Positions 1 through 64,000 of a stretch of DNA of 64,000 nt are shown in pieces; the first letter of the stretch is position 1; each line of letters starts with the position of its first letter. Under the pieces are notes generated by a model. The model made no database searches and had not been told where the DNA came from. It saw nothing but the letters and a program-made list of their open reading frames with translations. The DNA comes from Pseudoxanthomonas sp. JBR18 (GTDB lineage: Bacteria; Pseudomonadota; Gammaproteobacteria; Xanthomonadales; Xanthomonadaceae): the NCBI RefSeq assembly GCF_028198165.1, contig NZ_CP116339.1, forward strand, positions 2,177,001-2,241,000, given 5' to 3'. Made by a program: the position numbers and the translations under genes.

Positions 1-1296
1 CTCCCCGCACGTCGCCGCAAGGCCGACAAGTCCTTCACCGTGCCCGGCCTGGACAAGTACGAGCGCCTGCTCAAGTCCAGCGGCGAGCGCAGCTACTCCA
101 CCACCATGGCCTTCGTGCAGACGCTCAACATCGCCCTGCGCGACAAGGAGCTGGGCCCGCGCATCGTGCCCATCGTGGCCGACGAGGCCCGCACCTTCGG
201 CATGGAGGGCATGTTCCGCCAGATCGGCATCTACGCCCCGTTCGGGCAGAAGTACAAGCCTGTCGATGCCGACCAGCTGATGTACTACCGCGAGGACCAG
301 TCCGGCCAGGTGCTGCAGCAGGGCATCAGCGAGCCGGGCGCCATCTCCTCCTGGCTGGCCGCCGGCACCAGCTACTCGGTGTCCAACGTGCCGATGCTGC
401 CGTTCTACATCTACTACTCGATGTTCGGCTTCCAGCGCGTGGGCGACATCGCCTGGCAGGCCGCCGACATGCGCACCCGCGGCTTCCTGCTGGGCGGCAC
501 CGCCGGGCGCACCACGCTCAACGGTGAAGGCCTGCAGCACGAGGACGGCTTCAGCCAGGTCATCGCCGGCTCCATCCCCAACGTGCGCAGCTACGACCCG
601 ACCTTCGGCTACGAGGTCACCGTCATCCTCCAGCACGGCATGAAGTCGATGATGGAAGAGCAGAAGGACGAGTACTACTACCTGACCCTGATGAACGAGA
701 ACTACGCACACCCGGAGATGCCGGCCGGTGCGGAGGAGGGGATTCTCAAGGGCATGTACCTGCTCACCGACGCCGGCAAGCCCAAGAAGGGCGAGCTGCG
801 CGTGCAGCTGCTGGGCTCAGGCACCATCCTGCGCGAGGCCATCGCCGCGGCCGAACTGCTGGACAAGGACTTCGGCGTCACCGCCGACATCTGGTCCTGC
901 CCCAGCTTCAACGAGCTGCGCCGTGACGGCTTCGACGCCGAGCGCTGGAACCGCATGAACCCGGAAGCCAAGACCCCGCGCAAGGCCTACGTGACCGAGC
1001 AGCTGGAAGGCCGCCAGGGCCCGGTGATCGCCGCCACCGACTACGTGCGCGCCTTCAGCGACCAGATCCGCGCCTTCGTCCCCACCACCAACTACACCGT
1101 GCTGGGCACCGACGGCTTTGGCCGCAGCGACACCCGGGCCAACCTGCGCCGCTTCTTCGAGGTGGACCGCTACTACATTGCCCACGCCGCCATCGCCGCC
1201 CTGGCCAAGGATGGCAAGATGACCGGCAAGGACGTCGCCCGCGCGATCAAGCAGTACAAGATCGACGTGGACAAGGTGAACCCGGACGGGGCTTGA
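1..1296 (+). CDS. aceE: Pyruvate dehydrogenase E1 component, C-terminal part
   Basis: Homodimeric-type E1 subunit of the pyruvate dehydrogenase complex, which decarboxylates pyruvate with thiamine diphosphate and reductively acetylates the E2 lipoyl domain. The reading frame is open from base 1 and begins with LPARRRKADKSF, a segment internal to AceE, so the gene is cut by the window edge. About 431 of the usual ~890 residues are present. They cover the transketolase-like pyrimidine-binding and C-terminal domains, with typical stretches such as NENYAHPEMPAG and VLGTDGFGRSDTRANLRRFF. Codon use is strongly GC-rich, unlike the island that follows. Identity is confident; the start lies outside the window. 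Confidence 0.97.
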   Translation, partial: LPARRRKADKSFTVPGLDKYERLLKSSGERSYSTTMAFVQTLNIALRDKELGPRIVPIVADEARTFGMEGMFRQIGIYAPFGQKYKPVDADQLMYYREDQSGQVLQQGISEPGAISSWLAAGTSYSVSNVPMLPFYIYYSMFGFQRVGDIAWQAADMRTRGFLLGGTAGRTTLNGEGLQHEDGFSQVIAGSIPNVRSYDPTFGYEVTVILQHGMKSMMEEQKDEYYYLTLMNENYAHPEMPAGAEEGILKGMYLLTDAGKPKKGELRVQLLGSGTILREAIAAAELLDKDFGVTADIWSCPSFNELRRDGFDAERWNRMNPEAKTPRKAYVTEQLEGRQGPVIAATDYVRAFSDQIRAFVPTTNYTVLGTDGFGRSDTRANLRRFFEVDRYYIAHAAIAALAKDGKMTGKDVARAIKQYKIDVDKVNPDGA

Positions 1297-1321
1297 TGGC
1301 CTTAATTGCGAGAGAGTGGAC

Positions 1322-1354
1322 GCCGCCTGAGTGCGCGGGCGGCTAGTCCCTTTA
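1322..1354 (+). terminator. Possible terminator after aceE
   Basis: Stem GCCGCC / GGCGGC (1322-1327 with 1338-1343) followed by a short pyrimidine-rich run, TCCCTTT. The U-tract is poor, so this is a weak candidate for the end of the aceE transcript, placed just before composition drops into the island. Confidence 0.3.
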
Positions 1355-1410
1355 AGAGTTGATTGGACAACTACTATTGGATGTGATTTAAGTCATTTCG
1401 GAGCAGTGTA

Positions 1411-1644
1411 TTGACAAGGAATCCGATTCCAAAACCATCTTTCCTTGACGGGTGCTCTCGTGTGTCGCGGAAAGGCGTGGCTCGATGGGAGTCAACCGCT
1501 CGTGATCGTTACTTCGAGTGGGATGGATACCACGGTGAGATAGAGGTCTATGATCGGCGTGGAAATCATCTTGGCGTGATTGATGCGATCAATGGACAGA
1601 TCATCAAGGGCGCTGTCAAAGGGAGGAAAATCGATGTCTCCTAA
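1411..1644 (+). CDS. Colicin E3-type ribonuclease toxin, stand-alone domain
   Basis: A 77-residue protein that is almost only the cytotoxic 16S rRNA-cleaving domain of colicin E3 and pyocin S6. The stretch YFEWDGYHGEIEVY aligns with the E3 active-site segment YEWDSQHGELEGY. It keeps the E3 catalytic Asp, His and Glu (here Asp38, His41, Glu45). The HLG and KG positions downstream also match, and basic residues near the C-terminus (GRK) may replace the E3 arginine. There is no receptor-binding or translocation domain. The start is TTG, eight bases after GGAG at 1400-1403. The next gene overlaps it by 11 bases, as in toxin-antitoxin or bacteriocin-immunity pairs. Toxicity is inferred from family residues. 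It could instead be the last fragment of a longer polymorphic toxin, although a ribosome-binding site argues for independent translation. Confidence 0.75.
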   Translation: MTRNPIPKPSFLDGCSRVSRKGVARWESTARDRYFEWDGYHGEIEVYDRRGNHLGVIDAINGQIIKGAVKGRKIDVS

Positions 1645-1960
1645 TATGAATTTCATAGATAAGTGCATTCGCGGGCTGTCCTTGCCCGCTGATATTGATG
1701 ATGCTGTGCAAACTTGGCACGATGATCCTGAAATAAGGGTAGATCTTTCAGATTATCTTGGCTTCGATAAAGAGGAATATTCCGCGTGGCTGGCTGACGG
1801 CTCGATTATTCAGTCTGTGATTGCCGCGCGAGTGTCCGGCCTATCGCTGTTCGAATACTTGCAGAGTGCTATGGAGCTTCCGATGGCGGCCAGAGGGCAG
1901 GGGCTTTCTGCGGATAGTGCGGTTATTAAATGGCTGCGCAAAACTGGAAGGCTTGGGTGA
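1634..1960 (+). CDS. Small putative antitoxin/immunity protein of the E3-type toxin
   Basis: A 108-residue acidic protein starting at ATG 1634, eight bases after GGGAGG (1621-1626). It overlaps the toxin gene by 11 bases and the next gene by 4, so the three are translated as one unit. It carries the pattern IDDAVQTWHDDP...DLSDYLGFDKEEYSAWLADG. I recognise this as a family of small proteins often found in toxin-antitoxin-like pairs and next to ImmA/IrrE peptidases; I cannot name it precisely. Position, acidity and coupling suggest it neutralises the RNase, but there is no sequence similarity that I can see to the E3 immunity protein Im3. Base composition is lower in GC than aceE. Confidence 0.6.
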   Translation: MSPNMNFIDKCIRGLSLPADIDDAVQTWHDDPEIRVDLSDYLGFDKEEYSAWLADGSIIQSVIAARVSGLSLFEYLQSAMELPMAARGQGLSADSAVIKWLRKTGRLG

Positions 1961-2952
1961 TAGGTATAGATCTTTGTGAATCGGCAAGGAATTTCGCTCG
2001 ATTACTAATTGATAGGCACGGAATTGCTGCGCCCGTCAATATCGAGTCGCTTCTTAGTCAATATGCGGACTTGGAGGTTGTTGACATACCATTCGATTTC
2101 GATGGAATAGCTCTTGATATAGGTAATTCATCTCGCCCCAAGGTCGTAATAAATGGCAATATTCCAGAGGCGAGGCGAAGATTCACGGCGGCGCACGAGC
2201 TTGGCCATGTGATTATCCCGTGGCACCGAGGGGTTTTTCTAGATGATATTGCGCTCGATGACTCTCAGCGATTCGCAAATCTCGATGCGTACATGGAGAT
2301 GGAGAGGCAGGCGAATGCTTTTGCTTCTGAAATTTTGATGCCTCAAGCTTGGCTCCTTGAGACGATGGCGCAAACAAGGTTTTCTGACCTTCATGCGCGC
2401 GTAATTGATGAGGCTGGAGTATCGCCGGTAGCAGCGGCAATTAATATAATGCGATCCCTCCCGCCAGGACACATTTACGCGGTTGTTGATTCTTCAGGCT
2501 TGGTGCTAAATGCTGGAAGATCAGAGGGTACGTTGGCATCTGCTCCAGCTTGGCATGAGCCTTTGCAGGCTGGTGCATACGATTATGCCGAAGATTTTGC
2601 CTCGCTAAAACGTGCAGGGCGCACGTATATGTGGTGGAAACTGCCATCTAGCTACGACTATCCTGTTGAAAGTGAGGGCCCGCCTCTTGATTGGCGCATC
2701 GTACTTGATGAGATGCTGGCTGATATTTGTAGCTCGCCCGAACAGATTTCAGCGTATAAGATGAAGGTAAATGGCGTGATCGGGTACGTTAATAGCGCAT
2801 GTAAGCGAGGGGCTAACTATACGGAGGGGGGGGTTAGGGCTGCAGCTATTCAGCGGTTTACGGGGCGTACCGAATACGCTAACTTCTCGGCACATGAAAA
2901 ATTTCATGCGTTTGTTGCTGCGAGAGTTTCATACTTGTTCCGGGTGGAATAA
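1957..2952 (+). CDS. ImmA/IrrE-type zinc metallopeptidase
   Basis: A 331-residue protein with the zinc-protease motif HELGH (residues 80-84) and a downstream ERQANAFASEILMP segment that supplies the third metal ligand, as in the ImmA/IrrE (M78/DUF955) family. These proteases cut XRE-type repressors or antitoxins to release gene expression. I chose GTG 1957 because GGAAGG lies five bases upstream and the start overlaps the previous stop in a GTGA arrangement; the alternative ATG at 1930 has no such site. The ~190-residue C-terminal region is not recognised. Its place as third gene after an RNase toxin suggests it degrades the partner protein or processes the toxin. That is inference. Confidence 0.8.
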   Translation: MIGIDLCESARNFARLLIDRHGIAAPVNIESLLSQYADLEVVDIPFDFDGIALDIGNSSRPKVVINGNIPEARRRFTAAHELGHVIIPWHRGVFLDDIALDDSQRFANLDAYMEMERQANAFASEILMPQAWLLETMAQTRFSDLHARVIDEAGVSPVAAAINIMRSLPPGHIYAVVDSSGLVLNAGRSEGTLASAPAWHEPLQAGAYDYAEDFASLKRAGRTYMWWKLPSSYDYPVESEGPPLDWRIVLDEMLADICSSPEQISAYKMKVNGVIGYVNSACKRGANYTEGGVRAAAIQRFTGRTEYANFSAHEKFHAFVAARVSYLFRVE

Positions 2953-2984
2953 TAATTATAAAAAGCCTTCACTTCCTGCGGCGA

Positions 2985-3160
2985 AACAGGGGTCAGGTTG
3001 CACTTTTATCTTAACAAGCTTTGATTTTCGGCGGCCTGCCTGTTCGGAAAGGGGGCAGGCGCGATGACCGTGTTGGTGTTCTATGGGCGCCTGGAAGCGC
3101 TCGTCGCCAAGCGTATTGGGATTGTTATCAGGATTGGGGCGAAGGTGAGTGGACGCAGTT
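2985..3160 (-). pseudogene. Degenerate RAYT 3' fragment
   Basis: Starts with the tail GGGGTCAGGTTGCACTT and continues with TTTTCGGCGGCCTGCC. On the minus strand this resembles the C-terminal coding region of a REP-associated tyrosine transposase of the kind better preserved at 3776-4018. No reading frame is intact. The 340 bases between the metallopeptidase and the next gene hold nothing else I can support. Confidence 0.4.
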
Positions 3161-3294
3161 CCACATCGGACTTGCCTGGCTATTACTGTGCTCTATTAGG
3201 AGGTCTTAGTATTGGCGATGGATCCGCGAACCATGTGAGGCTGGATGCTTTCTAGGCTGTGGGAATTTATCGCCATGATAGGGAGATCTTAAAG

Positions 3295-3726
3295 ATGCGA
3301 TATTCGACTAATTCGATTGTTGGGAAAGTAGGCGCCAAGGCAATCATGCTGATTGTCCAGTGGGGCTTACTAATGTGTGTCACGTATCTCTTTGCGGGCG
3401 GGGCTAAGAGGGATTTATTGCAAAAATTTGTAGAGCAGGCAGTTGAGAGCGGAAACTCCATAGTTCCTTTTTTGGCTTCCTTTATTTGCGTGATTTTTGT
3501 TCTTGTAGCGTGGCTAATTAACTCCAGGCAAGGCAATGTCAAAGCGCACGCGCTTGGACTTATTGCCGATGTTGCGGGAGATCTGGGCTCAGCCCTGTTC
3601 TTGTACGGATACGTTGTCCTGATATACGTGTTCGCAAAGCCGTCTATGCATTTTCTTGCTCAAGCTGCTTTCGGACTGCTGTTTGGTCTAACGTTAATGG
3701 TGGCTTCCAAAATTTACGAAAACTAA
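3295..3726 (+). CDS. Hypothetical four-helix membrane protein
   Basis: A 143-residue protein from ATG 3295, preceded by AGGGAG eight bases upstream. Hydrophobic stretches at about residues 17-34, 50-72, 90-110 and 114-135 predict four membrane helices. There is no recognised domain. Its AT-rich codon use differs from the flanking core genes, and it lies alone between two RAYT 3' fragments, so it looks like a horizontally acquired single-gene cassette. Function unknown; a superinfection-exclusion or immunity role is possible but unsupported. Confidence 0.6.
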   Translation: MRYSTNSIVGKVGAKAIMLIVQWGLLMCVTYLFAGGAKRDLLQKFVEQAVESGNSIVPFLASFICVIFVLVAWLINSRQGNVKAHALGLIADVAGDLGSALFLYGYVVLIYVFAKPSMHFLAQAAFGLLFGLTLMVASKIYEN

Positions 3727-3775
3727 ACTTAGTCTGAAACGCGGAACAGGGGGCAAACGAGTCACGGGGTCAGGT

Positions 3776-4018
3776 TCTAAGGTTTCCCCACGTTTTTCCC
3801 TAGATGGATTGGAAAGCAGGGGTCAGAGTGCACTTTCCTCCCCCGTGGTCTTCTTGATCTTCGGCTGCCTTCCCGTCCGCACCGCTGGGCCCGCGCGCCG
3901 TCCGAGCTGCCGTTCGGTGGCGTTGCGGAAGCTGTCGTTGCCCAGCGCGTGCTGGCGCTGCAGGTTGAGGCGGATGGCAGCGGTCTCGTCCGGGGCGATG
4001 GCTTCCAGCACGAAGCCA
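3776..4018 (-). pseudogene. RAYT transposase C-terminal fragment, type 2
   Basis: On the minus strand 4011-3823 encodes a piece with QRQHALGNDSFRNATE and RQLGRRAGPA, the typical C-terminal end of Y1-type REP-associated tyrosine transposases. The catalytic HUH region is missing. It lies just after a GGGGTCAGGTTC copy and is followed by a second such tail, so fragments are arranged head to tail. Confidence 0.55.
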
Positions 4019-4020
4019 GT

Positions 4021-4290
4021 AACGGGGTCAGGTTCACTTCTCGCGGTCTTTGGTGGCGTTGTGTGGACGATGGGCGGGCCTGACGCCAGCGAAGCGTTGG
4101 GTCTTGGTCTGGATCATGGCTTGGAAGGCGCTGCTGCCTAGGCGCGCTGTTGTTGCAGGGTCGCGCGGATGGTGGCGAGGTCGTCGGGACCCAAGGCCGT
4201 GTTCAACAGGACGTGGTAGGCCGCAGCACGGGTTTCCCTGTCGGCGCCCAGCGCCAGAAAGCTGGGGTGCGGCTGCGGGGCCCGAGCAGC
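4021..4290 (-). pseudogene. RAYT transposase C-terminal fragment, type 1
   Basis: The minus strand carries the same C-terminal coding sequence as the better copy at 5168-5453 (LQQQRA...FQAM...KTQRFAGVRPAHRP), followed by AAGTGAACCTGACCCCG. A one-base difference in the QQQRAL segment creates a stop, so the fragment cannot be read through. There is no HUH domain. Confidence 0.6.
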
Positions 4291-4526
4291 TAACGGAGTC
4301 AGGTTCACTTCGTGATTGAAGCGGCTGGCTTTTTGGGGCGATGCGCACGCCTAACACCTGCGAAGCGTTGGGTCTTGGTTTCGGCCATGGCTTGGAAGGC
4401 GGCGCTGGTGCCCAGGGCGCGCAGCTGCTGCACGGTGGCGCGGATGGCGACGAGGGCTTCCAGGTCCAGGGTTTCGTGGAGCAGGGTGTGGTAGGCGTCA
4501 GTCCGGCTGGGCGCGTCGGTCAGCAA
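4291..4526 (-). pseudogene. RAYT transposase C-terminal fragment, type 1
   Basis: The minus strand 4526-4305 encodes ALVAIRATVQQLRALGTSAA and AETKTQRFAGVRRAHRPKK, a divergent copy of the type 1 RAYT C-terminus. It starts after GGAGTCAGGTTCACTTC, another version of the repeated tail. The divergence from the copies at 4021 and 5168 shows these are not a recent tandem duplication. Confidence 0.55.
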
Positions 4527-4615
4527 GGCTCAGGGTAGAAAAAGCGCGCTTCTACCTCTGTTTTGTTCTGCCCTTACACTAAGATCAACCAACATCCATT
4601 TGAACGGACTCACCG

Positions 4616-4882
4616 ATGACACAGATATCGCCTGATCTGGCAGCTAGTGCTCTAGAGCGCGCCTTCTTTCCGTGCATTGCAGCGGTTGAAAGAGGGTCGG
4701 ACCCGCTATGGCTGAAAGTTGTGGCTCCCGACGGCAGTAAGCTCATCGAGCATGCCATTCCGCTAGACGAGGCTTGCGACAGCGAACGACTAAGTCGCTC
4801 TATCGAATATTTCCGCGAAACAATCATTGCTCAACGAGGAACAGAGCTGGAGCACTGGACGCTGAGGATCGCAAATGTTTAG
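4616..4882 (+). CDS. Hypothetical protein, first gene of a two-gene cassette
   Basis: An 88-residue soluble acidic protein beginning at ATG 4616 (MTQISPDLAASALERAFF). No family is recognised. Its last eight bases overlap the start of the next gene, so the pair is probably co-translated. The two-gene unit is enclosed by RAYT 3' fragments on both sides (4291-4526 and 5168-5453). Small partner plus small membrane protein is a layout also seen in toxin-antitoxin and phage-defence cassettes, but no motif supports that here. Confidence 0.5.
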   Translation: MTQISPDLAASALERAFFPCIAAVERGSDPLWLKVVAPDGSKLIEHAIPLDEACDSERLSRSIEYFRETIIAQRGTELEHWTLRIANV

Positions 4883-5162
4883 TGAGAAGGCATGGCTACT
4901 GGCGTCGTCTATCGCGGGCGTTGGCTCAGCCCTATGTTGGCTGCGGGCAAGCACCGTCAAAGTGAGCTACGCACAAGCGCTGAAGAAGCGGCGTAAGAAA
5001 GCTGGGCGAGACGAGGGCTGGTCACAGGCTGGTATTGAGTTGCATGGAGCAGAGCTAGGAGAAACTTTTGCAGCGCAGACCAAATGGGGCGCGGCCGGGG
5101 CCGCGTTAGCAGCGGTGGCCGTTATCGTGCAAACATTGGCAGCTTGGTACCAACCTACATAA
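4875..5162 (+). CDS. Hypothetical small membrane protein, second gene of cassette
   Basis: A 95-residue protein with a hydrophobic N-terminal segment (about residues 6-22), a basic cytosolic stretch (KKRRKKAGRDEG) and a second hydrophobic segment near the C-terminus (about 72-89). A two-helix membrane protein with a charged loop is predicted. Its start overlaps the preceding gene by eight bases. No homologous family is recognised. Confidence 0.5.
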   Translation: MFSEKAWLLASSIAGVGSALCWLRASTVKVSYAQALKKRRKKAGRDEGWSQAGIELHGAELGETFAAQTKWGAAGAALAAVAVIVQTLAAWYQPT

Positions 5163-5167
5163 CGCCG

Positions 5168-5453
5168 AGTAACGGGGTCAGGTTCACTTCTCGCGGTCTT
5201 TCGTGGCCTTGCGTGGACGATGGGCGGGCCTGACGCCAGCGAAGCGTTGGGTCTTGGCTTGGACCATGGCCTGGAAGGCGCTGCTGCCCAGGGCGCGCTG
5301 TTGTTGCAGGGTCGTGTGGATGGTGGCCAGGTCGTCGGGACCCAGGGCCGCGTTCAGCGGGGCGCGATAGGCCGCAGCGCGGCCTTCTATGTCGGCGCCC
5401 AGCGCCAGAAAGCTGGGGTGCGACTGTAAGCCTGAGTGCGGCCGCAGGGCCAA
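5168..5453 (-). pseudogene. RAYT transposase C-terminal fragment, type 1 (best copy)
   Basis: The minus strand 5453-5184 is an open segment reading FLALGADIEGRAAAYR, then ATIHTTLQQQRALGSSAFQA, then KTQRFAGVRPAHRP, ending REK-stop. The stop lies inside AAGTGAACCTGACCCCG. This is the C-terminal ~85 residues of a REP-associated tyrosine transposase. It lacks the HUH and Tyr motifs, so it is a remnant, but it is the clearest reference for the other copies. Confidence 0.65.
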
Positions 5454-5523
5454 AAGTAGCTAGGCCAGCTCACTCATGCATTAATATGCTGTAATGTGGT
5501 GCTGCTGACGCAGGGATGGGTCG

Positions 5524-5718
5524 ATGAAGCAACCGAAACATGATGAAGGGCTGGAATCATGCCCCACTGTCCGGGCGTCTGTGAGTCTTCCGCATGAGCT
5601 TCATGCCGAGTTGGAACGAATCGCACGCGGCAAAAAGGTGTCGCTTGCGTGGGTCATGCGAGAAGCGGCGAAAAAGTATGTCTCAGACCAGTGGCCACTG
5701 CTGACGCGGCCAAAATGA
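5524..5718 (+). CDS. Ribbon-helix-helix (CopG/Arc-like) protein
   Basis: A 64-residue protein containing VRASVSLPHELHAELERIAR followed by KKVSLAWVMREAAKKYV: a beta strand and two helices of the ribbon-helix-helix fold used by small DNA-binding regulators and antitoxins. It ends three bases before the Vsr gene and is likely the first gene of the restriction-modification operon, where it could act as a controller. The family assignment rests on the fold pattern only. Confidence 0.65.
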   Translation: MKQPKHDEGLESCPTVRASVSLPHELHAELERIARGKKVSLAWVMREAAKKYVSDQWPLLTRPK

Positions 5719-5721
5719 CGT

Positions 5722-6129
5722 ATGGACAACGTTCCTCCAGCCCGGCGCTCGGAAATCATGGCGCGCGTGCGTTCACGCGATACCAAGCCGGAGATGATAG
5801 TTCGGCGGTTGGTCTACGCGATGGGGTATCGATATCGCCTGCATGCGAAGGACTTACCAGGAAAGCCGGATCTAGTGTTTCGTTCTCGCAAGAAGGTTGT
5901 GTTCATCCATGGTTGTTTTTGGCATCGGCATGCGAAGTGCGCGCTGGCTCGACTGCCGAAGTCTCGTCAGGGCTTCTGGCTACCTAAACTTGAAGCGAAT
6001 CGGCAGCGTGATGCAAAAAATGAATCGTCGCTCCTCGATGCGGGCTGGGATGTACTCACGATTTGGGAGTGCGATTTGGAAGATCTCGCTCAGATCAGAA
6101 CAAGAATAAGAGGATTTCTCGATGCGTAG
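5722..6129 (+). CDS. vsr: Very short patch repair endonuclease
   Basis: A 135-residue Vsr-type endonuclease, which nicks next to T:G mismatches made by deamination of 5-methylcytosine. Family motifs are present: RSRDTKPEMIVRRLVYAMGY, then KPDLVF with the metal-binding Asp, then FIHGCFWHRH. Length matches the family (about 130-150). It overlaps the methylase gene by eight bases, the usual vsr/dcm pairing, and thus repairs the lesions that the methylase promotes. Confidence 0.93.
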   Translation: MDNVPPARRSEIMARVRSRDTKPEMIVRRLVYAMGYRYRLHAKDLPGKPDLVFRSRKKVVFIHGCFWHRHAKCALARLPKSRQGFWLPKLEANRQRDAKNESSLLDAGWDVLTIWECDLEDLAQIRTRIRGFLDA

Positions 6130-7309
6130 CGTTGAACTTTTCGCCGGCGCGGGGGGGCTCGCCATCGGCATGGCGAATGCAGGATTCCAGCATGCGGCCG
6201 TCGTCGAATGGGATCACGACGCATGTGAGACCTTCCGCGAGAACCAACGTCATCATGCACACGCGGTCGAGGGGTGGCCGGTGCACGAGGTCGATGCGCG
6301 GAGTTTCAAATTTGAATCGCTCGGACAGGATATTGCGGTGGTTTCCGGAGGACCACCATGCCAGCCGTTCTCGATGGGAGGTAAACATCAAGCGCAGCGC
6401 GACGATAGAAACATGTTCCCCGAGGCAGTTCGAGCAGTGCGTGAGTTGATGCCGAAAGCATTCATTTTTGAGAATGTCAAAGGGCTGACGCGCAAAAGCT
6501 TTGCGTCGTACTTCTCACACATTCTCCTTCAATTGCAATACCCGGAACTAGCGCGGCGCAAGGGTGAGAACTGGATTCAGCATCGTGCACGCCTCGAACA
6601 GCACCATTCGGCTAACAAAGGCGCCGCCACATATAATGTTTTGTTCGACGTGCTCAATGCCGCTGATTATGGCGTTCCACAAAAGCGGGAACGCGTTTTC
6701 TTCGTTGGGTTTCGTTCCGACTTGGGTGCGCGATGGTCGTTTCCCGACCCCACGCATTCTGAGGGCGCGCTGTTAGTTTCGAAATGGATTGACGGCAGCT
6801 ACTGGGACGAGCACGGGATTAGCCAAAAGCGGAAAGCGGAAGTGCTCCCGCGCTACGCGAAACGGGTAGAGCTTTTGCGCTCCGCTCCGGTTTTGTTGAC
6901 TCTAGACCGTTGGCAAACGACTCGTGACGCGTTGAAGAATCTTCCAGACCCGGAGGCCGTTCGCGATCATGGAATTTCCAACCATGTGTTCACCCCGGGA
7001 GCCAGAGCATATGTAGGCCACACGGGGAGCGTTCTGGATGAGCCATCCAAGACGTTGAAGGCTGGGTACCACGGGGTTCCCGGTGGCGAAAACATGTTTA
7101 TCAAGGATGATGGAACGCTTCGCTATTTCACTGTCCGAGAGTCCGCGCGGCTGCAGAGTTTTCCTGATGAATATGAGTTTCGCGGCTCATGGAGCCAAAC
7201 CATGCGCCAACTCGGAAACGCCGTTCCCGTGAAATTGGCCGAGGTGGTTGCCCGCTCTGTTGCGGCCAGTCTGGAGGCATGCGACACCCTTGCCCAAACC
7301 ACGAATTGA
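6122..7309 (+). CDS. DNA (cytosine-5) methyltransferase
   Basis: A 395-residue C5-cytosine methylase. Motif I FAGAGGLAIGMANAGF lies near the N-terminus, motif IV GGPPCQPFS carries the catalytic Cys80, motif VI is FENVKGL, motif VIII is PQKRERVFFVGFR, and motif X is QLGNAVPVKLAE close to the C-terminus. The target-recognition region lies between about residues 210 and 300; its specificity cannot be read from the sequence. It starts at ATG 6122 inside the vsr gene. The neighbouring ATPase and helicase-nuclease indicate that it is the modification arm of a restriction system rather than an orphan methylase. Confidence 0.95.
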   Translation: MRSVELFAGAGGLAIGMANAGFQHAAVVEWDHDACETFRENQRHHAHAVEGWPVHEVDARSFKFESLGQDIAVVSGGPPCQPFSMGGKHQAQRDDRNMFPEAVRAVRELMPKAFIFENVKGLTRKSFASYFSHILLQLQYPELARRKGENWIQHRARLEQHHSANKGAATYNVLFDVLNAADYGVPQKRERVFFVGFRSDLGARWSFPDPTHSEGALLVSKWIDGSYWDEHGISQKRKAEVLPRYAKRVELLRSAPVLLTLDRWQTTRDALKNLPDPEAVRDHGISNHVFTPGARAYVGHTGSVLDEPSKTLKAGYHGVPGGENMFIKDDGTLRYFTVRESARLQSFPDEYEFRGSWSQTMRQLGNAVPVKLAEVVARSVAASLEACDTLAQTTN

Positions 7310-7328
7310 TTAAGAGACCAGGACCGTC

Positions 7329-9671
7329 ATGACTAACGATTTCGATCTGACTCCAGATCCCCGCGTTCTTCAAATTCTTGGCGAGATCAATTTAGACCAA
7401 TGGAAGTGTCTCGCGGAGCTAATCGACAACAGCGTGGATGCTTTCATAAATGCGCGCCGTGGTGGAGAGCAGGTTGGGTCGCCGTCAGTATCCATTAGTC
7501 TTCCCACACAAGATCGCGCTGATGCTGCGGTAACGATCCGAGACAACGGTCCAGGGATGACGATCGAGCAATTGGAGAGCGCTGTTCGAGCGGGATGGAG
7601 TGGAAATAATCCACTCGATAACCTTGGCTTATTCGGCATGGGCTTCAATATCGCAACCGCGCGTCTGGGCATGGTCACCGAGGTCTATGCTACCCGCGCG
7701 GGGGACCATGAGTGGACAGGGCTACGAATTGATCTCAACGAGCTGCGTCGAACGCGCAGCTATCAAACGCCACGCCTGACACGACCCAAGTCAGATCCGT
7801 CCTCACACGGAACCGAAATAAAGATTCTGCAACTCAAATCGGATCAGCGTGTTTATTTCGCTAAAAACGCCAATCACCAAAAGATTCGTAGGCAGTTGGC
7901 GCGGGTCTACGCGCCGTTGCTTTTGTCCAAGGATGATTCGTTCGCTCTACAACTGAATGGGCAGAACGTTCAACCGAAGCGCCCCTGCCATTGGGACCCC
8001 GATCGTTCGGTTCAAGGTGGCGATGGCAAGCCCGTGCACGCGGTGGAGGCCTTCGACTACGCGCTCCCGTCCCGACACTACTGCCTGACATGCATGATTT
8101 CTTTCTCAGGGCAGCAAGGCTGCCCGACCGCCAGCTCCGATTGTAAGACCATTGAGGTCAAGCGCCGACTGCACGGTTGGGTGGGGTTGCAGCGTTACAT
8201 GCATGAGGAGGATTTCGGCATTGACATTGTCAGAAACGGGCGTGTCATTGAAGTCCAGAACAAAGACTTGTTCGTGTGGACTGGAGGTGAGAGACCGGAG
8301 CGTGAGTACCCGATTGACGATCAGAGAAATCGAGGGCGATTCATCGGCGAGGTGCACCTCGACCATTGCCGAGTAAGTTACACCAAGGATCGATTCGAAC
8401 GGGATGACGCGTCCTGGGCGGAAATGGTGACCCTGATCAGAGGCGAGGGGCCACTACAGCCACAGAAAGCGCGCGCTTTGGGATTTGAACCGCCCGATGC
8501 TCCACTCTATCGCCTGTTTCAGGCGTTTCGTCGAAGCAGTCCGCAAGGAAAGACTGGACGCTGGTCACGGATTCTCGCTGTTAAGAATAACGAGCGGGCC
8601 ATGGAGATGGCCGATCTATTCAACAAGGGCGATCCGGAATATCAAGCGGACGATAAATGGTATGCGCTTGTCGAGGAGGAGGATCGCGGGATCGTTGGCG
8701 CGACGCCGGCAGCCACCGGCCCCGGGGCTGCGGCACCTGCGGCACCCGACGGTTTCCTTGATGATGGGGGTGCGGTGTCCCCAGGTAATTCAGGCCCGGT
8801 CTCACCGCCTAGTGGTGGCACGGAACCAGGTGAGACGGTGGTCGCTCCTACTCGCCAGAAGTTGCATGAGCTGTCGCGAGTCTATAAACACCCGCTTCTC
8901 AAGGTGGAATTTGCCGTTGAAGCATTCGTGGTTGGTCCCGGAGATCCGGACTTGCCGCGCAAGGCGCCTTGGACCCTGAAGATCGAGGACCCGGGTACAC
9001 GGACGTTCTTGTTTCTCTTCAATCCCGATCATCCGGTGTTCCGTTCCGTTACGATGACGCCGATGGACGCCGTTCTTTGCGAACTGGCATTCAAGACGTA
9101 TGAGTTTCTTCGGGATACAAGTCCCGGTTCGGCCGTGTTCGCTACGATTCTCGCGGACCTACGGGGCGAGTACGCCGATGACACCAAACTCGATCCGAAA
9201 AGCATTATTGCCTTGGCCGACAAGGCAATGCGGGACGTCGCCCAATCCATTTGCACAATTGCCGACGCGAGCGCATTTGGCGCTTTGTTCGCCGACATGC
9301 CGCAATCCGCGCAAGACAAGTTGCGTCGCAAAATCGCGTCGACGGGGATATCGAGTGCTCAGTCTGTTGTTGATTCCGGTGAATTCCTTGCGTACGCCGA
9401 GGCGGCTGATATTCGGCTGTTCACTTGCCGGCATCCGGAGTTGTTCTTTGATGGAAAATTCTGGGCGCAGCCATACGCCAGCCTGGATTATGGTGATGCG
9501 AAAGTTAACGACGAAGCCAGGGCGCGAGTGATCGAACGTTATGCCGCTTACTTGGCCGACGCCGTTTGGCTAGCCTCGCAGAGTCCGCGCGACCTTGACC
9601 GATGTGACAGGGATGAACTGATCCGCGCAACGCTTTCCGTGCGGCTTCTTGGTTCGGACGGAAACACGTGA
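7329..9671 (+). CDS. MutL/MORC-like GHKL ATPase of a restriction-modification system
   Basis: A 780-residue protein with an N-terminal GHKL ATP-binding fold: ELIDNSVDA (residues 30-38), DNGPGM (72-77) and GLFGMGF (100-106). This arrangement is typical of MutL, Hsp90 and MORC ATPases. A central region to about residue 440 is followed by a Pro/Gly/Ala-rich linker (about 455-510) and an unrecognised C-terminal domain. Comparative genomics (Iyer, Abhiman and Aravind on MutL homologues in restriction systems and MORC origins) places such ATPases beside cytosine methylases, Vsr and helicase-nucleases, which is the context here. It probably works as an ATP-driven clamp or loop-forming subunit that licenses the nuclease. 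It starts 20 bases after the methylase stop. Confidence 0.85.
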   Translation: MTNDFDLTPDPRVLQILGEINLDQWKCLAELIDNSVDAFINARRGGEQVGSPSVSISLPTQDRADAAVTIRDNGPGMTIEQLESAVRAGWSGNNPLDNLGLFGMGFNIATARLGMVTEVYATRAGDHEWTGLRIDLNELRRTRSYQTPRLTRPKSDPSSHGTEIKILQLKSDQRVYFAKNANHQKIRRQLARVYAPLLLSKDDSFALQLNGQNVQPKRPCHWDPDRSVQGGDGKPVHAVEAFDYALPSRHYCLTCMISFSGQQGCPTASSDCKTIEVKRRLHGWVGLQRYMHEEDFGIDIVRNGRVIEVQNKDLFVWTGGERPEREYPIDDQRNRGRFIGEVHLDHCRVSYTKDRFERDDASWAEMVTLIRGEGPLQPQKARALGFEPPDAPLYRLFQAFRRSSPQGKTGRWSRILAVKNNERAMEMADLFNKGDPEYQADDKWYALVEEEDRGIVGATPAATGPGAAAPAAPDGFLDDGGAVSPGNSGPVSPPSGGTEPGETVVAPTRQKLHELSRVYKHPLLKVEFAVEAFVVGPGDPDLPRKAPWTLKIEDPGTRTFLFLFNPDHPVFRSVTMTPMDAVLCELAFKTYEFLRDTSPGSAVFATILADLRGEYADDTKLDPKSIIALADKAMRDVAQSICTIADASAFGALFADMPQSAQDKLRRKIASTGISSAQSVVDSGEFLAYAEAADIRLFTCRHPELFFDGKFWAQPYASLDYGDAKVNDEARARVIERYAAYLADAVWLASQSPRDLDRCDRDELIRATLSVRLLGSDGNT

Positions 9672-9672
9672 A

Positions 9673-11349
9673 ATGGAGGGTTACTTTCTCGATTCGCGAC
9701 GGCTTCTCAACGGCTCCTGGCGAGCCTTCGAACGAGATATTGCCCGCCTCCTGGTGCAGAATGCTTTTGAAGATGTTCGCATAGTTGGTGGCTCGGGAGA
9801 TCGGGGCGCCGACGTTCTTGGGGTGAAGAACGGACAGCTCTGGGTCGTCCAATGCAAATTTACAAGTGACAGCTACCCCGATCCTCATGCGGTCGATGAG
9901 GTGGTTGAGGCCTCGCGCTATTACGAGGCGGATCGTCTGGCGATCGCGACATCGCGCGCTTTCGGACCAGCCCTGAATGGGGCGATCGATCGGTATGGCC
10001 GTCTCGGTATCCGCATCGAGTCACTTCCACCTGGTACCCTGATCGACATGATGCGGCGCAGCCCGGAGTATCCGAGGGCGCGGCGCGAACTGCGGGACTA
10101 TCAGGATGACTGCGTTCAGCGCCTTGGCGCCTCGCTTCGAGAGACCGGCCGGGGTCAACTGGTTCTAGCGACGGGGCTCGGAAAGACGGTGGTGATGGCG
10201 GAAACTACCGCTCAATTGCTACGGGACGGAGTGATCGACTCCGGGCGCATATTGGTGCTGGCCGATAAGCGCGAATTAGTTGAGCAACTTCAGCGGGAAT
10301 TCTGGCAACAGTTGCCCAAGAACATTCCCAGCCACCTCCTGGTTGGAGGCGAGCAACCGACATTTTGGGACGGCATTACGTTCGCCACGGTTCAGAGTGT
10401 TCTGCCGCGCCTGGGCGGCTTGCCACAGTTCGGCCTCGTGTGGGTGGACGAAGCGCACCACATCGGTTCGGAAAGCTTCCGTCGCGTGATCGACCAACTG
10501 GCGGCCCCCATGGTGGGTGGCGCAACGGCGACGCCTTGGCGGGGCGACCGTTTCGACATCGACACTGTTCTAGGGCAGCCTGTCGCGAAAATCGGCATTG
10601 ACGAAGGCCTACGCCGGGGCTTCCTGTGCGAGGCGGATTACCGCTTGTTAGCGGACAACGTTGACTGGGATTTCGTGCGCAAGCAATCGCGACACGAATA
10701 CTCAATCAAGGAGCTGAACACTCGCCTGCTCATCCCGACACGTGACGAAGAGGCCGCGCGCGTCATCGCGGACACATTCAAGGCCGAGGCACGTCGCAGC
10801 GTCATCGTGTTCTGCGCCGGCGTTGAACATGCGAAGATCTTTTCCGCCATGCTGCGCCTGTATGGTTTCAAGTCGGCCTATATCACTGGCGAAATGGATC
10901 CCCGTGAGAGGGAGAAGACAATGGCGGGGCTGCGCAGGGGCACCATCAACGCGGTAACGACGGTGGACATCTTCAATGAAGGTGTGGACGTGCCTGACGT
11001 GGATATGCTTGCGTTCATGCGCGTGACGCACAGCCGTCGCATCTTCGTTCAGCAACTCGGCCGAGGCTTGCGCCTGGCGCCGAACAAGGACAAGGTTGTG
11101 GTGCTCGATTTCGTGAGTGATCTACGCCGCATTTCCGAAGTGATTGATCTGCAGAAGTCGATTTCCGGCGACATGGAACGAATCGACTTGGTGGAGCGCG
11201 TGGTCCAATTCTCGGATCAAGGCGCCGGGCACTTCATGTTCGAGTGGCTCCTTGACCAAGCCGATCTCTTCAGTCGAGAGGGAGATGCAAAACTGGAGCT
11301 TCCGGAGTTCAATTTTCCAGTGCCCGCCTCGCCGGGGTCTGTCCAATGA
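9673..11349 (+). CDS. Mrr-like nuclease fused to SF2 helicase
   Basis: A 558-residue fusion. Residues 1-130 form an Mrr-type PD-(D/E)xK nuclease: GSGDRGADVLG with Asp47, then VVQCKF with Gln60 and Lys62. The rest is a DEAD/DEAH-box translocase: Walker A ATGLGKT, Walker B VDEAHHIG, motif III ATATPW and motif VI QQLGRGLR. This is the likely cleavage subunit of the restriction operon. ATG 9673 lies two bases after the ATPase stop; an in-frame TTG at 9649 is a less likely start. The four-base ATGA overlap with the next gene ties it to the same transcript. Confidence 0.9.
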   Translation: MEGYFLDSRRLLNGSWRAFERDIARLLVQNAFEDVRIVGGSGDRGADVLGVKNGQLWVVQCKFTSDSYPDPHAVDEVVEASRYYEADRLAIATSRAFGPALNGAIDRYGRLGIRIESLPPGTLIDMMRRSPEYPRARRELRDYQDDCVQRLGASLRETGRGQLVLATGLGKTVVMAETTAQLLRDGVIDSGRILVLADKRELVEQLQREFWQQLPKNIPSHLLVGGEQPTFWDGITFATVQSVLPRLGGLPQFGLVWVDEAHHIGSESFRRVIDQLAAPMVGGATATPWRGDRFDIDTVLGQPVAKIGIDEGLRRGFLCEADYRLLADNVDWDFVRKQSRHEYSIKELNTRLLIPTRDEEAARVIADTFKAEARRSVIVFCAGVEHAKIFSAMLRLYGFKSAYITGEMDPREREKTMAGLRRGTINAVTTVDIFNEGVDVPDVDMLAFMRVTHSRRIFVQQLGRGLRLAPNKDKVVVLDFVSDLRRISEVIDLQKSISGDMERIDLVERVVQFSDQGAGHFMFEWLLDQADLFSREGDAKLELPEFNFPVPASPGSVQ

Positions 11350-11882
11350 GTGCCGCATTGCCAACCGATATCAGAAATTGTATTCGGCAGAAAATTTGGG
11401 CCAAGGCGGATGAGTTGGATTGGCCAAGAATTTCAGACCTTGAGCGTACCGTTTGGTATGAGAACTGGACCAAAGACAAGGATGTGGGTGGCGTGCTTTC
11501 CCACTTCATGGATGCGAGGAAGGTCCGAGTTTATATCAAGGACTCGCTGCTCAAGCCTTATCTCCGGTCTCGACTGCAGGGCGACTGGGGTCGAGTGCTG
11601 CTCGCCATAAATATGAAGTCGCGTGAGGCTCTTATTAAAAAATCATATGATAAGCCACATGGACGTCAACTTATTGACGGGAAAATTATATGTTGGGGCA
11701 ATAGCAGGGAGTGGAAGTCGATCCTGATATCGGTTTTTGAACGAGCATATCAACTGGACTCAGGGTGTCCCTACGCGGCGGTGCTGGTGGAAAACGGAAA
11801 AACCACGAGCTCCGGAATGCGGGGAATGATTATGGATGCGAGCCAAAAGCTTGGATTACGGCACTTGGCGTGGATTGATTAA
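11346..11882 (+). CDS. Unrecognised 178-aa protein, last gene of the restriction operon
   Basis: Begins at ATG 11346 inside the helicase stop codon (ATGA overlap), so it is translationally coupled to the nuclease-helicase. It is a basic, tryptophan-rich protein with segments such as RTVWYENWTKDKDVGGVLSH, KDSLLKPYLRSRLQGDW and YAAVLVENGKTTSSGMRGM. I see no clear catalytic motif and do not recognise a family. GC content falls in its second half. Its conserved-looking operon position suggests an accessory specificity or nuclease subunit, but that is inference. Confidence 0.7.
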   Translation: MSAALPTDIRNCIRQKIWAKADELDWPRISDLERTVWYENWTKDKDVGGVLSHFMDARKVRVYIKDSLLKPYLRSRLQGDWGRVLLAINMKSREALIKKSYDKPHGRQLIDGKIICWGNSREWKSILISVFERAYQLDSGCPYAAVLVENGKTTSSGMRGMIMDASQKLGLRHLAWID

Positions 11883-12278
11883 CCCCTCAGGGTGGTCAAT
11901 GCGGCACTTTAAAGGTGATGAGATAGGACTGCTTTGGCGTCGTAGAGGTCGCTAAAAATCGGAGTCCAAGATTAGCCCCCTGTTTTTATTGAACGACGTA
12001 CCCGCTACTGAAGGCGGGGGGGCGTCGGTTTGCGCTCCAGATCGTGACCGCAGGATTTCCGTTACATCGGGCCAGAAATGTCTTACAGGACGTCGGGGCC
12101 TTGTCCTACATACCCGCTTACGGGGTAAATGCAACATATATCTGTCGCCCAAGCCATCACACCCGCGGGACGCGTAATCAGATGAGGTCTATTCCAGCCG
12201 GCCTGTTACCAGGTCAGGCGGAACTCTGAAGGGGGTCGGCGGAAGGGATACCCCGCCATCAAGCGCTGGGGCGACAAG
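11883..12278. other. Non-coding stretch after the restriction operon
   Basis: About 400 bases with no convincing gene, ribosome-binding site or repeat. Composition returns to GC-rich toward the right. The last ~80 bases before the terminator at 12279 contain several GC-rich inverted segments, so a small transcript ending there is possible, but I cannot assign an RNA family. Confidence 0.4.
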
Positions 12279-12306
12279 CCCTCCTGTCAAAGGGAGGGTT
12301 TTTTTT
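12279..12306 (+). terminator. Strong intrinsic terminator
   Basis: Stem CCCTCC (12279-12284) with GGAGGG (12293-12298), an eight-base loop, then eight T residues (12299-12306). It is oriented for plus-strand transcription, but the nearest plus-strand gene ends ~400 bases upstream. It may end the restriction operon or an unannotated small RNA. Confidence 0.8.
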
Positions 12307-12314
12307 GCGGCCAT

Positions 12315-12572
12315 TCAAGCTTTGAGCAGCTCGGTGATGTCCACTTCCAGCGCCTCCGCAAGCCGGCCAAGGCCACTGATCGAGATGTTGGTGACACAGC
12401 GCTCAAGCTGCGACACGTAGGTCCGGTGGAACTCTGCGGCTTCGGCCAGTTGCTCCTGACTCAATCCCTTTGCCTTTCTCAAGCGGCGAAGGTTGGTCGA
12501 GACGCGCTTGGCGGCGGTTGAAGGGTCGCGGTGTGGCGTATACGGGCCGGGTGGTTCCAGGACGTGCCACAT
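12315..12572 (-). CDS. XRE-family regulator (helix-turn-helix)
   Basis: An 85-residue DNA-binding protein with a Cro/C1-type helix-turn-helix: TNLRRLRKAKGLSQEQLAEA, FHRTYVSQLERCVTNISIS, LAEALEVDITELL. I chose ATG 12572 because GGAGG lies five bases upstream and the size then matches the paralogue at 12905 (80 aa). ATG codons at 12635 and 12680 would add N-terminal residues but lack a ribosome-binding site. The chosen site is buried in a ten-base-pair hairpin that abuts the start codon. It is a close paralogue of the 12905 protein, and together they probably control the adjacent lasso-peptide genes. Confidence 0.8.
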   Translation of the reverse strand: MWHVLEPPGPYTPHRDPSTAAKRVSTNLRRLRKAKGLSQEQLAEAAEFHRTYVSQLERCVTNISISGLGRLAEALEVDITELLKA

Positions 12573-12596
12573 CTGCGCCTCCGCTGGGAGGCGCAG
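12573..12596 (-). promoter_or_regulatory. Hairpin that sequesters the XRE ribosome-binding site
   Basis: On the minus strand CTGCGCCTCC, loop CAGC, then GGAGGCGCAG form a perfect ten-base-pair stem that ends directly before ATG 12572. The only good Shine-Dalgarno (GGAGG) lies in the 3' arm. If transcribed upstream, this would hold down translation. The caveat is that the stem would be coding if an upstream ATG is used. Confidence 0.5.
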
Positions 12597-12744
12597 AGGC
12601 GCATAGGCGATCTGAGGGCTCGCGTTTGTCGACATGGTGAGGATCAAAGGTGGCGGTGATGATTGGGCATCTTTGGCCATTCGTTCGCTGAAGAGCCGAC
12701 ATGGCTGTGCTTTGGAATGCTAGGCGCTATCAGTGCTTCAGTCT

Positions 12745-12761
12745 GCTACGAGATACGTAGC
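12745..12761. promoter_or_regulatory. Inverted repeat between the XRE genes
   Basis: GCTACG (12745-12750), five-base spacer AGATA, CGTAGC (12756-12761): perfect six-base arms. It lies in the divergent intergenic region and is a candidate operator, distinct from the 15-bp direct repeats nearby. Confidence 0.4.
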
Positions 12762-12836
12762 GTTCTGGCTGTCGCTCGCGGCGGGGCAGATATGCGGCAT
12801 CGGCCGGATGGCGGCTACGCCAATGCATCGTGGAAT

Positions 12837-12881
12837 CAGTAGAGCAATATGCAGTAGAACAATAATCTGTAGATCAGGATC
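12837..12881 (+). repeat. Three 15-bp direct repeats (iterons) before the XRE gene
   Basis: CAGTAGA at 12837, CAGTAGA at 12852 and CTGTAGA at 12867, exactly 15 bases apart, each followed by eight variable AT-rich bases. The array ends 24 bases before ATG 12905. The same heptamer and spacing recur three times at 13183-13227 before the receptor gene. This is a likely binding array for a shared regulator. Confidence 0.75.
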
Positions 12882-12904
12882 CATGGCCCAGAGATGCTGG
12901 GGGG

Positions 12905-13147
12905 ATGAAACTCAGGTCATCACCGTCGTCTCTGCCTACGGCCCGTGAGCTGATCGCGGCCAATATCCGCCGCCTTCGCAAGGCGAAGAATTTGAGCCAG
13001 GAACAATTGGCCGAGCTGGCACACCTGCACCGGACCTACGTGTCCCAGCTCGAGCGGTGCGTGACCAACATCTCCATCAATCGACTCGAGCGACTGGCCC
13101 GTGTCCTTGGTGTTGAGGTTTCCGAACTGCTGCACCCGCTTAGGTGA
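12905..13147 (+). CDS. XRE-family regulator (helix-turn-helix)
   Basis: An 80-residue Cro/C1-type regulator: NIRRLRKAKNLSQEQLAELA, HLHRTYVSQLERCVTNISIN, LARVLGVEVSELL. It is a near-copy of the 12315 gene in the helix-turn-helix core. Upstream there is a GGGGGG run at the start codon and an array of three 15-bp repeats. It is transcribed toward the TonB receptor and isopeptidase, whose promoter holds the same repeats. It is thus a candidate pathway regulator that also controls itself. Most characterised proteobacterial lasso clusters with these genes use FecI/FecR instead, which are not found here. Confidence 0.88.
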   Translation: MKLRSSPSSLPTARELIAANIRRLRKAKNLSQEQLAELAHLHRTYVSQLERCVTNISINRLERLARVLGVEVSELLHPLR

Positions 13148-13182
13148 GGATGTGCTTAAGGGTGGATAAGGTGGCGGGCGCA

Positions 13183-13227
13183 ATGTAGAGTCAAAGGCAG
13201 TAGAGATATAGTCTGTAGAAGTTTCAT
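13183..13227 (+). repeat. Three 15-bp direct repeats before the TonB receptor gene
   Basis: ATGTAGA at 13183, CAGTAGA at 13198 and CTGTAGA at 13213, again spaced by exactly 15 bases, with the last repeat followed by the receptor gene start at 13290. Heptamer and spacing match the array at 12837-12881, while the intervening eight bases differ. Selection on the heptamer and the helical phase is implied. Confidence 0.75.
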
Positions 13228-13289
13228 GCAGGTCTCACCACGCTAGGAAGTGGCTGGTTTACACACACTTCTGGGGCTGGAGAGGTTGC

Positions 13290-15926
13290 ATGAAAAAGCG
13301 TTTTGGGGGGAGTCCGTCAGGGTCCGAAGCTGCTACGATCTTCGTGGCGCTGACGTTGTGCAGAGGCACGAATATCAACCGGCCTCGCGTTGTCAGCGCG
13401 CCCGACGCGTTGAACGGCAATGTCCCGACAGCGATAACGGTTCGGGCATGGCCGACGTTCCTTACGGGACGCGGTGCGCAGGGCCTGCCGCCTTGCCAGG
13501 GCAGCGGTGCGGCGCTGCTGCGGGCGGCAGGCCTGGCGCTTGGTCCTCGCGGGTCGGCCGACAGATGGTGGGGTGGAAAGCGGGCGCTGACGCGCAGCGC
13601 CCTTGCCGCTGCCCTGGCGGCACTCCTTCCTTTCTACGGCGCAAGTGCGCAGGAAGCCCAGGCCGACGCCACGCGCGCTCCCGATGCGGCGGAGGACCGC
13701 GCCGCAGACGGGAAGGCCACGCAGCTGGACACCATCGTCGTCACCGGCACCCGCATCAAGGGCGGCACCACGCCCTCGCCGGTGATCACCATCGGCAGCG
13801 AGCGCATCCAGGAAGAAGGCTTCACCGACCTGGGCGAGGTGATCCGCAGCGTTTCGCAGAACTTCAGCGGCGGGCAGAACCCGGGGGTGATTGGGGCGGT
13901 GTCCGGGTTGGGCAATCAGGATCTCACCGGCGGGTCGGCACTGAACCTCCGTGGCCTGGGCGCCGATGCTTCGTTGACGCTCCTCAACGGGCGGCGCATG
14001 GCCTATGACGGGTTTTCCCAGGCGGTGGACATCAGTGCCATCCCGGTGGAGGCGGTCGAGCGGCTGGAGATCATCCCGGACGGGGCTTCGGCACTGTATG
14101 GCTCCGATGCGGTGGGCGGCGTCGCCAACGTCATCCTCAAGCGTGATTTTAAGGGCGTGGCGCTCTCGGCAGGATACGGAGGGGCGACTTCTGGCGGCTT
14201 GGGCACGCGCGAGTACAACGTCACGGCCGGGACCACCTGGGCCAGCGGCGGGCTGATGGCGGCGCTTCGCGCAGCCGATGTCGACCCCATCTCGGCGGAC
14301 CAACGCACTTACACCCGATATCTACCGCAGCCCTACACCATATATAACGCGAGCGATGCGCGTAGCGGTCTGGTCACCGCCCACCAGGCGTTGGGAGATG
14401 GGGCAGAGCTGCATCTGGACGCGATGCGTACCGAGCGCGACATGATCCGGTACATCACCGTCCCGGGTGCCTATTACCGCTATACCCCCCAGACCGAGAT
14501 CTCTGTCGTTGCTCCCAGTGCGACCTTCTTCCTGGGCAGTGACTGGTCTGTCACGGTCGGCGGCGCCTTGGGGCGAAATGAAAATATGGACGTGCGGCAC
14601 TACGTGACCGCTGCGTCTACGCAGCTGATCTCCAGGACGTGCTATTGCAACAAGAGCAACAGCTATGAGGTGGGCTTGGAGGGGCCGCTGTACGCCACGC
14701 CTGCAGGAGAGGTGCGCCTTGCTACTGGCGCGGGCTTGCGCCGGGACGAATTGGCGGTGGTGGCCCACGTGAGCGGACGGCGCTACGGCGGCGGCGAGCG
14801 GGCTCGATTTGCCTACGCGGAGCTGGGATTGCCTGTGGTGTCGGATGCGATGGGCATCCCCGGCGTACGCAGGCTGGAATTCAGTGCTGCGGTCCGAACT
14901 GAGGACTACGACAGCTTTGGCCAAGTGACCACGCCCAAGCTGGGTGTCCTGTACGACCCCAGCTCGGATCTCACCATCAAGGTCTCGTGGGGAAAGTCTT
15001 TCAAAGCCCCGACGCTGCAACAGCGCTATACGAACAGGACAGCCTATCTGTACAGCGCGTCCACCGTGGGCGGGAGCGGATTTCCAGCGGATGCCACTGC
15101 GCTGATGTCCTACGGAGGCAATGCCGACTTGCGGGCCGAGCGTGCGCAGACCCTAGCGGCATCGCTGGCGTTGCATCCGGGTGCCTTGCCGGGGCTGGAT
15201 GCGGAACTGACCTGGTTTGCGATCGACTATCGCGACCGCGTGGTGCAGCCAGTCAATTACATGCAGGCGTTGAGCGACCCGATCTATGCGGACTTTGTGG
15301 AGCGGGATCCAACGCAGCAGCAGATGGACGCCTTGTTGGCGAACTATGGCAGCGCCTTCTACAACTACGCCAACGCACCGTACGATGAAGCGAATGTCGT
15401 GGCGATCATTCGCGACCAGTACGTCAATGCGGCACGTCAGAAGATCCGCGGTGTCGATCTGACCGGAAGCTACCTGCTTGAGCTGGGTAGTGGGACGTTG
15501 ACGGCGCGCGGCTCGGCCAGTTGGCTGGACAGTGCACAGCAGAACAGCGCGGGACAGCCAAAGTTCGACCTGGCCGGCACGCTTTCCAATCCGGCACGAT
15601 TCAACAGCCGCCTTGGGATGGTATGGATTGCCGGCGGTCTCAGCGCCTCGGGCTTCGCCAACTACACCAGCGGTGTCGTCCATCGCCTGGCAACTACGAC
15701 TGAAAAGACGGCCTCGTTTACGACGGTGGATGCAACGCTGCGCTACCAATTTGGCGCGATGCGAAGCTTGCCTGGCGGGCTTTCCCTGGCGCTGTCCGTG
15801 CAGAACCTATTCAACCGGTCGCCGCCATTGCACACGCCGCCTAACGACACCTATGTGCCATATGACGCCACCAACTACTCCGCCATCGGGCGCTTTGCCA
15901 ACGTCACGGTGTCCGCGCAATGGTAG
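13290..15926 (+). CDS. TonB-dependent outer-membrane receptor of the lasso-peptide cluster
   Basis: An 878-residue receptor. A TonB-box/N-terminal segment LDTIVVTGTRIKGG lies at about residues 145-158. The plug includes LNLRGLGADASLTLLNGRRM and SALYGSDAVGGVANVIL, and the barrel ends in an aromatic residue (NVTVSAQW), as outer-membrane proteins do. It is probably the importer for the lasso peptide made next door, allowing the isopeptidase to open it in the cell. ATG 13290 has a good GGAGAGG site. However, the hydrophobic signal-like segment (RSALAAALAALLPFYGASAQ) starts only near residue 100, so the N-terminal ~95 residues are odd. No better start codon lies near the signal. The isopeptidase gene overlaps its end by seven bases. 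Confidence 0.92.
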   Translation: MKKRFGGSPSGSEAATIFVALTLCRGTNINRPRVVSAPDALNGNVPTAITVRAWPTFLTGRGAQGLPPCQGSGAALLRAAGLALGPRGSADRWWGGKRALTRSALAAALAALLPFYGASAQEAQADATRAPDAAEDRAADGKATQLDTIVVTGTRIKGGTTPSPVITIGSERIQEEGFTDLGEVIRSVSQNFSGGQNPGVIGAVSGLGNQDLTGGSALNLRGLGADASLTLLNGRRMAYDGFSQAVDISAIPVEAVERLEIIPDGASALYGSDAVGGVANVILKRDFKGVALSAGYGGATSGGLGTREYNVTAGTTWASGGLMAALRAADVDPISADQRTYTRYLPQPYTIYNASDARSGLVTAHQALGDGAELHLDAMRTERDMIRYITVPGAYYRYTPQTEISVVAPSATFFLGSDWSVTVGGALGRNENMDVRHYVTAASTQLISRTCYCNKSNSYEVGLEGPLYATPAGEVRLATGAGLRRDELAVVAHVSGRRYGGGERARFAYAELGLPVVSDAMGIPGVRRLEFSAAVRTEDYDSFGQVTTPKLGVLYDPSSDLTIKVSWGKSFKAPTLQQRYTNRTAYLYSASTVGGSGFPADATALMSYGGNADLRAERAQTLAASLALHPGALPGLDAELTWFAIDYRDRVVQPVNYMQALSDPIYADFVERDPTQQQMDALLANYGSAFYNYANAPYDEANVVAIIRDQYVNAARQKIRGVDLTGSYLLELGSGTLTARGSASWLDSAQQNSAGQPKFDLAGTLSNPARFNSRLGMVWIAGGLSASGFANYTSGVVHRLATTTEKTASFTTVDATLRYQFGAMRSLPGGLSLALSVQNLFNRSPPLHTPPNDTYVPYDATNYSAIGRFANVTVSAQW

Positions 15927-18091
15927 GGGCAGACGTGACGAGGCCCCCGCGGTGGAGCCTCCGTAGGCTGGCTCCGACACGGGTAGACGCACCGCGAGCC
16001 GGTGGTCGGCTGTTTGGGCTTGCGCTGATCATCGGCATGACGGCGACATCCCATGCCGCAGTCGTGTCGCCAAGGCGCTTGCTGGAAGTGATTGACCTGG
16101 GCAACCCGGTAATCTCCCCGGACGGACGGCAGGTCGCGTTCCGCGCCGAGCAAGCCTCGGTCGAGCGCAATACCGTCGACACCACCTGGTATGTGCAGTC
16201 CCTTGACGGACGCCGGCCACCGCACCGCATATCTGATGGGGGCGCTCCATTACGAGAATTCATCAGTGGAGTGGTTTTGCCTTCCCCGGCGGTATGGTCG
16301 CCTGATGGTCATTGGGTCTACTACCGGGCCCTCATCGATGGCCGGATCTCTGTCTGGCGTGCCGCTGCAGACGGCACGGGCGCACGCGAAGTCACGAAGG
16401 ATCCGGCTGACGTCCGTCGCTTTGTCCTGGCATCAGACGGCGGGACATTGAGATACGCCGTGGGAGCGACACGCGAAGAAGTGACTCGTGCGGAAGAGTC
16501 TGAATACGCGCGCGGTGTACATATCGACAAGACCATCAATGCGGGGGCGGGGCTGTTCCGCTCCAGTCTCGCAGGGGGAAGGCCTGCGACACAGCGCTTC
16601 GTGGACGACTGGTTTGGCGCTGGGCCCCTCTTGTTCGAGTATGCCGATCAGTGGCGCGAGGTGAATCTGCGTACGATGACGACGCGCGACGTCCCTGCCT
16701 CTGGCACGCCGCCGCGCGCGATGCAGCCGAGCGATGTTGCCGTCACCGGCCTGCCGACGCCGAGCAAGATTGCGGTCAATCCTGGCGACGGACGTATTGC
16801 GGTGATGCTACCTCCACAGCCGGATGACCAGGCGGAGGACAGTGAGCCACGATTGGCCCTTTTGCCGAATCGTCGGTCATCGCAGGCGATACCTTGCACG
16901 GATCCACTATGCATGAAGGCACGCATCAGTGATATCCGGTGGAGGCCGGGGAGCGATGAGCTGCTCTTTACGTCTATCAACTACCGCAATGGACGCGCGC
17001 AGGAGATCCACGCGTGGAATGTCGTCACCGGCGCAGTGAGAGCAGTCGTGCTGGCGGATGGTCTGGTCAGTGGAAGTCAGCGCTACTGGGACGTCCCATG
17101 CGCGACGTCGTACGACGCGCTAGTTTGCGTGGCGGCCGAAGCGGATCGGCCGCCACGGCTGGAGTCCATCGATCTGACGGCCGGCGAAAGGAGTGTTCTA
17201 TTTGCGCCCAACAAGGGGCTAGAGCTGGACATCGCCAGCACTGCGCCTGCAAGGCTGATCCGTTGGCATGATGGGCAGGGCCGCGAATTCACCGGTTACC
17301 TTTACGAGGCCCGCCGTCTCGGCCCCGGCGCTCCGCCCCCATTGTTTGTGACGTTCTATACCTGTTACGGATTTCTTCGTGGGGGAGTCGGGGACGAATG
17401 GCCACTGGCGAGTCTGGCCGAAATGGGCATCGCCGCGCTTTGCATCAACGCAATCCCGGATTCAAGCAAGGACTTTGCTGTTCGTGTCGACCAAGGTCGG
17501 GCAGCTGTGGAGAGTGCCGTGGCCTTTCTCGCCAAGGAGGGCCGCATCGACGGGAATCGTGTTGGGATGGGTGGCCTCAGCTATGGGGCAGAGGTCACCA
17601 TGTGGACGCTTGCGAACTCCAAAGCAATAACGGCAGCCTCAATCAGTAGCGTCTCGTCGTCCCCCAGCTACTACTTATTCAACAGCCTAAGCGAAGCATT
17701 TCGCACAAAGGTGATGGAGCTCTGGCAATTGGGTACGCCGGAGGAGACGCCGAATGCTTGGCGTCAGAACTCGCCCGCGTATCAACTCGACAGGATCCAC
17801 GCGCCGATTCTTTTTCAGTTGCCCGAGCAAGAGTATCGCATGACGCTGGAATACCTGTATCCCCTGATTCGAAGGCATCAGGGGGACGCTTACGTATTTC
17901 CTGATGAGCCACATATCAAGTTCCAGCCTCGGCACAAGCTTGCCGTCTATGAGCGGAATCTGGACTGGTTTCGCTTTTGGCTGCAGGGCTACGAGGACCC
18001 GACGCCAGAAAAGTTTGACCAATACCGCGCATGGGAAGAATTGAATACGAAGGGGGGGCATGTCGATGAAAAGAGGCATGAGCCCTCGTAG
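15920..18091 (+). CDS. Lasso-peptide isopeptidase (S9 prolyl-oligopeptidase-like)
   Basis: A 723-residue protein with an N-terminal signal-like hydrophobic segment (about residues 30-46), a WD/beta-propeller-like middle (NPVISPDGRQVAF, AVWSPDGHWVYY) and a C-terminal alpha/beta hydrolase. The nucleophile motif is GGLSYG with Ser554, and His665 lies in DEPHIKF. The acid residue is probably Glu636 or Glu638 (LPEQEYRM). A Glu in this role and these spacings agree with the characterised isopeptidase AtxE2, as I recall it. Such enzymes hydrolyse the Gly-Asp/Glu isopeptide bond of lasso peptides and linearise them. The gene overlaps the receptor gene by seven bases, and the two form one operon convergent to the biosynthetic genes. 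Confidence 0.9.
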   Translation: MVGADVTRPPRWSLRRLAPTRVDAPRAGGRLFGLALIIGMTATSHAAVVSPRRLLEVIDLGNPVISPDGRQVAFRAEQASVERNTVDTTWYVQSLDGRRPPHRISDGGAPLREFISGVVLPSPAVWSPDGHWVYYRALIDGRISVWRAAADGTGAREVTKDPADVRRFVLASDGGTLRYAVGATREEVTRAEESEYARGVHIDKTINAGAGLFRSSLAGGRPATQRFVDDWFGAGPLLFEYADQWREVNLRTMTTRDVPASGTPPRAMQPSDVAVTGLPTPSKIAVNPGDGRIAVMLPPQPDDQAEDSEPRLALLPNRRSSQAIPCTDPLCMKARISDIRWRPGSDELLFTSINYRNGRAQEIHAWNVVTGAVRAVVLADGLVSGSQRYWDVPCATSYDALVCVAAEADRPPRLESIDLTAGERSVLFAPNKGLELDIASTAPARLIRWHDGQGREFTGYLYEARRLGPGAPPPLFVTFYTCYGFLRGGVGDEWPLASLAEMGIAALCINAIPDSSKDFAVRVDQGRAAVESAVAFLAKEGRIDGNRVGMGGLSYGAEVTMWTLANSKAITAASISSVSSSPSYYLFNSLSEAFRTKVMELWQLGTPEETPNAWRQNSPAYQLDRIHAPILFQLPEQEYRMTLEYLYPLIRRHQGDAYVFPDEPHIKFQPRHKLAVYERNLDWFRFWLQGYEDPTPEKFDQYRAWEELNTKGGHVDEKRHEPS

Positions 18092-18201
18092 CGGTGTGAC
18101 TTCTGAGGAATATCTGAAGCGCTCAGAGCTCAGCGATCATGCAGATCGATCGTCACAGGCGAGCTAGGGCGACTGCGCTGCTCCTATGACAGAAGCAGCA
18201 C

Positions 18202-19926
18202 TCAGCGGGCCTGGTTCCTGACCCAGTTCTCCGTCGCACAAATGTCGAGGATCCGGATGAAAGTGGTATCACGGGGTGCCTGTTCCCGCTCAAAAATCTG
18301 CGCCAGCTTGGAGCGATCTATGAGACCATTCGAGTGTAGTTCGCCATCGGCAAGGAACCGCTGCATGGCATGTCTGTGGCGAGCGTATATACCCGCGAGA
18401 ACGCCGGTGTAGGAGCCCTTGCTGCGCCGCTCGATAATGCCGGTCGGCAACTGGTCGGCAAAGGCATCGCGCGCAATGGCCCGATTACGACCATGTGAGA
18501 TCCACATCCACGATGGGACCTTCAGGCAAGCCTCCATAACTGGTTGCGACAAGAGAGGGAAGTGAATCACTCGACCGGCGCCACGAGGCGTGGCGGGCCT
18601 GAAAAGTTGTGTGCTGATGAGCTGTCTGATTTTTTCTCGATCACCCGGCAGCGCGTGCGGAGGTGCATTCATCCAGGGATGGTCGCCAGAGAGGCCGGAC
18701 AGCGATGATCCGTAAAGGAGGGTGGTGTCACGCTTCCAGGTCGATGGCCGCCGCTGTCTGATCTTCTTATAGGTCAGCACTGCTGCTTGCCAGATGGTGC
18801 ATTGATGGAGCGAGGAGAGGTCTTGCACTGCGGCGATGCCTTTCGCAACGCCCCGCTCCAGAAAGGCATCAGCTGCTGGCGCTGCGGTGCTGAGGTAACA
18901 GAAGATGCTGTCGCCGCCGCCGCCAGAAAAGAAGCTGTCTACCTTATAGCGCTCCCCCGCGGCCTCCCAGGCTTCGTTAACTGCGTGCTGCAATATGCCA
19001 ATGGCTGGGCGCGTTGAGGAAGGCGGTTCACGATACTCAAAGCCGATCTTGTCGAAGTCTATGTCGATCGAAGACAACGGCTTTCCAAGCATATCCGTCA
19101 TCAGGCGGGCGTACGGGCGTTCATCGGTACCGGCTACTGTCATCACCAGCGTGCAGAAGGTCGCACTATCAGCGAACTCACGCAGGCAGGTTGATACGAT
19201 GGATGAATCCAGCCCACCAGAGAGCTCGACGACGAACCGATGCTGCAGCTTCGCCAGAGCCTTAACTGCCATGGTCACTGCTTGCCTTACTTCGTAGGCT
19301 GCTTCAGTGGTGTCGGTGTGGCGAGCCGGCCGCTCCGTGAAATGCCAAGGGGACCAAGCGAGATGGGTCGAAGCTCTTTGTGCGCGGATCCGTAACTCGA
19401 TACCGGGTAGCAGTTCCGAGATGTTTGCAAGGCCTGTGCGGGATGTCTTGAAGTATGGGAACTCGAGGATATGAGCGATTGTCTGCCAGTCGATTTCCCG
19501 CTTGTAGATGCCAAGTTCAACGGCCAGACTAATGTCTGAGCTCACGAACCCGCACCTGCCGACGATTGAGTATACGCAGGGCACCGCGCCAGAAGGATCT
19601 CGCAATAGGGTCACTTGTACGGCACTGGCGTGGATTGCCAGGTACTGTCCCCACATCTTTGTCAGCAGATGCTCATGCGCCCTTTCGGCCGGCCCACTAA
19701 GTGTGGCGGGGGCGGACGTGAGCTGTAGGCCGTCGCTGTTGAAAACTTGTCCGATGATCATCGCGTGTGCATGTAGACGAATTATCGGCGTGTCAGGAGA
19801 CACATAGACTCGAGCAACGGCCGATTCGAGTCTGCATGCCATGCCCATCGCGCGTACGCGTTCGTCTAAAGACTTATCGTATCCGGCGCGCCCGTCGCTG
19901 AGCAGCATGATGTAAGCGTGCTTCAT
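18202..19926 (-). CDS. Lasso-peptide cyclase (asparagine synthetase-like C protein)
   Basis: A 574-residue asparagine-synthetase homologue that adenylates the ring-forming side-chain carboxylate and closes the macrolactam. The ATP pyrophosphatase loop is SGGLDSS (residues 236-242). The N-terminal half resembles a glutamine amidotransferase fold but begins MKHAYIMLLS with no Cys2, as expected for lasso C proteins that use an amine already present. I chose ATG 19926 because it overlaps the stop of the B gene (TGATG, one shared base). A longer frame to 20007 would run into B. Third gene of the A-B-C operon. Confidence 0.92.
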   Translation of the reverse strand: MKHAYIMLLSDGRAGYDKSLDERVRAMGMACRLESAVARVYVSPDTPIIRLHAHAMIIGQVFNSDGLQLTSAPATLSGPAERAHEHLLTKMWGQYLAIHASAVQVTLLRDPSGAVPCVYSIVGRCGFVSSDISLAVELGIYKREIDWQTIAHILEFPYFKTSRTGLANISELLPGIELRIRAQRASTHLAWSPWHFTERPARHTDTTEAAYEVRQAVTMAVKALAKLQHRFVVELSGGLDSSIVSTCLREFADSATFCTLVMTVAGTDERPYARLMTDMLGKPLSSIDIDFDKIGFEYREPPSSTRPAIGILQHAVNEAWEAAGERYKVDSFFSGGGGDSIFCYLSTAAPAADAFLERGVAKGIAAVQDLSSLHQCTIWQAAVLTYKKIRQRRPSTWKRDTTLLYGSSLSGLSGDHPWMNAPPHALPGDREKIRQLISTQLFRPATPRGAGRVIHFPLLSQPVMEACLKVPSWMWISHGRNRAIARDAFADQLPTGIIERRSKGSYTGVLAGIYARHRHAMQRFLADGELHSNGLIDRSKLAQIFEREQAPRDTTFIRILDICATENWVRNQAR

Positions 19927-20600
19927 CAGATCACCCTGATGGGCGTGTGCGCATTGGCGACAGTGAGCGTCTCGTTCAAGGCGAGGTCTCCTGCTTGTAT
20001 CCAGCAATGCGCTCCAAACGGCTGGTGGGTGACGCCGAATACGATGCTGGCCGGAAGTCCGCGGCGCGAGAGGTAGCGAAGCAGTGCAAGTGAATCCAGT
20101 AGGCAGTTGCGTTCGATGGGGACGTAACGCCTCGTGTTGGCGAACCGGATTGCCGCATCGATGGCTTGTGATTCAAGTCGGATCGGATCTTCAGAGCTGA
20201 GTCTGTTCTTGCGTCGCTGCGTCGCCACGCCCCACAAGACGGTTTTCAGGCTGCTGGCTTTGAGCCATAGACGGGTCGTGTAGACAAGCCAAAAGGTCTC
20301 AGGCAGGCCCGCGTGGCGAGATGAGGTGACTGTTGTAGGTAGCTCCAAGGCACTTCGCGCTGGAGGCTGGTGACCTGCTTCCTGGTCGCACCGGAACCGA
20401 TGGTCAGCTTTGATTGGAATCCGTTGGCTGGAGAGGAAGAAAAGCAGCTCTGGAGCCAGATCGGCTTGCTTTAGATATGCCCGAAGAGCAGCTTCGAGTC
20501 GTTGATTCAGTCGGAAATATCGATCTTGGGCGATATCTAGAAGAATGATCGTTCCGTCCACTTCACAGAACGAAAGATCCTTGCTGAGAAGATGGGGCAC
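19926..20600 (-). CDS. Lasso-peptide B protein: PqqD-like RRE plus transglutaminase-like leader protease
   Basis: A 224-residue fused B protein. Residues ~1-80 form a PqqD-like recognition element that binds the leader peptide (SFCEVDGTIILLDIAQDRYF). The C-terminal part is the transglutaminase-like cysteine protease that removes the leader, with Cys166 (ERNCLLDS), His198 (GAHCW) and Asp205 (GDLALNE) as the catalytic set. The GTG start at 20600 is chosen because GGAGAA lies five bases upstream; a longer frame to 20708 would overlap the precursor gene and cross the hairpin at 20618-20647. Fusion of both parts in one protein is the proteobacterial form. The order A-B-C differs from the A-C-B order common in several proteobacterial clusters. 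Confidence 0.92.
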   Translation of the reverse strand: MPHLLSKDLSFCEVDGTIILLDIAQDRYFRLNQRLEAALRAYLKQADLAPELLFFLSSQRIPIKADHRFRCDQEAGHQPPARSALELPTTVTSSRHAGLPETFWLVYTTRLWLKASSLKTVLWGVATQRRKNRLSSEDPIRLESQAIDAAIRFANTRRYVPIERNCLLDSLALLRYLSRRGLPASIVFGVTHQPFGAHCWIQAGDLALNETLTVANAHTPIRVI

Positions 20601-20617
20601 GATGGTTCTCCAAGGAA

Positions 20618-20647
20618 GGGCGCGCACCGTAGTGCGAGTGCGCGCCC
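20618..20647 (-). terminator. Intercistronic hairpin between lasso precursor and B gene
   Basis: Minus strand GGGCGCGCAC (from 20647), ten-base loop, GTGCGCGCCC (to 20618): a perfect ten-base-pair GC-rich stem eight bases after the precursor stop. The following TTCCTT is a poor U-tract. It probably acts as a leaky attenuator or 3' stabiliser that keeps precursor mRNA in excess over the enzyme mRNA. Confidence 0.7.
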
Positions 20648-20655
20648 TGCTTTTG

Positions 20656-20802
20656 CTATTCCTCAGAGATACCTGGGAACGCGATGCCGCCGACGCCGCC
20701 CGGCTCATTGGTGCCTTCGGCCCCTTGGGTCACCACACTGGCGACGCCGAGCACGATGACCTCTTCCTGCGTGTTGCTGCGGATGTTCTCGTTGCTGTCC
20801 AT
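20656..20802 (-). CDS. Lasso-peptide precursor (A), predicted xanthomonin-like core
   Basis: A 48-residue precursor from ATG 20802, with AAGGAGA six bases upstream. Leader: residues 1-26, ending ASVVTQ, so the conserved Thr of lasso leaders is at position -2. The predicted core has 22 residues and begins GAEGTNEPGG. Gly1 would join the side chain of Glu7 in a seven-residue ring, with Pro8 next to it and a glycine-rich loop. The C-terminus is PGISEE. A seven-membered ring and a PGISEE-type end are features I recall of xanthomonins from Xanthomonas; rings are more often eight or nine residues. Glu3 is too close to Gly1 to be the acceptor. Mature C-terminal trimming is possible. Product and function are predicted, not shown. 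Confidence 0.88.
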   Translation of the reverse strand: MDSNENIRSNTQEEVIVLGVASVVTQGAEGTNEPGGVGGIAFPGISEE

Positions 20803-21009
20803 CTCAGTCTCCTTCGGATGCGTCATGGCCAATCCATGACCAGGCCAGCCTAGGAGCGGGGATTTTGTGTTTTCAAATAACTTTTGTTGTGCACTCACGT
20901 AACTCTCTGGTTGCGTGACGCACATCGTTTTCCGGATGCATCGGGCGCTGCAGCGATGCCGATTGGGCCGCTGCTCGATCGGGCGTTGGCGCCTGGGGGA
21001 TGGCGTGGA

Positions 21010-21636
21010 TCAGTGCAGCTGGCTGCGGCGCTCGGCCATGTGCGCCACGATGCACGGCACCAGCTGCCTCCTGCGCTGGTGATACGCGCGCAGCGTGCTG
21101 TCGAGGCGTGGCATGTCGTGGGCCTGCCACGCCCCCTCGAGGTCCGCGAGCTCCTCGGCGGCGTGGTCGATGAGCGCATGCTTGGCGCGGCGGATCGCGG
21201 CCAGGCGGTCGTTGGTCCGCTTGATCGCATGGTGCAGCGCGCCGTGTCGCGCCTGGCGGCCGATGGTGTCGAACAGCTTCCAGGTCTGCTTGGGGATGTC
21301 GTCGTCGCCTGGCATGGGGGCCGGTGCGGCTTCAAGCGGCCTGGCGGCAGTGAACTCGCAGGCCATGACCAGCAGCCGTTCCATCCAGTCGTACAGGTCG
21401 CGCAGCTGCATTTCGGTGGGCATGGGGACGTGGAAGCCGGCCCGCGGCTGGTCGCAGAGCATGCCGTAGCCGACCAGGCGGGACAGCGCGAATCTCACGG
21501 GCGTCAGGCTGGTCCTGTACTCCCCGGCGACGGTGGCCGGATCGATGCGCTGGCCCGGGAGATAGCGGCCGGCCTGCAGGTCGCGCCTGATCTGGCCGTA
21601 CAGATAGGAACTCTTGGAGTGGATCGCATTCATCAT
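21010..21636 (-). CDS. GntR-family transcriptional regulator
   Basis: A 208-residue protein with an N-terminal winged helix: YLYGQIRRDLQAGRYLPGQR, IDPATVAGEYRTSLTPVRFA, LSRLVGYGMLCDQPRAGFHV. A helical, FCD-like effector domain follows. It lies 207 bases upstream of the lasso precursor gene and in the same direction, so it may influence the biosynthetic operon or may simply mark the cluster edge. The C-terminal domain is short for FCD and its ligand is unknown. Upstream sequence is RAYT debris. Confidence 0.8.
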   Translation of the reverse strand: MMNAIHSKSSYLYGQIRRDLQAGRYLPGQRIDPATVAGEYRTSLTPVRFALSRLVGYGMLCDQPRAGFHVPMPTEMQLRDLYDWMERLLVMACEFTAARPLEAAPAPMPGDDDIPKQTWKLFDTIGRQARHGALHHAIKRTNDRLAAIRRAKHALIDHAAEELADLEGAWQAHDMPRLDSTLRAYHQRRRQLVPCIVAHMAERRSQLH

Positions 21637-21796
21637 CGAAGTCCTTTGTCGATGGGCGCCTGCGGCGTCGGAATATTACAAGTATTTGAAAGCTCGAATT
21701 GCGTCATGGCGCACGCCGCGTCGTCTTTCTCCCGTGGCCGCGCGCGATGCGTAACTGACCCGCGACGCGATCGTCTGCATCCCTTGGACAACTGCC

Positions 21797-21995
21797 GTAA
21801 CGGGGAGAGGATCACTTCTCGCCGCTTTCCGTGATCTTCCGTGGCCGATGGCTGGCCCTGACGCCGGCGAAGCGTTGGACTTTGGCTTGGGCCATGGGCT
21901 GAAAGGCGCTGCTGCCCTGTGTGCTTTGATCTTCGGCGGCGCTCCCATCCGCGCCGCCGGCCCTGCGCGTCGCCTGAGCTGGAGATGGATGGCAG
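21797..21995 (-). pseudogene. RAYT C-terminal fragments, type 1 then type 2
   Basis: After GTAACGGGGAGAGGATCACTTC, the minus strand carries a shortened type 1 C-terminus (FQPMAQAKVQRFAGVR-like reading) directly joined to a type 2 piece (GRRAGPA and KIK-like basic end). Both are degenerate and lack the catalytic domain. With the flanks this covers most of the 490-base space between the GntR gene and the next gene. Confidence 0.5.
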
Positions 21996-22128
21996 GGAGC
22001 TGACTCTCGTCACCGCCCAAACGTGATGACCCAGAACTTTGAAGGCTGCATCATCTGCGACTGTCAGCACATTCGGTCGGCACTGCCAGGTCCTAAGATC
22101 TTCATCTTCATGGAAGGGGAGCAAAGCA

Positions 22129-23004
22129 ATGGGTAATGTCGGGAATAAGCCACTGCCGTTGGTCGAGCAGGTGCTGCTCAAATCCGGAGTCGATACAAAA
22201 AGCGGGCCGGATGCCGCGACGCTTCAGGGCGTCAAGGAATTCGTCAGGTCCGATACGCAGCATGGATACGGCTCCGATACCTCGATTGTTGGTCGATATC
22301 AGGCTTATTCCAGTCTCATGAAAGACATCGGCATGAGCCCGGAGCGCCGCCGTGAACTTCTTTCGCCCCTTTACGACAACATGAATCGAGGCGGGCAGCT
22401 TAAAGACGCCGGCGTCGTCTCGCCGCGGTTTCAAGAAACTCAGCCTGAGTCTTCCGCCGCACGAGAAAGCAACCTGGATCCAAAGGTCCTGGCTGAACTC
22501 AAGCCCATGTTGAATGAAGAGCAAAGCATCTTCAGGATGAAGGGAGTCACGCTGGAGCAGTGCGAGAAGATGCCAGAAGGCGATCTGAAAAACGCCATGC
22601 AGGCGCAGGTGGACTTTCGGGACGCGAGCCAAAACTACTGGCCGAAGCCCAACGGGGCTTCTACGCCCAGGCCTTCGTCAGATGTTCTGGACAGGTTGAA
22701 GGAACAGATCGCACATCTGGATGATGAAAAAATAATCAGCATGGGGTTGGCCCATGCGACAAATAAGGCCCCGATGGAAGCCGTACGTCGGTCCGGCGAT
22801 TTGGTGGTCGCTGCTGCAGCGCAGGGCTATAAATACACGGATGGCGAAGGAATGCAGACGCTTCTGCAGGCCGGGCAACGCTTCAACATGGCGATTGAGC
22901 CGGTCAACACCCTGGCCAGTCGGGGCGTGGACACCCAGATGGCGATATCTCACGGTTTCGACGGACAAGCAGAGGTTGCTGCGACGCGCCCGAAACAAAT
23001 GTGA
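22129..23004 (+). CDS. Hypothetical protein, 291 aa
   Basis: Starts at ATG 22129 after GGGGAG; an upstream in-frame ATG at 22039 lacks such a site. A soluble, mostly helical protein with many polar residues. Segments include FVRSDTQHGYGSDTSIVGRY, YDNMNRGGQLKDAGVVS and DLVVAAAAQGYKYTDGEGMQ. No signal peptide or membrane segment. I looked for the C-terminal recruitment motifs of Xanthomonadaceae type IV effectors (GLxRIDHV and the FAVQG block) and did not see them. It lies alone between RAYT fragments, so it may be an acquired gene. Function unknown. Confidence 0.6.
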   Translation: MGNVGNKPLPLVEQVLLKSGVDTKSGPDAATLQGVKEFVRSDTQHGYGSDTSIVGRYQAYSSLMKDIGMSPERRRELLSPLYDNMNRGGQLKDAGVVSPRFQETQPESSAARESNLDPKVLAELKPMLNEEQSIFRMKGVTLEQCEKMPEGDLKNAMQAQVDFRDASQNYWPKPNGASTPRPSSDVLDRLKEQIAHLDDEKIISMGLAHATNKAPMEAVRRSGDLVVAAAAQGYKYTDGEGMQTLLQAGQRFNMAIEPVNTLASRGVDTQMAISHGFDGQAEVAATRPKQM

Positions 23005-23035
23005 TTCTCCAAAGCCTTCGTCGGGACAGTAACGG

Positions 23036-23550
23036 TTAGGTTGACCTGACTCTGTTACTGCGATTGGTGATGGCCGCGCGCACCGATTGAGCTAGATGTA
23101 GCGACAACAGCGCAGGAGGTACTCGTCGTTGTCCACCAGACAGGCTTTGCAGCGCACTTCCGACAAGGTGCCTGTGCACCCGTGGCGGCCGTTGAACAAG
23201 GCGACGTCGCTGCGCCCAGCCGCTCGTGAGCTGCTCCGTCGCATGTGCGGTTGGGGGCGTCAGCAGCAGGTGGACATGGATGTCCATGAGCACGTAGGCA
23301 TGTAACACGCAGCGTGTCTTGTGGAGTGCATCGCGCAGCAGTTGCAGGTCGCGCAGGCGGTCGCCGTCATCGAGGAAGCGCGGCAACCGATTGTTGCCCC
23401 GCTGCACCACATGCTGCGGCCTGCCTGGCAGCCGAATGCGAGGAAGCCGCGCCGTGGCACCAGCTTCGCCGTCGCGGCGCGCTGATGTGTCCGCAGACGG
23501 GCTAGGGCAGTGACAGCATTCGAGGGGACGTCACGTAGGGGAAGTAAACC
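23036..23550 (-). pseudogene. RAYT transposase N-terminal remnant with HUH region
   Basis: The minus strand 23460-23036 keeps MVQRGNNRLPRFLDDGDRLR, then YVLMDIHVHLLLTPP, the HUH-type metal site of Y1 (IS200/REP-associated) transposases. After about 80 residues the frame degenerates, so it is a pseudogene. An AACCTGACCCTG tail lies at 23548 in plus orientation and another tail-like segment at 23035-23050, so the remnant is bracketed by inverted tails. The rest of 23005-23666 holds no other gene. Confidence 0.65.
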
Positions 23551-23666
23551 TGACCCTGTTCGTCCACCTCATTCGTCGCGATGGCAGACGCGCGGCAGCA
23601 GAACTGCACACCGGCTCCGCTTCTGATACAAGGCAGAGCCAGCGGCACCTATCGGAGGGATGGAGG

Positions 23667-25157
23667 ATGCGAGGGATTGATTTGCTGTCGTTGCAGCGCC
23701 TGCTGATCGCCACTGTTGTGACCTTGCCGGCGGTCGCGTGGGCGGACACGTGCCCCACGCCTGGCGCGGTGGCGGGCGGGCCCAGCAACGTGCATACCCG
23801 ATACGTCGAGAGCAAGCTGCTGCCCCCGGTCATCAAACCAGGCGACACGCCATCGACCTTGGTCGATGAGATGCGTCGCGACGACGTCCCCGGCATCAGC
23901 GTCGCGGTGATCCGCAACGGCAAGATCGCGTGGGCGCGCGGCTGGGGTGTGCGCGATCTGGGCAGTTGCGCGCCGGTGACGCCGGACACCGCCTTCCAGG
24001 CGGCTTCGATCAGCAAGGTCGTCACCGCGCTGACGGCGCTGCGGCTGGTGGAGCAGGGCAAGCTCGGGCTGGACCTGGACATCAACCAGTCGCTGCGCAG
24101 CTGGCAGTTGCCGAAAGATCCGAAGCTGGCGCCAGACGGGGTCACCCTGCGCGAGTTGCTGAGCCACACGGCGGGCTTGGGCGTGCATGGGTTTGCGCCC
24201 GATTTCCAGCCCGGCGCGGTGCTGCCGACGACAGTGCAGATCCTGGATGGCGCGCCGCCCAGCCGCAATCCGCCGGTGCGCAGCATCCTGCCGGCAGGGG
24301 CGCAGTTCGCCTACTCCGGCGGCGGCTACATGGTGACGCAGCTGGCGCTGTCCGATGTGAGCGGCATGCCGTTCGCCGACCTCGCGCAGCGTGAGGTGCT
24401 GGGGCCGCTGCACATGACGCGCAGCGCGTTTTCCATGCCGCCGTCGGAGGCGATCCAGATGAATATGGCCTTCGGTTCCGCTGGCGGCAAACCCATCCCC
24501 GGCCACTATGCCGTTTATCCGGAGCTTGCCCCCGCAGGCTTGTGGACGAGTGCGAAAGACCTGGCGCGCCTGCTGGTGGACATGCAGGCGTCCGCCGCAG
24601 GCGAGCGGGGCCACCGCCTGACGCCCGCCATGGCACGCCAGATGTTCACACCGATCAAGGACAACTGGGGCCTTGGCGTGGCGCTGTATCCGGAGGGGCC
24701 TGCGCGCTTCATGCACGATGGCGTCAACGCAGGCTTCGACGCCTTCATGGTCGCCGAGCTCGGCAAGGGCAACGGCATCGTCGTGCTCACCAATGGTGGC
24801 GACGGCCGCCGGCTGACGGCGGACGTGGTTCGCGCCATCGCCGCGGACTATGGCTGGACCGGCATGGCGGTGCCCGCGACGCAGGAACAGGCCCTGACCC
24901 TCGCGCAGCTGTCCAGGGCATCGGGTCACTTCATCGGCGGAGGTCTGGATGTGAAGCTGGAAGCGCGCCCCGAAGGCCTGTTCGCCAACGCCGGCGCCCC
25001 GGTTGCCGAACGCCTCATCGCGCTGTCACCACGGCGCTTCCGCTCGGAGGCCCTGGGTGTGACCGTCGAGTTCTCCCCCGACTTTTCCAGCTGCACCATG
25101 ATCGAAGGCGCGCCGCCGATGAAGCTGGTGCGCGTGGCGGACGCTCCGGCCAAATAG
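23667..25157 (+). CDS. Periplasmic serine hydrolase, beta-lactamase class C / penicillin-binding fold
   Basis: A 496-residue protein with an N-terminal signal peptide ending near AVAWADTC. The family motifs are present: SxxK-type SISK (about residues 114-117, AFQAASISKVV), YSGGGY replacing YxN (about 213), and HDG (about 350, MHDGVNAG) near the C-terminal part of the domain. A C-terminal extension of ~100 residues follows. Members include esterases, D-aminopeptidases and peptidoglycan hydrolases; the precise substrate is not readable and a true beta-lactamase is unlikely with the altered second motif. No operon partner. Confidence 0.85.
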   Translation: MRGIDLLSLQRLLIATVVTLPAVAWADTCPTPGAVAGGPSNVHTRYVESKLLPPVIKPGDTPSTLVDEMRRDDVPGISVAVIRNGKIAWARGWGVRDLGSCAPVTPDTAFQAASISKVVTALTALRLVEQGKLGLDLDINQSLRSWQLPKDPKLAPDGVTLRELLSHTAGLGVHGFAPDFQPGAVLPTTVQILDGAPPSRNPPVRSILPAGAQFAYSGGGYMVTQLALSDVSGMPFADLAQREVLGPLHMTRSAFSMPPSEAIQMNMAFGSAGGKPIPGHYAVYPELAPAGLWTSAKDLARLLVDMQASAAGERGHRLTPAMARQMFTPIKDNWGLGVALYPEGPARFMHDGVNAGFDAFMVAELGKGNGIVVLTNGGDGRRLTADVVRAIAADYGWTGMAVPATQEQALTLAQLSRASGHFIGGGLDVKLEARPEGLFANAGAPVAERLIALSPRRFRSEALGVTVEFSPDFSSCTMIEGAPPMKLVRVADAPAK

Positions 25158-25585
25158 AGGAGCTGTTCTCCAGCGTTCCAAGCGCGCGCCATTGATCGCT
25201 CACGGCGACGATAGGACGCGTAGTAGCGAATTTGCACGCTGACCCTGATGCGGAACTCGGGTGGTTCGCTTTGGTGTGACGCTGGTACCGGGTCTGCTGA
25301 CTCTGGTGATCAGGGCGACGGGCCCTGTGCCATTGCAGATCTGCCTCACTACTCGTGCTAGTGCCAGGGGTCGCCGCCCGCACAAGACGCTTACGCGGTA
25401 CCGGTCCCAGGCTGTGCTGGCAATGCGCCAGCCTGGTGCCAGTCCCCGGCATGCTGCTTAGGTGGCCTGCTTCCAGCGTTCCAGCTTCTAACACCCATGT
25501 CAAAAGTCAGGGGGGCGGGAGGCACGCTCGCCGCAAGCGCAGGCGGGCCAGTCTCATGTTCTGACCCAGCTTGGCGTTCAAGACA
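25158..25585. other. Non-coding stretch
   Basis: About 430 bases between the serine hydrolase and the TraB/GumN-like gene. There is no supported reading frame with a ribosome-binding site, no clear hairpin terminator and no repeat matching elsewhere in the window. Confidence 0.4.
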
Positions 25586-26494
25586 ATGCGTACGATTACG
25601 TCGACCCCGGTGAACCGCCGGCGCGAATTCATCAGTGCGATGGCCGCCGCGATGGTTGCTGCCGGAGCGGGAGGGTTGAGTCGTCCTGCCAGCGCGAGGA
25701 GCAGGATGCCTGGGTGGCCGATCTGGAAGCTGGAAAACGGGGCAAGCAAGATCTTCCTTCTCGGCGAAACGCCGCCGCGGCCGATGGCATGGCACGACGC
25801 GAGCATCGAGACGCTCGTGCCGAGCTGTTCGGTCGTTTGGACAGAAACCAACCAGCGCTATAGGGCGCCGCAGAAGGCTTTGCTTGAAAAGTTCGCCTTC
25901 AATTCCGCCGGCACATTGAGCACTTGGCTGAGCCAAGCTGACATGGCAAGGCTCAAACAGGCGGCGGCCCGCTGCCGGGTGGAATTGGCGGACCTGCAAC
26001 CCTATCGACCCTGGTGCGTTGCCTCGCTTCTGCAGGAGTCTTATTACCAAGCTTCGGGTGCAAAGGGGGCCGCAGCCGAACAGGTCCTCAGGACCAAAGC
26101 CGAAATGGCCGGCGTTCCGCTGCGCAGCGAGTTTGCCGCGAAAGACGATGTGTTTGCGTGGTTTGGCGGAATGTCACGTATCGAAGAGGTGCAATTCCTG
26201 CGCTACACGCTCGACGAAATCCTGTCCGGCCCGTCTGCCAATGCCAGGATCTACGATGACTGGTCAGAAGGCAAAACAGAGGCCGCGGCCGCGGAAGTCG
26301 AGCGTTATACCTTGGCGTATCCGGAACTTGCCGCGAAGCTGACCAAGCAGCGAAATCAGGACTGGATCCCGCGTTTCAAGTCGATGCTCGATCATCCCGG
26401 CACCAGCCTTGTGATCGTTGGCCTTTATCACATGGTGGGACGAGATGGCCTCATCGCGCTTGCTGGTCGGAGCGGCCTGTCCTTTAGCAGGTGA
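25586..26494 (+). CDS. TraB/GumN-family protein with Tat-like signal
   Basis: A 302-residue protein. The N-terminus has NRRREFISAMAAAMVAAGAG, a twin-arginine-like signal. The body has family hallmarks: an early IWKLENGASKIFLLGETPP block (corresponding to WKV...YLLGTxH) and a final LVIVGLYHMVGRDGLIALA block. The usual His of the first block is replaced by Thr-Pro, so a metal-binding residue may be missing. The family is proposed to be metal-dependent peptidases, but biochemical function is uncertain. ATG 25586 is favoured over TTG 25571; neither has a strong ribosome-binding site. Confidence 0.75.
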   Translation: MRTITSTPVNRRREFISAMAAAMVAAGAGGLSRPASARSRMPGWPIWKLENGASKIFLLGETPPRPMAWHDASIETLVPSCSVVWTETNQRYRAPQKALLEKFAFNSAGTLSTWLSQADMARLKQAAARCRVELADLQPYRPWCVASLLQESYYQASGAKGAAAEQVLRTKAEMAGVPLRSEFAAKDDVFAWFGGMSRIEEVQFLRYTLDEILSGPSANARIYDDWSEGKTEAAAAEVERYTLAYPELAAKLTKQRNQDWIPRFKSMLDHPGTSLVIVGLYHMVGRDGLIALAGRSGLSFSR

Positions 26495-26592
26495 TGAGTC
26501 TCACCGGGCGCGAAGAGAGGCACTGTGGGCCGCGCTGATTTCAAGAGGAGTGAGTCGTCCCACTTTGCATTCACCCCTCCAGCGATCGTTGC

Positions 26593-28305
26593 CTAGCCCG
26601 AAAGCGCACGTCGACACGCATCCGGTGTAACCGAAAAGCGTGCCGCATCCATCTCAATGTGCTGAACTCTTATCGTGTCCCGGCCGATGGGCTTGAAGTG
26701 AATGATGTGCTCGCCCGACGCATCCAGCGCGGTCAACGTGATCGGAATTTCTGGATCGCCGAGGTTCCCACCGGATTGGGAAAGCAGCTTCATCCCGTTC
26801 CGCAATCCAGCGGCGTACGCGCGCGAATCCGGGGCGAGCCCTGTCACGATGTCTCCCTGTCGTATGGTTCTCTCGGTATCCCAGCCCCTCTCAAACACCA
26901 GTGCGTCGACGGAGACCACGCGTGCGCAATCGCCAAACGTGTCTTGCGGCAGAAGCACAGGCACTGCGCGCTCTACGTATTGGGAGATGTCCGGACGCAA
27001 GTCCAGCCCGTAGTGAGCGGCTGAAGCGATCAGCGCATCCTGCAGCGAAAACCTGGGATTGGCCCCCGCCAGCCTGTGTTGGAGGTGAAGAACATCGTCG
27101 AGGGTGACCTGCCCGACAGATCGCTGGCGGAGGCGCCGGTCCCAGACGGCTGCCAACAGCGCACCGCGTTGGTAGGGCATCATCCGGGCGCGATCGTTGT
27201 TCCAGAAGTCATCAGCCGCGGTCGAATTGCTTGAGGACCTGTAGGGCGAGCGGGCGTAGTTGGTCAAGACCTCATTCCACTCCTTGACGAATTGGGTGGG
27301 TGAAAGAATGCCTGCTCTGAGCATCAACCTGCGTGCAAAGAAATCCGTGAATCCCTCGCTGATCCAGTAAGTCCGGGCCTCGGTTGCATCTTCGGTATGC
27401 CCAAGCTGGCCTGGATTCCAGCTGTGGAAATACTCGTGCGCAAGGAACCAAGTCAGGTCGGGCAGAGGAGTGTTGCGTCCAATCCATGTTGCAAAAGCAT
27501 CCCCCAACCCCGTCCCGCTGAAGCCAGTCTGTCCTGGTCGCGACCCAAGGGGAACGGCCGTGATCAGAAACGGCCCCGCGTGTTCATCACCCCAGAAAGC
27601 GCGTTCGGTCGAAATGACGCTTTTTGCGAGTCGCGCGAATGCCTCCATGTCGAAGCCGAACCGGCCGATGTGGGCGACACGTAGCTCATCACTGCCGATG
27701 AGCGTGCTCGACACCTGCAAGTCATGCCCGCCGATGACGACGCTTTCCCTGATATCTTTGCCGGTGCGGGGCTTGCGCATCAATCCACGCCCATATTGCG
27801 CGTCTGAGGCGAACTTGATGTCAACAGGACCGCGCCAAGTGAACGCCGCAGGTAGATCGTCGCGTCCCGATGGCTGAGCGTAGAGTGCGAAGCCAACCGC
27901 ATAGAACCAATCTGGAAGGATGATCGGATCTGGCTGCCGACTATTCGAGACTTCGGGATCGGTTTGGTAGGCCGACACCACCTGATAACGCATCACCAGC
28001 GGAGCGCCAGGAGCCGAGTCGACGATACGCCCGCCATGTGGGGCCACCGAGGTCTGATACCCGCCTTCAACCGTGATATTCCGCGCCCATCGGCCAAGAT
28101 GCGTTTCGCCCGCCCATTGGTCAGGCCAGTCGATGACGGTGTGGCCAGATGCATCGGCATCCAGCCGGAGGGTCACATGCAGCGTGCGGATGCGATCACC
28201 ATCGGTCTCGGCGCTGAGCTCATAGCGTGTCGGTGAGTTTTCATGCGGCTGGCTGGCCGCCAGCGACGACAGCAGCAAGATGCCGCTTAACGCGTAATCA
28301 AGCAT
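26593..28305 (-). CDS. M61-family metallopeptidase with PDZ domain
   Basis: A 570-residue exported peptidase. A signal peptide is at residues 1-18 (SGILLLSSLAAS). The N-terminal beta domain leads into the gluzincin site LAHEYFHSWNPG, with the third zinc ligand in ISEGFTDFFARR. A C-terminal PDZ-like part (GDIVTGLAPDSRAYAAGLRNG) is near residue 490. M61 enzymes are glycyl-type aminopeptidases. The gene has a very clear sigma-54 promoter and twin palindromes upstream, so it is under the control of an enhancer-binding protein not encoded in this window. Confidence 0.9.
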   Translation of the reverse strand: MLDYALSGILLLSSLAASQPHENSPTRYELSAETDGDRIRTLHVTLRLDADASGHTVIDWPDQWAGETHLGRWARNITVEGGYQTSVAPHGGRIVDSAPGAPLVMRYQVVSAYQTDPEVSNSRQPDPIILPDWFYAVGFALYAQPSGRDDLPAAFTWRGPVDIKFASDAQYGRGLMRKPRTGKDIRESVVIGGHDLQVSSTLIGSDELRVAHIGRFGFDMEAFARLAKSVISTERAFWGDEHAGPFLITAVPLGSRPGQTGFSGTGLGDAFATWIGRNTPLPDLTWFLAHEYFHSWNPGQLGHTEDATEARTYWISEGFTDFFARRLMLRAGILSPTQFVKEWNEVLTNYARSPYRSSSNSTAADDFWNNDRARMMPYQRGALLAAVWDRRLRQRSVGQVTLDDVLHLQHRLAGANPRFSLQDALIASAAHYGLDLRPDISQYVERAVPVLLPQDTFGDCARVVSVDALVFERGWDTERTIRQGDIVTGLAPDSRAYAAGLRNGMKLLSQSGGNLGDPEIPITLTALDASGEHIIHFKPIGRDTIRVQHIEMDAARFSVTPDACRRALSG

Positions 28306-28350
28306 TGCCCTGATCTTTCATGTCGCGGTCTACCGCCTCGTCAGATAACG

Positions 28351-28367
28351 AAGCACGCAACGTGCCA
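28351..28367 (-). promoter_or_regulatory. Sigma-54 promoter of the M61 peptidase gene
   Basis: The minus strand reads TGGCACGTTGCGTGCTT from 28367. The invariant GG (28366-28365) and GC (28354-28353) are separated by exactly ten bases, the -24/-12 geometry of RpoN promoters. The start codon at 28305 would leave a leader of about 36 bases. Confidence 0.8.
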
Positions 28368-28408
28368 ATCGTGAGCCCAGCAGAGAGGGCCACGCTGGCG
28401 AGTCAAAG

Positions 28409-28443
28409 TGTCCGAGCGGACAGTGCAAGTGTCCGAACGGACA
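28409..28443 (-). promoter_or_regulatory. Twin palindromic upstream activator sites
   Basis: TGTCCG-AG-CGGACA (28409-28422) and TGTCCG-AA-CGGACA (28430-28443). Both are perfect six-base-arm palindromes, and their centres are 21 bases (two helical turns) apart. They lie about 45-75 bases upstream of the -24 element, where a sigma-54 enhancer-binding protein would bind. Confidence 0.8.
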
Positions 28444-28589
28444 TCGGGCCCTGTGCGACAACGGCGCCCGACCAGGCTGGATATTCTCTTGATTGACGCT
28501 CGCCTTCTGCAATCCGACGGCTTCGGCCGCACGTCCTAGTTGGGTGCTGCGGCTGCATGCCGTTGAACGCGCTGCATGTGGCAGTAGCG

Positions 28590-29264
28590 GGGTCAGGAGT
28601 AGCGGTGTCAGCTTCACTTATAGCCGCCTTTCGTGGCCTTCTCTGGCCAATGGGCAGACCTGACGCCGACGAAGCGCTGGATCTTGGCTTGGGCCATCGC
28701 TTGGAAGGCACGGCTGCCGAGGGCCCGCTGTTGTTGCAGGGATGCTCGGGTGGTGGCGAGCTTGTCGGGGCGCAAGGCCGCCTCCGGCAGAGCGCGATAG
28801 GCTACGGCCCGGGTTTCCATGTCGGCGCCCAGCGCCAGGAAGCTGGCATGCGGCTGTAGGCTGAGTAGGGCCGCAGGCCAAGGTTGGCTTGGCAACTGGA
28901 CCATCGATAGGCGGCTGGGTCATTGGTGAAGGTCGCGCGCGCCGGTTTGAGCTCGATGTATCAATAGAGGCGCAGGAGGTACCGTTGTTGTCCACCAGAT
29001 AAGCTTTGTAGCCCACTCCCCAAAAAAAGTTGCCTGTACGCCCCGTACCGGCCATTGAACAAGGCGACGTCGCTGCGCCCCAGTCGCTGCTTGAGCTGTC
29101 CCGTCGCATGCGCGTTTGGGGGTGTCGGCAGCAGGTGAACGTGGATGTCCATGAGCACGTAGGTATGCAAGGCGCAGCGTGTCTGCAGCTGCGCCGGGCG
29201 CTCCACCCGATGCGTGGCACTAAGACGCCTTTCGGCGGTTCGGCGGGGCCGCGCGCCGCCTGAC
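28590..29264 (-). pseudogene. Nearly full-length but broken RAYT transposase
   Basis: Reading on the minus strand from 29264: a piece with LQTRCALHTYVLMDIHVHLL (HUH site) near 29200-29130, then LKQRLGRSDVALFNGRYG and LQSLSGGQQRYLLR to ~28965. A frame change follows, then the C-terminal part 28904-28614 (FLALGADMETRAVAYRA, LQQQRALGSRAFQAMAQA). The ACCTGACCCCG-like tail is at ~28590-28600. All parts of one gene are present in order but in different frames, so this is the best-preserved locus for reconstructing the parent element. Confidence 0.7.
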
Positions 29265-29345
29265 ACACGCAGACAAAGCGCGCTGACCTGGCGTGCACGG
29301 CGCCGCCGATAGGGTCGATGCGCCCCAACCACCCAAGGAGTCGCC

Positions 29346-29543
29346 ATGCGCATCGTTCGCCCCTCCGCGTTCATCGCCGCTGCCTGCTTCTCGCTGGCCG
29401 CCTGCGCTTCGCACCCGCGTCCCGATGGCCCGCCGCCACCTCCGCCGCATGCCCATGGCGACCGGCAGCCACCCCCGCCGCCGCCCGACGACATGCCGCC
29501 GCCCCCGCCACCTCCGCCCGCCGTGCCAACGCAGAACCCGTAG
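29346..29543 (+). CDS. Tiny proline-rich lipoprotein
   Basis: A 65-residue protein from ATG 29346 with AAGGAG seven bases upstream. The signal peptide ends in a lipobox (SLAAC, Cys19). The mature part is nearly all Pro, with His, Asp and Gly (PDGPPPPPPHAHGD, PPPPPPDDMPPPPPPPPAVP). It is predicted to be a short, extended, outer-membrane-anchored lipoprotein. Function unknown; the polyproline run would require EF-P for translation. Confidence 0.7.
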   Translation: MRIVRPSAFIAAACFSLAACASHPRPDGPPPPPPHAHGDRQPPPPPPDDMPPPPPPPPAVPTQNP

Positions 29544-29555
29544 CCATCTCGGGCC

Positions 29556-29583
29556 GACCCGCCGAAGCGCCGCTTGGCGGGTC
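29556..29583 (+). terminator. Hairpin after the lipoprotein gene
   Basis: GACCCGCC (29556-29563) pairs perfectly with GGCGGGTC (29576-29583), 12 bases after the lipoprotein stop. There is no U-tract, so it may stabilise the 3' end rather than terminate. Confidence 0.4.
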
Positions 29584-29639
29584 GAAGCGGTCTGACGGAT
29601 TCCCTCCACAATGCGCCCTGGGTACCAGGGCTTTTCTTG

Positions 29640-29990
29640 TAGGACATGAGGAAACCAGGGGCATGCTGCAGGCTGCGCCTCCGCACCTTGGTCTTCGGCG
29701 CCTCTTCCATTCGCGCCGTTGGTCCCGCGCGGCTTCCGAGTGTCCGGTTGGTGGTGGCCCGGAAGCGCTCGTCACTTGCGCGTCTCGGCGCCAAAGGATT
29801 GGGTAGGTGGCGACAGCAGCGTTGGAGCGCAGATTTCGCCCCTGTCGCCCCAGTCTTGGTCTTCGGCGGCCACCCATCCCAGCGACTGGTCCCGCGCGCT
29901 CTCCAAGCTGCCGATTGATCGCGTCACGAACGCGGTCATTTCATGGTGCGTGCTGGCGCCGCTGGTAGGGGCGGATGGTGGCGGTCCTGT
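29640..29990 (-). pseudogene. Two degenerate RAYT type 2 C-terminal fragments
   Basis: The minus strand 29794-29690 reads SDERFRATTNRTLGSRAGPT and a KTK-type basic end; a second similar block (GERAGP and a GRRRPRLG end) lies at 29990-29850. Both match the type 2 RAYT C-terminus at 3776-4018. No coding potential remains, and no other gene is seen between the lipoprotein and the TetR gene. Confidence 0.45.
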
Positions 29991-30043
29991 CCGCGTCGAT
30001 GCCCTCCATTACCAAGCGGCGATGTGTCTCTGCGCGCTTCGTT

Positions 30044-30730
30044 TTATCGGCGATGGCGCTGCGCCGAGGCGCTGATGCCGCGCAGGATCAAGTCGATCCC
30101 GGCCAGGAAATCTGCCCGGTCATCGTGCGCGGGCAGTTGTGCGGACACCTGCCGGGTGAACGGGAATGCCCGGGCATCCAGCGCCGCCCAGGTCTGCGAC
30201 ATTTCCGTCAGCAGGCTGGTGCGGTCGAATCCCTGCTTGCGTGCCAGTTGCGAGTGCGCGGCGTTCTCCCCGCCCACGCCGGTGATGTAGCTCATCAGCG
30301 CGGACGTCGTGGACCACTGCTGCTTCTGCGGCACGCCGAGTGCCTGTACCTGCTGGCCCAGCGATTCCAGGATGCGGACCGCCGGCAGCGTGCCGCCCGC
30401 CTGGGTCAGGGCACCCCCAATCCACGGATGCGCGTCCATGGCGTCGAACAGGCGCCCGGCGATGGTGCGGATCCTGTTTTCGGGCATGGTCTTCGAGGCG
30501 GGCGCGTCGACGGCGCTGGCGATGATGGCGTCGCACGCGGCGATCAGCAGGTCGCGCTTGTCGTCGATGTGCCAGTAGATCGCGCCTGCGCCGGTGGCCA
30601 GTCGATCGGCCAGGGCGCGGAAGGTCAGTCCCGGCTCGCCGCCCTCGTCTAGCAGCGCGACCGCCTCGGCGACGATGCGCTCGCGCGAGAGCGCGGATTC
30701 CTTGCGGCGGCCTGATGGGGTCTTGCTCAT
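30044..30730 (-). CDS. TetR-family repressor
   Basis: A 228-residue regulator from ATG 30730. The N-terminal helix-turn-helix is typical: LSRERIVAEAVALLDEGGEP, LTFRALADRLATGAGAIYWH. The C-terminal part is a TetR_C-type ligand-binding domain. It is divergent from the flavin monooxygenase at 30818, and the shared 87-base intergenic region has two operators. It probably represses both genes and is released by a substrate of the monooxygenase. Confidence 0.9.
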   Translation of the reverse strand: MSKTPSGRRKESALSRERIVAEAVALLDEGGEPGLTFRALADRLATGAGAIYWHIDDKRDLLIAACDAIIASAVDAPASKTMPENRIRTIAGRLFDAMDAHPWIGGALTQAGGTLPAVRILESLGQQVQALGVPQKQQWSTTSALMSYITGVGGENAAHSQLARKQGFDRTSLLTEMSQTWAALDARAFPFTRQVSAQLPAHDDRADFLAGIDLILRGISASAQRHRR

Positions 30731-30749
30731 GGCGCCATCTTGACACAAA

Positions 30750-30785
30750 TGGAATGTGGTTCCACGATTGTGGAATGGCGTTCCA
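30750..30785. promoter_or_regulatory. Paired TetR operators
   Basis: TGGAATGTGGTTCCA (30750-30764) and TGGAATGGCGTTCCA (30771-30785): two 15-base inverted repeats with centres 21 bases apart, lying between the divergent TetR and monooxygenase genes. A TTGACA element at 30740-30745 abuts the first, so binding would block a promoter. Confidence 0.75.
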
Positions 30786-30817
30786 TTCGGGCCGTCACTT
30801 TGAAGTGGAGGCAAGGC

Positions 30818-31957
30818 ATGGACAACGGCATCGCGATCGTCGGCGCAGGGCTTGGCGGCCTGACGCTGGCGCGCGTCCTGCACGTGCACGGCATCGCCGC
30901 GACGGTCTACGAAGCCGAGGCGTCCAGCGATGCGCGTCCCCAGGGCGGCATGCTCGATATCCACACGCACAACGGACAGCGCGCCCTCGAGGCCGCAGGC
31001 TTGCTTGAGGCCTTCCGGCGGATCATCCATCCCGGGGGCGAGGCGGTGCGAGTGCTGGATCGGCACGCAGGAGTGTTGTACGAGGAAGCCGACGATGGTG
31101 CCGGCGGCAGGCCCGAGGTGCCGCGCGGCGCGCTGCGCCAGCTGCTGCTGGACGCGCTGCCGGATGGCACGGTGCGCTGGGGCCACAAGCTCACCGCGGT
31201 GGCTTCGCTCGGGGAGGGGTGCCATCGCCTCGAATTCGCACATGGTGCTTCGGTCGAGACCACGCTGCTGGTCGGTGCCGATGGTGCTTGGTCCAAGGTG
31301 CGCCCGCTGCTGTCCAGCGCCACGCCCGCCTATGCCGGACTGATGTTCTTTGAGACCTGGATGTCCAACAGCAAGCGGCATCGTCCAGCGTCCGCGCAGG
31401 CGGTCGGTCAAGGCGCGCTGTTTGCGGTCGAGCCGGGCAAGGGCATCCTCGCGCATGCCGAACCCGGCGATGTCCTGCACACCTACGTGCAACTGCAGCG
31501 GCCGTTGGCATGGGTCGAGCGGCTAGCCGACCTCGATGCCAGAACGGCCGCCCTGCGCGTGGTCAACGAGTTCGACGGATGGTCGCCTGCGTTGACTGCG
31601 CTCATCACCGACAGCCAGGCCGAGCCTGTGATCAGGCTGATCCATGCGTTGCCGGTCGGGCATCGCTGGGACCGGGTCAAAGGTGTCACCCTGCTGGGCG
31701 ATGCGGCACACCTGATGATCCCTTCTGGTGAGGGTGCCAATCTGGCCATGTTGGGTGGCGCCGAACTCGCCGAGGCGATTGCGCTTCACCCAGGCGCGCC
31801 GGAAGCCGCGCTCGACACATACGAGCAGGCCATGTTCGCAAGAGGCGCACAGGAAGCGGCCGAAGCGCTGAAGCTCACGGACACCATGTTGGGGGCCGGC
31901 AGTCCAGGCACGCTGTTGGACTTCTTCAGATCACATGGAAGCGATTGTGCGGGTTGA
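30818..31957 (+). CDS. FAD-dependent monooxygenase (TetX-like)
   Basis: A 379-residue flavin monooxygenase from ATG 30818, with GGAGG seven bases upstream. It has the Rossmann FAD motif IAIVGAGLGGLTLARVL followed by an acidic ribose-binding residue (YEAEAS), the middle LLVGADGAWSKVRP motif and the late FAD motif VTLLGDAAHLMIPSGEGAN. This is the class A aromatic hydroxylase fold that includes TetX. Sequence alone does not show tetracycline activity. It is paired with a divergent TetR regulator. Confidence 0.9.
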   Translation: MDNGIAIVGAGLGGLTLARVLHVHGIAATVYEAEASSDARPQGGMLDIHTHNGQRALEAAGLLEAFRRIIHPGGEAVRVLDRHAGVLYEEADDGAGGRPEVPRGALRQLLLDALPDGTVRWGHKLTAVASLGEGCHRLEFAHGASVETTLLVGADGAWSKVRPLLSSATPAYAGLMFFETWMSNSKRHRPASAQAVGQGALFAVEPGKGILAHAEPGDVLHTYVQLQRPLAWVERLADLDARTAALRVVNEFDGWSPALTALITDSQAEPVIRLIHALPVGHRWDRVKGVTLLGDAAHLMIPSGEGANLAMLGGAELAEAIALHPGAPEAALDTYEQAMFARGAQEAAEALKLTDTMLGAGSPGTLLDFFRSHGSDCAG

Positions 31958-32250
31958 AGGCGTCGTCACGCGCACCTCTTCATTTCTCGGTCGCTGGGTG
32001 CCCTGGGGCCGCAGAAGCGTTGTGGCTTCGCTTTGATGGGCGACCACGGCGATGCGAGCGCTCGACGGCAAGGTCGAAGCGGACGTCAGTATCGAAGAGA
32101 GCGTCCAAGGGCTGGCGAACGTTCTGATGGTCGAAATGGGATGCGGCGAACATCGCTTGCTGGACTGGAAAGGCGAGCCACTGTCTGGTGAGCCACGGAA
32201 GTCGCAATGGCTGTCCTTGGCTGGTGATCGAGTGACCGGATGGATGCGAT

Positions 32251-35079
32251 TCAGGCCACGCTGTCCAACACGGCACGCACCCGCTTTGCGAGCTGTTCAA
32301 CGGTGAAAGGCTTTCCGAGCAGATAGACATCCTCGCGTATCACGCCGCTGAGCAGCGTGTCCTGGCGGGTGTAGCCGCTGGCGAACAGCACCTTCAACCC
32401 GGGGATTCGCTGACGCGCCTGCTCGGCAAGCTGCGGGCCGTTGACGTCGGGCATCACCACGTCGGTGAAGAGCAGCGCGACATCATCGTGCGCATCGAGC
32501 GCCTGCAGCGCTTCGGCGGCGCCGCTGCATGCGATGACCCGGTAGTCCAACGCCGCGAGCGCTTCGCGCGTGAACTCCCGCACCGCTGGCTCGTCGTCGA
32601 CGAGCACGATCAGTTCCTGGCCTCCTCGGATCGCCGTCGGAGCGACAAAGTCGGGCTGGTCGGCCTGCTGGGCTTCTGTCAGCAGGCGGGGCAGGTAGAT
32701 CGTCACGGACGTTCCGTGGCCCAGCTCGGAGCAGATCCGGATATGGCCGGCGCATTGTTGAACGAAGCCGTACACCTGGGACAGACCAAGCCCGGTGCCC
32801 CGTCCGACCTTCTTTGTGGTGAAGAACGGATCGAACGCCTGCGCGCGCACTTCCGGCGACATGCCCGTGCCGGTGTCGGACACCTCGATGGCGACGTATT
32901 GGCCCATGGGCAGGTCCAGTGCCTCGCTGGTGGTGGCGTCCGTCACCTCCAGATTAGACGCCCGGATGGTCAGGCGTCCTGCGCCTTCCATTGCGTCGCG
33001 CCCATTGACCGCCAGGTTGAGGACTGCGTTCTCGAGCTGGTTGGCATCGGTGCGCGACCACCAAAGGTCCGGGCTCTGGCAAATCTGCAGGCTCACCGCG
33101 CCGCCAAGCGAGTGGGCGAGCAGATCGGACATGCCCTCCAGCAGGTGGCCCACATTGACCGGCTCGGGCTGCAGCGGCTGTTGCCTGGAAAACGCGAGCA
33201 GGCGCTGGGTGAGCTGCGCGGCCCGGCGCGCGCCTTCCAGGGCCATGTTGATGAAGCGTCTGGCACGTGGATCGCTTTCACCTATGGTCATGTCGAGCAT
33301 GTCCAAGGGGCCGATCACCGAGGTGAGCATGTTGTTGAAATCATGCGCGATGCCGCCTGTCAGCTGGCCCACCGCCTCCATCTTCTGGCTTTGCCGAAGC
33401 GCGCTTTCGACTCGCATCCGCTCGGCAACCTCCGAGCGGATGCGGCTCTCCAACTGCTCATTGAGCTCCTGTAGTCGCATTTCCGCGGTCTTCTTGGCGG
33501 TGATGTCCACCACCACCCCGACCACACGCGTGCACACGCCTGCCTCGAACACGCCGCGCCCCTTGGCCGCGACCCAACGGATGATCCCGTCTTCCTTGCC
33601 GACCGTTCGGTACTCGACGTCATAAAAGGCCCGCCTGGCGGGGTCAGCGGCCGCGAGGAAGGCCTCGCTGGTGGCAGCGCGATCCTCAGGATGAAGGCCT
33701 TCGTAGAAATCGCGCAGGGAGACCTCCACGTGCGGAGAAATCCCGAACATCGCCTTGGTCCTGGCCGGCCAGATCAGCAGGTCCTGCGTCAGGTCGACAT
33801 CCCAGAAGCCCATGTCGCCAGCTTCGGTCGCCAAGCGCAGCCGCTCCTCGCTTTCGGCCAAGGCCCGCTCTGCCGCCTTGCGCGCCGAGAGGTCCTGCAT
33901 CGCGCCGATCATCCGCACCGGCGCACCGGCGGCGTCACGCAAGACAGTGCCCCGGTCCAGCACCGTCGCAAAGCTCCCATCCTGCCGGCGGAACCGATAC
34001 TCCCCGATCCAGGCCGAGTCGGGTCCATTGATCACCGCATGGATGTCCGCGTCGATACGCCCGCGATCATCGGGGTGGATGTGATCCAGCCACCATTGCG
34101 CGTCGGCCTCGGCGTGCGGGTGGCCGAACAGGGCGGTCAGGGCCTCGTTCCAGATCACCTGGCCATCCTCGATATGCCAATCCCAGATGGCATCGTTGGT
34201 GGCCTGGGCTGCCAGCCGGTAGCGCTCCATGATCTCCTGCTGACGTAACTCCATGAGCCGGCGATCGGTCACGTCCAGCGATGTGCCCACCAGGCCAATG
34301 ATCTCGCCAGCGGGATTGCGCAAGGGCGCTTTGGTGGACAGCCAATAGGCGTGCTTGCCGTCCGGGAAGCTCACTTCCTCTTCGAGCTGCTCGGCGCGGC
34401 CGGTGCGCATGATGCGTTGGTCGGTTGCCATGATCTTGGCGGCCTGGGCCGAGTCGCCCAGAAGCTCGGCATCGGTGCGACCGATATAGGCTTCAGGGGC
34501 AAGACCGAGCAGTTCGCTGGTCCCCCGGTTTCCGACCAGGAGCCGTCCCTTCAGGTCCTTGGCATAGACCACGCCTGGCGCTGCTTCGACACACGAGCGC
34601 AGCAGTGCTTCTGCATGATCACGCTCGCTTTCATCGCGCCGGCGGTCATCGATGTCGATCACGACACCGGAGAAGCGGCGTGCCTGGCCGCTTGCGTCCA
34701 GTTCGACCCGGCCAATGGACTCGTACCAGCGGTATCCACCGTCCTTGCCATGCGCGCGGTACTGCCAGGCATAACGGCCGCCGCGGCGAAGCGCCTCATC
34801 GACGGCTGCAGCCAGTCCGTGTCGATCGTCGGGATGCACCGCTTCCATGACCTGTTCGAGCTTGGCCGGACGGTTGGCGAGTGCGGGATCCAGCCTCCAC
34901 GCGCACGCCAAGGCCTCGTCGATGACCAGCCCGTCGCTGGCCAAATCCCAGATCCAGGTGCCCACGATCGCGCCAGCGGCCACCGCCATCTTGACGCGCT
35001 CAGTGTCGGAGCCGGCGCCCAGGGGCATGTCGTACGGGTCGGTCATGCTGCGCTCGTTGTTTTCATGGCTCTCGGCCAC
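32251..35079 (-). CDS. Multi-PAS hybrid sensor histidine kinase
   Basis: A 942-residue soluble kinase with four PAS/PAC modules in series (roughly residues 30-150, 160-285, 290-410, 415-535). Next come a HisKA domain (QLTGGIAHDFNNMLTSVIG, phospho-acceptor His near 575), a HATPase domain (NAVLNLAVNGRDAM, then GTGLGLSQVYGFV) and a C-terminal receiver (VLVDDEPAV; phospho-acceptor Asp in LLFTDVVMPD; Lys in LLGKPF). There are no membrane helices, so it senses cytosolic signals. A separate response regulator gene is not adjacent. GTG 35079 is the longest start; ATG 35046 is possible. Confidence 0.92.
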   Translation of the reverse strand: MAESHENNERSMTDPYDMPLGAGSDTERVKMAVAAGAIVGTWIWDLASDGLVIDEALACAWRLDPALANRPAKLEQVMEAVHPDDRHGLAAAVDEALRRGGRYAWQYRAHGKDGGYRWYESIGRVELDASGQARRFSGVVIDIDDRRRDESERDHAEALLRSCVEAAPGVVYAKDLKGRLLVGNRGTSELLGLAPEAYIGRTDAELLGDSAQAAKIMATDQRIMRTGRAEQLEEEVSFPDGKHAYWLSTKAPLRNPAGEIIGLVGTSLDVTDRRLMELRQQEIMERYRLAAQATNDAIWDWHIEDGQVIWNEALTALFGHPHAEADAQWWLDHIHPDDRGRIDADIHAVINGPDSAWIGEYRFRRQDGSFATVLDRGTVLRDAAGAPVRMIGAMQDLSARKAAERALAESEERLRLATEAGDMGFWDVDLTQDLLIWPARTKAMFGISPHVEVSLRDFYEGLHPEDRAATSEAFLAAADPARRAFYDVEYRTVGKEDGIIRWVAAKGRGVFEAGVCTRVVGVVVDITAKKTAEMRLQELNEQLESRIRSEVAERMRVESALRQSQKMEAVGQLTGGIAHDFNNMLTSVIGPLDMLDMTIGESDPRARRFINMALEGARRAAQLTQRLLAFSRQQPLQPEPVNVGHLLEGMSDLLAHSLGGAVSLQICQSPDLWWSRTDANQLENAVLNLAVNGRDAMEGAGRLTIRASNLEVTDATTSEALDLPMGQYVAIEVSDTGTGMSPEVRAQAFDPFFTTKKVGRGTGLGLSQVYGFVQQCAGHIRICSELGHGTSVTIYLPRLLTEAQQADQPDFVAPTAIRGGQELIVLVDDEPAVREFTREALAALDYRVIACSGAAEALQALDAHDDVALLFTDVVMPDVNGPQLAEQARQRIPGLKVLFASGYTRQDTLLSGVIREDVYLLGKPFTVEQLAKRVRAVLDSVA

Positions 35080-35326
35080 CCCTCAGGCAGTCTACCGACC
35101 GGTCGGGACCTCAGGGGTTGGCGACGGCGCTATTGTGAATGAGCACAGGCTGCCTAGGCAGGGGGCCTTTGGTTCGACTCTAGGCGGCTACCGGCGGACG
35201 CGCGCGCGCAATCACGGCGTGCATGGCGATGGGAGATGAGGCCGCTGCCAGCCGCCTTCTTCTCAGCCAAGTGAATCGAGGGGGCGCATGAGCTGGCGGA
35301 ACCCTGGGCCAGCGGTGCCCGCTCCA

Positions 35327-36034
35327 TCACGTCGGATCAGGTGCCTGCTGCGAAGCGAGCGACGAGCCGGCGGACAGGAGGATCGCGGTTGTTTCTTCAA
35401 GGTGCTCGGACATCAGGCGCACGGCTTCGTCTGCGCGCTTGCCCAATGCAGCATCGAGCATGGCGCGATGCTCGCCATCCAGGTCACGATCGAATTCGGC
35501 GAGGGGAAGGGAAAGCCGCCGATAGCGCTCGCTCTGTGCATACAACTGGCGACGGATCTGGTTGAGCGTGGGACTGTCGCAGGCCGACACCAGCGCCTCA
35601 TGGAACTCCTCATGGACCGCACTCCACAGGTCGTTCATCCGCCTTGGGTCGGCCGGTTCGCGCTTGGCGGTGCGCACCAGCCGATGAAAGGCCGCGACAA
35701 GCCGAGACTCCCAGGCCACATCGCCGATCTCGATCGCGCGCCTCAGGCACATTCCCTCGATGTGAACGCGCACTTCGGTGAGGTCACGCAGTTGGTCGGC
35801 CGACAGCGGTGCGGCACGGAAACCGCGCTGGGGCTCGTTGATCACCAGGCCGTCGGAGCTCAGGCGCGCGAGCGCCTCCCTGATGGCGCCCAGGCTGACG
35901 CCTCGCTGCACCGCCATGTCAGAAATCTTCAGTCGCTCGCCCGGGGCGATGCGGCAGGCCAGCAGATCGGCGCGCAGGTCCTGGTAAGCCTGTTCGGTCA
36001 GGCTGGAAGAGGCGCGGGCGATGCGGGCGTTCAT
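35327..36034 (-). CDS. GntR/FadR-type (FCD) regulator of the catabolic cluster
   Basis: A 235-residue regulator with a winged helix (AYQDLRADLLACRIAPGERL, VSLGAIREALARLSSDGLV) and an FCD effector domain (LTEVRVHIEGMCLRRAIEIG, HEEFHEALVSACDSP, EHRAMLDAAL) whose His/Asp residues bind a metal-carboxylate ligand in this family. It is divergent from the fumarylacetoacetate-hydrolase-family gene, with 117 AT-rich bases between. It is likely the repressor of the downstream aromatic cluster and likely responds to a pathway organic acid. Confidence 0.9.
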   Translation of the reverse strand: MNARIARASSSLTEQAYQDLRADLLACRIAPGERLKISDMAVQRGVSLGAIREALARLSSDGLVINEPQRGFRAAPLSADQLRDLTEVRVHIEGMCLRRAIEIGDVAWESRLVAAFHRLVRTAKREPADPRRMNDLWSAVHEEFHEALVSACDSPTLNQIRRQLYAQSERYRRLSLPLAEFDRDLDGEHRAMLDAALGKRADEAVRLMSEHLEETTAILLSAGSSLASQQAPDPT

Positions 36035-36080
36035 GCGGAGAGTGTATGTCGTCCGCCAGGGGCAACCTATGATTCGTAAT

Positions 36081-36101
36081 AAAATATATTTTTAGTTGAC
36101 A
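36081..36101 (+). promoter_or_regulatory. Candidate promoter/operator of the aromatic cluster
   Basis: A perfect AT palindrome AAAATATATTTT (36081-36092) directly precedes TTGACA (36096-36101) in the only AT-rich patch between the divergent GntR and hydrolase genes. The -10 element is not clear. Confidence 0.35.
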
Positions 36102-36151
36102 AGTCGATTTTGCGAGTTCACTCTACGATTCCATTCACGGGAGGGCTGGAT

Positions 36152-37057
36152 ATGCGGTTCATTGCCTACAGAAACGCCCAGGGCGTCGGCTTGGCCGCCC
36201 GGCACGAGGACGGCTCCTACCGCGGGCTCCTTAAGCACGCCCCGTCCTACCCGGGAGACCTGAACCTGCTGATCGCCACCGGCGACGCCCGGGTCCTGGC
36301 CGAAGCGGGTCGCGTCCTGCTCAAGGAGGGCGAAAAAGTGCAGCCGGACGCGGTGTCCTACCTGCCGCCGGTGTCGCGACCGCCGAAAATCATCTGTATC
36401 GGCCTCAATTACGCCGATCACACCAACGAAAGCGGCTTCAAACCGCAGGAGTACCCCACGGTCTTTGCTCGCTTCGCCTCAAGCCTGATCGGCCACGGCG
36501 CCCCCATCATTCGTCCGGCCGCCTCAGACCAACTGGATTACGAGGGCGAGTTGGCTGCGATCATCGGCAAGCGCGGACGCAACATCAGTAAGGCCGATGC
36601 GTTGGACCATGTTGTGGGCTATGCGCTGTTCAACGACGCTTCGATACGCGATTACCAGTTCAAATCGCCACAGTGGACGGTCGGCAAGAATTTCGACGAC
36701 ACCGGCGCGTTCGGTCCCGAGTTCGTCACTGCCGATGAACTGCCGCCTGGGGCCCGTGGCCTGATGTTGCGCACCAAACTCAATGGCCAGGTCATGCAGG
36801 AAGCCTCCACCGACGACATGGTGTTCGACATTCCGACGCTGATCGAAACGCTGAGCGAGGCATTCACGCTCGAACCTGGCGACGTGATTGTGACCGGCAC
36901 GCCTGCAGGCGTCGGACTTGCGCGCACACCACCGGTCTGGATGAAGCACGGCGATGTCTGCGAGGTCGAGGTCGATGGGTTCCAGACGCTGATCAATCCG
37001 ATCCGCAACGCCAACGACGTGGCAACGGAAGACGCAGGCAGCCAGCGCGCCGCCTAG
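36152..37057 (+). CDS. Fumarylacetoacetate hydrolase family protein
   Basis: A 301-residue FAH-fold enzyme from ATG 36152, after GGGAGGG. A typical N-terminal lead is followed by KIICIGLNYADHTNE, the metal ligands in DYEGELAAIIGKRGRN and YALFNDASIRDYQ, and the C-terminal GDVIVTGTPAGVG. The family hydrolyses or decarboxylates acylpyruvates made by meta-cleavage of aromatics. It is first in the cluster and followed closely by an extradiol-type dioxygenase and a hydroxylase, so it likely acts after ring cleavage. Confidence 0.93.
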   Translation: MRFIAYRNAQGVGLAARHEDGSYRGLLKHAPSYPGDLNLLIATGDARVLAEAGRVLLKEGEKVQPDAVSYLPPVSRPPKIICIGLNYADHTNESGFKPQEYPTVFARFASSLIGHGAPIIRPAASDQLDYEGELAAIIGKRGRNISKADALDHVVGYALFNDASIRDYQFKSPQWTVGKNFDDTGAFGPEFVTADELPPGARGLMLRTKLNGQVMQEASTDDMVFDIPTLIETLSEAFTLEPGDVIVTGTPAGVGLARTPPVWMKHGDVCEVEVDGFQTLINPIRNANDVATEDAGSQRAA

Positions 37058-37138
37058 GCGTCGTGCGCGCCCGCAGGATGGGCGCGGGTCGGGGAAAATT
37101 CGGTTACGACTTCACATGGTTCCTGGGAGGGAAACGCC

Positions 37139-38158
37139 GTGAATGCATCGCTAGCGCCCGCCTCCAGGCTGGCCGTCCATTCGATCGATCATTTCGCTCT
37201 GGTCGTCCCCGACCTGGACGCAGCCGAGGGATTCTTCTCCGCGTTCGGCCTGCGCGTGAATCGCCAGGACGGGGCCCTGATGCTGCGTGCGGCCTCCAGT
37301 GACCATGTCTGGGCGAAGATCCTGCCGGGCGATTTCAAGCAGCTCGGTTATCTGGCGCTCAATTGCTACGCGGCGGATTTCGATGCCCTGGTGGAGCAGG
37401 TCATCGCCGGTGGCGCACGGCGCGCGGATGCCCATCCGCAAGCGACCCACCAGGACGGCGCCTGGTTCCAGGATCCCGAAGGGAATCTGCTCCAACTCCG
37501 CGTTGGGCCCAAGACCACGACTGATGCGCGCGATCCGGAGCGCCCGCCGCCGCGTGCCAATGCAGACCGCGGCGTCATCGACCGCACCGCAAGGCAGCGC
37601 GTCGAGCCGACGCGGCTGTCACATATCCTGCTGTTCGCCAGGGATGTCGAAGCCCAGGTCCGCTTCTACGAAAGCACGTTCGGCCTTGGTCTTTCCGACA
37701 AGTCCGAGGGCATCATCGCTTTCATGCATGGGCGCCACGGCAGCGACCATCACCTGCTGGCTTTCGCCAAGTCCCACGGACGCGGCTGGCATCATGCTTC
37801 CTGGGACGTGCCCGGCTTCGAGGATGTCGGTCTGGGCTGGATGCAGATGCAGGAGGCGGGATACGACCGCGTGTGGGGCCCCGGCCGCCACGTCCTTGGC
37901 TCCAACTACTTCTGCTATGTACAGGACCCCTGGGGTTCTTTCTGCGAGTACTCGGCACACATCGACTATGTGCCCGCGGGCCATGTCTGGCCGGGCGGGA
38001 ACTATCCCCCGGAAGACTCCCTATATCTGTGGGGGCCGGTGCCGCTGCCCAACTTCATCACCAATACCGAGATCCACCCCGATCAATCGCGCGCTGGCGA
38101 TGACGCCCTGCCTGCGATTGCAGAGGTTTCCCCGGTTTCGAACGAGAAAGGTCTTTGA
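37139..38158 (+). CDS. Extradiol-type VOC dioxygenase
   Basis: A 339-residue two-domain vicinal oxygen chelate protein, GTG start at 37139 after GGGAGGG. The N-terminal VOC module begins AVHSIDHFALVVPDLDAAEG. The C-terminal module has likely Fe ligands: His in TRLSHILLFARDVEAQVRFY, His in GRGWHHASWDVPGF and Glu in GSFCEYSAHID. This is the type I catechol-2,3-dioxygenase arrangement. The ring substrate is unknown. It lies between the FAH-type hydrolase and the MhpA-like hydroxylase; its stop is two bases before the hydroxylase start. Confidence 0.88.
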   Translation: MNASLAPASRLAVHSIDHFALVVPDLDAAEGFFSAFGLRVNRQDGALMLRAASSDHVWAKILPGDFKQLGYLALNCYAADFDALVEQVIAGGARRADAHPQATHQDGAWFQDPEGNLLQLRVGPKTTTDARDPERPPPRANADRGVIDRTARQRVEPTRLSHILLFARDVEAQVRFYESTFGLGLSDKSEGIIAFMHGRHGSDHHLLAFAKSHGRGWHHASWDVPGFEDVGLGWMQMQEAGYDRVWGPGRHVLGSNYFCYVQDPWGSFCEYSAHIDYVPAGHVWPGGNYPPEDSLYLWGPVPLPNFITNTEIHPDQSRAGDDALPAIAEVSPVSNEKGL

Positions 38159-38160
38159 GC

Positions 38161-39774
38161 ATGTACGACGTCGTCATCGTGGGCTACGGGCCGGTCAGCC
38201 AGGCGCTGGCCATCATGCTGGGGCGGCAGGGCAGGAGCGTGGCGATCGTCGAGCGCTGGCAGGAACGTTATCCCTTGCCGCGTGCGGTATGCATCGATCA
38301 CGAGATGTTCCGCATGCTCAGCGACATCGGGCTGCGCGACAAGCTGCCGGCCGTCAGCCATCCGGCCCCGCCGTACCGTTGGTTCAATGCGCAATGGAAG
38401 GAGCTGCTGTCCATCGACTGGTCCGCGGAATCGATCTCGGGCGGGACCGAAGTGAACTTCATCCACCAGCCGACGCTGGAAGCGATGTTCGATGTGGCCG
38501 TCTCCGAGCAGCAGACCGTGGACGTCAACCTCGGCTGGGAGGCGACCGAGGTGGGGCAGGATGACGACTCGGCCTACCTGGTGGCCCGCGACATGCAGAC
38601 CGGCGAGTCGCGCACCTGGCGCGGGCGCTACCTGGTGGGTGCCGATGGTGCCAACAGCCTGACCCGCCGCAGCATCGGCAGCGCGCAGGAAGACCGCGGT
38701 TTCCAGGCCGATTGGCTTGTCATCGATATCCTCCCCAACCCAGGCGTCACGCTGGACATTCCGCCCGCTGCTCAGTATTGCAACCCGGAAAGGCCGACGA
38801 CGATCGTGCCGGCCGGGGTCCGCGACGGGCAGTACTTCCGTCGGTGGGAGTTCATGCGCCTTCCGCATGAATCGGTGCAGGACATCGAGAATGAGGCCAC
38901 GGCGTGGGCGCTGCTCAAGCCGTGGGTCACGCCGGACCAGGCGCAGATGGTCAGGCACAAGGTCTATACCTTCAGGTCCCTGATCGCCAGCAAGTGGCGC
39001 GAACGTCGCCTGCTGATCGCCGGCGATGCGGCGCATGTCATGCCGCCCTTCATGGGCCAGGGCATGTGCGCCGGACTGCGCGATGGATGGAACCTGGCGT
39101 GGAAGCTCGACCTCATCCTCGACGGAAAGTCCGACGATCGACTGCTGGACACCTATCAGGAAGAACGACGTCCGCATGCGAGCGACATCATCGATCTGTC
39201 CATGTACCTGGGCAAGGTGATCTGCATCCCCGACAAGGAGGAAGCGGCGCGACGCGACGCGGCGTTCTTCGACCGCTCCGCTCCGCCGCCGCCGCCGTTC
39301 CCTTCCTTGACCGATGGTGTCCTGCGGAAGGACGCAGACGGCGCGCTGGAGCCGTTGGCCGGGAAGCTCTCGCCACATGGCATGGTCCGTAGGTTGGGCC
39401 ACGTCGGCAGGTTCGACGATCTGGTCGGCCTGGGCTGGGTGTTGCTGACGAGCGTGCGCGATCCATTGCGTGCGCTATCGCCGGAGCAGCACGAGGTTGC
39501 CGCTTCGCTGGGTTTGCGCACGGTGTGGATCGACGCCGAGGGATCGGATCAAGCGGCAGGCGCGATCGTCGATGTCGACGGCAAATATGCCGACTTCCTG
39601 AAGACCCATGCCCTGGCCGCGATCCTGATCCGGCCTGACTTCTACATCTATGGGACCGCTTCGGAACCGGCAGGCATCGGCGCGCTCATCGAGGATCTGA
39701 CCAATGACCTGCGCCGGCGTGGCGTGATGGTCAGGCAGGCCGGGAGCGCCCATCCGTTGCACATGGCGGGTTGA
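38161..39774 (+). CDS. MhpA-like FAD-dependent aromatic hydroxylase
   Basis: A 537-residue class A flavin monooxygenase. FAD motif VVIVGYGPVSQALAIMLGRQ is at the N-terminus, the middle motif is YLVGADGANSLTRR, and the late FAD motif is LLIAGDAAHVMPPFMGQGMC. A C-terminal thioredoxin-like domain follows. Length and motifs fit the 3-(3-hydroxyphenyl)propionate hydroxylase group, which adds a hydroxyl to make a catechol or hydroquinone for ring cleavage. The neighbouring VOC dioxygenase fits as the next step. ATG 38161 is preferred to an in-frame TTG six bases upstream. Confidence 0.9.
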   Translation: MYDVVIVGYGPVSQALAIMLGRQGRSVAIVERWQERYPLPRAVCIDHEMFRMLSDIGLRDKLPAVSHPAPPYRWFNAQWKELLSIDWSAESISGGTEVNFIHQPTLEAMFDVAVSEQQTVDVNLGWEATEVGQDDDSAYLVARDMQTGESRTWRGRYLVGADGANSLTRRSIGSAQEDRGFQADWLVIDILPNPGVTLDIPPAAQYCNPERPTTIVPAGVRDGQYFRRWEFMRLPHESVQDIENEATAWALLKPWVTPDQAQMVRHKVYTFRSLIASKWRERRLLIAGDAAHVMPPFMGQGMCAGLRDGWNLAWKLDLILDGKSDDRLLDTYQEERRPHASDIIDLSMYLGKVICIPDKEEAARRDAAFFDRSAPPPPPFPSLTDGVLRKDADGALEPLAGKLSPHGMVRRLGHVGRFDDLVGLGWVLLTSVRDPLRALSPEQHEVAASLGLRTVWIDAEGSDQAAGAIVDVDGKYADFLKTHALAAILIRPDFYIYGTASEPAGIGALIEDLTNDLRRRGVMVRQAGSAHPLHMAG

Positions 39775-39814
39775 TCGAACCTCCAACGCGTTACAGCCCC
39801 GGGGAGGGCACGAC

Positions 39815-41065
39815 GTGGACAATCAAGGCGAGTGGGATACGCGTTACGAGTGGAAGGCCGTCGTTCTGCTGGCACTGGGATTCGGGCTGGTCGGCGTGGA
39901 TCGGTTCCTGATCCTGCCGATGTTCCCGGTGATGATGAAGGAGCTGCACCTGGGATATGCCGACCTCGGCCATATCACCGGCATTCTTGCCATCACCTGG
40001 GGCATCGCTTCGCTGTTCATGGGAAGGCTCGCCGACCGCGTCGGGCGCATCCGGGTCGTGGTCTGGTCGATGGTGGCGTTTTCACTGCTGGCCGGCTTCA
40101 GCGGGCTGGTGCATGGCCTGGTGGGCCTGCTCATCATCCGTGCGCTGCTCGGCTTCGCCGAAGGTGCCTACACCCCGCCCAGCATCACCGCAACGCTGGA
40201 AGCCTCCAAGCCCACGCGCCATGGCCTGAACCTGGGGCTCCAGCAGGCCGCCATGCCACTGTTCGGGCTGGCCATCGCCCCCATCATCGTCACCCAGCTG
40301 CGGGTCATGGACTGGCGCTGGATCTTCTTCCTGGTCTCGGTGCCTGGCCTGATCGTGGCCCTGTTGCTGCGCAAGACCTTGCGCGAATCCGCCGAACGAC
40401 GCCTGCAGACCGTCGATGCGCGACTGCCGGCGATGCACGGGGCGCCTCCGAGGTGGAATGAGATCCTGCGCTATCGCAACGTCCCGCTCAACATGCTGGG
40501 AATGCTGTGCTGGCTGACCTGCCTGATGGTGAGCAGCGCGCTGATGCCGAACTACTTGATGGACCATCTGCACCTGACGCTGCAGCAGATGGGCCTGGTG
40601 ATGTCCGCCCTGGGCTTCGGGGCGACCTTGGGGACCATCGTGATGCCGGCGCTGTCGGACAGGCTGGGCCGCAAGCCGGTGATGCTGGTGTCGGTGCTGG
40701 CGGCGATCGGCTTCATGATCGCATTGATCCAGACCGGAGCCGACCCGCTGCGCCTGTTCGGGCTGCTCTTCGGGACGTGCTTCTTCAACTTCGCGCTGAT
40801 CTGCCTCACGGTGGGGCCGCTCACCGCCGAAGCGGTCCCGGCCGAACTGCGTGCGTCGGCCTCCGGCGCGGTCGTGGGCGTTGGCGAAATCTTCGGCGGC
40901 GGCATCGCCCCTGCGATCGGTGGCTACATCGCCGCCGGGTATGGCATCCAGTACATCCCCTGGCTGGCCATCGGGGGGCTCATCCTGGGAATCGGCGTGG
41001 TGATCTTCCTGAAGGAAACCGCGCCCGCGCCCGCACCGCCCAAGGTCATCGGCGCGCTTTCGTAA
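39815..41065 (+). CDS. MFS transporter, aromatic-acid type
   Basis: A 416-residue major facilitator with 12 predicted helices. The start is GTG 39815, nine bases after GGGGAGGG. Family signatures are GRLADRVGRIRV in the first half and PALSDRLGRKPVML in the second. This is the usual uptake protein of aromatic-acid operons (the AAHS/ACS group), so it probably imports the cluster's substrate across the inner membrane; specificity is not readable. Confidence 0.9.
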   Translation: MDNQGEWDTRYEWKAVVLLALGFGLVGVDRFLILPMFPVMMKELHLGYADLGHITGILAITWGIASLFMGRLADRVGRIRVVVWSMVAFSLLAGFSGLVHGLVGLLIIRALLGFAEGAYTPPSITATLEASKPTRHGLNLGLQQAAMPLFGLAIAPIIVTQLRVMDWRWIFFLVSVPGLIVALLLRKTLRESAERRLQTVDARLPAMHGAPPRWNEILRYRNVPLNMLGMLCWLTCLMVSSALMPNYLMDHLHLTLQQMGLVMSALGFGATLGTIVMPALSDRLGRKPVMLVSVLAAIGFMIALIQTGADPLRLFGLLFGTCFFNFALICLTVGPLTAEAVPAELRASASGAVVGVGEIFGGGIAPAIGGYIAAGYGIQYIPWLAIGGLILGIGVVIFLKETAPAPAPPKVIGALS

Positions 41066-41126
41066 AACGCACGCAACACCCCGCCTTCGAACGAAGCGAC
41101 CGACGGCGGCCACCAGACAGCTCGGA

Positions 41127-41472
41127 GATGTCCATGTTCAAGCATGCACTGGTCGCCACGGCGGCCGCGAGGGCGCTTTGCCTGAATTCCAGCAGATTGG
41201 GCACCGAAGGCGGCGTCCAACGGGAGGTCGACGTTCGATCGCGTGGCTTGAGTGGCGATCACCACAGGCAGCTGATCGATGACCAAGTGAGGGACAAGTG
41301 TTGGTCGCGACGGGGACGTCGGCCGCATCCATGCGCTGGGCCCGAACTGAAGTCCCGTCCCGAACACCACCAAGCTCCCTGGGCCGGCAGCGGGAATGCT
41401 CAATCGAGAACCGCAGCGCCGACGACCGGACGTCGCGGAAGTTTGCCGCACCGCTTTGAAAGAGAAGAGTGA
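41127..41472 (+). pseudogene. Possible remnant of an exported protein
   Basis: ATG 41127 follows GGAG and gives MSMFKHALVATAAARALC, a signal-like start. The rest is a low-complexity Arg/Gly/His-rich frame with no fold that I recognise. It fills the 416 bases between the MFS and CoA-transferase genes. It may be the eroded 5' end of a gene for an exported protein. Evidence is slight. Confidence 0.3.
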
Positions 41473-41481
41473 AAACCCGTC

Positions 41482-42213
41482 ATGAGTGAAAAGCGTCCCG
41501 CTGCCGGATCCACCGGCAAGCTCCGTCCCGATGCCGCGACCGCCCTGGCCGACATCACCGCCGATGGCCAGACCCTGGCGGTCGGTGGATTCGGCCTGTG
41601 CGGCATCCCCGAGGCGTTGATCGCCGCCTTGCGCGACACCGGGGTCAAGGGCCTGACGGTCATTTCCAACAACGCCGGCGTCGACGGCTTCGGCCTGGGC
41701 CAGCTGCTGGCCACCCGCCAGATCCGCAAGATGATTTCATCCTACGTGGGCGAGAACAAGGAGTTCGAGCGCCAGTTCCTGGCCGGCGAGCTGGAGCTGG
41801 AATTCAATCCCCAGGGCACGCTGGCCGAGCGCCTGCGCGCCGGTGGCGCGGGCATCCCGGCCTTCTTCACCGCCACCGGCTACGGCACGGTGATTGCCGA
41901 AGGCAAGGAAACCCGTGAGTTCAACGGCAAGCACTACGTGCTGGAGACCGCGCTCAAGGCGGACCTGGCCCTGGTCAAGGCGGCCAAGGCCGACACCGCC
42001 GGCAACCTGGTGTTCGACAAGACCGCGCGCAACTTCAATCCCGCCTGCGCGATGGCCGGCAAGGTCTGCGTGGCCGAAGTGGAAGAGACCGTCGAGGTCG
42101 GTGAGCTCGATCCGGATCACGTGCATCTGCCGGGCATCTACGTGGACCGCATCGTGTTGAACGCGCATCCGGAAAAGCGCATCGAACAGCGCACCGTGCG
42201 CGAGGGTCGGTAG
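41482..42213 (+). CDS. 3-oxoacid CoA-transferase, subunit A
   Basis: A 243-residue alpha subunit of the succinyl-CoA:3-oxoacid CoA-transferase family. It has the [16 protein letters not shown] and [18 protein letters not shown] blocks and a C-terminal [20 protein letters not shown]. It pairs with subunit B 136 bases downstream and moves CoA to a 3-oxoacid. In this context it may activate a ring-fission product such as a 3-oxoadipate-type acid, or acetoacetate. Confidence 0.93.
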
Positions 42214-42349
42214 GTGCGCTGAGCCGATGCCATCAGGCATTGGCTGCGCCTGCGGACGTCCGGCCATGGATGGCCGGGCTGGGGTTCGGTGACGCGACGC
42301 TGTTTCGCCAGGGATGGCTGATGGATTTCACACACTCAGAGGACTCAAG

Positions 42350-42976
42350 ATGGCCTGGACCCGCGAACAGATGGCCGCGCGCGCCGCGCAGGAACTGACC
42401 GATGGCGCCTACGTCAACCTGGGCATCGGCCTGCCCACCCTGGTGGCCAACTACATCCCTGAGGGTGTGGACGTGTGGCTGCAGTCGGAGAACGGCCTGC
42501 TCGGCATTGGCCCGTTCCCGACCGAAGACGAGGTCGATCCCGACCTGATCAATGCCGGCAAGCAGACCGTGACCGCGCGCAAGGGCGCGAGCTTCTTCGG
42601 CAGCCACGACTCGTTCGCGATGATCCGTGGCGGGCACATTGACCTGGCGATCCTGGGCGCCATGCAGGTCACCGACAAGGGTGACCTGGCCAACTGGATG
42701 GTGCCGGGCAAGATGGTCAAGGGCATGGGCGGGGCGATGGACTTGGTCGCCGGCGTCAAGCGCGTCGTGGTGATCATGGAGCACGTCGCCAAGGACGGCA
42801 GCCACAAGCTGCTGCCCCAGTGCGATCTGCCCCTGACTGGCGTGGGCGTGGTCGATCGGGTCATCACCGACCTGGGCGTGTTCGACATCACCTCTGAAGG
42901 CCTGAAGCTGGTCGAGCTCGCCGTGGGGGTCAGCCGTGAGGACCTCAGCGGCATGCAGTCCGTTGCCTTGATTTGA
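42350..42976 (+). CDS. 3-oxoacid CoA-transferase, subunit B
   Basis: A 208-residue beta subunit from ATG 42350. The catalytic Glu is in [13 protein letters not shown], where it forms the glutamyl-CoA thioester; [17 protein letters not shown] and [19 protein letters not shown] are further family blocks. It acts with subunit A upstream. A frame to 42314 exists but has no good ribosome-binding site. Confidence 0.93.
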
Positions 42977-43085
42977 ATTGCACCGGGGCATGCCCGGACC
43001 TTCGGTCGAAGCCGACATTCGGAGCGGCATGTGGCCGCCTCAACAAGAGCGTCCTGCTGATCGCTCGACAACATGGGAGGGAAGT

Positions 43086-44246
43086 ATGAAAGACCTCGAT
43101 CAACACCCCGGTGATGCACCGCCCGTCGAAAGCCAGGCTTCAACCTCGCTCGGGCCGCTCGATGCGGGGCGCCGCAAGGTGTTCGCCGGCCTTGCCGGCG
43201 TTGCACTCGCCGGCGTCATTCCCGCGGGTGTCGCGCAGTCCGGGTCGACCAAATCCGGTACCACCGGGGCCAGCGGCGAGCCACCGGCCTCGATTGGCCG
43301 CATCGATGTCCACGCCCATTATCTGCCGGCGGAATATCGCCGGCAGGCAGCGGCTGCGGGGCACAGCAAGCCCGATGGCATGCCAGGCCTGCCCGACTGG
43401 AACGTGGGCCGTGCGCTGGCGGCGATGGACAAGTTCGGCATCGCCTCGGCCCTGCTGTCCATCTCTTCGCCAGGCGTGCATTTCGGAGACGACGCGGCGG
43501 CACGCAAGCTTGCGCGGTTGGTCAACGAGGAAGGCGCGCAGGCCGTGCACGACCATCCCAAGCGCTTCGGCCTGTTCGCCTCGTTGCCGCTGCCCGATAT
43601 CGATGGCTCCCTGGCCGAGCTGGACTACGCGATGGACGTGCTGCATGCCGATGGCATCGTCATGGAAAGCAACCACAAGGGCATTTATCCCGGCGACCCG
43701 CGGCTGGACCCGGTCTTCGACGCGCTCAACCGCCGCAAGGCCGTGCTCTTCCTGCATCCGACCTCGCCCGACTGCGCCTGCTGCACCAACGGCGGACTGG
43801 ACTATCCGCGTCCGATGATGGAATTCATGTTCGAGACCAGTCGTGCGGTGACCAACCTGATCCTTAAGGGCACCCTGGAGCGTTATCCGGATATCCGCCT
43901 TATCGTGCCGCACGCAGGCGCCATGATGCCGGTCCTCATCGACCGCATCGTCGGCCTGTCACCGGCACTGGGGCTCCCCAAGCCTCTGGATCCCGAGCAC
44001 GTCATGTCCCTGATGCGCCGCATGCACTACGACCTGGCCGGCTATCCCGTGCCGCGCCTGCTGGGAGCACTGCTGCAGATCGCCGATCCGGACCGCCTCC
44101 ACTATGGCAGTGACTGGCCATTCACGCCGGATCCGGTGGTCCAGCGCTGTTCCAGGCAGCTCGATGAGACGCCGCTGCTTGCGGGCGAACTGCGCTCCAA
44201 GGTCCTGCGCGACAACGCCGCGGCGTTGTTCCCACGCCTGGCCTGA
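43086..44246 (+). CDS. Amidohydrolase-2 family enzyme with Tat-like signal
   Basis: A 386-residue metal-dependent hydrolase or decarboxylase from ATG 43086, after GGGAGGGA. Residues 29-52 (GRRKVFAGLAGVALAGVIPA) look like a twin-arginine signal. The metal-site motifs are DVHAHYLP, VLFLHPT, LIVPHAGAM and the late HYGSDWPF. The family includes the decarboxylases of resorcylate, 6-methylsalicylate and aminocarboxymuconate. Placement between CoA-transferase and porin genes suggests decarboxylation of the aromatic acid in the periplasm, an unusual site for this family. Confidence 0.87.
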   Translation: MKDLDQHPGDAPPVESQASTSLGPLDAGRRKVFAGLAGVALAGVIPAGVAQSGSTKSGTTGASGEPPASIGRIDVHAHYLPAEYRRQAAAAGHSKPDGMPGLPDWNVGRALAAMDKFGIASALLSISSPGVHFGDDAAARKLARLVNEEGAQAVHDHPKRFGLFASLPLPDIDGSLAELDYAMDVLHADGIVMESNHKGIYPGDPRLDPVFDALNRRKAVLFLHPTSPDCACCTNGGLDYPRPMMEFMFETSRAVTNLILKGTLERYPDIRLIVPHAGAMMPVLIDRIVGLSPALGLPKPLDPEHVMSLMRRMHYDLAGYPVPRLLGALLQIADPDRLHYGSDWPFTPDPVVQRCSRQLDETPLLAGELRSKVLRDNAAALFPRLA

Positions 44247-44321
44247 CCAACGCCCATCGGGGAGCGCTGCTCCCCTCATTCAAGCCTATGTGACGGCAGC
44301 CAAGCTGCTGAAGGGGGTTCT

Positions 44322-45734
44322 ATGGAACATGAAAAGCCATCCATGAAGTGCCGGTACACGTTGCCCGCGGTCCTGATCGCCGCATCGATACAGGGCGCGA
44401 GCGCCGCGGCGCCAGCGGCGGTCGATGCGCCAGTGCATACGATTGCGTGGCTCAACGATTTCAGCTACCTGGCCGATGCGTCCCAGCGCGATACGCTCTG
44501 GGAAAAGATGCGCTACATCCCGCTTGGAGACAGTCCCCAGCGCTATCTTTCGCTTGGCGGCGAGCTGCGCTATCAGTACTTGGACATGGACCATGCCCAA
44601 TTGGGAGTTCGACCGGCCGATGGCAACAGCATGCTCCAGCAACGTATCCGCCTATCGGCCGATCTGCACCTCTCCCGCAGCTTCCGGGCCTTTGTCGAAC
44701 TTGGCGACGACCGGGAATACGGCGCTGAATCCGTCACGCCTCCCAACCGCGGCGAGCTGGACGTGCAGCAGGCCTTCTTCGACGCGACCTTCAAGCTCGG
44801 AAAGGGCGCGCTGACCCTGCGGCCCGGTCGATTCGTGATGCCACTGGGCAGCGGCAGGATCGTCGCCCTGCGCGAGGGGGTGAACAAGCGCTACAGCTAC
44901 CAGGGCCTTCGGGCGACCTACCGCACCGACAGTGTGCGCGTGGATGCCTTCTCGGTCCGGCCGATGGAGCTTCGTCCGGGACGGTTCGATGATCGCGGCG
45001 ACACCTCGCGCAGCTTCTCCGGCGTCTACGCGAGCTTTTCACCCAAGGGTGCCCAGGGCATCAACTTCGACGTGTATGGCTATAGCGTGTCGCGCGAGGT
45101 GGCGCGCTATTCCAATGTCGCCGGTCCCGAGCGCCGCAACAGCCTGGGCGTGCGCATGTGGCGCAAGGGATCTCCTTGGGACTACGACGTGGAGGGCATC
45201 TATCAGTTCGGCAATACGAATGGACTGAGTGCACGCGCGTGGGGCGCGATGTTCGACGCCGGCTACACCTTCGGCCAGGCGTCGCTCAAGCCGCGACTGG
45301 GCCTGAAGGCCAATGCCTTCAGTGGCGACCGGGACCGCAACGACGGCCGCCTGGAGACCTTCTCTCCTCCTTCGCCGGGAGCTTTTGTCTACACCGACTC
45401 GGGCTTCTTTACGATGATGAACCTGTCGGACATCTCCCCGGTGGTGTCGATCCAGGCCACCCCGACGGTGCGGGTCAGCGCCAACCTGGATGTCCTCTAC
45501 AGGACCAGCACCAAGGACGGCATTTACTTTCTTCCTAGCAGCGCGCCCTATGGACCAGTCAACGGCAGCGCCCGGCATGTGGCGACCAATGCCAATGCCG
45601 TGGTCGATTGGCGGGCGAACCGGTTCCTGAACCTGCACTTCTACTACACCCACGTCGATGCAGGAGAAGCGCTGCTGCAGGCAGGCGGCAAGGATTCGCA
45701 CTACGTCGGACTGTGGGCCCAGTTGCTCTTCTAG
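44322..45734 (+). CDS. Outer-membrane porin, alginate-export family
   Basis: A 470-residue barrel protein from ATG 44322, preceded by GAAGGGGG. A signal peptide (LPAVLIAASIQGASAAAPA) leads to a run of amphipathic strands such as YLSLGGELRYQYLDM, FRAFVELGDDREYG and LTLRPGRFVMPLGSGR, ending in a terminal aromatic residue (LWAQLLF). This is the AlgE-like porin fold often found in aromatic-catabolism loci. It is likely the outer-membrane entry for the cluster's substrate. ATG 44343 is another possible start. Confidence 0.85.
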   Translation: MEHEKPSMKCRYTLPAVLIAASIQGASAAAPAAVDAPVHTIAWLNDFSYLADASQRDTLWEKMRYIPLGDSPQRYLSLGGELRYQYLDMDHAQLGVRPADGNSMLQQRIRLSADLHLSRSFRAFVELGDDREYGAESVTPPNRGELDVQQAFFDATFKLGKGALTLRPGRFVMPLGSGRIVALREGVNKRYSYQGLRATYRTDSVRVDAFSVRPMELRPGRFDDRGDTSRSFSGVYASFSPKGAQGINFDVYGYSVSREVARYSNVAGPERRNSLGVRMWRKGSPWDYDVEGIYQFGNTNGLSARAWGAMFDAGYTFGQASLKPRLGLKANAFSGDRDRNDGRLETFSPPSPGAFVYTDSGFFTMMNLSDISPVVSIQATPTVRVSANLDVLYRTSTKDGIYFLPSSAPYGPVNGSARHVATNANAVVDWRANRFLNLHFYYTHVDAGEALLQAGGKDSHYVGLWAQLLF

Positions 45735-45953
45735 GTTTGTAAGTCCAGTGCGATGGTGGCGCACGCCGAGCCTGCGCAAGCGTGGAAGCAGCGGGTCGCC
45801 AGCCGCCGCGTAGGGCGAAGATCAGCTGCGTGCCATCTGGGATGTAGGCGCCTGCATGGGTCGCGGTCGTTCCCTGTCCAGGCCAATCACGACATCAGTG
45901 CAGGCTGTACGGGGCGCGCGCGTGCACGTTCCCTTCGTGCCAATCGAGCGTCC

Positions 45954-47357
45954 TCAGAAAACCAGGTAGACCACCAGCACCAGCGCGAAGGCGACCAGCG
46001 ATTCGATGGTTTGCTGGACGGTCCAGGTCTTCAGGGTGGTCTTGACGTCCATGCCCACCAGGCGTCCGACCAGCCAGAAGCCCGAGTCGTTGACATGGCT
46101 GGCACAGACCGAGCCGGCGGCGGCGGCGAGCGTGATCGCAGCGGTCTGGAGGGTGCTGAAGCCGCCGCCGATCACCGCTGGTGCCATCAGGCCCGCGGTG
46201 GTGACCAGGGCGACCGTGGCCGAGCCCTGGGCCACGCGCAGCATGACGGCGATCAGGTAGGTCGCCAGGATGACGGGCAGGCCCAGGTCGGACAGGACGC
46301 CCGCCAGCGCGTTGCCGATCCCGGACGCGCGCAGCACCCCGCCGAACATGCCGCCGGCGCCGGTGATGAGGATGACCGACGCCACCGGGCCGAATGTGCC
46401 TTCGACCAGCTTCTCCAGCGCGCTGCCTTTTTCGCCGCGCACGGTGCCCAGCACGACGAGTGCGACCAGGACGGTCACCAGCAGCGCCACGGGCGAGGTG
46501 CCGATGAGCGTGAGCGCCTGGACCCAGGTCGCATCGCCATCGACGATGCCTACTGACGCGAGCGCGGCCAGGCCGGTGTTGAGGAAGATCAGCACCAGCG
46601 GCAGCAGGAGCACGGCAATGACCGTGCCGGCCTTGGCGGGATGCTTGGGCTGGTCCTCGTCGAGCGTGCCGAAGAACGCGGGCACGATCATGGGGAAGCG
46701 CTTGTTGACGAAGCGGCCCCACAGATACCCGGAGATGTACCAGGTGGGGAAGGCGATCACCAGGCCGAGCAGCAGCACGATGCCGAGGTTGGCGCCGAAG
46801 AACTCCGTGGCCGCAACCGGGCCGGGGTGCGGTGGCAGGAACACGTGCATGACCGAGAAGGCCGCGATGCCGCTGAAGCCATACAGCAGGAGGTTCTGGC
46901 CGCCGATCCTGCGCGCCACCGCGAAGATGATGGGCAGCATGATGATGAGCCCGGCATCGAAGAAGATCGGGAACCCGAGCAGCAGGGAGGTCACGCCCAG
47001 CGCAAAGGCCGCGCGCTTCTCGCCGAAGATGCGCACCATGAGATCGGCTGCGGCCTTCGCGCCACCGCTGGACTCGATGAGGCGCCCGAGAATGGCGCCC
47101 AGCCCGATGAGCAACGCCACCGACCCGAGCGCGTTGCCGAAGTTGGCGACCAGGACCTGGTTCACGATCGCGCCAAGCGGAATACGTGCCGCCAGCGCGG
47201 TGAGCAGGGACACGAGAATCAGGGCCAGGAAGGCGTGCACCCGCAGCACGATGATGAGCGTCAGCAGCAGGGCCACCGCGCCCGCGGCGATGCCGAGCAA
47301 AGGACCTGCGCCCAGCGTCTGCGTCCATGCAGCGAGCGTCACGGGCGGGCGCTCCAT
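45954..47357 (-). CDS. GntP-family permease
   Basis: A ~467-residue inner-membrane transporter of the gluconate:H+ symporter family: 12-14 hydrophobic segments and the motifs SLLLGFPIFFDAGLIIMLP, HVFLPPHPGPVAATEFFGAN and the C-terminal CASHVNDSGFWLVGRL. The substrate may be gluconate or a related hydroxy acid. The start is uncertain: ATG 47357 (MERPPVTLAAW) has no ribosome-binding site of its own, and a longer frame to 47426 is possible. A good site precedes an 18-codon frame that overlaps it. Confidence 0.92.
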   Translation of the reverse strand: MERPPVTLAAWTQTLGAGPLLGIAAGAVALLLTLIIVLRVHAFLALILVSLLTALAARIPLGAIVNQVLVANFGNALGSVALLIGLGAILGRLIESSGGAKAAADLMVRIFGEKRAAFALGVTSLLLGFPIFFDAGLIIMLPIIFAVARRIGGQNLLLYGFSGIAAFSVMHVFLPPHPGPVAATEFFGANLGIVLLLGLVIAFPTWYISGYLWGRFVNKRFPMIVPAFFGTLDEDQPKHPAKAGTVIAVLLLPLVLIFLNTGLAALASVGIVDGDATWVQALTLIGTSPVALLVTVLVALVVLGTVRGEKGSALEKLVEGTFGPVASVILITGAGGMFGGVLRASGIGNALAGVLSDLGLPVILATYLIAVMLRVAQGSATVALVTTAGLMAPAVIGGGFSTLQTAAITLAAAAGSVCASHVNDSGFWLVGRLVGMDVKTTLKTWTVQQTIESLVAFALVLVVYLVF

Positions 47358-47395
47358 CGAGCGGGTGCGTTGAAGATCGGCATGTGCGTCTGCAT
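47339..47395 (-). CDS. Possible leader peptide overlapping the GntP start
   Basis: ATG 47395 is preceded by CAGGAGGGCGATCCCC, the only strong ribosome-binding site in the region. It opens an 18-codon frame (MQTHMPIFNAPARWSARP) in the +1 frame relative to GntP that overlaps the GntP ATG at 47357 and stops after it. This could couple translation of GntP, or reveal a sequence frameshift at the permease N-terminus. Confidence 0.4.
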   Translation of the reverse strand: MQTHMPIFNAPARWSARP

Positions 47396-47782
47396 GGGGA
47401 TCGCCCTCCTGGTCAGCGCCCGTCATAGCACATCATCGCAGTGAGGTGCGGTTGCCGAAGGCCGCAGGCGAAGAACGCGTATCGGTGGCAAGAGCCGAAA
47501 CATGGCGCGGGATGCAAAGGGCGGTTTCCAGGTCGCAGGCCCTGGCCTGCGGCCGCGATGCGCGTGACAAGGCGCCGGACGCCCGAGTGGACTGCGATCG
47601 CAGACAGGCCTGGGTTAGAATGGGGCACGGCGATGTCCTGCCGCACTGCTCCGGATACTCCTTGATCACCACGCCACCCTGACCCATTGCGCTCGCGCGC
47701 CGCATCACCGCATGCGGTCAGGTTTCTCGTGCATTTCCCTTGTGATCGCGCCGGCCGTTGGCTGAGCGCAGGAGTCATCCCT
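47396..47782. other. Divergent intergenic region, GntP / SulP
   Basis: About 390 bases. It must hold the two divergent promoters, but I see no strong -35/-10 pair or terminator and no supported gene. Confidence 0.4.
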
Positions 47783-49258
47783 ATGCGATTTGATACCCCG
47801 CTGCGTCAGCAGTGGCTCGGCAACGTGCGTGCCGACATTCTTTCCGGCGCCGTGGTCGCCCTGGCGCTGATCCCCGAAGCCATCGCCTTTTCGATCATTG
47901 CTGGCGTCGACCCCAAGGTCGGCCTCTACGCGTCCTTCTGCATCTGTGTGGTCATCGCCGTCGCGGGCGGACGGCCGGCGATGATCTCGGCCGCCACCGG
48001 CGCCATGGCCCTGTTGATGGTGGACCTGGTTCGCGACCATGGACTCCAGTACCTGCTGGCCGCGACGCTGCTGACCGGCGTGCTGCAGGTCGTGGCGGGG
48101 TTGCTGAAACTCGGTTCGCTGATGCGGTTCGTCTCGCGCTCGGTGATCACCGGCTTTGTGAATGCCCTGGCGATCCTGATCTTCCTCGCGCAGCTGCCCG
48201 AACTGATCCACGTGCCCTGGGCGGTCTACCCGCTTTGCCTGGGTGCGCTGGCCATCATTTACGGCCTGCCACGGCTGACCAAGGCCATCCCCGCGCCCCT
48301 GGTCGCCATCGCGGTCATGACCGCCATCACCCTATGGCTGAAGATCGACGTCCCCACCGTCGGCGACAAGGGGCAACTCCCCGACAGCCTGCCGCACTTC
48401 CTGTTCCCCGACGTGCCGCTCACGTGGGAAACGCTGCGGCTGCTGCTGCCCACCTCGGCCACGCTGGCCGTCGTCGGGCTGCTGGAAACACTCATGACGA
48501 CGCAGATCGTGGAGGACATGACCGAGACCCCGAGCCAACGCAACCGCGAATGCGCCGGGCAAGGGCTGGCCAACATCGGGTCCGGGCTGATCGGCGGCAT
48601 GGCGGGCTGCGCGATGATCGGCCAGTCCGTGATCAACGTGAAGTCCGGCGGCCGCAGCCGCCTTTCGACCCTGGTGGCCGGGGTCGTGCTGCTGCTGTTG
48701 GTCGTCTACGGCGCGCCCTTGGTCAAACAGATCCCGATGGCGGCGCTGGTGGCGGTGATGATCATGGTGTCGATCGGCACCTTCAGCTGGAGCTCGTTCG
48801 CGAACCTTCGGATCCATCCCAGGAGTTCGTCGATCGTCATGATCGGGACGGTCATCGTGACGGTCGCCACCCATGACCTGGCCAAGGGTGAACTGACCGG
48901 CGTGCTGCTCTCGGCGCTCTTCTTCGCGCGGAAGGTGGGGCGCTTGCTGCGGGTCGAGATTACGCAGGAGGGGGACACGCGTCGCTACAGCGTCTCCGGC
49001 CAGGTGTTCTTCGCCTCGGCGGCCCAGTTCGCAAGCGCGTTCGATGTGGCACATGCACCGGCGCAGGTGATCATCGATGTCTCTGCGGCCCACTTCTGGG
49101 ACATCAGCGCGGTGGGTGCGTTGGATCGCGTGGTGCTCAAGCTCAAGGCGCACGGGAGCGCGGTCGAAGTGCGCGGCTTGAATGCGGCGAGTGCGACCAT
49201 GGTGGATGCGCATGGCACGCACCAGGAAGGGCGGATGCCCCAGCGTGGCGCCCACTGA
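47783..49258 (+). CDS. SulP-family anion transporter with STAS domain
   Basis: A 491-residue protein from ATG 47783, nine bases after AGGAG. The transmembrane region begins [20 protein letters not shown], the SulP signature, and includes [15 protein letters not shown] and [19 protein letters not shown]. The STAS domain is at about residues 380-470 ([37 protein letters not shown]). The family moves sulfate, bicarbonate or dicarboxylates; the substrate is not fixed by sequence. No partner gene. Confidence 0.93.
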
Positions 49259-49379
49259 CCGCACTGCGAGAGATCCGACGACGCCAAGCGGCCAGGCTTG
49301 CCGCCTGGCGTTCCCCAGCGCGTCGCGCTGCTCGTGCCGCACCGGCCCATGGACATCTTGATCGCCAATAAGTGGCGCT

Positions 49380-49706
49380 CTATTCGGATGGCTTCTGCTT
49401 CGAGCGTCCACTGGTGCGCTTGGCCACGCGTTTGGCCGCTTTCTTGGTTGTCTTCTTCGAAGCCTTTGTGGTGGCTTTCTTCGAAGTCTTCTTGGTCGTC
49501 TTTTTGGTGGCTTTCTTCGCTGATTTCTTGGTGGCCTTCTTTGCGACCACCATGTTGTCCACCAGATTGGGATAAGGCCGTCCGGCTTTCTTCGCTCGGG
49601 ATTTGGCCTCTGCCTTTTGGCCACTGGACAGTGTCCTCCCCGAGGACTTCTTGGCCGGGCTGGCCTTCTTCCAGGGTGCCTTTCGCGCGTGCTTGGTCGC
49701 TGCCAT
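49380..49706 (-). CDS. Lysine-rich histone H1/AlgP-like protein
   Basis: A 108-residue protein. After an N-terminal stretch (MAATKHARKAPWKKASPAKK) it consists of KK-rich short repeats such as KKSAKKATKKTTKKTSKK and KKAAKRVAKRT. Such eukaryotic-H1-like tails bind DNA without sequence preference (AlgP and related proteins in pseudomonads and xanthomonads). ATG 49706 has GGAGGAG upstream and lies one base after the stop of the preceding gene, so the two form one transcript. Confidence 0.8.
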   Translation of the reverse strand: MAATKHARKAPWKKASPAKKSSGRTLSSGQKAEAKSRAKKAGRPYPNLVDNMVVAKKATKKSAKKATKKTTKKTSKKATTKASKKTTKKAAKRVAKRTSGRSKQKPSE

Positions 49707-49707
49707 G

Positions 49708-50070
49708 TCAGCGCTCCTCCGCCTTGCGCATGCGCTGTTCGATCCGCTCAGCCCAGCGCCTTCCCGCGTCGCCACCCCACAGGAGCCACGCGATGTAGCC
49801 AGCCGAGGGGTGTTTCCGGTCGGCCCAGCCCTTGCCCCGCTTGTCGACCTGGTGGCGCGCGAAATACGAGGTCATGCGGCGGATCGTCGTGGGCGAAAGC
49901 GTATTTCGTGCAGCGAGATCGCGTGCGCGCGCAACACCCACTGTCGTGCCGCCACGTCCGTGCGCCTGTCTCAACGTCAGGCCGCGGCTTGCCGCCTGCG
50001 CGGCCCCTTTGGTTGGGGTGAAGTCAATTGCGTCATAACGCGATGAGCGGGCCACCGCAGCACCTCGCAT
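49708..50070 (-). CDS. Hypothetical protein with YFxRHxVDKxGxGW signature
   Basis: A 120-residue basic protein. The second half has SPTTIRRMTSYFARHQVDKR, KGWADRKHPSAGYIAWLLWG and GDAGRRWAERI, a pattern I recognise from small conserved proteins in phage and mobile regions, function unknown. It is co-transcribed with the H1-like gene (one-base gap), so a nucleoid or DNA-related role is possible. Confidence 0.7.
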   Translation of the reverse strand: MRGAAVARSSRYDAIDFTPTKGAAQAASRGLTLRQAHGRGGTTVGVARARDLAARNTLSPTTIRRMTSYFARHQVDKRGKGWADRKHPSAGYIAWLLWGGDAGRRWAERIEQRMRKAEER

Positions 50071-50253
50071 GGGGAAAATTCGAGTGTGCTCAAGGGGTCA
50101 AGGCGAGCGCGTGAAAGCGCGTCTTGCATGTCCTCAAGGCAGGGACAAGGCGAGGGAAGGCATCGCAGAAGTTCAGCCTTGGGCGAACCCCAGCGCAGCG
50201 GCCGTGGAGCTGGTCATGACTTCAATCGCGCTTGAGACACGCAGGGCAGCGGC

Positions 50254-51699
50254 TCATCGTTGGTTCGGCGTGGGCGCGCGGCAGGCGCCCGCCTGCGTGC
50301 CTTGCCAGCTCAAGGCAGCTGCGGCGGCGAGCGAGCCGGCGATGAGCAGTGAGGCGATCGCGAATCCGTTGGCGACGTCTTGTGGGCTGGCGCCATCGGG
50401 CACCATCGAGAAGAACACGCCGCCCACCAGGGCGACCGACAGGGCGGCGCTGATCTGCAGCACGGCGCTGACCACGCCGGCCGCGAGCCCGGCCCACTGC
50501 GCTTCCACCTGGTCCACATTGAGCCGGACCAGCGCAGGGTGCGCGACACCTTGGCCAACGCCGATCAGGAGCAGGGGAGCCGGCAGCCATGCAGGCTGGG
50601 AGACTGCCCCCAGCACCGCCGCGATCGTCAGCCCTGCGGCTTCCAGGCTCATTGCGCACGCGGCCGTGCGCGCATGAAGTCGTCGCGCGACCCGCGGGCC
50701 GCTCAGCGCGCCCAGAAGTAGTCCCACGCCAACCGGCAGAATCGCAACGCCCGCCGCCAAGGGGCCGTGGTGCAGCCCCGCTTGCTGATAGACCGAGAAG
50801 ATCAGGAAGAAGGCCGCGAGTGCATAGAAGAACAGCGTCGCCAGCAGCGTGCGTCGAAGTGCGCGGGACGAAAGCGCCGTCGGGGAGACCAGCGGTGAGG
50901 CCCCCGTCCGCTCGCAGGCCTTCTGATAGCGCCAGAAGGCCATCAACAGCAGCGGCGACAGCGCCAGCGCGCCCAGGCTCCACAGCGGCCATGCGCGCTC
51001 CCGTCCCTCGATGAGGGGAACCACCAGAGCGATCAGGCCCGACGCCAGCAGCGCCGCGCCCGCCAGATCCAGGCGTCCAGGGTTCGAGGCCTTGCGCTCG
51101 GGAAGCAGGATGAGCGCGGCGGGAATCGCGACCGCGATGACGGGCAGGTTGACCAGGAAGACGCTCCTCCAGCCAAGACCCCACGGGCTTGCCGCCACCA
51201 GCACGCCGCCCAGGAGCTGGCCCGCGGCCGATGCGAGTCCGAACGTGGCCCCGTACCAACTGAGCGCGCGATTTTTCTCGCTGGCCTGGAAGAGCGCATG
51301 AATGAACGCCAGCGACTGCGGCGCCATCACCGCGGCCGAGATGCCCTGCAGCAGCCTGCCTGCGACGAGGACCTCGGCCGAGGGCGCCAGCCCGCACACG
51401 CCAGACGCCACGCCAAAGCCGACCATGCCCGCCAGGAACGCGCGCTTTCGACCGAACAGATCGCCCAGCCGACCGCCCAGCACAAGCGTGACCGCATAGG
51501 CGGTGGCGTACACCGACACCACCAGCTGGGACACGCCTGGCGAGGCGCGCAAGTCGTCACGAATCGCCGGAAGCGCGACATTGACGATGAAGAAATCCAG
51601 TGGCGGCAGCAGCGTGCCGGTCAGCAGGACGACCAGGGCCATCCAGCGGCGCGAGTCGGGGCTCTCCCCCTCTGGGTTGACGACGGATGCGTTGTTCAT
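50254..51699 (-). CDS. MFS drug exporter, EmrB/QacA (DHA2) type
   Basis: A 481-residue transporter with about 14 predicted helices. Signatures are GRLGDLFGRKRAFLAG (motif A) and AGRLLQGISAAVMAPQSLA (motif C-like). DHA2 proteins export drugs and toxic compounds. It lies 40 bases downstream of the SDR gene on the same strand, and the divergent LysR regulator probably controls both. Confidence 0.9.
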   Translation of the reverse strand: MNNASVVNPEGESPDSRRWMALVVLLTGTLLPPLDFFIVNVALPAIRDDLRASPGVSQLVVSVYATAYAVTLVLGGRLGDLFGRKRAFLAGMVGFGVASGVCGLAPSAEVLVAGRLLQGISAAVMAPQSLAFIHALFQASEKNRALSWYGATFGLASAAGQLLGGVLVAASPWGLGWRSVFLVNLPVIAVAIPAALILLPERKASNPGRLDLAGAALLASGLIALVVPLIEGRERAWPLWSLGALALSPLLLMAFWRYQKACERTGASPLVSPTALSSRALRRTLLATLFFYALAAFFLIFSVYQQAGLHHGPLAAGVAILPVGVGLLLGALSGPRVARRLHARTAACAMSLEAAGLTIAAVLGAVSQPAWLPAPLLLIGVGQGVAHPALVRLNVDQVEAQWAGLAAGVVSAVLQISAALSVALVGGVFFSMVPDGASPQDVANGFAIASLLIAGSLAAAAALSWQGTQAGACRAPTPNQR

Positions 51700-51739
51700 C
51701 GGAGGAACCTTGCCCTGCGCGCCGCGGTGCGCGATCGCC

Positions 51740-52483
51740 TCAGCGCATGCCGCCGGAGGCGACGATGCATTCGCCGGTCACCCAGCCCGCGTCCTCGGAC
51801 GCCAGGAACGCGACGATCGATGCGATATCGGCGACCTGGCCGATGCGCCCCAGCGGCGTCTGCGCCACATTCCACGCATGGAAGTCGGACCCCATGACGC
51901 CCGCGGCGTGGGTCCCATCCGTCTCGATCAGGCCGGGATTGACCGCGTTGACGCGAATCCCGCGCGGGCCGAGCTCGCGGGACAGGACACCGGTGATCGC
52001 GTCGATCGCGCCCTTGGTGCCGCTGTAGATCGCGCTTTCCACGGGAAGATTGCGGGTGACGAACGAGCTGATATTGATGATGCTGCCGCCCTGCCGAAGG
52101 AGCGGCACCGCGGCGCCAGTGACGAGCAGCGGCCCGAGCACATTGAGGTCGAACTGCTGGTGGTACAGCGCTTCGGTGCTCGCCTCGATCTTGGCGAACT
52201 GATAGACGCCCGAGTTGTTCACCAACACATCCAGCCCGCCGAAACGCTCGACGGTCGCCTGGACCAGCGCCTGGACCTCGGACTGGATGCGGGCATCGGC
52301 CTGCACTGCCATCGCATCCCCACCTGCGGCTTGGATGTCGGCGACGACCTGCTCGGCCGCGCGCTTGTCGGTGGCGTAGTTGACGACGACCTGCGCCCCG
52401 TCACTGGCGAGTCGGCGGGCGATCCCCGCACCAATGCCTTTTGAAGCGCCTGTGACCAAGGCGACTTTGCCGTTTAACTTGCT
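51740..52483 (-). CDS. SDR-family oxidoreductase
   Basis: A 247-residue classical short-chain dehydrogenase/reductase: cofactor motif VTGASKGIGAGIA, NNSG structural motif, catalytic Ser in INISSFVT and Tyr-x3-Lys in YSGTKGAID, then the PGLIETDG loop. Its length fits a TTG start at 52483 with GGAG upstream; an ATG-initiated longer frame would add 24 atypical residues. NADP(H) preference and substrate are unknown. First gene of an SDR-MFS pair. Confidence 0.93.
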   Translation of the reverse strand, partial: SKLNGKVALVTGASKGIGAGIARRLASDGAQVVVNYATDKRAAEQVVADIQAAGGDAMAVQADARIQSEVQALVQATVERFGGLDVLVNNSGVYQFAKIEASTEALYHQQFDLNVLGPLLVTGAAVPLLRQGGSIINISSFVTRNLPVESAIYSGTKGAIDAITGVLSRELGPRGIRVNAVNPGLIETDGTHAAGVMGSDFHAWNVAQTPLGRIGQVADIASIVAFLASEDAGWVTGECIVASGGMR

Positions 52484-52671
52484 CAAGTTGTCTGACTCCA
52501 GATGGGATCGGCGGTACCGGCCGGTGAAGGCCGCAAGTCCCAGCAGGGCGGTCAAGGCACGGCACGCGCCACGCCCAGCGGACTGACCAGGCCAGCGCCA
52601 GGCGCCAGTGCAGGGGCGGGCATCGTGCGACTAACAGTGTTGTTTGTGCACTGCCATTCCTGCATATTTCG

Positions 52672-52687
52672 CGTTCAAATTTGAACG
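52672..52687. promoter_or_regulatory. Perfect 16-bp palindrome at the LysR gene start
   Basis: CGTTCAAATTTGAACG is a perfect 16-base palindrome, four bases before ATG 52692. It lies between the divergent SDR and LysR genes and is the likely autoregulatory LysR site. Binding here would cover the LysR start itself. Confidence 0.6.
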
Positions 52688-52691
52688 GCTG

Positions 52692-53561
52692 ATGGCGATG
52701 GAATGGAGCGATGTCAGGATCTTTCTGGCGGTCGCACGCGCGGGCTCCCTGGGTGAGGCGGGCCGGCGCCTGGGCGTGAGCCATCCCACGGTCGGTCGGC
52801 GGATCAAGGCGCTCGAAGCGGAAGCCCAGCAGCCACTCCTGCGCCGGACCAAGGACGGCCTGGTGCTCACCGACGCGGGCGACCGCGTGCTTTCGCTGGC
52901 CCAGTCCATGGAGCACTCGGCGCTCTCCATGGAGCGTCGCCTGGCGGGCAATCACGAAAGGCTTGAGGGTCTGCTTCGCATCTCGTCGGCGGACTGGTTC
53001 GCCGCCTTCGTCCTGGCGCCGGTCTTCGTGGAAATGGGGCGGCTTCATCCGGCCGTCGTGCCGGAAGTGATCGCGAGCTATCGCCTCCTGGACCTTGCCC
53101 GCCGCGAGGCCGACGTTGCCTTTCGCCTCGTGCCTTTCAGCGAACCCGACCTGGTCCAGCGACGCCTGATGACCATGCACTACGGCCTGTACGCAACGCC
53201 GGACGTGGCCGCGGCGACAAAGCGCGATCCCGCGTCCGTGGGCCTGATCCTGATGAACACCGCGCAGAGCCATTTCCCGGACGTGGCTTGGCTGATCGAG
53301 CGGTTTCCCGAGTCGCCGCGTGTCTTCACCAGCACCAGCCGCAGTGTGCAGGCGCAGATGTGCCTGCGCGGGCGCGGGCTTGCGGTGCTGCCGCGCCCGC
53401 TCGGCGACGGCACCGCGGGGCTCAAGCGCATCGAGACACGGGGCACCCCGCCCACCCGGGACATCTGGGTCGGATATCACCAGGATCTCAGGCACATGGA
53501 CCGGCTCAGGGCCATGCTCGATGTCACCGAGAAAGTCTTGAGCAGCCGGTCGACTGCTTAG
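52692..53561 (+). CDS. LysR-family regulator
   Basis: A 289-residue regulator. The N-terminal helix-turn-helix is EWSDVRIFLAVARAGSLGEA, GRRLGVSHPTVGRRIKALEA; a periplasmic-binding-like effector domain follows. Divergent from SDR and MFS, so it is their probable activator. Start codon choice is uncertain: ATG 52692 or 52698 fit the family but have no ribosome-binding site, which suggests a leaderless message. Confidence 0.9.
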   Translation: MAMEWSDVRIFLAVARAGSLGEAGRRLGVSHPTVGRRIKALEAEAQQPLLRRTKDGLVLTDAGDRVLSLAQSMEHSALSMERRLAGNHERLEGLLRISSADWFAAFVLAPVFVEMGRLHPAVVPEVIASYRLLDLARREADVAFRLVPFSEPDLVQRRLMTMHYGLYATPDVAAATKRDPASVGLILMNTAQSHFPDVAWLIERFPESPRVFTSTSRSVQAQMCLRGRGLAVLPRPLGDGTAGLKRIETRGTPPTRDIWVGYHQDLRHMDRLRAMLDVTEKVLSSRSTA

Positions 53562-53808
53562 CGTCCGTCCCGCACGGCAGGAGATCGGCGAGGGCAACGC
53601 CACTTGGTGTTTACAGCGAAAACACCTAGAGGGACGCCGCCGCATTGAATCCGGGCGAGCGTGTCCTGGTTCATTCGTTCGCATGGAAGCCCTCATGCGC
53701 GCTAGCGGATCGACTTTTTAGACTTCCCTGCAATGACAACCGCAGCGGCCCGAATGGGCGCGACGACGGTCAACCATGTTTCGCCCTATTCCCCCTTGTG
53801 GAGGCTTG

Positions 53809-54729
53809 ATGACTCGCACCCTGAAGACGGATTTACTGGACATCGCCTATGTGTGTGGCGGGCCTGAGGAAGGGATGCCCGTGCTGTTGCTGCATGGGTG
53901 GCCGGATGATGCGCATGGTTGGGACAGGGTTGCGCCGGCGCTGGAAGCCGCTGGCTATCGCTGGGTCGCGCCGTGGTTGCGCGGTTTCGGCCCGACCCGT
54001 TTCCGGTCAACAGACGCGCTGCGCGATGGCACGGGTGTGGCGCTTGCGCACGATGCGATCGCGCTTGTCGATGCGTTGGGGTGGGAGCGCTTCGCGGTTG
54101 TTGGGCACGACTGGGGCGGACGCACCGCTTATGTGCTTGCGGCGCTCTGGCCCGAACGTGTGGCCTCCATCGCCTCGCTGGCGATCGGCTATGCGTCGCG
54201 TGGGCGGTTCGAGATCCCCGCGTCCTTCGAGCAGAGCCAGCGCTGGTGGTATCAGTGGTTCATGGCGACAGAAGGCGGCGCCGCGGCCGTCGCTGCCGAC
54301 CCCATTGGCTTTGCGCGCCTGCAATGGGCCAGCTGGAGTCCGCCGGGCTGGTATGACGAGGAGGCCTTTGACCAGGCGGCGGAGAGTTTCCGCAACCCTG
54401 ATTGGGTGGCCGTCACGCTGCACGGTTATCGCAGCCGCTGGCGACCCGAGCCACTGGATCCCCGCTACGCGGCTGCCCGGCAGCGGCTCGATGCGATCGA
54501 GACGCTGCCTGTGCCGACCCTCATGATCCAGGGCGGCGAGGATCGCTGCGACCCGCCGGCGGAGTCTGAAAACGACGCGCGCTTCTTTACCGGGACGTAT
54601 CGTCGCGTCGTGCTGCCGGGCGTTGGCCACTTCCCGGCGCGCGAGGCCCCGGCCGCGGTGGCCGAGGCGCTACTCCAGCACCTGGGCGATCTGCCGCGCG
54701 GACCGGGGGCGGGCTCACTTCCAGGATGA
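53809..54729 (+). CDS. Alpha/beta hydrolase, epoxide-hydrolase-like
   Basis: A 306-residue enzyme from ATG 53809, with GGAGG five bases upstream. Oxyanion motif LLLHGWPDDAHGW, nucleophile motif GHDWGG (Asp, as in epoxide hydrolases and haloalkane dehalogenases), cap domain with tryptophan-rich MVQ-type helices, and a late His in PGVGHFPAREAP. The substrate is unknown. It is monocistronic. Confidence 0.88.
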   Translation: MTRTLKTDLLDIAYVCGGPEEGMPVLLLHGWPDDAHGWDRVAPALEAAGYRWVAPWLRGFGPTRFRSTDALRDGTGVALAHDAIALVDALGWERFAVVGHDWGGRTAYVLAALWPERVASIASLAIGYASRGRFEIPASFEQSQRWWYQWFMATEGGAAAVAADPIGFARLQWASWSPPGWYDEEAFDQAAESFRNPDWVAVTLHGYRSRWRPEPLDPRYAAARQRLDAIETLPVPTLMIQGGEDRCDPPAESENDARFFTGTYRRVVLPGVGHFPAREAPAAVAEALLQHLGDLPRGPGAGSLPG

Positions 54730-54886
54730 GGAGACCGACCTGTCGCCTGCAGGGTGCCGCGTTGGCCACGCTTCCCGCGCCCGGGGCAGCTGCGCGCCCC
54801 TGACCTGCAATGACGTTGCCGCACTGGCGGGCACGGCAGATTCGGACGCTTCGACGTCGGTGTCCCTGGCAAATTGTCCAATTGGT

Positions 54887-54994
54887 ATCTATTCAAGATC
54901 CCCTCGTTATTCGCCGAAAAACGGGAGAAGAACCTTTGATTGTTATAGATGTAGCCACTCAAACTAATTGACTATCTATTCATGGATCTATTCA
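54887..54994. repeat. ATCTATTCA repeats around the yjjJ start
   Basis: ATCTATTCA occurs at 54887, 54974 and 54986; the last two are 12 bases apart and span the ATG at 54982. This region is AT-rich within a GC-rich genome. It is a candidate operator for the protein's own helix-turn-helix. Confidence 0.4.
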
Positions 54995-56382
54995 ATCGAG
55001 CCATGGATTCGCCCTCGACTTCCGATCTGCTCGCCTTGCTGCGCCGCCAGGACACCGCCACGGCGGCGCAGATCGGTGCGGCTCTGGGTGTCAGCCAACC
55101 AACGGTCTCGCGGCTTGTGTCCGCCGCCGGCGATGCGGTGGTCCGCATCGGCAAGGCGCGGGCCTCGCGGTACGCGTTGCGCCGGGAGGTCGGGCGGGCC
55201 GGCAGCCAGTGGCCGCTGTTCCGCATCACGGCCGATGGCCGTGCGCAGACGCTGGGACAGCTGCAGGCGCTGCACGGTGCGGGCATGGTGTTCGCCCCGG
55301 CGGTGCGGTGCCCTGCGTTGATGCATGGCCAATTCGCGGACGGGGTGTTTCCCGACCTGCCCTGGTTCCTGGATGACCAGCGCCCCCAGGGCTTTCTCGG
55401 GCGCGCGTTCGCGCGGCGGGTGGCGGCGGAGATCGGGGCGTCGCCCGATCTGGCCCGCTGGCAGGCCGACGATGTCGTGCTCGCGCTCCTGCGCCACGGT
55501 GAGGACGCGCCTGGTGACCTGGTCCTGGGCGAGCATGCTTTGCAGCAGGCGCTGCAAGACCTTGTCCAGCCGCGCGACACAATCAGGTCCACCGCGCGTG
55601 CGCTGGCCTACCCGCAGCGCGCCGAGGCGGCGCTACGAGGTGAGGACATCGGCTCGTCGGCCGCAGGCGAGCAACCCAAGTTCACCGCCACACTGGCGCT
55701 GGAAGACGGCGGCGCGCAGGCGGTCATCGTGAAGTTCAGCGAACGGGCCGGGACGCCGGCCGCAGCGCGCTGGGCGGACCTGCTGCGCTGTGAGGCGCTT
55801 GCGGGTGAGGTGCTGCGCGCACATGGCCTGGCCGCCGCGCAGAGCGAGCTCTTCCAGGCCGATGAGCGGGTCTTCCTGCAGTCCACGCGCTTTGACCGGA
55901 CGCCCGGGCTCGGGCGGCGCGGCTTTGTTTCGCTGGCCGCGCTGGATGCGGCCTATTACGGGCATGGCCGCATCGATTGGTGGACGTTTGCCACCCATCT
56001 GCTGCGCGATCGCTGGCTCGATCGGGATGACGCGCGGCGCCTGGCGCTATACGGATGGTTTGGCGCCTTGATCGCCAATACCGATATGCATCAGGGCAAT
56101 GCAGGGCTGTTGCTTGGCGATACGCGTCCCTTGGCGCTGGCACCAGCCTACGACATGCTGCCGATGGCCTTCCGGCCGTTGGCGACAGGCGAGGTGGTGG
56201 CGCGCGGCGATGTCGCCTTACCGTTGCCGACGCCGGCAGAGCGGGAGCACTGGCACGATGCGGCCAGCATGGCGCTGGTGTTCTGGCGAAGCGTCGTAGA
56301 GTGTGCCGCGATCTCGCCAGACTTTCGGGAAATCGCGCAGCGTGCGTGGGAGCAGCTTTCGCGGGCGGTGCAGCGCCTTTAG
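54982..56382 (+). CDS. yjjJ: HipA-family kinase of the YjjJ type
   Basis: A 466-residue HipA-like serine/threonine kinase with an N-terminal fused helix-turn-helix (TAAQIGAALGVSQPTVSRL), which replaces the separate HipB antitoxin. The kinase part has the SSAAGEQPKF loop, the catalytic IANTDMHQGNAG and the metal site LAPAYDMLP. YjjJ-type proteins are reported as a stand-alone HipA-like toxin. ATG 54982 lies within a repeat array and has no clear ribosome-binding site; ATG 55003 is possible. No antitoxin gene is adjacent. Confidence 0.88.
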   Translation: MDLFNRAMDSPSTSDLLALLRRQDTATAAQIGAALGVSQPTVSRLVSAAGDAVVRIGKARASRYALRREVGRAGSQWPLFRITADGRAQTLGQLQALHGAGMVFAPAVRCPALMHGQFADGVFPDLPWFLDDQRPQGFLGRAFARRVAAEIGASPDLARWQADDVVLALLRHGEDAPGDLVLGEHALQQALQDLVQPRDTIRSTARALAYPQRAEAALRGEDIGSSAAGEQPKFTATLALEDGGAQAVIVKFSERAGTPAAARWADLLRCEALAGEVLRAHGLAAAQSELFQADERVFLQSTRFDRTPGLGRRGFVSLAALDAAYYGHGRIDWWTFATHLLRDRWLDRDDARRLALYGWFGALIANTDMHQGNAGLLLGDTRPLALAPAYDMLPMAFRPLATGEVVARGDVALPLPTPAEREHWHDAASMALVFWRSVVECAAISPDFREIAQRAWEQLSRAVQRL

Positions 56383-56448
56383 ACCACAAGGGCGGGGCCG
56401 TGTGTCAGCGAACCCTCCTGCGGGACGCGCCCCTCTCGGCGACCGCCT

Positions 56449-57495
56449 TCACGACGGCTGCACCGCAAGCGGGCTGCGCTCGGCGAACTGCCCGCGCCAG
56501 TACGGGTAGTAGGGATACGGCGGTTCCACCGCGCTGGCGGCGTCGAGGCGGGCGACCTGCTCGGGCGACAGCGACCAGCCGACCGCACCGAGGTTGTCGC
56601 GCAGCTGGTCTTCGGTGCGTGCCCCGATCAGCACGGTGCTCACGGTCGGGCGCTGCAGCAGCCAGTTGATCGCCACCTGGGGCACGGTGCGGCCGGTCTC
56701 GGCGGCGATCGCGTCCAGCACATCGACGATGGCGAACAGGCGTTCGTCGTCGATGGCAGGGGCGAAGGCGGCGGTGTCGTGCAGCCGGCTCTGTGCCGGC
56801 AGCGGCTGGCCGCGGCGCAATCGGCCGGTCAGGCGGCCCCAGCCCAGCGGGCTCCACACCACCGCACCCAGGCCCTGGTCCAGGCCCAGCGGCATCAACT
56901 CCCACTCGTAGTCGCGTCCGGCCAGCGAGTAGTAGGTCTGATTGGCCACGAAGCGGCTCCAGCCATTCGCATCGGCCACCGCGAGCGACTTCATCAGCTG
57001 CCAGCCGGCGTAGTTGGACGCGCCCAGATAGCGGACCTTGCCGGCCCTGACCAGGCCATCCAGCGTGGACAGCGTTTCCTCCATCGGGGTCATCGCATCG
57101 AAGGCGTGCAGCTGCAGCAGGTCGATGTAGTCGGTGCGCAGGCGCCTGAGCGAGGCGTCGACCGCGCGCAGCAGGCGCAGGCGCGAAGCACCGGCATCGT
57201 TGGGTCCCTCGCCCAGGCGCAGCCCGGTCTTGGTCGAGATCAACACCTGTTCGCGGCGCCCGGCCAGCGCCGCGCCGAGGATCTCTTCGGAGGCGCCATC
57301 GGAATATACGTCGGCCGTATCGAACAGCGTCGCGCCAGCCTCCAGGCACAGATCGATCAGGCGCCTGGCCTGCTCGACGCCGGTGTCGCCCCAGGCCGAG
57401 AACAGCGGCCCCTTGCCGCCGAAGGTGCCGGCACCAAAGCCCAGCACGGGGACCTTCAGGCCGGAGCGGCCAAGCAGTCGAGTTTCCATCGGCAT
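56449..57495 (-). CDS. Aldo/keto reductase
   Basis: A 348-residue NADPH-dependent aldo/keto reductase. Catalytic Asp and Tyr are in LFDTADVYSDG, Lys in LISTKTGLRL, and the C-terminal cofactor region is TVSTVLIGARTEDQL. It is of the YajO/PdxI-like group by length. Located 43 bases downstream of the MFS gene on the same strand, with which it may be co-transcribed. Confidence 0.92.
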   Translation of the reverse strand: MPMETRLLGRSGLKVPVLGFGAGTFGGKGPLFSAWGDTGVEQARRLIDLCLEAGATLFDTADVYSDGASEEILGAALAGRREQVLISTKTGLRLGEGPNDAGASRLRLLRAVDASLRRLRTDYIDLLQLHAFDAMTPMEETLSTLDGLVRAGKVRYLGASNYAGWQLMKSLAVADANGWSRFVANQTYYSLAGRDYEWELMPLGLDQGLGAVVWSPLGWGRLTGRLRRGQPLPAQSRLHDTAAFAPAIDDERLFAIVDVLDAIAAETGRTVPQVAINWLLQRPTVSTVLIGARTEDQLRDNLGAVGWSLSPEQVARLDAASAVEPPYPYYPYWRGQFAERSPLAVQPS

Positions 57496-57538
57496 GATCG
57501 TGATCCTGTGTCGAGAAGGGGGAATGGGGCTGCCGGGC

Positions 57539-58765
57539 TCAGCCGGCCTGCTCGCCTTCGAGCCGTTGCGGGCAGGCGATGGCCTTGGCCGAGGCGCGTG
57601 TTTCCAGGCGCAAGGCCCAGGCCGCCACGACCAGCGCCGACAGCGGCACCAGCGCGCCGATCCACGGCAGCGTGGTCAGGCCGGCGCCGCGCGCGAGCGC
57701 CATGCCACCGAGCCAGGCGCCCAGCGCATTGCCCAGGTTGAACGCGCCGATGTTCAGGCTCGAGGCCAGGCTCTGCGCGCCGCGTGCCTTCTGCAGGACC
57801 CACAGCTGCAAGGGCGACACGGTGGCGAAGGCCGCCGCGCCCAGCAGGCCGGTCAGCAGCACCATCGCCCAGCGGCTGTGCAGCACCACGCCCATCAACG
57901 CCATCGCCACGGCCAGCGCCAGCAGTGTGCCCAGCAGCGCGGGACGCAGGCTGCGGTCGGCCAGGCGCCCACCCACCAGGTTGCCCACGATCATGCCCAC
58001 GCCGAACACCAGCAGGATCGGCGAGACCGCCGCCTCGCCAAAGCCCGTCACCTGGGTCAGCAAGGGCTGGATGTAGGTGTAGACGGTGAACATCCCGCCG
58101 AACCCCAGCACGGTCATGAGCAGGCCCAGCAGGACCGGCGCGCGCAGCACGGCCGCGGCCTCCTCGCGCAGCGAACCCGGCGCCGGCGCATTGCGATCGT
58201 GTGGCACCAGGGTCGCGATCACCAGCGTGGCCACCACGCCGATCAACGCCACCGCCCAGAAGGTTGCCCGCCAGCCATGGTGCAGCCCCAGCCACGCCCC
58301 GGCCGGCACGCCCAGCAGCGTGGCCACGGTCAGGCCGGTGAACATGATCGAGATCGCCGAGGCCTTGCGCACCTCGGCCACCAGCGAGGTGGCCACCACC
58401 GCGCCCACGCCGAAGAACGTGCCGTGCGCCAGTGCGGTGACCACGCGCGCGGCCATCAGCAGGGCGTAATTCGGGGCGAGCGCGCAGGCCAGGTTGCCCA
58501 CGGTGAAGACCACCATCAAGGCCACCAGCACCGCCTTGCGCGGCATGCGCGCGGTGGCGGCGGTCAGCACCGGCGCGCCGACGAACACGCCCAGCGCGTA
58601 GCCGGAGATCAGCAGCCCGGCGCTGGCGATGCTCACGTGCAGGTCGGCGGCGACCTGCGTCAGCAGGCCCATGATCACAAATTCGGTCGTGCCGATGCCG
58701 AAGGCCCCGGCGGTCAGGGCATAGACCGCCAGCGGCATGCGTGAAGAAGAGGGGGAGGCCGGCAT
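57539..58765 (-). CDS. MFS transporter, AraJ/DHA1 type
   Basis: A 408-residue transporter with 12 predicted helices and the GIGTTEFVIMGLLTQVAADL N-terminal signature of the AraJ/YdhP group, which export sugars or drugs. ATG 58765 is used, since the longer frame to 58819 adds atypical residues. Divergent from a LysR gene that likely controls it together with the downstream aldo/keto reductase. Confidence 0.9.
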   Translation of the reverse strand: MPASPSSSRMPLAVYALTAGAFGIGTTEFVIMGLLTQVAADLHVSIASAGLLISGYALGVFVGAPVLTAATARMPRKAVLVALMVVFTVGNLACALAPNYALLMAARVVTALAHGTFFGVGAVVATSLVAEVRKASAISIMFTGLTVATLLGVPAGAWLGLHHGWRATFWAVALIGVVATLVIATLVPHDRNAPAPGSLREEAAAVLRAPVLLGLLMTVLGFGGMFTVYTYIQPLLTQVTGFGEAAVSPILLVFGVGMIVGNLVGGRLADRSLRPALLGTLLALAVAMALMGVVLHSRWAMVLLTGLLGAAAFATVSPLQLWVLQKARGAQSLASSLNIGAFNLGNALGAWLGGMALARGAGLTTLPWIGALVPLSALVVAAWALRLETRASAKAIACPQRLEGEQAG

Positions 58766-58864
58766 GGGGGCGCCTTGGCTGGAAGGAGGACGCCACAGCC
58801 TGCGCCCAAGGCCGCGCAAGAAAAACCGCTGTTATGCTGAATCACTTTCAATATTTCATTGAGA

Positions 58865-59788
58865 ATGGCCATGGATCGCGTCGGCGACATCGCCTTGTTC
58901 CTGCGGGTGCTGGACCTGGGCTCGATCAGTGCCGCCGCCCGCCAGTTGGACCTCTCGCCCGCCGTGGCCAGCCAGCGGCTCAAGCGCCTGGAGCGAGAAC
59001 TGGACGTGCGCCTGCTGCACCGGACCACGCGGCGCCTGCATCCCACGCCCGAGGGCCAGGCCCTGGCCGAGCGCGGCCGCGTGCTGGTCCGCGACCTGGA
59101 GGCCCTGGGCGAGGACCTGCGCGAAAGCGCCCAGCAGGTCTCGGGCACCTTGCGCGTCACCCTGTCGGCGTCGTTCGGCATGCTCTACATCGCGCCACTG
59201 CTGCCGGAGTTCCAGCGCCTGCATCCCAGGCTGCGCGTCAGCGCGCACTTGAGCGACCACCTGGTGGACCTGGTGAAGGAAGGCTTCGACCTGGCCATCC
59301 GCATCGGCCCGCTGGCCGATTCGGGCCTCTACGCCCGCAGCCTGGCCTCCAACGCGCGGGTGCTGTGCGCCTCGCCGGATTACCTGCGCCGGATGGGCAC
59401 GCCGAAGACGCCGGCCGACCTGGCGACCCACGACGGCGTGCTGCTGATGGGCCGCGACGGCCGCCAGGACGTCTGGACCCTGATCGGCCCGGACGGCCAG
59501 AGCGTGCGGGTGCGCATGGCCAGCCGCTTCGAGAGCAACTTCGGTGAGGTCCTGCGCGAGGCCGTGCTGGCCGGGCAGGGCATCGCCGTGCACTCGCTGT
59601 GGCACGTGGCCGCCGATCTGCGTGCCGGGCGCATGGTCGCCGTGCTGCCAGACTGGCGCCCACCGGCCACTCACATCAGCGCCGTGACCCCGGCGCGGCT
59701 GCAGCCGCCGCGGGTGCGGCGCTTCGTCGAATTCCTGACCGCCCAGCTGGGCGATCCGCCGCCGTGGGAACGACTGGAAGGACCGTAA
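58865..59788 (+). CDS. LysR-family regulator
   Basis: A 307-residue regulator: helix-turn-helix GDIALFLRVLDLGSISAAAR, QLDLSPAVASQRLKRLEREL; effector domain with typical IAPLLPEFQRLHPRLRV. It is divergent from the MFS and aldo/keto reductase genes. An ATG at 58871 gives a start two residues shorter and is equally possible. Confidence 0.92.
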   Translation: MAMDRVGDIALFLRVLDLGSISAAARQLDLSPAVASQRLKRLERELDVRLLHRTTRRLHPTPEGQALAERGRVLVRDLEALGEDLRESAQQVSGTLRVTLSASFGMLYIAPLLPEFQRLHPRLRVSAHLSDHLVDLVKEGFDLAIRIGPLADSGLYARSLASNARVLCASPDYLRRMGTPKTPADLATHDGVLLMGRDGRQDVWTLIGPDGQSVRVRMASRFESNFGEVLREAVLAGQGIAVHSLWHVAADLRAGRMVAVLPDWRPPATHISAVTPARLQPPRVRRFVEFLTAQLGDPPPWERLEGP

Positions 59789-60204
59789 GACCGCCCAACT
59801 CGGGTGTTGCAGTGCCGGACGTCTTCTCCAGCGGCATAGCGAAAGCAAGCAATCTATTACCCGGGTTCGGACGTTCCAGAGACGCTCCCACTAACGCCGG
59901 ACACCCAATGCCGGCCAAGCTTCCTTGCGAGGGAACAGGAGCAGGCTATCGGGCTCCTCACGTTCACAGCGTCAGCGCCATCCATTTGCCAATTGCCGCA
60001 GGCGGTACGCGTAGGCGTTGGCGCCAACGTAATACAGGCTGCTTCGGTCAGGGTCTGAGTAAGACGATGCGCGATAGCCGCGGTCCACCGAAAGTCGCGG
60101 GCTAAAGCGCGTCGCGACAGCGGGACGGAGCCGACCTCGCCCGCCCGACGCATCAGGTCGCACCTGATCAAGGCATCGGCCCAGCGTGCTCGATGAGGCT
60201 CACT
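59789..60204. other. Non-coding stretch with possible decayed gene
   Basis: About 416 bases. The minus strand 60163-59972 has an open frame with TRFSPRLSVDRGYRASSYSD and YYVGANAYAYRLRQLANGWR. The amino acid content looks protein-like, but there is no ribosome-binding site or recognised family. It may be a decayed gene end; otherwise nothing is seen. Confidence 0.35.
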
Positions 60205-60567
60205 TCATGAAATCTTCTGCGACTGGCTCGATCGCTTGGCCGCCAGGACTGCTTCGCGGTTCTCATCGGCCCAGCCCAGGAGCGCGCGCAGGTGGGGCTC
60301 CAAGGACCGTCCCAGTGCCGAGATCTCATAGACCACGGCCACTGGTGCGGTGCTGACGAGGGTGCGCGTGATGAAGCCGCTGGCTTCCAGGCGTCGCAGG
60401 CATTGGGTCAGCGCTTTTTGCGTCGCCTTGGGAATGGCGCGCCTGAGTGCATTAAAGCGCAGTGGACCACTGCACAGACATGCCAGGACAGGCAGCGACC
60501 ACTTGGTGGTGATTTCTTCGAGCACCAAGCGATTGACTTCAAGTGCGTCGTCACCGGGATGCGCCAT
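60205..60567 (-). CDS. HxlR-family regulator
   Basis: A 120-residue winged-helix regulator from ATG 60567, with GGAG seven bases upstream. The typical block TKWSLPVLACLCSGPLRFNA, LRRAIPKATQKALTQCLRRL, EASGFITRT is present. The frame continues upstream to 60909 but would run across the divergent gene. It is paired with an NmrA-like gene, a very common arrangement, and probably senses electrophiles or the redox state. Confidence 0.92.
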   Translation of the reverse strand: MAHPGDDALEVNRLVLEEITTKWSLPVLACLCSGPLRFNALRRAIPKATQKALTQCLRRLEASGFITRTLVSTAPVAVVYEISALGRSLEPHLRALLGWADENREAVLAAKRSSQSQKIS

Positions 60568-60580
60568 AGGGATACTCCGC

Positions 60581-60633
60581 GCTACCTGGTAGCCCCAAGG
60601 TGCGCAATTGCTTGTAGGTAGTATCTGTATACC
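60581..60633. promoter_or_regulatory. Candidate HxlR operators
   Basis: GCTACC-T-GGTAGC (60581-60593) is a perfect 13-base palindrome. A second half-related site, GGTA-N9-TACC, is at 60617-60633. Both lie in the divergent HxlR/NmrA intergenic region. Confidence 0.45.
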
Positions 60634-60664
60634 ATGAGGCGCCTCATCTCCCACGAGGTCCACC

Positions 60665-61627
60665 ATGACGGCACTTCCCTTCAATGCAACTTCCGCCACG
60701 CCACTCGATCCTTCGGGCCGTACCGTTCTGGTGTTCGGTGCCACGGGGCAACAGGGCGGGGCGGTGGCCAACGCGTTACTGAGATCGGGGTGGGGCGTGC
60801 GTGCGCTCGTCCGTGATCCGAACAGCGACCGCTCCAGGGCGCTGTCCGGTGCTGGGGTGGAACTCCGCTCGGGCGACCTGTCCGATGCGGCTTCGATCCG
60901 CCGGGCCATGGCGGGCGTCCATGGCGTCTTCAGCGTGCAGCCCAGCTCTGGCCAGGGCGCGGTCTATGGCGTCACCGATGAGCAGGAAGTCCGATATGGC
61001 TGCACGATCGCCGACCTGGCCGTGGAGCTTGGCGTGCAGCACCTGGTCTACAGCTCGGTCAATGCTGCCGGCGACACCCCGACGGGGATGGGGCACTTCG
61101 ACTCCAAATCCGCAATCGAAGGCCACATCCGCGCGCTTGCGCTGACCAGCACCATCGTGCGGCCAGCAGGCTTCATGGAGTTGCTGATGCTGCCAGGCAT
61201 GGGGCTCGAACAGGGCTCCTACACTTCGTTCCTCAGGCCGGATCAGACGGGCCAGGTCATCGCGGTACAGGACATCGGCAAGATCACCGCCCAGATCTTC
61301 TCCAAGCCGGAGCGTTACGCGGGGTGCACTTTCGAGATCGCAGGCGACGCCATCACCGGGCAAGGGTTACAGGACAGCCTCAGCCGCGCCGTGGGATATC
61401 CGATCGCCTATCAGCGGTTTCCTGAGGCCTTGCTCAAGGAAAATCGCTTCCTGGGACGGCTCGCCGAGCTCTTCGACGACGGACGGCTTGCGGGCAACGC
61501 CAACATCGCAGCGCTGGTTGAAGAATTCGGACCGCTTCTGAGCTTCGATGCGTGGCTTGAAGGACCTGGAAAACAGCTGCTGCAAATCGCCTTGAACACA
61601 AAGGATGCGCCACTCGCGCTGCGCTGA
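60665..61627 (+). CDS. NmrA-like NAD(P)-binding protein
   Basis: A 320-residue atypical SDR. N-terminal cofactor motif VLVFGATGQQGGAVANALL, then LVRDPNSDRSRALSGAGVEL; the Tyr/Lys catalytic pair of classical SDRs is not evident. Related proteins are NAD(P)H sensors or quinone reductases (NmrA/QOR2 type). It is divergent from and likely controlled by the HxlR regulator. Confidence 0.92.
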   Translation: MTALPFNATSATPLDPSGRTVLVFGATGQQGGAVANALLRSGWGVRALVRDPNSDRSRALSGAGVELRSGDLSDAASIRRAMAGVHGVFSVQPSSGQGAVYGVTDEQEVRYGCTIADLAVELGVQHLVYSSVNAAGDTPTGMGHFDSKSAIEGHIRALALTSTIVRPAGFMELLMLPGMGLEQGSYTSFLRPDQTGQVIAVQDIGKITAQIFSKPERYAGCTFEIAGDAITGQGLQDSLSRAVGYPIAYQRFPEALLKENRFLGRLAELFDDGRLAGNANIAALVEEFGPLLSFDAWLEGPGKQLLQIALNTKDAPLALR

Positions 61628-62042
61628 CACCGAGATTGAGCTCGCCTATGCGGCTCTCCACGGAGGATCCCGTCGGGCGTCCGACGGGAAATGTGTGCGC
61701 AGGCGCACTTGGCGGCGCACCTCCTCCCAGCGGAGCGAAGGATGATGGTTACCGGGGCGATGGAGAGGGGGCTTCCGCTTTTCTGGGGAAAACTTCTGCA
61801 GGAAGGTGGAAGCGGGCCGGGCTCCGTCGCCCTTGTGTATCGACCCAAACGGGATGAAGAACACCCTGCGGGTCGTCGCACCATGCGTGGCGGAGCCAGT
61901 ACATGCCTTCGGTCAGGTCGCGCGGTCCGGCCCGGCCAAAATTGGAATCCAGCAGGCTGCTTCTTTCTACGGCATTAACAGACTTGCGCTCTATCGCGCT
62001 TGTTCCGGGAATCCGTCAGTCCACCGGTGCGTGCGGCGATCG
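61628..62042. other. Non-coding stretch
   Basis: About 415 bases between convergent genes. I see no supported reading frame, no obvious terminator and no match to repeats elsewhere in the window, apart from a short inverted repeat GGATCCCGTCGGGCGTCCGA near 61665 without a U-tract. Confidence 0.35.
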
Positions 62043-63821
62043 TCACGATGCGAGCGAGGTGATGGCCGGCATCGCGTCGTGTGGCAGCGGCCCTCGCATC
62101 AACTGGTCCGCATCGAGGGGCACGGAAAAGTAATAGCCCTGGATCTCGTCGCAGCCGCACGTGGCCAGTAGCTCGGCTTCCGCCAGCTGCTCGACGCCCT
62201 CGGCGACCACGCGCCAGTTCAGCTGGTGACACAGCGAGATGATGGTCCTCACCACGCCCCGGCGGATGGTCGATCGCTCGAATCCGGAGATCAGGCTCCG
62301 ATCCAGCTTGATCGTGTCGATCGGCAGGCTGTGCAGGTAAGCGAAATTGCTGTAGCCGGCGCCAAAGTCATCGATCGAGATCCTGACCCCCATCTCCCGC
62401 AGCGCCTCCATCTGCGCCGCCGCCGCTGGGAGGTTCTCCAGCCATAGTCCCTCGGTCACCTCGACCTCCAGGCGATCCGCGGCGATTCCACTGCGGCCAA
62501 GCGCCGCCAGGACACGCTCGGGCACGCGCCCGTCCTGGAAGTCGCTCGCGGAGAAATTGACAGAGATCGTGGCGTCGGCCAGGCGCGCTCCCCAGGCCCG
62601 GCACTGTTCCATTGCTGCTTGAAGCACCCAATCGGTGACGGCGGGCATCGCCGCGGTCCGCTCAAGGACAGGGATGAATTCGCCCGGAGAGAGCTGCCCC
62701 AGTTCGGGATGATTCCAGCGCAACAGCGCTTCCACGCCCGTCATCTCGCCCGACGGCAGCGCAAGCCGCGGCTGGTAGAGCAGATAGAGCTCGTTGTTGC
62801 GCATGGCCGAGCAGATGCCGCCGGCGATCTTGTACTCACGTTGCAGGCGCTCGTCACGCGACGCGGTATAGCGGACCCAGGGGCGTCGTGTCTCGACCGC
62901 CTCGTGCATGGCCACGATGGCGCGCCGCAGCGCATCTGGCGCGCCTTCAGCATGAAAGGTGGCCAGGCCTCCATGACACATCGGTTGCAGGACAAGTCCG
63001 TCAACGTGGACCGGCAGTGTGGCGACGTCGCGTACCGCTTCCAGCAGCGCCGCCGTCGCCTGCGCGTCCTGGTCGATCAGGAGGAACGCATAGCGCGTGA
63101 CACCGACATGGTAGAGCAGCGACTGATGGGGGAGCTGGGCGGCGATCCTGCTGCCGACCTGGCGGATGATCGATTCCACCGGACGCATGCCCAGCGTCTG
63201 CCCCAGGCGATGCGCGCTATGGATGTCGAAGATATCCGCCAGCGCCAGCTGGAACTCGCTCTCCGGGGCCGCGTCCACCTGGGCGCGCAGGTCGATGGAG
63301 AACTGCTGCCGATTGGGGTAGCCGCTGACCGCGTCGCGACGGCCCACCGAGCTCAACAGCGCAATCTGGTCGACCACCATCGCAGCGAAGGCTTCCAGCT
63401 GTTCATGCTGGACCCCGGTGAGCCTGCGGGGCTTGTAATCGATGAGGCACAGCGTCCCGATCGCGATGCCATGGCTGGTCACCAGGGGCGCGCCGGCATA
63501 GAACCGCAACCTGGGTTCCTCCACGACGAGCCGATTGCGGGAAAAGCGCGAATCCACCGTCAGGTCGCAGACCTCAAACACACCCCGTTGCTCGATCGCG
63601 TGCGCGCAGACCGACACGCTTCGCTCGGTTTGATTCACGCTGAACCCATGGCGGCCGAGGAAGTGCTGATCGTGTTCACCGACAATGGAAATCAGCACGG
63701 TAGGCACATCGAACAGCTGGCTGACCAGCTTGGTGATGCGGGTGAGCGAAGGGGCGTCTTCCAGACCCAGGACGTTCAGACTCCGGATCAGCGCCAGGCG
63801 TTCAGCTTCTTTGGTGGGCAT
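62043..63821 (-). CDS. GAF-GGDEF-EAL cyclic-di-GMP phosphodiesterase
   Basis: A 592-residue protein from ATG 63821, nine bases after AAGGA; a TTG-started frame to 63932 is less likely. The GAF domain is at about residues 1-165, with CAHAIEQ and FYAGAPLVTSHGIAIGTLCL. A GGDEF-like domain (165-330) has the signature replaced by GVTRYAF, so it is probably inactive. The EAL domain has all key residues: GVEALLRWNHPE, SVNFSASD, VEVTEGLW, IDDFGAGYSNF, IKLDRSLI, VVAEGVEQ and EIQGYYFS. It probably degrades c-di-GMP under control of the GAF domain. Confidence 0.92.
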   Translation of the reverse strand: MPTKEAERLALIRSLNVLGLEDAPSLTRITKLVSQLFDVPTVLISIVGEHDQHFLGRHGFSVNQTERSVSVCAHAIEQRGVFEVCDLTVDSRFSRNRLVVEEPRLRFYAGAPLVTSHGIAIGTLCLIDYKPRRLTGVQHEQLEAFAAMVVDQIALLSSVGRRDAVSGYPNRQQFSIDLRAQVDAAPESEFQLALADIFDIHSAHRLGQTLGMRPVESIIRQVGSRIAAQLPHQSLLYHVGVTRYAFLLIDQDAQATAALLEAVRDVATLPVHVDGLVLQPMCHGGLATFHAEGAPDALRRAIVAMHEAVETRRPWVRYTASRDERLQREYKIAGGICSAMRNNELYLLYQPRLALPSGEMTGVEALLRWNHPELGQLSPGEFIPVLERTAAMPAVTDWVLQAAMEQCRAWGARLADATISVNFSASDFQDGRVPERVLAALGRSGIAADRLEVEVTEGLWLENLPAAAAQMEALREMGVRISIDDFGAGYSNFAYLHSLPIDTIKLDRSLISGFERSTIRRGVVRTIISLCHQLNWRVVAEGVEQLAEAELLATCGCDEIQGYYFSVPLDADQLMRGPLPHDAMPAITSLAS

Positions 63822-64000
63822 GGCAGGCGTCCTTGGGCAACCGGTGCTTGGCAGCAATTTATGTGCCAGTCCTTCGGTGGTTTCCGCGTTCGTCTCCAAA
63901 CGCGTTCTTCCGTTATCGGAATCGTCCTGCAAGGCTTGAGTGGCCGTGCGCCTGTCGACCGGCGCTGGTTCAGCGAAGGCGAGAACACCACAGGGGCGTG

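Follow-up and report, generated by a model that had tools for sequence, protein, structure and literature searches.

The window, a stretch of 64,000 nucleotides from Pseudoxanthomonas sp. JBR18, carries a lasso peptide locus whose precursor gene A encodes 48 residues (20802..20656, start 20802, stop 20658..20656); the first-pass annotation had placed this gene correctly, and it lies on the minus strand. Written as leader|core, the precursor is MDSNENIRSNTQEEVIVLGVASVVTQ|GAEGTNEPGGVGGIAFPGISEE, with a leader of 26 residues (20802..20725, minus strand) and a core of 22 residues (20724..20659, minus strand), and a Shine-Dalgarno sequence AAGGAG is found 5' of it at 20814-20809. The protein passes the family models Pfam PF24178 (Subterisin; E-value 1.1e-10, 41.8 bits, cut-off 27) and NCBIfam NF033522 (benenodin-family lasso peptide; E-value 4.1e-10, 39.4 bits, cut-off 33), and relatives likewise carry, upstream of B, precursors whose leaders follow this pattern. 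By these two matches and the same-pattern relatives the open reading frame is, as judged from its sequence, a real gene beyond chance. A search of solved structures with the precursor gave no match at E-values up to 10.

The sequence bears out the features noted earlier: Thr at -2, Gly1, Glu7, Pro8, a run rich in glycine, and PGISEE at the end. As in class II lasso precursors, there is Thr at -2, a small residue at position 1, an Asp or Glu at positions 7-9, and no cysteine. The acidic residues of the core are at positions 3, 7, 21 and 22 only, and lasso peptide rings are described as closing at positions 7-9 (PMC9266682); within this range only Glu7 would therefore be able to close. The predicted ring segment Gly1-Glu7, GAEGTNE (20704..20724, minus strand), thus contains the lone acidic residue at core positions 7-9, and at the level of sequence the ring closer sits where a seven-residue ring has it. 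Among 71 family precursors, Val at leader position -3 is peculiar to that of the window; 40 have Glu there, 27 Asp and 3 Ala.

B (19926..20600, minus strand, GTG start) combines a C-terminal transglutaminase-like peptidase with an N-terminal leader-binding region. It matches NF033537 (72.2 bits, cut-off 33), while the N-terminal region has a weak PqqD-type match below the cut-off, and no solved structure was matched at E-values up to 0.1. All 53 B proteins aligned, that of the window among them, have Cys166 and His198. The stop codon of B is overlapped by the ATG of C (18202..19926, minus strand), an asparagine-synthetase-like macrolactam cyclase with an SGGLDSS motif and an Asn_synthase domain (86.6 bits, cut-off 21), which among solved structures has a weak match to beta-lactam synthetase and no other. 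C stays under every cyclase cut-off of NCBIfam: the lasso cyclase model gives 58.3 where 525 is required, and the best match 97.5 where 300 is required. Its assignment therefore relies on its fold, its place in the gene order and homology. With B (leader binding and protease) and C (cyclase) both adjoining the precursor, the arrangement is that of class II. The genome has one match each to B and C.

Convergent to A-B-C are the plus-strand genes for a lasso peptide isopeptidase of the AtxE2 family (15920..18091; NF033523, 620.4 bits, cut-off 400) and a TonB-dependent receptor (13290..15926; Pfam plug and barrel above cut-off). Isopeptidase residues Ser554, Glu638 and His665 align with AtxE2 Ser527, Glu610 and His638 (numbering counted from the alignment), which we take to be the catalytic triad of AtxE2; the serine is the residue by which two AtxE2 database entries differ. 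PMC9266682 gives the triad of such isopeptidases as Ser-His-Glu/Asp. In 54 of 56 relatives the matching part starts no earlier than listed residue 97, and the true start of the receptor therefore probably lies downstream of the listed one. B, C, isopeptidase and receptor, which the first-pass annotation had assigned to the locus, are all open reading frames. Upstream of the precursor we also find a gene for a GntR-family regulator (21010..21636, minus strand), which was absent from that annotation's gene list.

Isopeptidase clusters have an almost constant layout, with GntR before the precursor and a TonB receptor and a sigma/anti-sigma pair downstream, according to PMC9266682. The window has the AtxE2-family isopeptidase with its aligned triad, the TonB receptor and GntR before the precursor, and no ABC exporter was found among 14 neighbouring open reading frames scanned. 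No sigma/anti-sigma pair was found by the receptor among the frames examined, which include approximately 7.3-12.7 kb and 22.0-28.3 kb. The region beside the lasso receptor (7329-12680) contains probable defence-type genes. These encode a GHKL ATPase-like protein; a helicase carrying an Mrr-type nuclease domain, for which the best PADLOC match is a type IV restriction enzyme (1.8e-42); a protein that matched no family; and an HTH control-like protein. A 321-residue open reading frame (22039-23004, plus strand) adjoins the cluster and has no Pfam, NCBIfam or PADLOC match.

The gap between A and B contains a predicted RNA hairpin (20617..20648, minus strand); it folds at -27.4 kcal/mol, compared to -17.5 for shuffles (z -3.7), with no terminator-like T-run found on the minus strand. 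Through this hairpin the precursor may be made in larger amounts than B and C. A sigma-70 scan yielded no promoter passing the threshold; the sequence TTGAAA-N18-TAGGCT (20876-20847) was picked out by eye and scores under it. Rfam gave no match between 20500 and 21100 at E-values up to 1.

Ring size in related loci

Using B as the query against 395 family genomes, we obtained matches at 57 places in 48 genomes and took all 57 loci; an isopeptidase is present in 53, a GntR gene in 53 and a TonB receptor in 57. Ring size was counted over the 52 family loci with an isopeptidase match and a recognised precursor, which hold 49 distinct cores. Two loci (L075 and L087) have no recognised precursor and four (L087-L090) no isopeptidase match; one precursor call, in L084, proved false and was left out, and L003 was omitted as a duplicate of L040. 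In L071 the match to C, after B, is spread over two frames; this gene therefore appears split, with the precursor intact.

Glu7 is present in 39 of the 49 distinct cores, 22 of which have no acid at position 8 or 9; for the remaining 17, which carry a further acid there, ring size is assigned by analogy with xanthomonins. In eight cores position 8 is acidic and position 7 is not; the other two combine Asp7 with Glu8. All cores begin with Gly (51/51, a count that takes in alphaproteobacterial loci), and the Thr-2/Gly1 register is common to the isopeptidase-bearing relatives. The C-terminal end is ISEE, ISED or ISDE in 25 of 49 distinct cores, and a G-[ILV]-[SAT] motif lies within the last six residues in 47. 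The first-pass annotation had called ring size seven rare, a view that gives way before the Glu7 count and a close published precedent (PMC4675943): as predicted from their cores, seven-residue rings are common in the related Xanthomonadaceae loci.

What could set the ring size? Three database precursors (P0002, P0003 and P0004) pair leaders very like that of the window with cores that have Glu8 in place of Glu7, and so leader likeness does not determine it. Among the database matches listed (the best 120 of 937 and the best 120 of 245), no cyclase could be assigned to P0002. We built a tree of 50 C proteins, leaving out those of L071, L086 and five alphaproteobacterial loci, on which 39 rows count as sevens (among them those in which position 8 or 9 is acidic too) and nine as eights, the two Asp7-Glu8 rows being excluded. 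The window C groups with five others in a clade supported at 100/100, and all six cores of this clade have Glu7 with no acid at 8 or 9. As this placement does not use the window's own core, it gives independent support for the Glu7 ring call. The nine Glu8 rows form a clade of three (100/100) and a clade of four (91/84), with two unplaced. Ring size changes four times on the tree, compared to 6-9 times in 500 label shuffles; with eleven near-identical xanthomonin rows reduced to one, the figures are four and 5-9. These observations support the view that ring size tracks cyclase lineage. Cyclase residue 258 (numbered as in the window C), a possible ring-size position, is Cys in 29 of 39 Glu7 rows and in none of nine Glu8 rows; being the best of about 600 columns, following the tree and confounded by ancestry, it is a lead only.

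An inverted repeat before the precursor

Between the GntR gene and the ribosome-binding site of the precursor lies an inverted repeat, GTCATGG-ATTGG-CCATGAC in the minus-strand reading (20822..20840), which ends 19 bases 5' of the start codon and is the only exact copy in its own genome. By a rule of at least 6 of 7 pairs, a spacer of 2-8 bases and an end 10-24 bases before the start, a repeat precedes 56 of the 60 first precursors, or 51 of 55 when the five alphaproteobacterial loci, whose repeats have other stems, are set aside; the exceptions are L076 and L088-L090. Because pairs 1-7 were used in row selection, their pairing is no test; the test is the dinucleotide-shuffle control, in which 40 rounds of shuffled upstream regions gave a mean of 6.3 of 60 with a repeat (range 4-14). 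Among 51 distinct forms the spacer measures 2-7 bases (3-5 in 43), and paired stem changes are seen (GTCATGG/CCATGAC, GCCATGG/CCATGGC, GCCACGG/CCGTGGC).

Across the loci analysed, 45 occurrences of the pattern lie upstream of a precursor, and two lie at other sites. Of the 48 genomes in which B has a match, 33 contain an exact GTCATGG-N3-7-CCATGAC somewhere, versus 48 of the 347 in which it has none (counted from rows); a backwards control pattern is seen in approximately 32 of 395. Genome-wide, the pattern is not limited to lasso loci, the copy in G347, for example, lying outside its lasso locus. In two-precursor loci (for example L043-L049, L072 and L091-L095), hairpins of other sequence also precede the second precursor under a loose rule applied with no control; in L058 this rule found none before the second precursor gene.

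Is the repeat an operator for the GntR regulator or a hairpin in the mRNA? The stem sequence is conserved and a GntR gene lies alongside in 53 of 57 family loci, both of which point to an operator, while the variable loop length favours a hairpin. Past the stem, pair 8 is formed in 26 of 51 forms (17.7 expected, 44 of 5000 shuffles) and pair 10 in 22 (17.0 expected, 184 of 5000 shuffles), and pairs 9, 11 and 12 are not above the shuffle expectation. Pairing thus scarcely extends beyond pair 8, as suits an operator. Comparing the repeat variants by eye with the recognition-helix residues of the GntR proteins gave no clear match. We retain both readings. A narrow text search of the literature found no description of the repeat among the matches listed, a thin basis on which it may be a new element.

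With somewhat less than even confidence, we suggest that in the Xanthomonadaceae seven-ring closure is common and set by cyclase lineage, with few switches between 7 and 8, and that the clusters share a dedicated GYCATGG-N3-7-CCATGRC control element. Ring size would then not be set by the leader or the neighbouring core, and the element, placed at the 5' end of the transcript that carries the precursor, would either be recognised by the cluster's GntR protein or work as an mRNA hairpin.

Proposed pathway and relation to known lasso peptides

From gene content, motifs, homology and conservation we infer the following chemical steps, threading, uptake and regulation. B would bind the leader and cut after Gln26; C would activate the Glu7 side chain with ATP and join it to the Gly1 amino group, so that a lactam ring of seven residues would enclose the prethreaded tail, from which ISEE is perhaps trimmed later. 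The TonB receptor would import a ligand, plausibly the lasso peptide, and the isopeptidase would reopen the ring of the threaded peptide. The GntR regulator would control the precursor operon, probably at or near the inverted repeat.

We consider it highly likely that the locus is a complete isopeptidase-type class II lasso cluster with a Gly1-Glu7 ring, TonB uptake, isopeptidase reopening and GntR control, and its enzymes very probably knot the neighbouring precursor peptide into a lasso with a seven-residue ring. The family models, the triad aligned with AtxE2, the invariant Cys166 and His198 of B (53/53), the all-Glu7 cyclase clade of six and the way ring size follows the cyclase tree argue for this reading; the Gly1-Glu7 ring first proposed for this precursor is supported as a prediction. 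This reading is further supported by xanthomonin-type cores with the same leader pattern and tail, which the same search recovered from Xanthomonas-type genomes, by the published seven-ring prediction for a Stenotrophomonas acidaminiphila homologue (PMC4675943), and by the GntR, TonB and isopeptidase layout described as the norm in PMC9266682. On the other hand, the Glu8 cores of P0002-P0004, Val at leader position -3, the scores of C below the NCBIfam cyclase cut-offs, the sigma/anti-sigma pair absent among the frames examined, and the further acid at 8 or 9 in 17 of 39 Glu7 cores weigh against it.

The cluster could instead be decayed or silent and make no product, which would agree with the failure of the scan to find a sigma-70-like promoter. 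We regard this as improbable, since the frames are open, the catalytic residues checked are retained, and among the database matches listed there are a B protein 97% and a C protein 94% identical to those of the window, both on a contig of length 6,902, which implies a close copy of the cluster elsewhere. Slightly less probable still is a core that is cut and cyclised with its tail unthreaded, leaving a branched-cyclic peptide. Threading is unreadable from sequence; on this view a seven-residue ring would need plugs that are small, and the loop PGGVGGIA, rich in glycine and to all appearance very flexible, would be unable to hold. Against an unthreaded product, the locus has an isopeptidase homologue with an aligned triad, of a family reported in PMC9266682 to be active solely on threaded peptides, and Ile14 and Phe16 could act as plugs. 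A ring of eight or nine residues, closed elsewhere or following a leader cut at another residue, is very improbable: the close-leader homologues P0002-P0004 do have Glu8, but the window core has no Asp or Glu at 8 or 9, all six cores of its cyclase clade have Glu7, and it shares the Thr-2/Gly1 register of its isopeptidase-bearing relatives.

How does the predicted lasso peptide compare with known ones? Xanthomonins I-III, which Hegemann reportedly described in 2014 as having a seven-residue ring, share this ring size (predicted in the window) and the gene family. The cores GGPLAGEEIGGFNVPG and GGPLAGEEMGGITT, presumably xanthomonin I and II, are present in Xanthomonas-type loci with the window-type leader pattern, tail and isopeptidase. 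The window differs from xanthomonins in core sequence and in having one recognised precursor compared to two per cluster. The label xanthomonin-like given in the first-pass annotation therefore holds for ring size and gene family and not for the cyclase, which is outside the xanthomonin cyclase clade; its remark that the core departs from xanthomonins is right, as this is not a GGPLAGE-type core.

A close counterpart is StcA of Stenotrophomonas acidaminiphila ZAC14D2_NAIMI4_2, for which a prediction published in 2015 gives a ring of seven residues "as in xanthomonins" (PMC4675943). Like the window precursor it has the leader EVIVLGVASV-TQ, Gly1, Glu7-Pro8 and a PGISEE tail; its core, GILQGNEPMGGEPVPGISEE, differs in ring residues 2-5 and in the loop, and for both peptides the seven-residue ring is a prediction only. 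Among the literature matches listed, no title reports isolation of the S. acidaminiphila product, and Pseudoxanthomonas is found together with lasso peptides in two papers, each with a single mention of the term. The alphaproteobacterial benenodin/astexin clusters share isopeptidase, TonB receptor, GntR and the precursor family model with the window; in contrast, the ring of benenodin-1 has eight residues (PMC13352647) versus the predicted seven, and among the window frames examined there is no sigma/anti-sigma pair. By its sequence, the window peptide is a new predicted member of a family known from related bacteria.

As a single addition to the predicted seven-ring scaffolds, the peptide is of less use than the survey of its relatives. 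The 22 distinct predicted cores of this survey that are closable only at position 7 (within 7-9), together with the related Glu8 cyclases, make a set for finding the ring-size determinant of the cyclase. The function of isopeptidase-type lasso peptides is called enigmatic in PMC9266682, and the shared upstream element offers a handle for finding the condition that induces such clusters.
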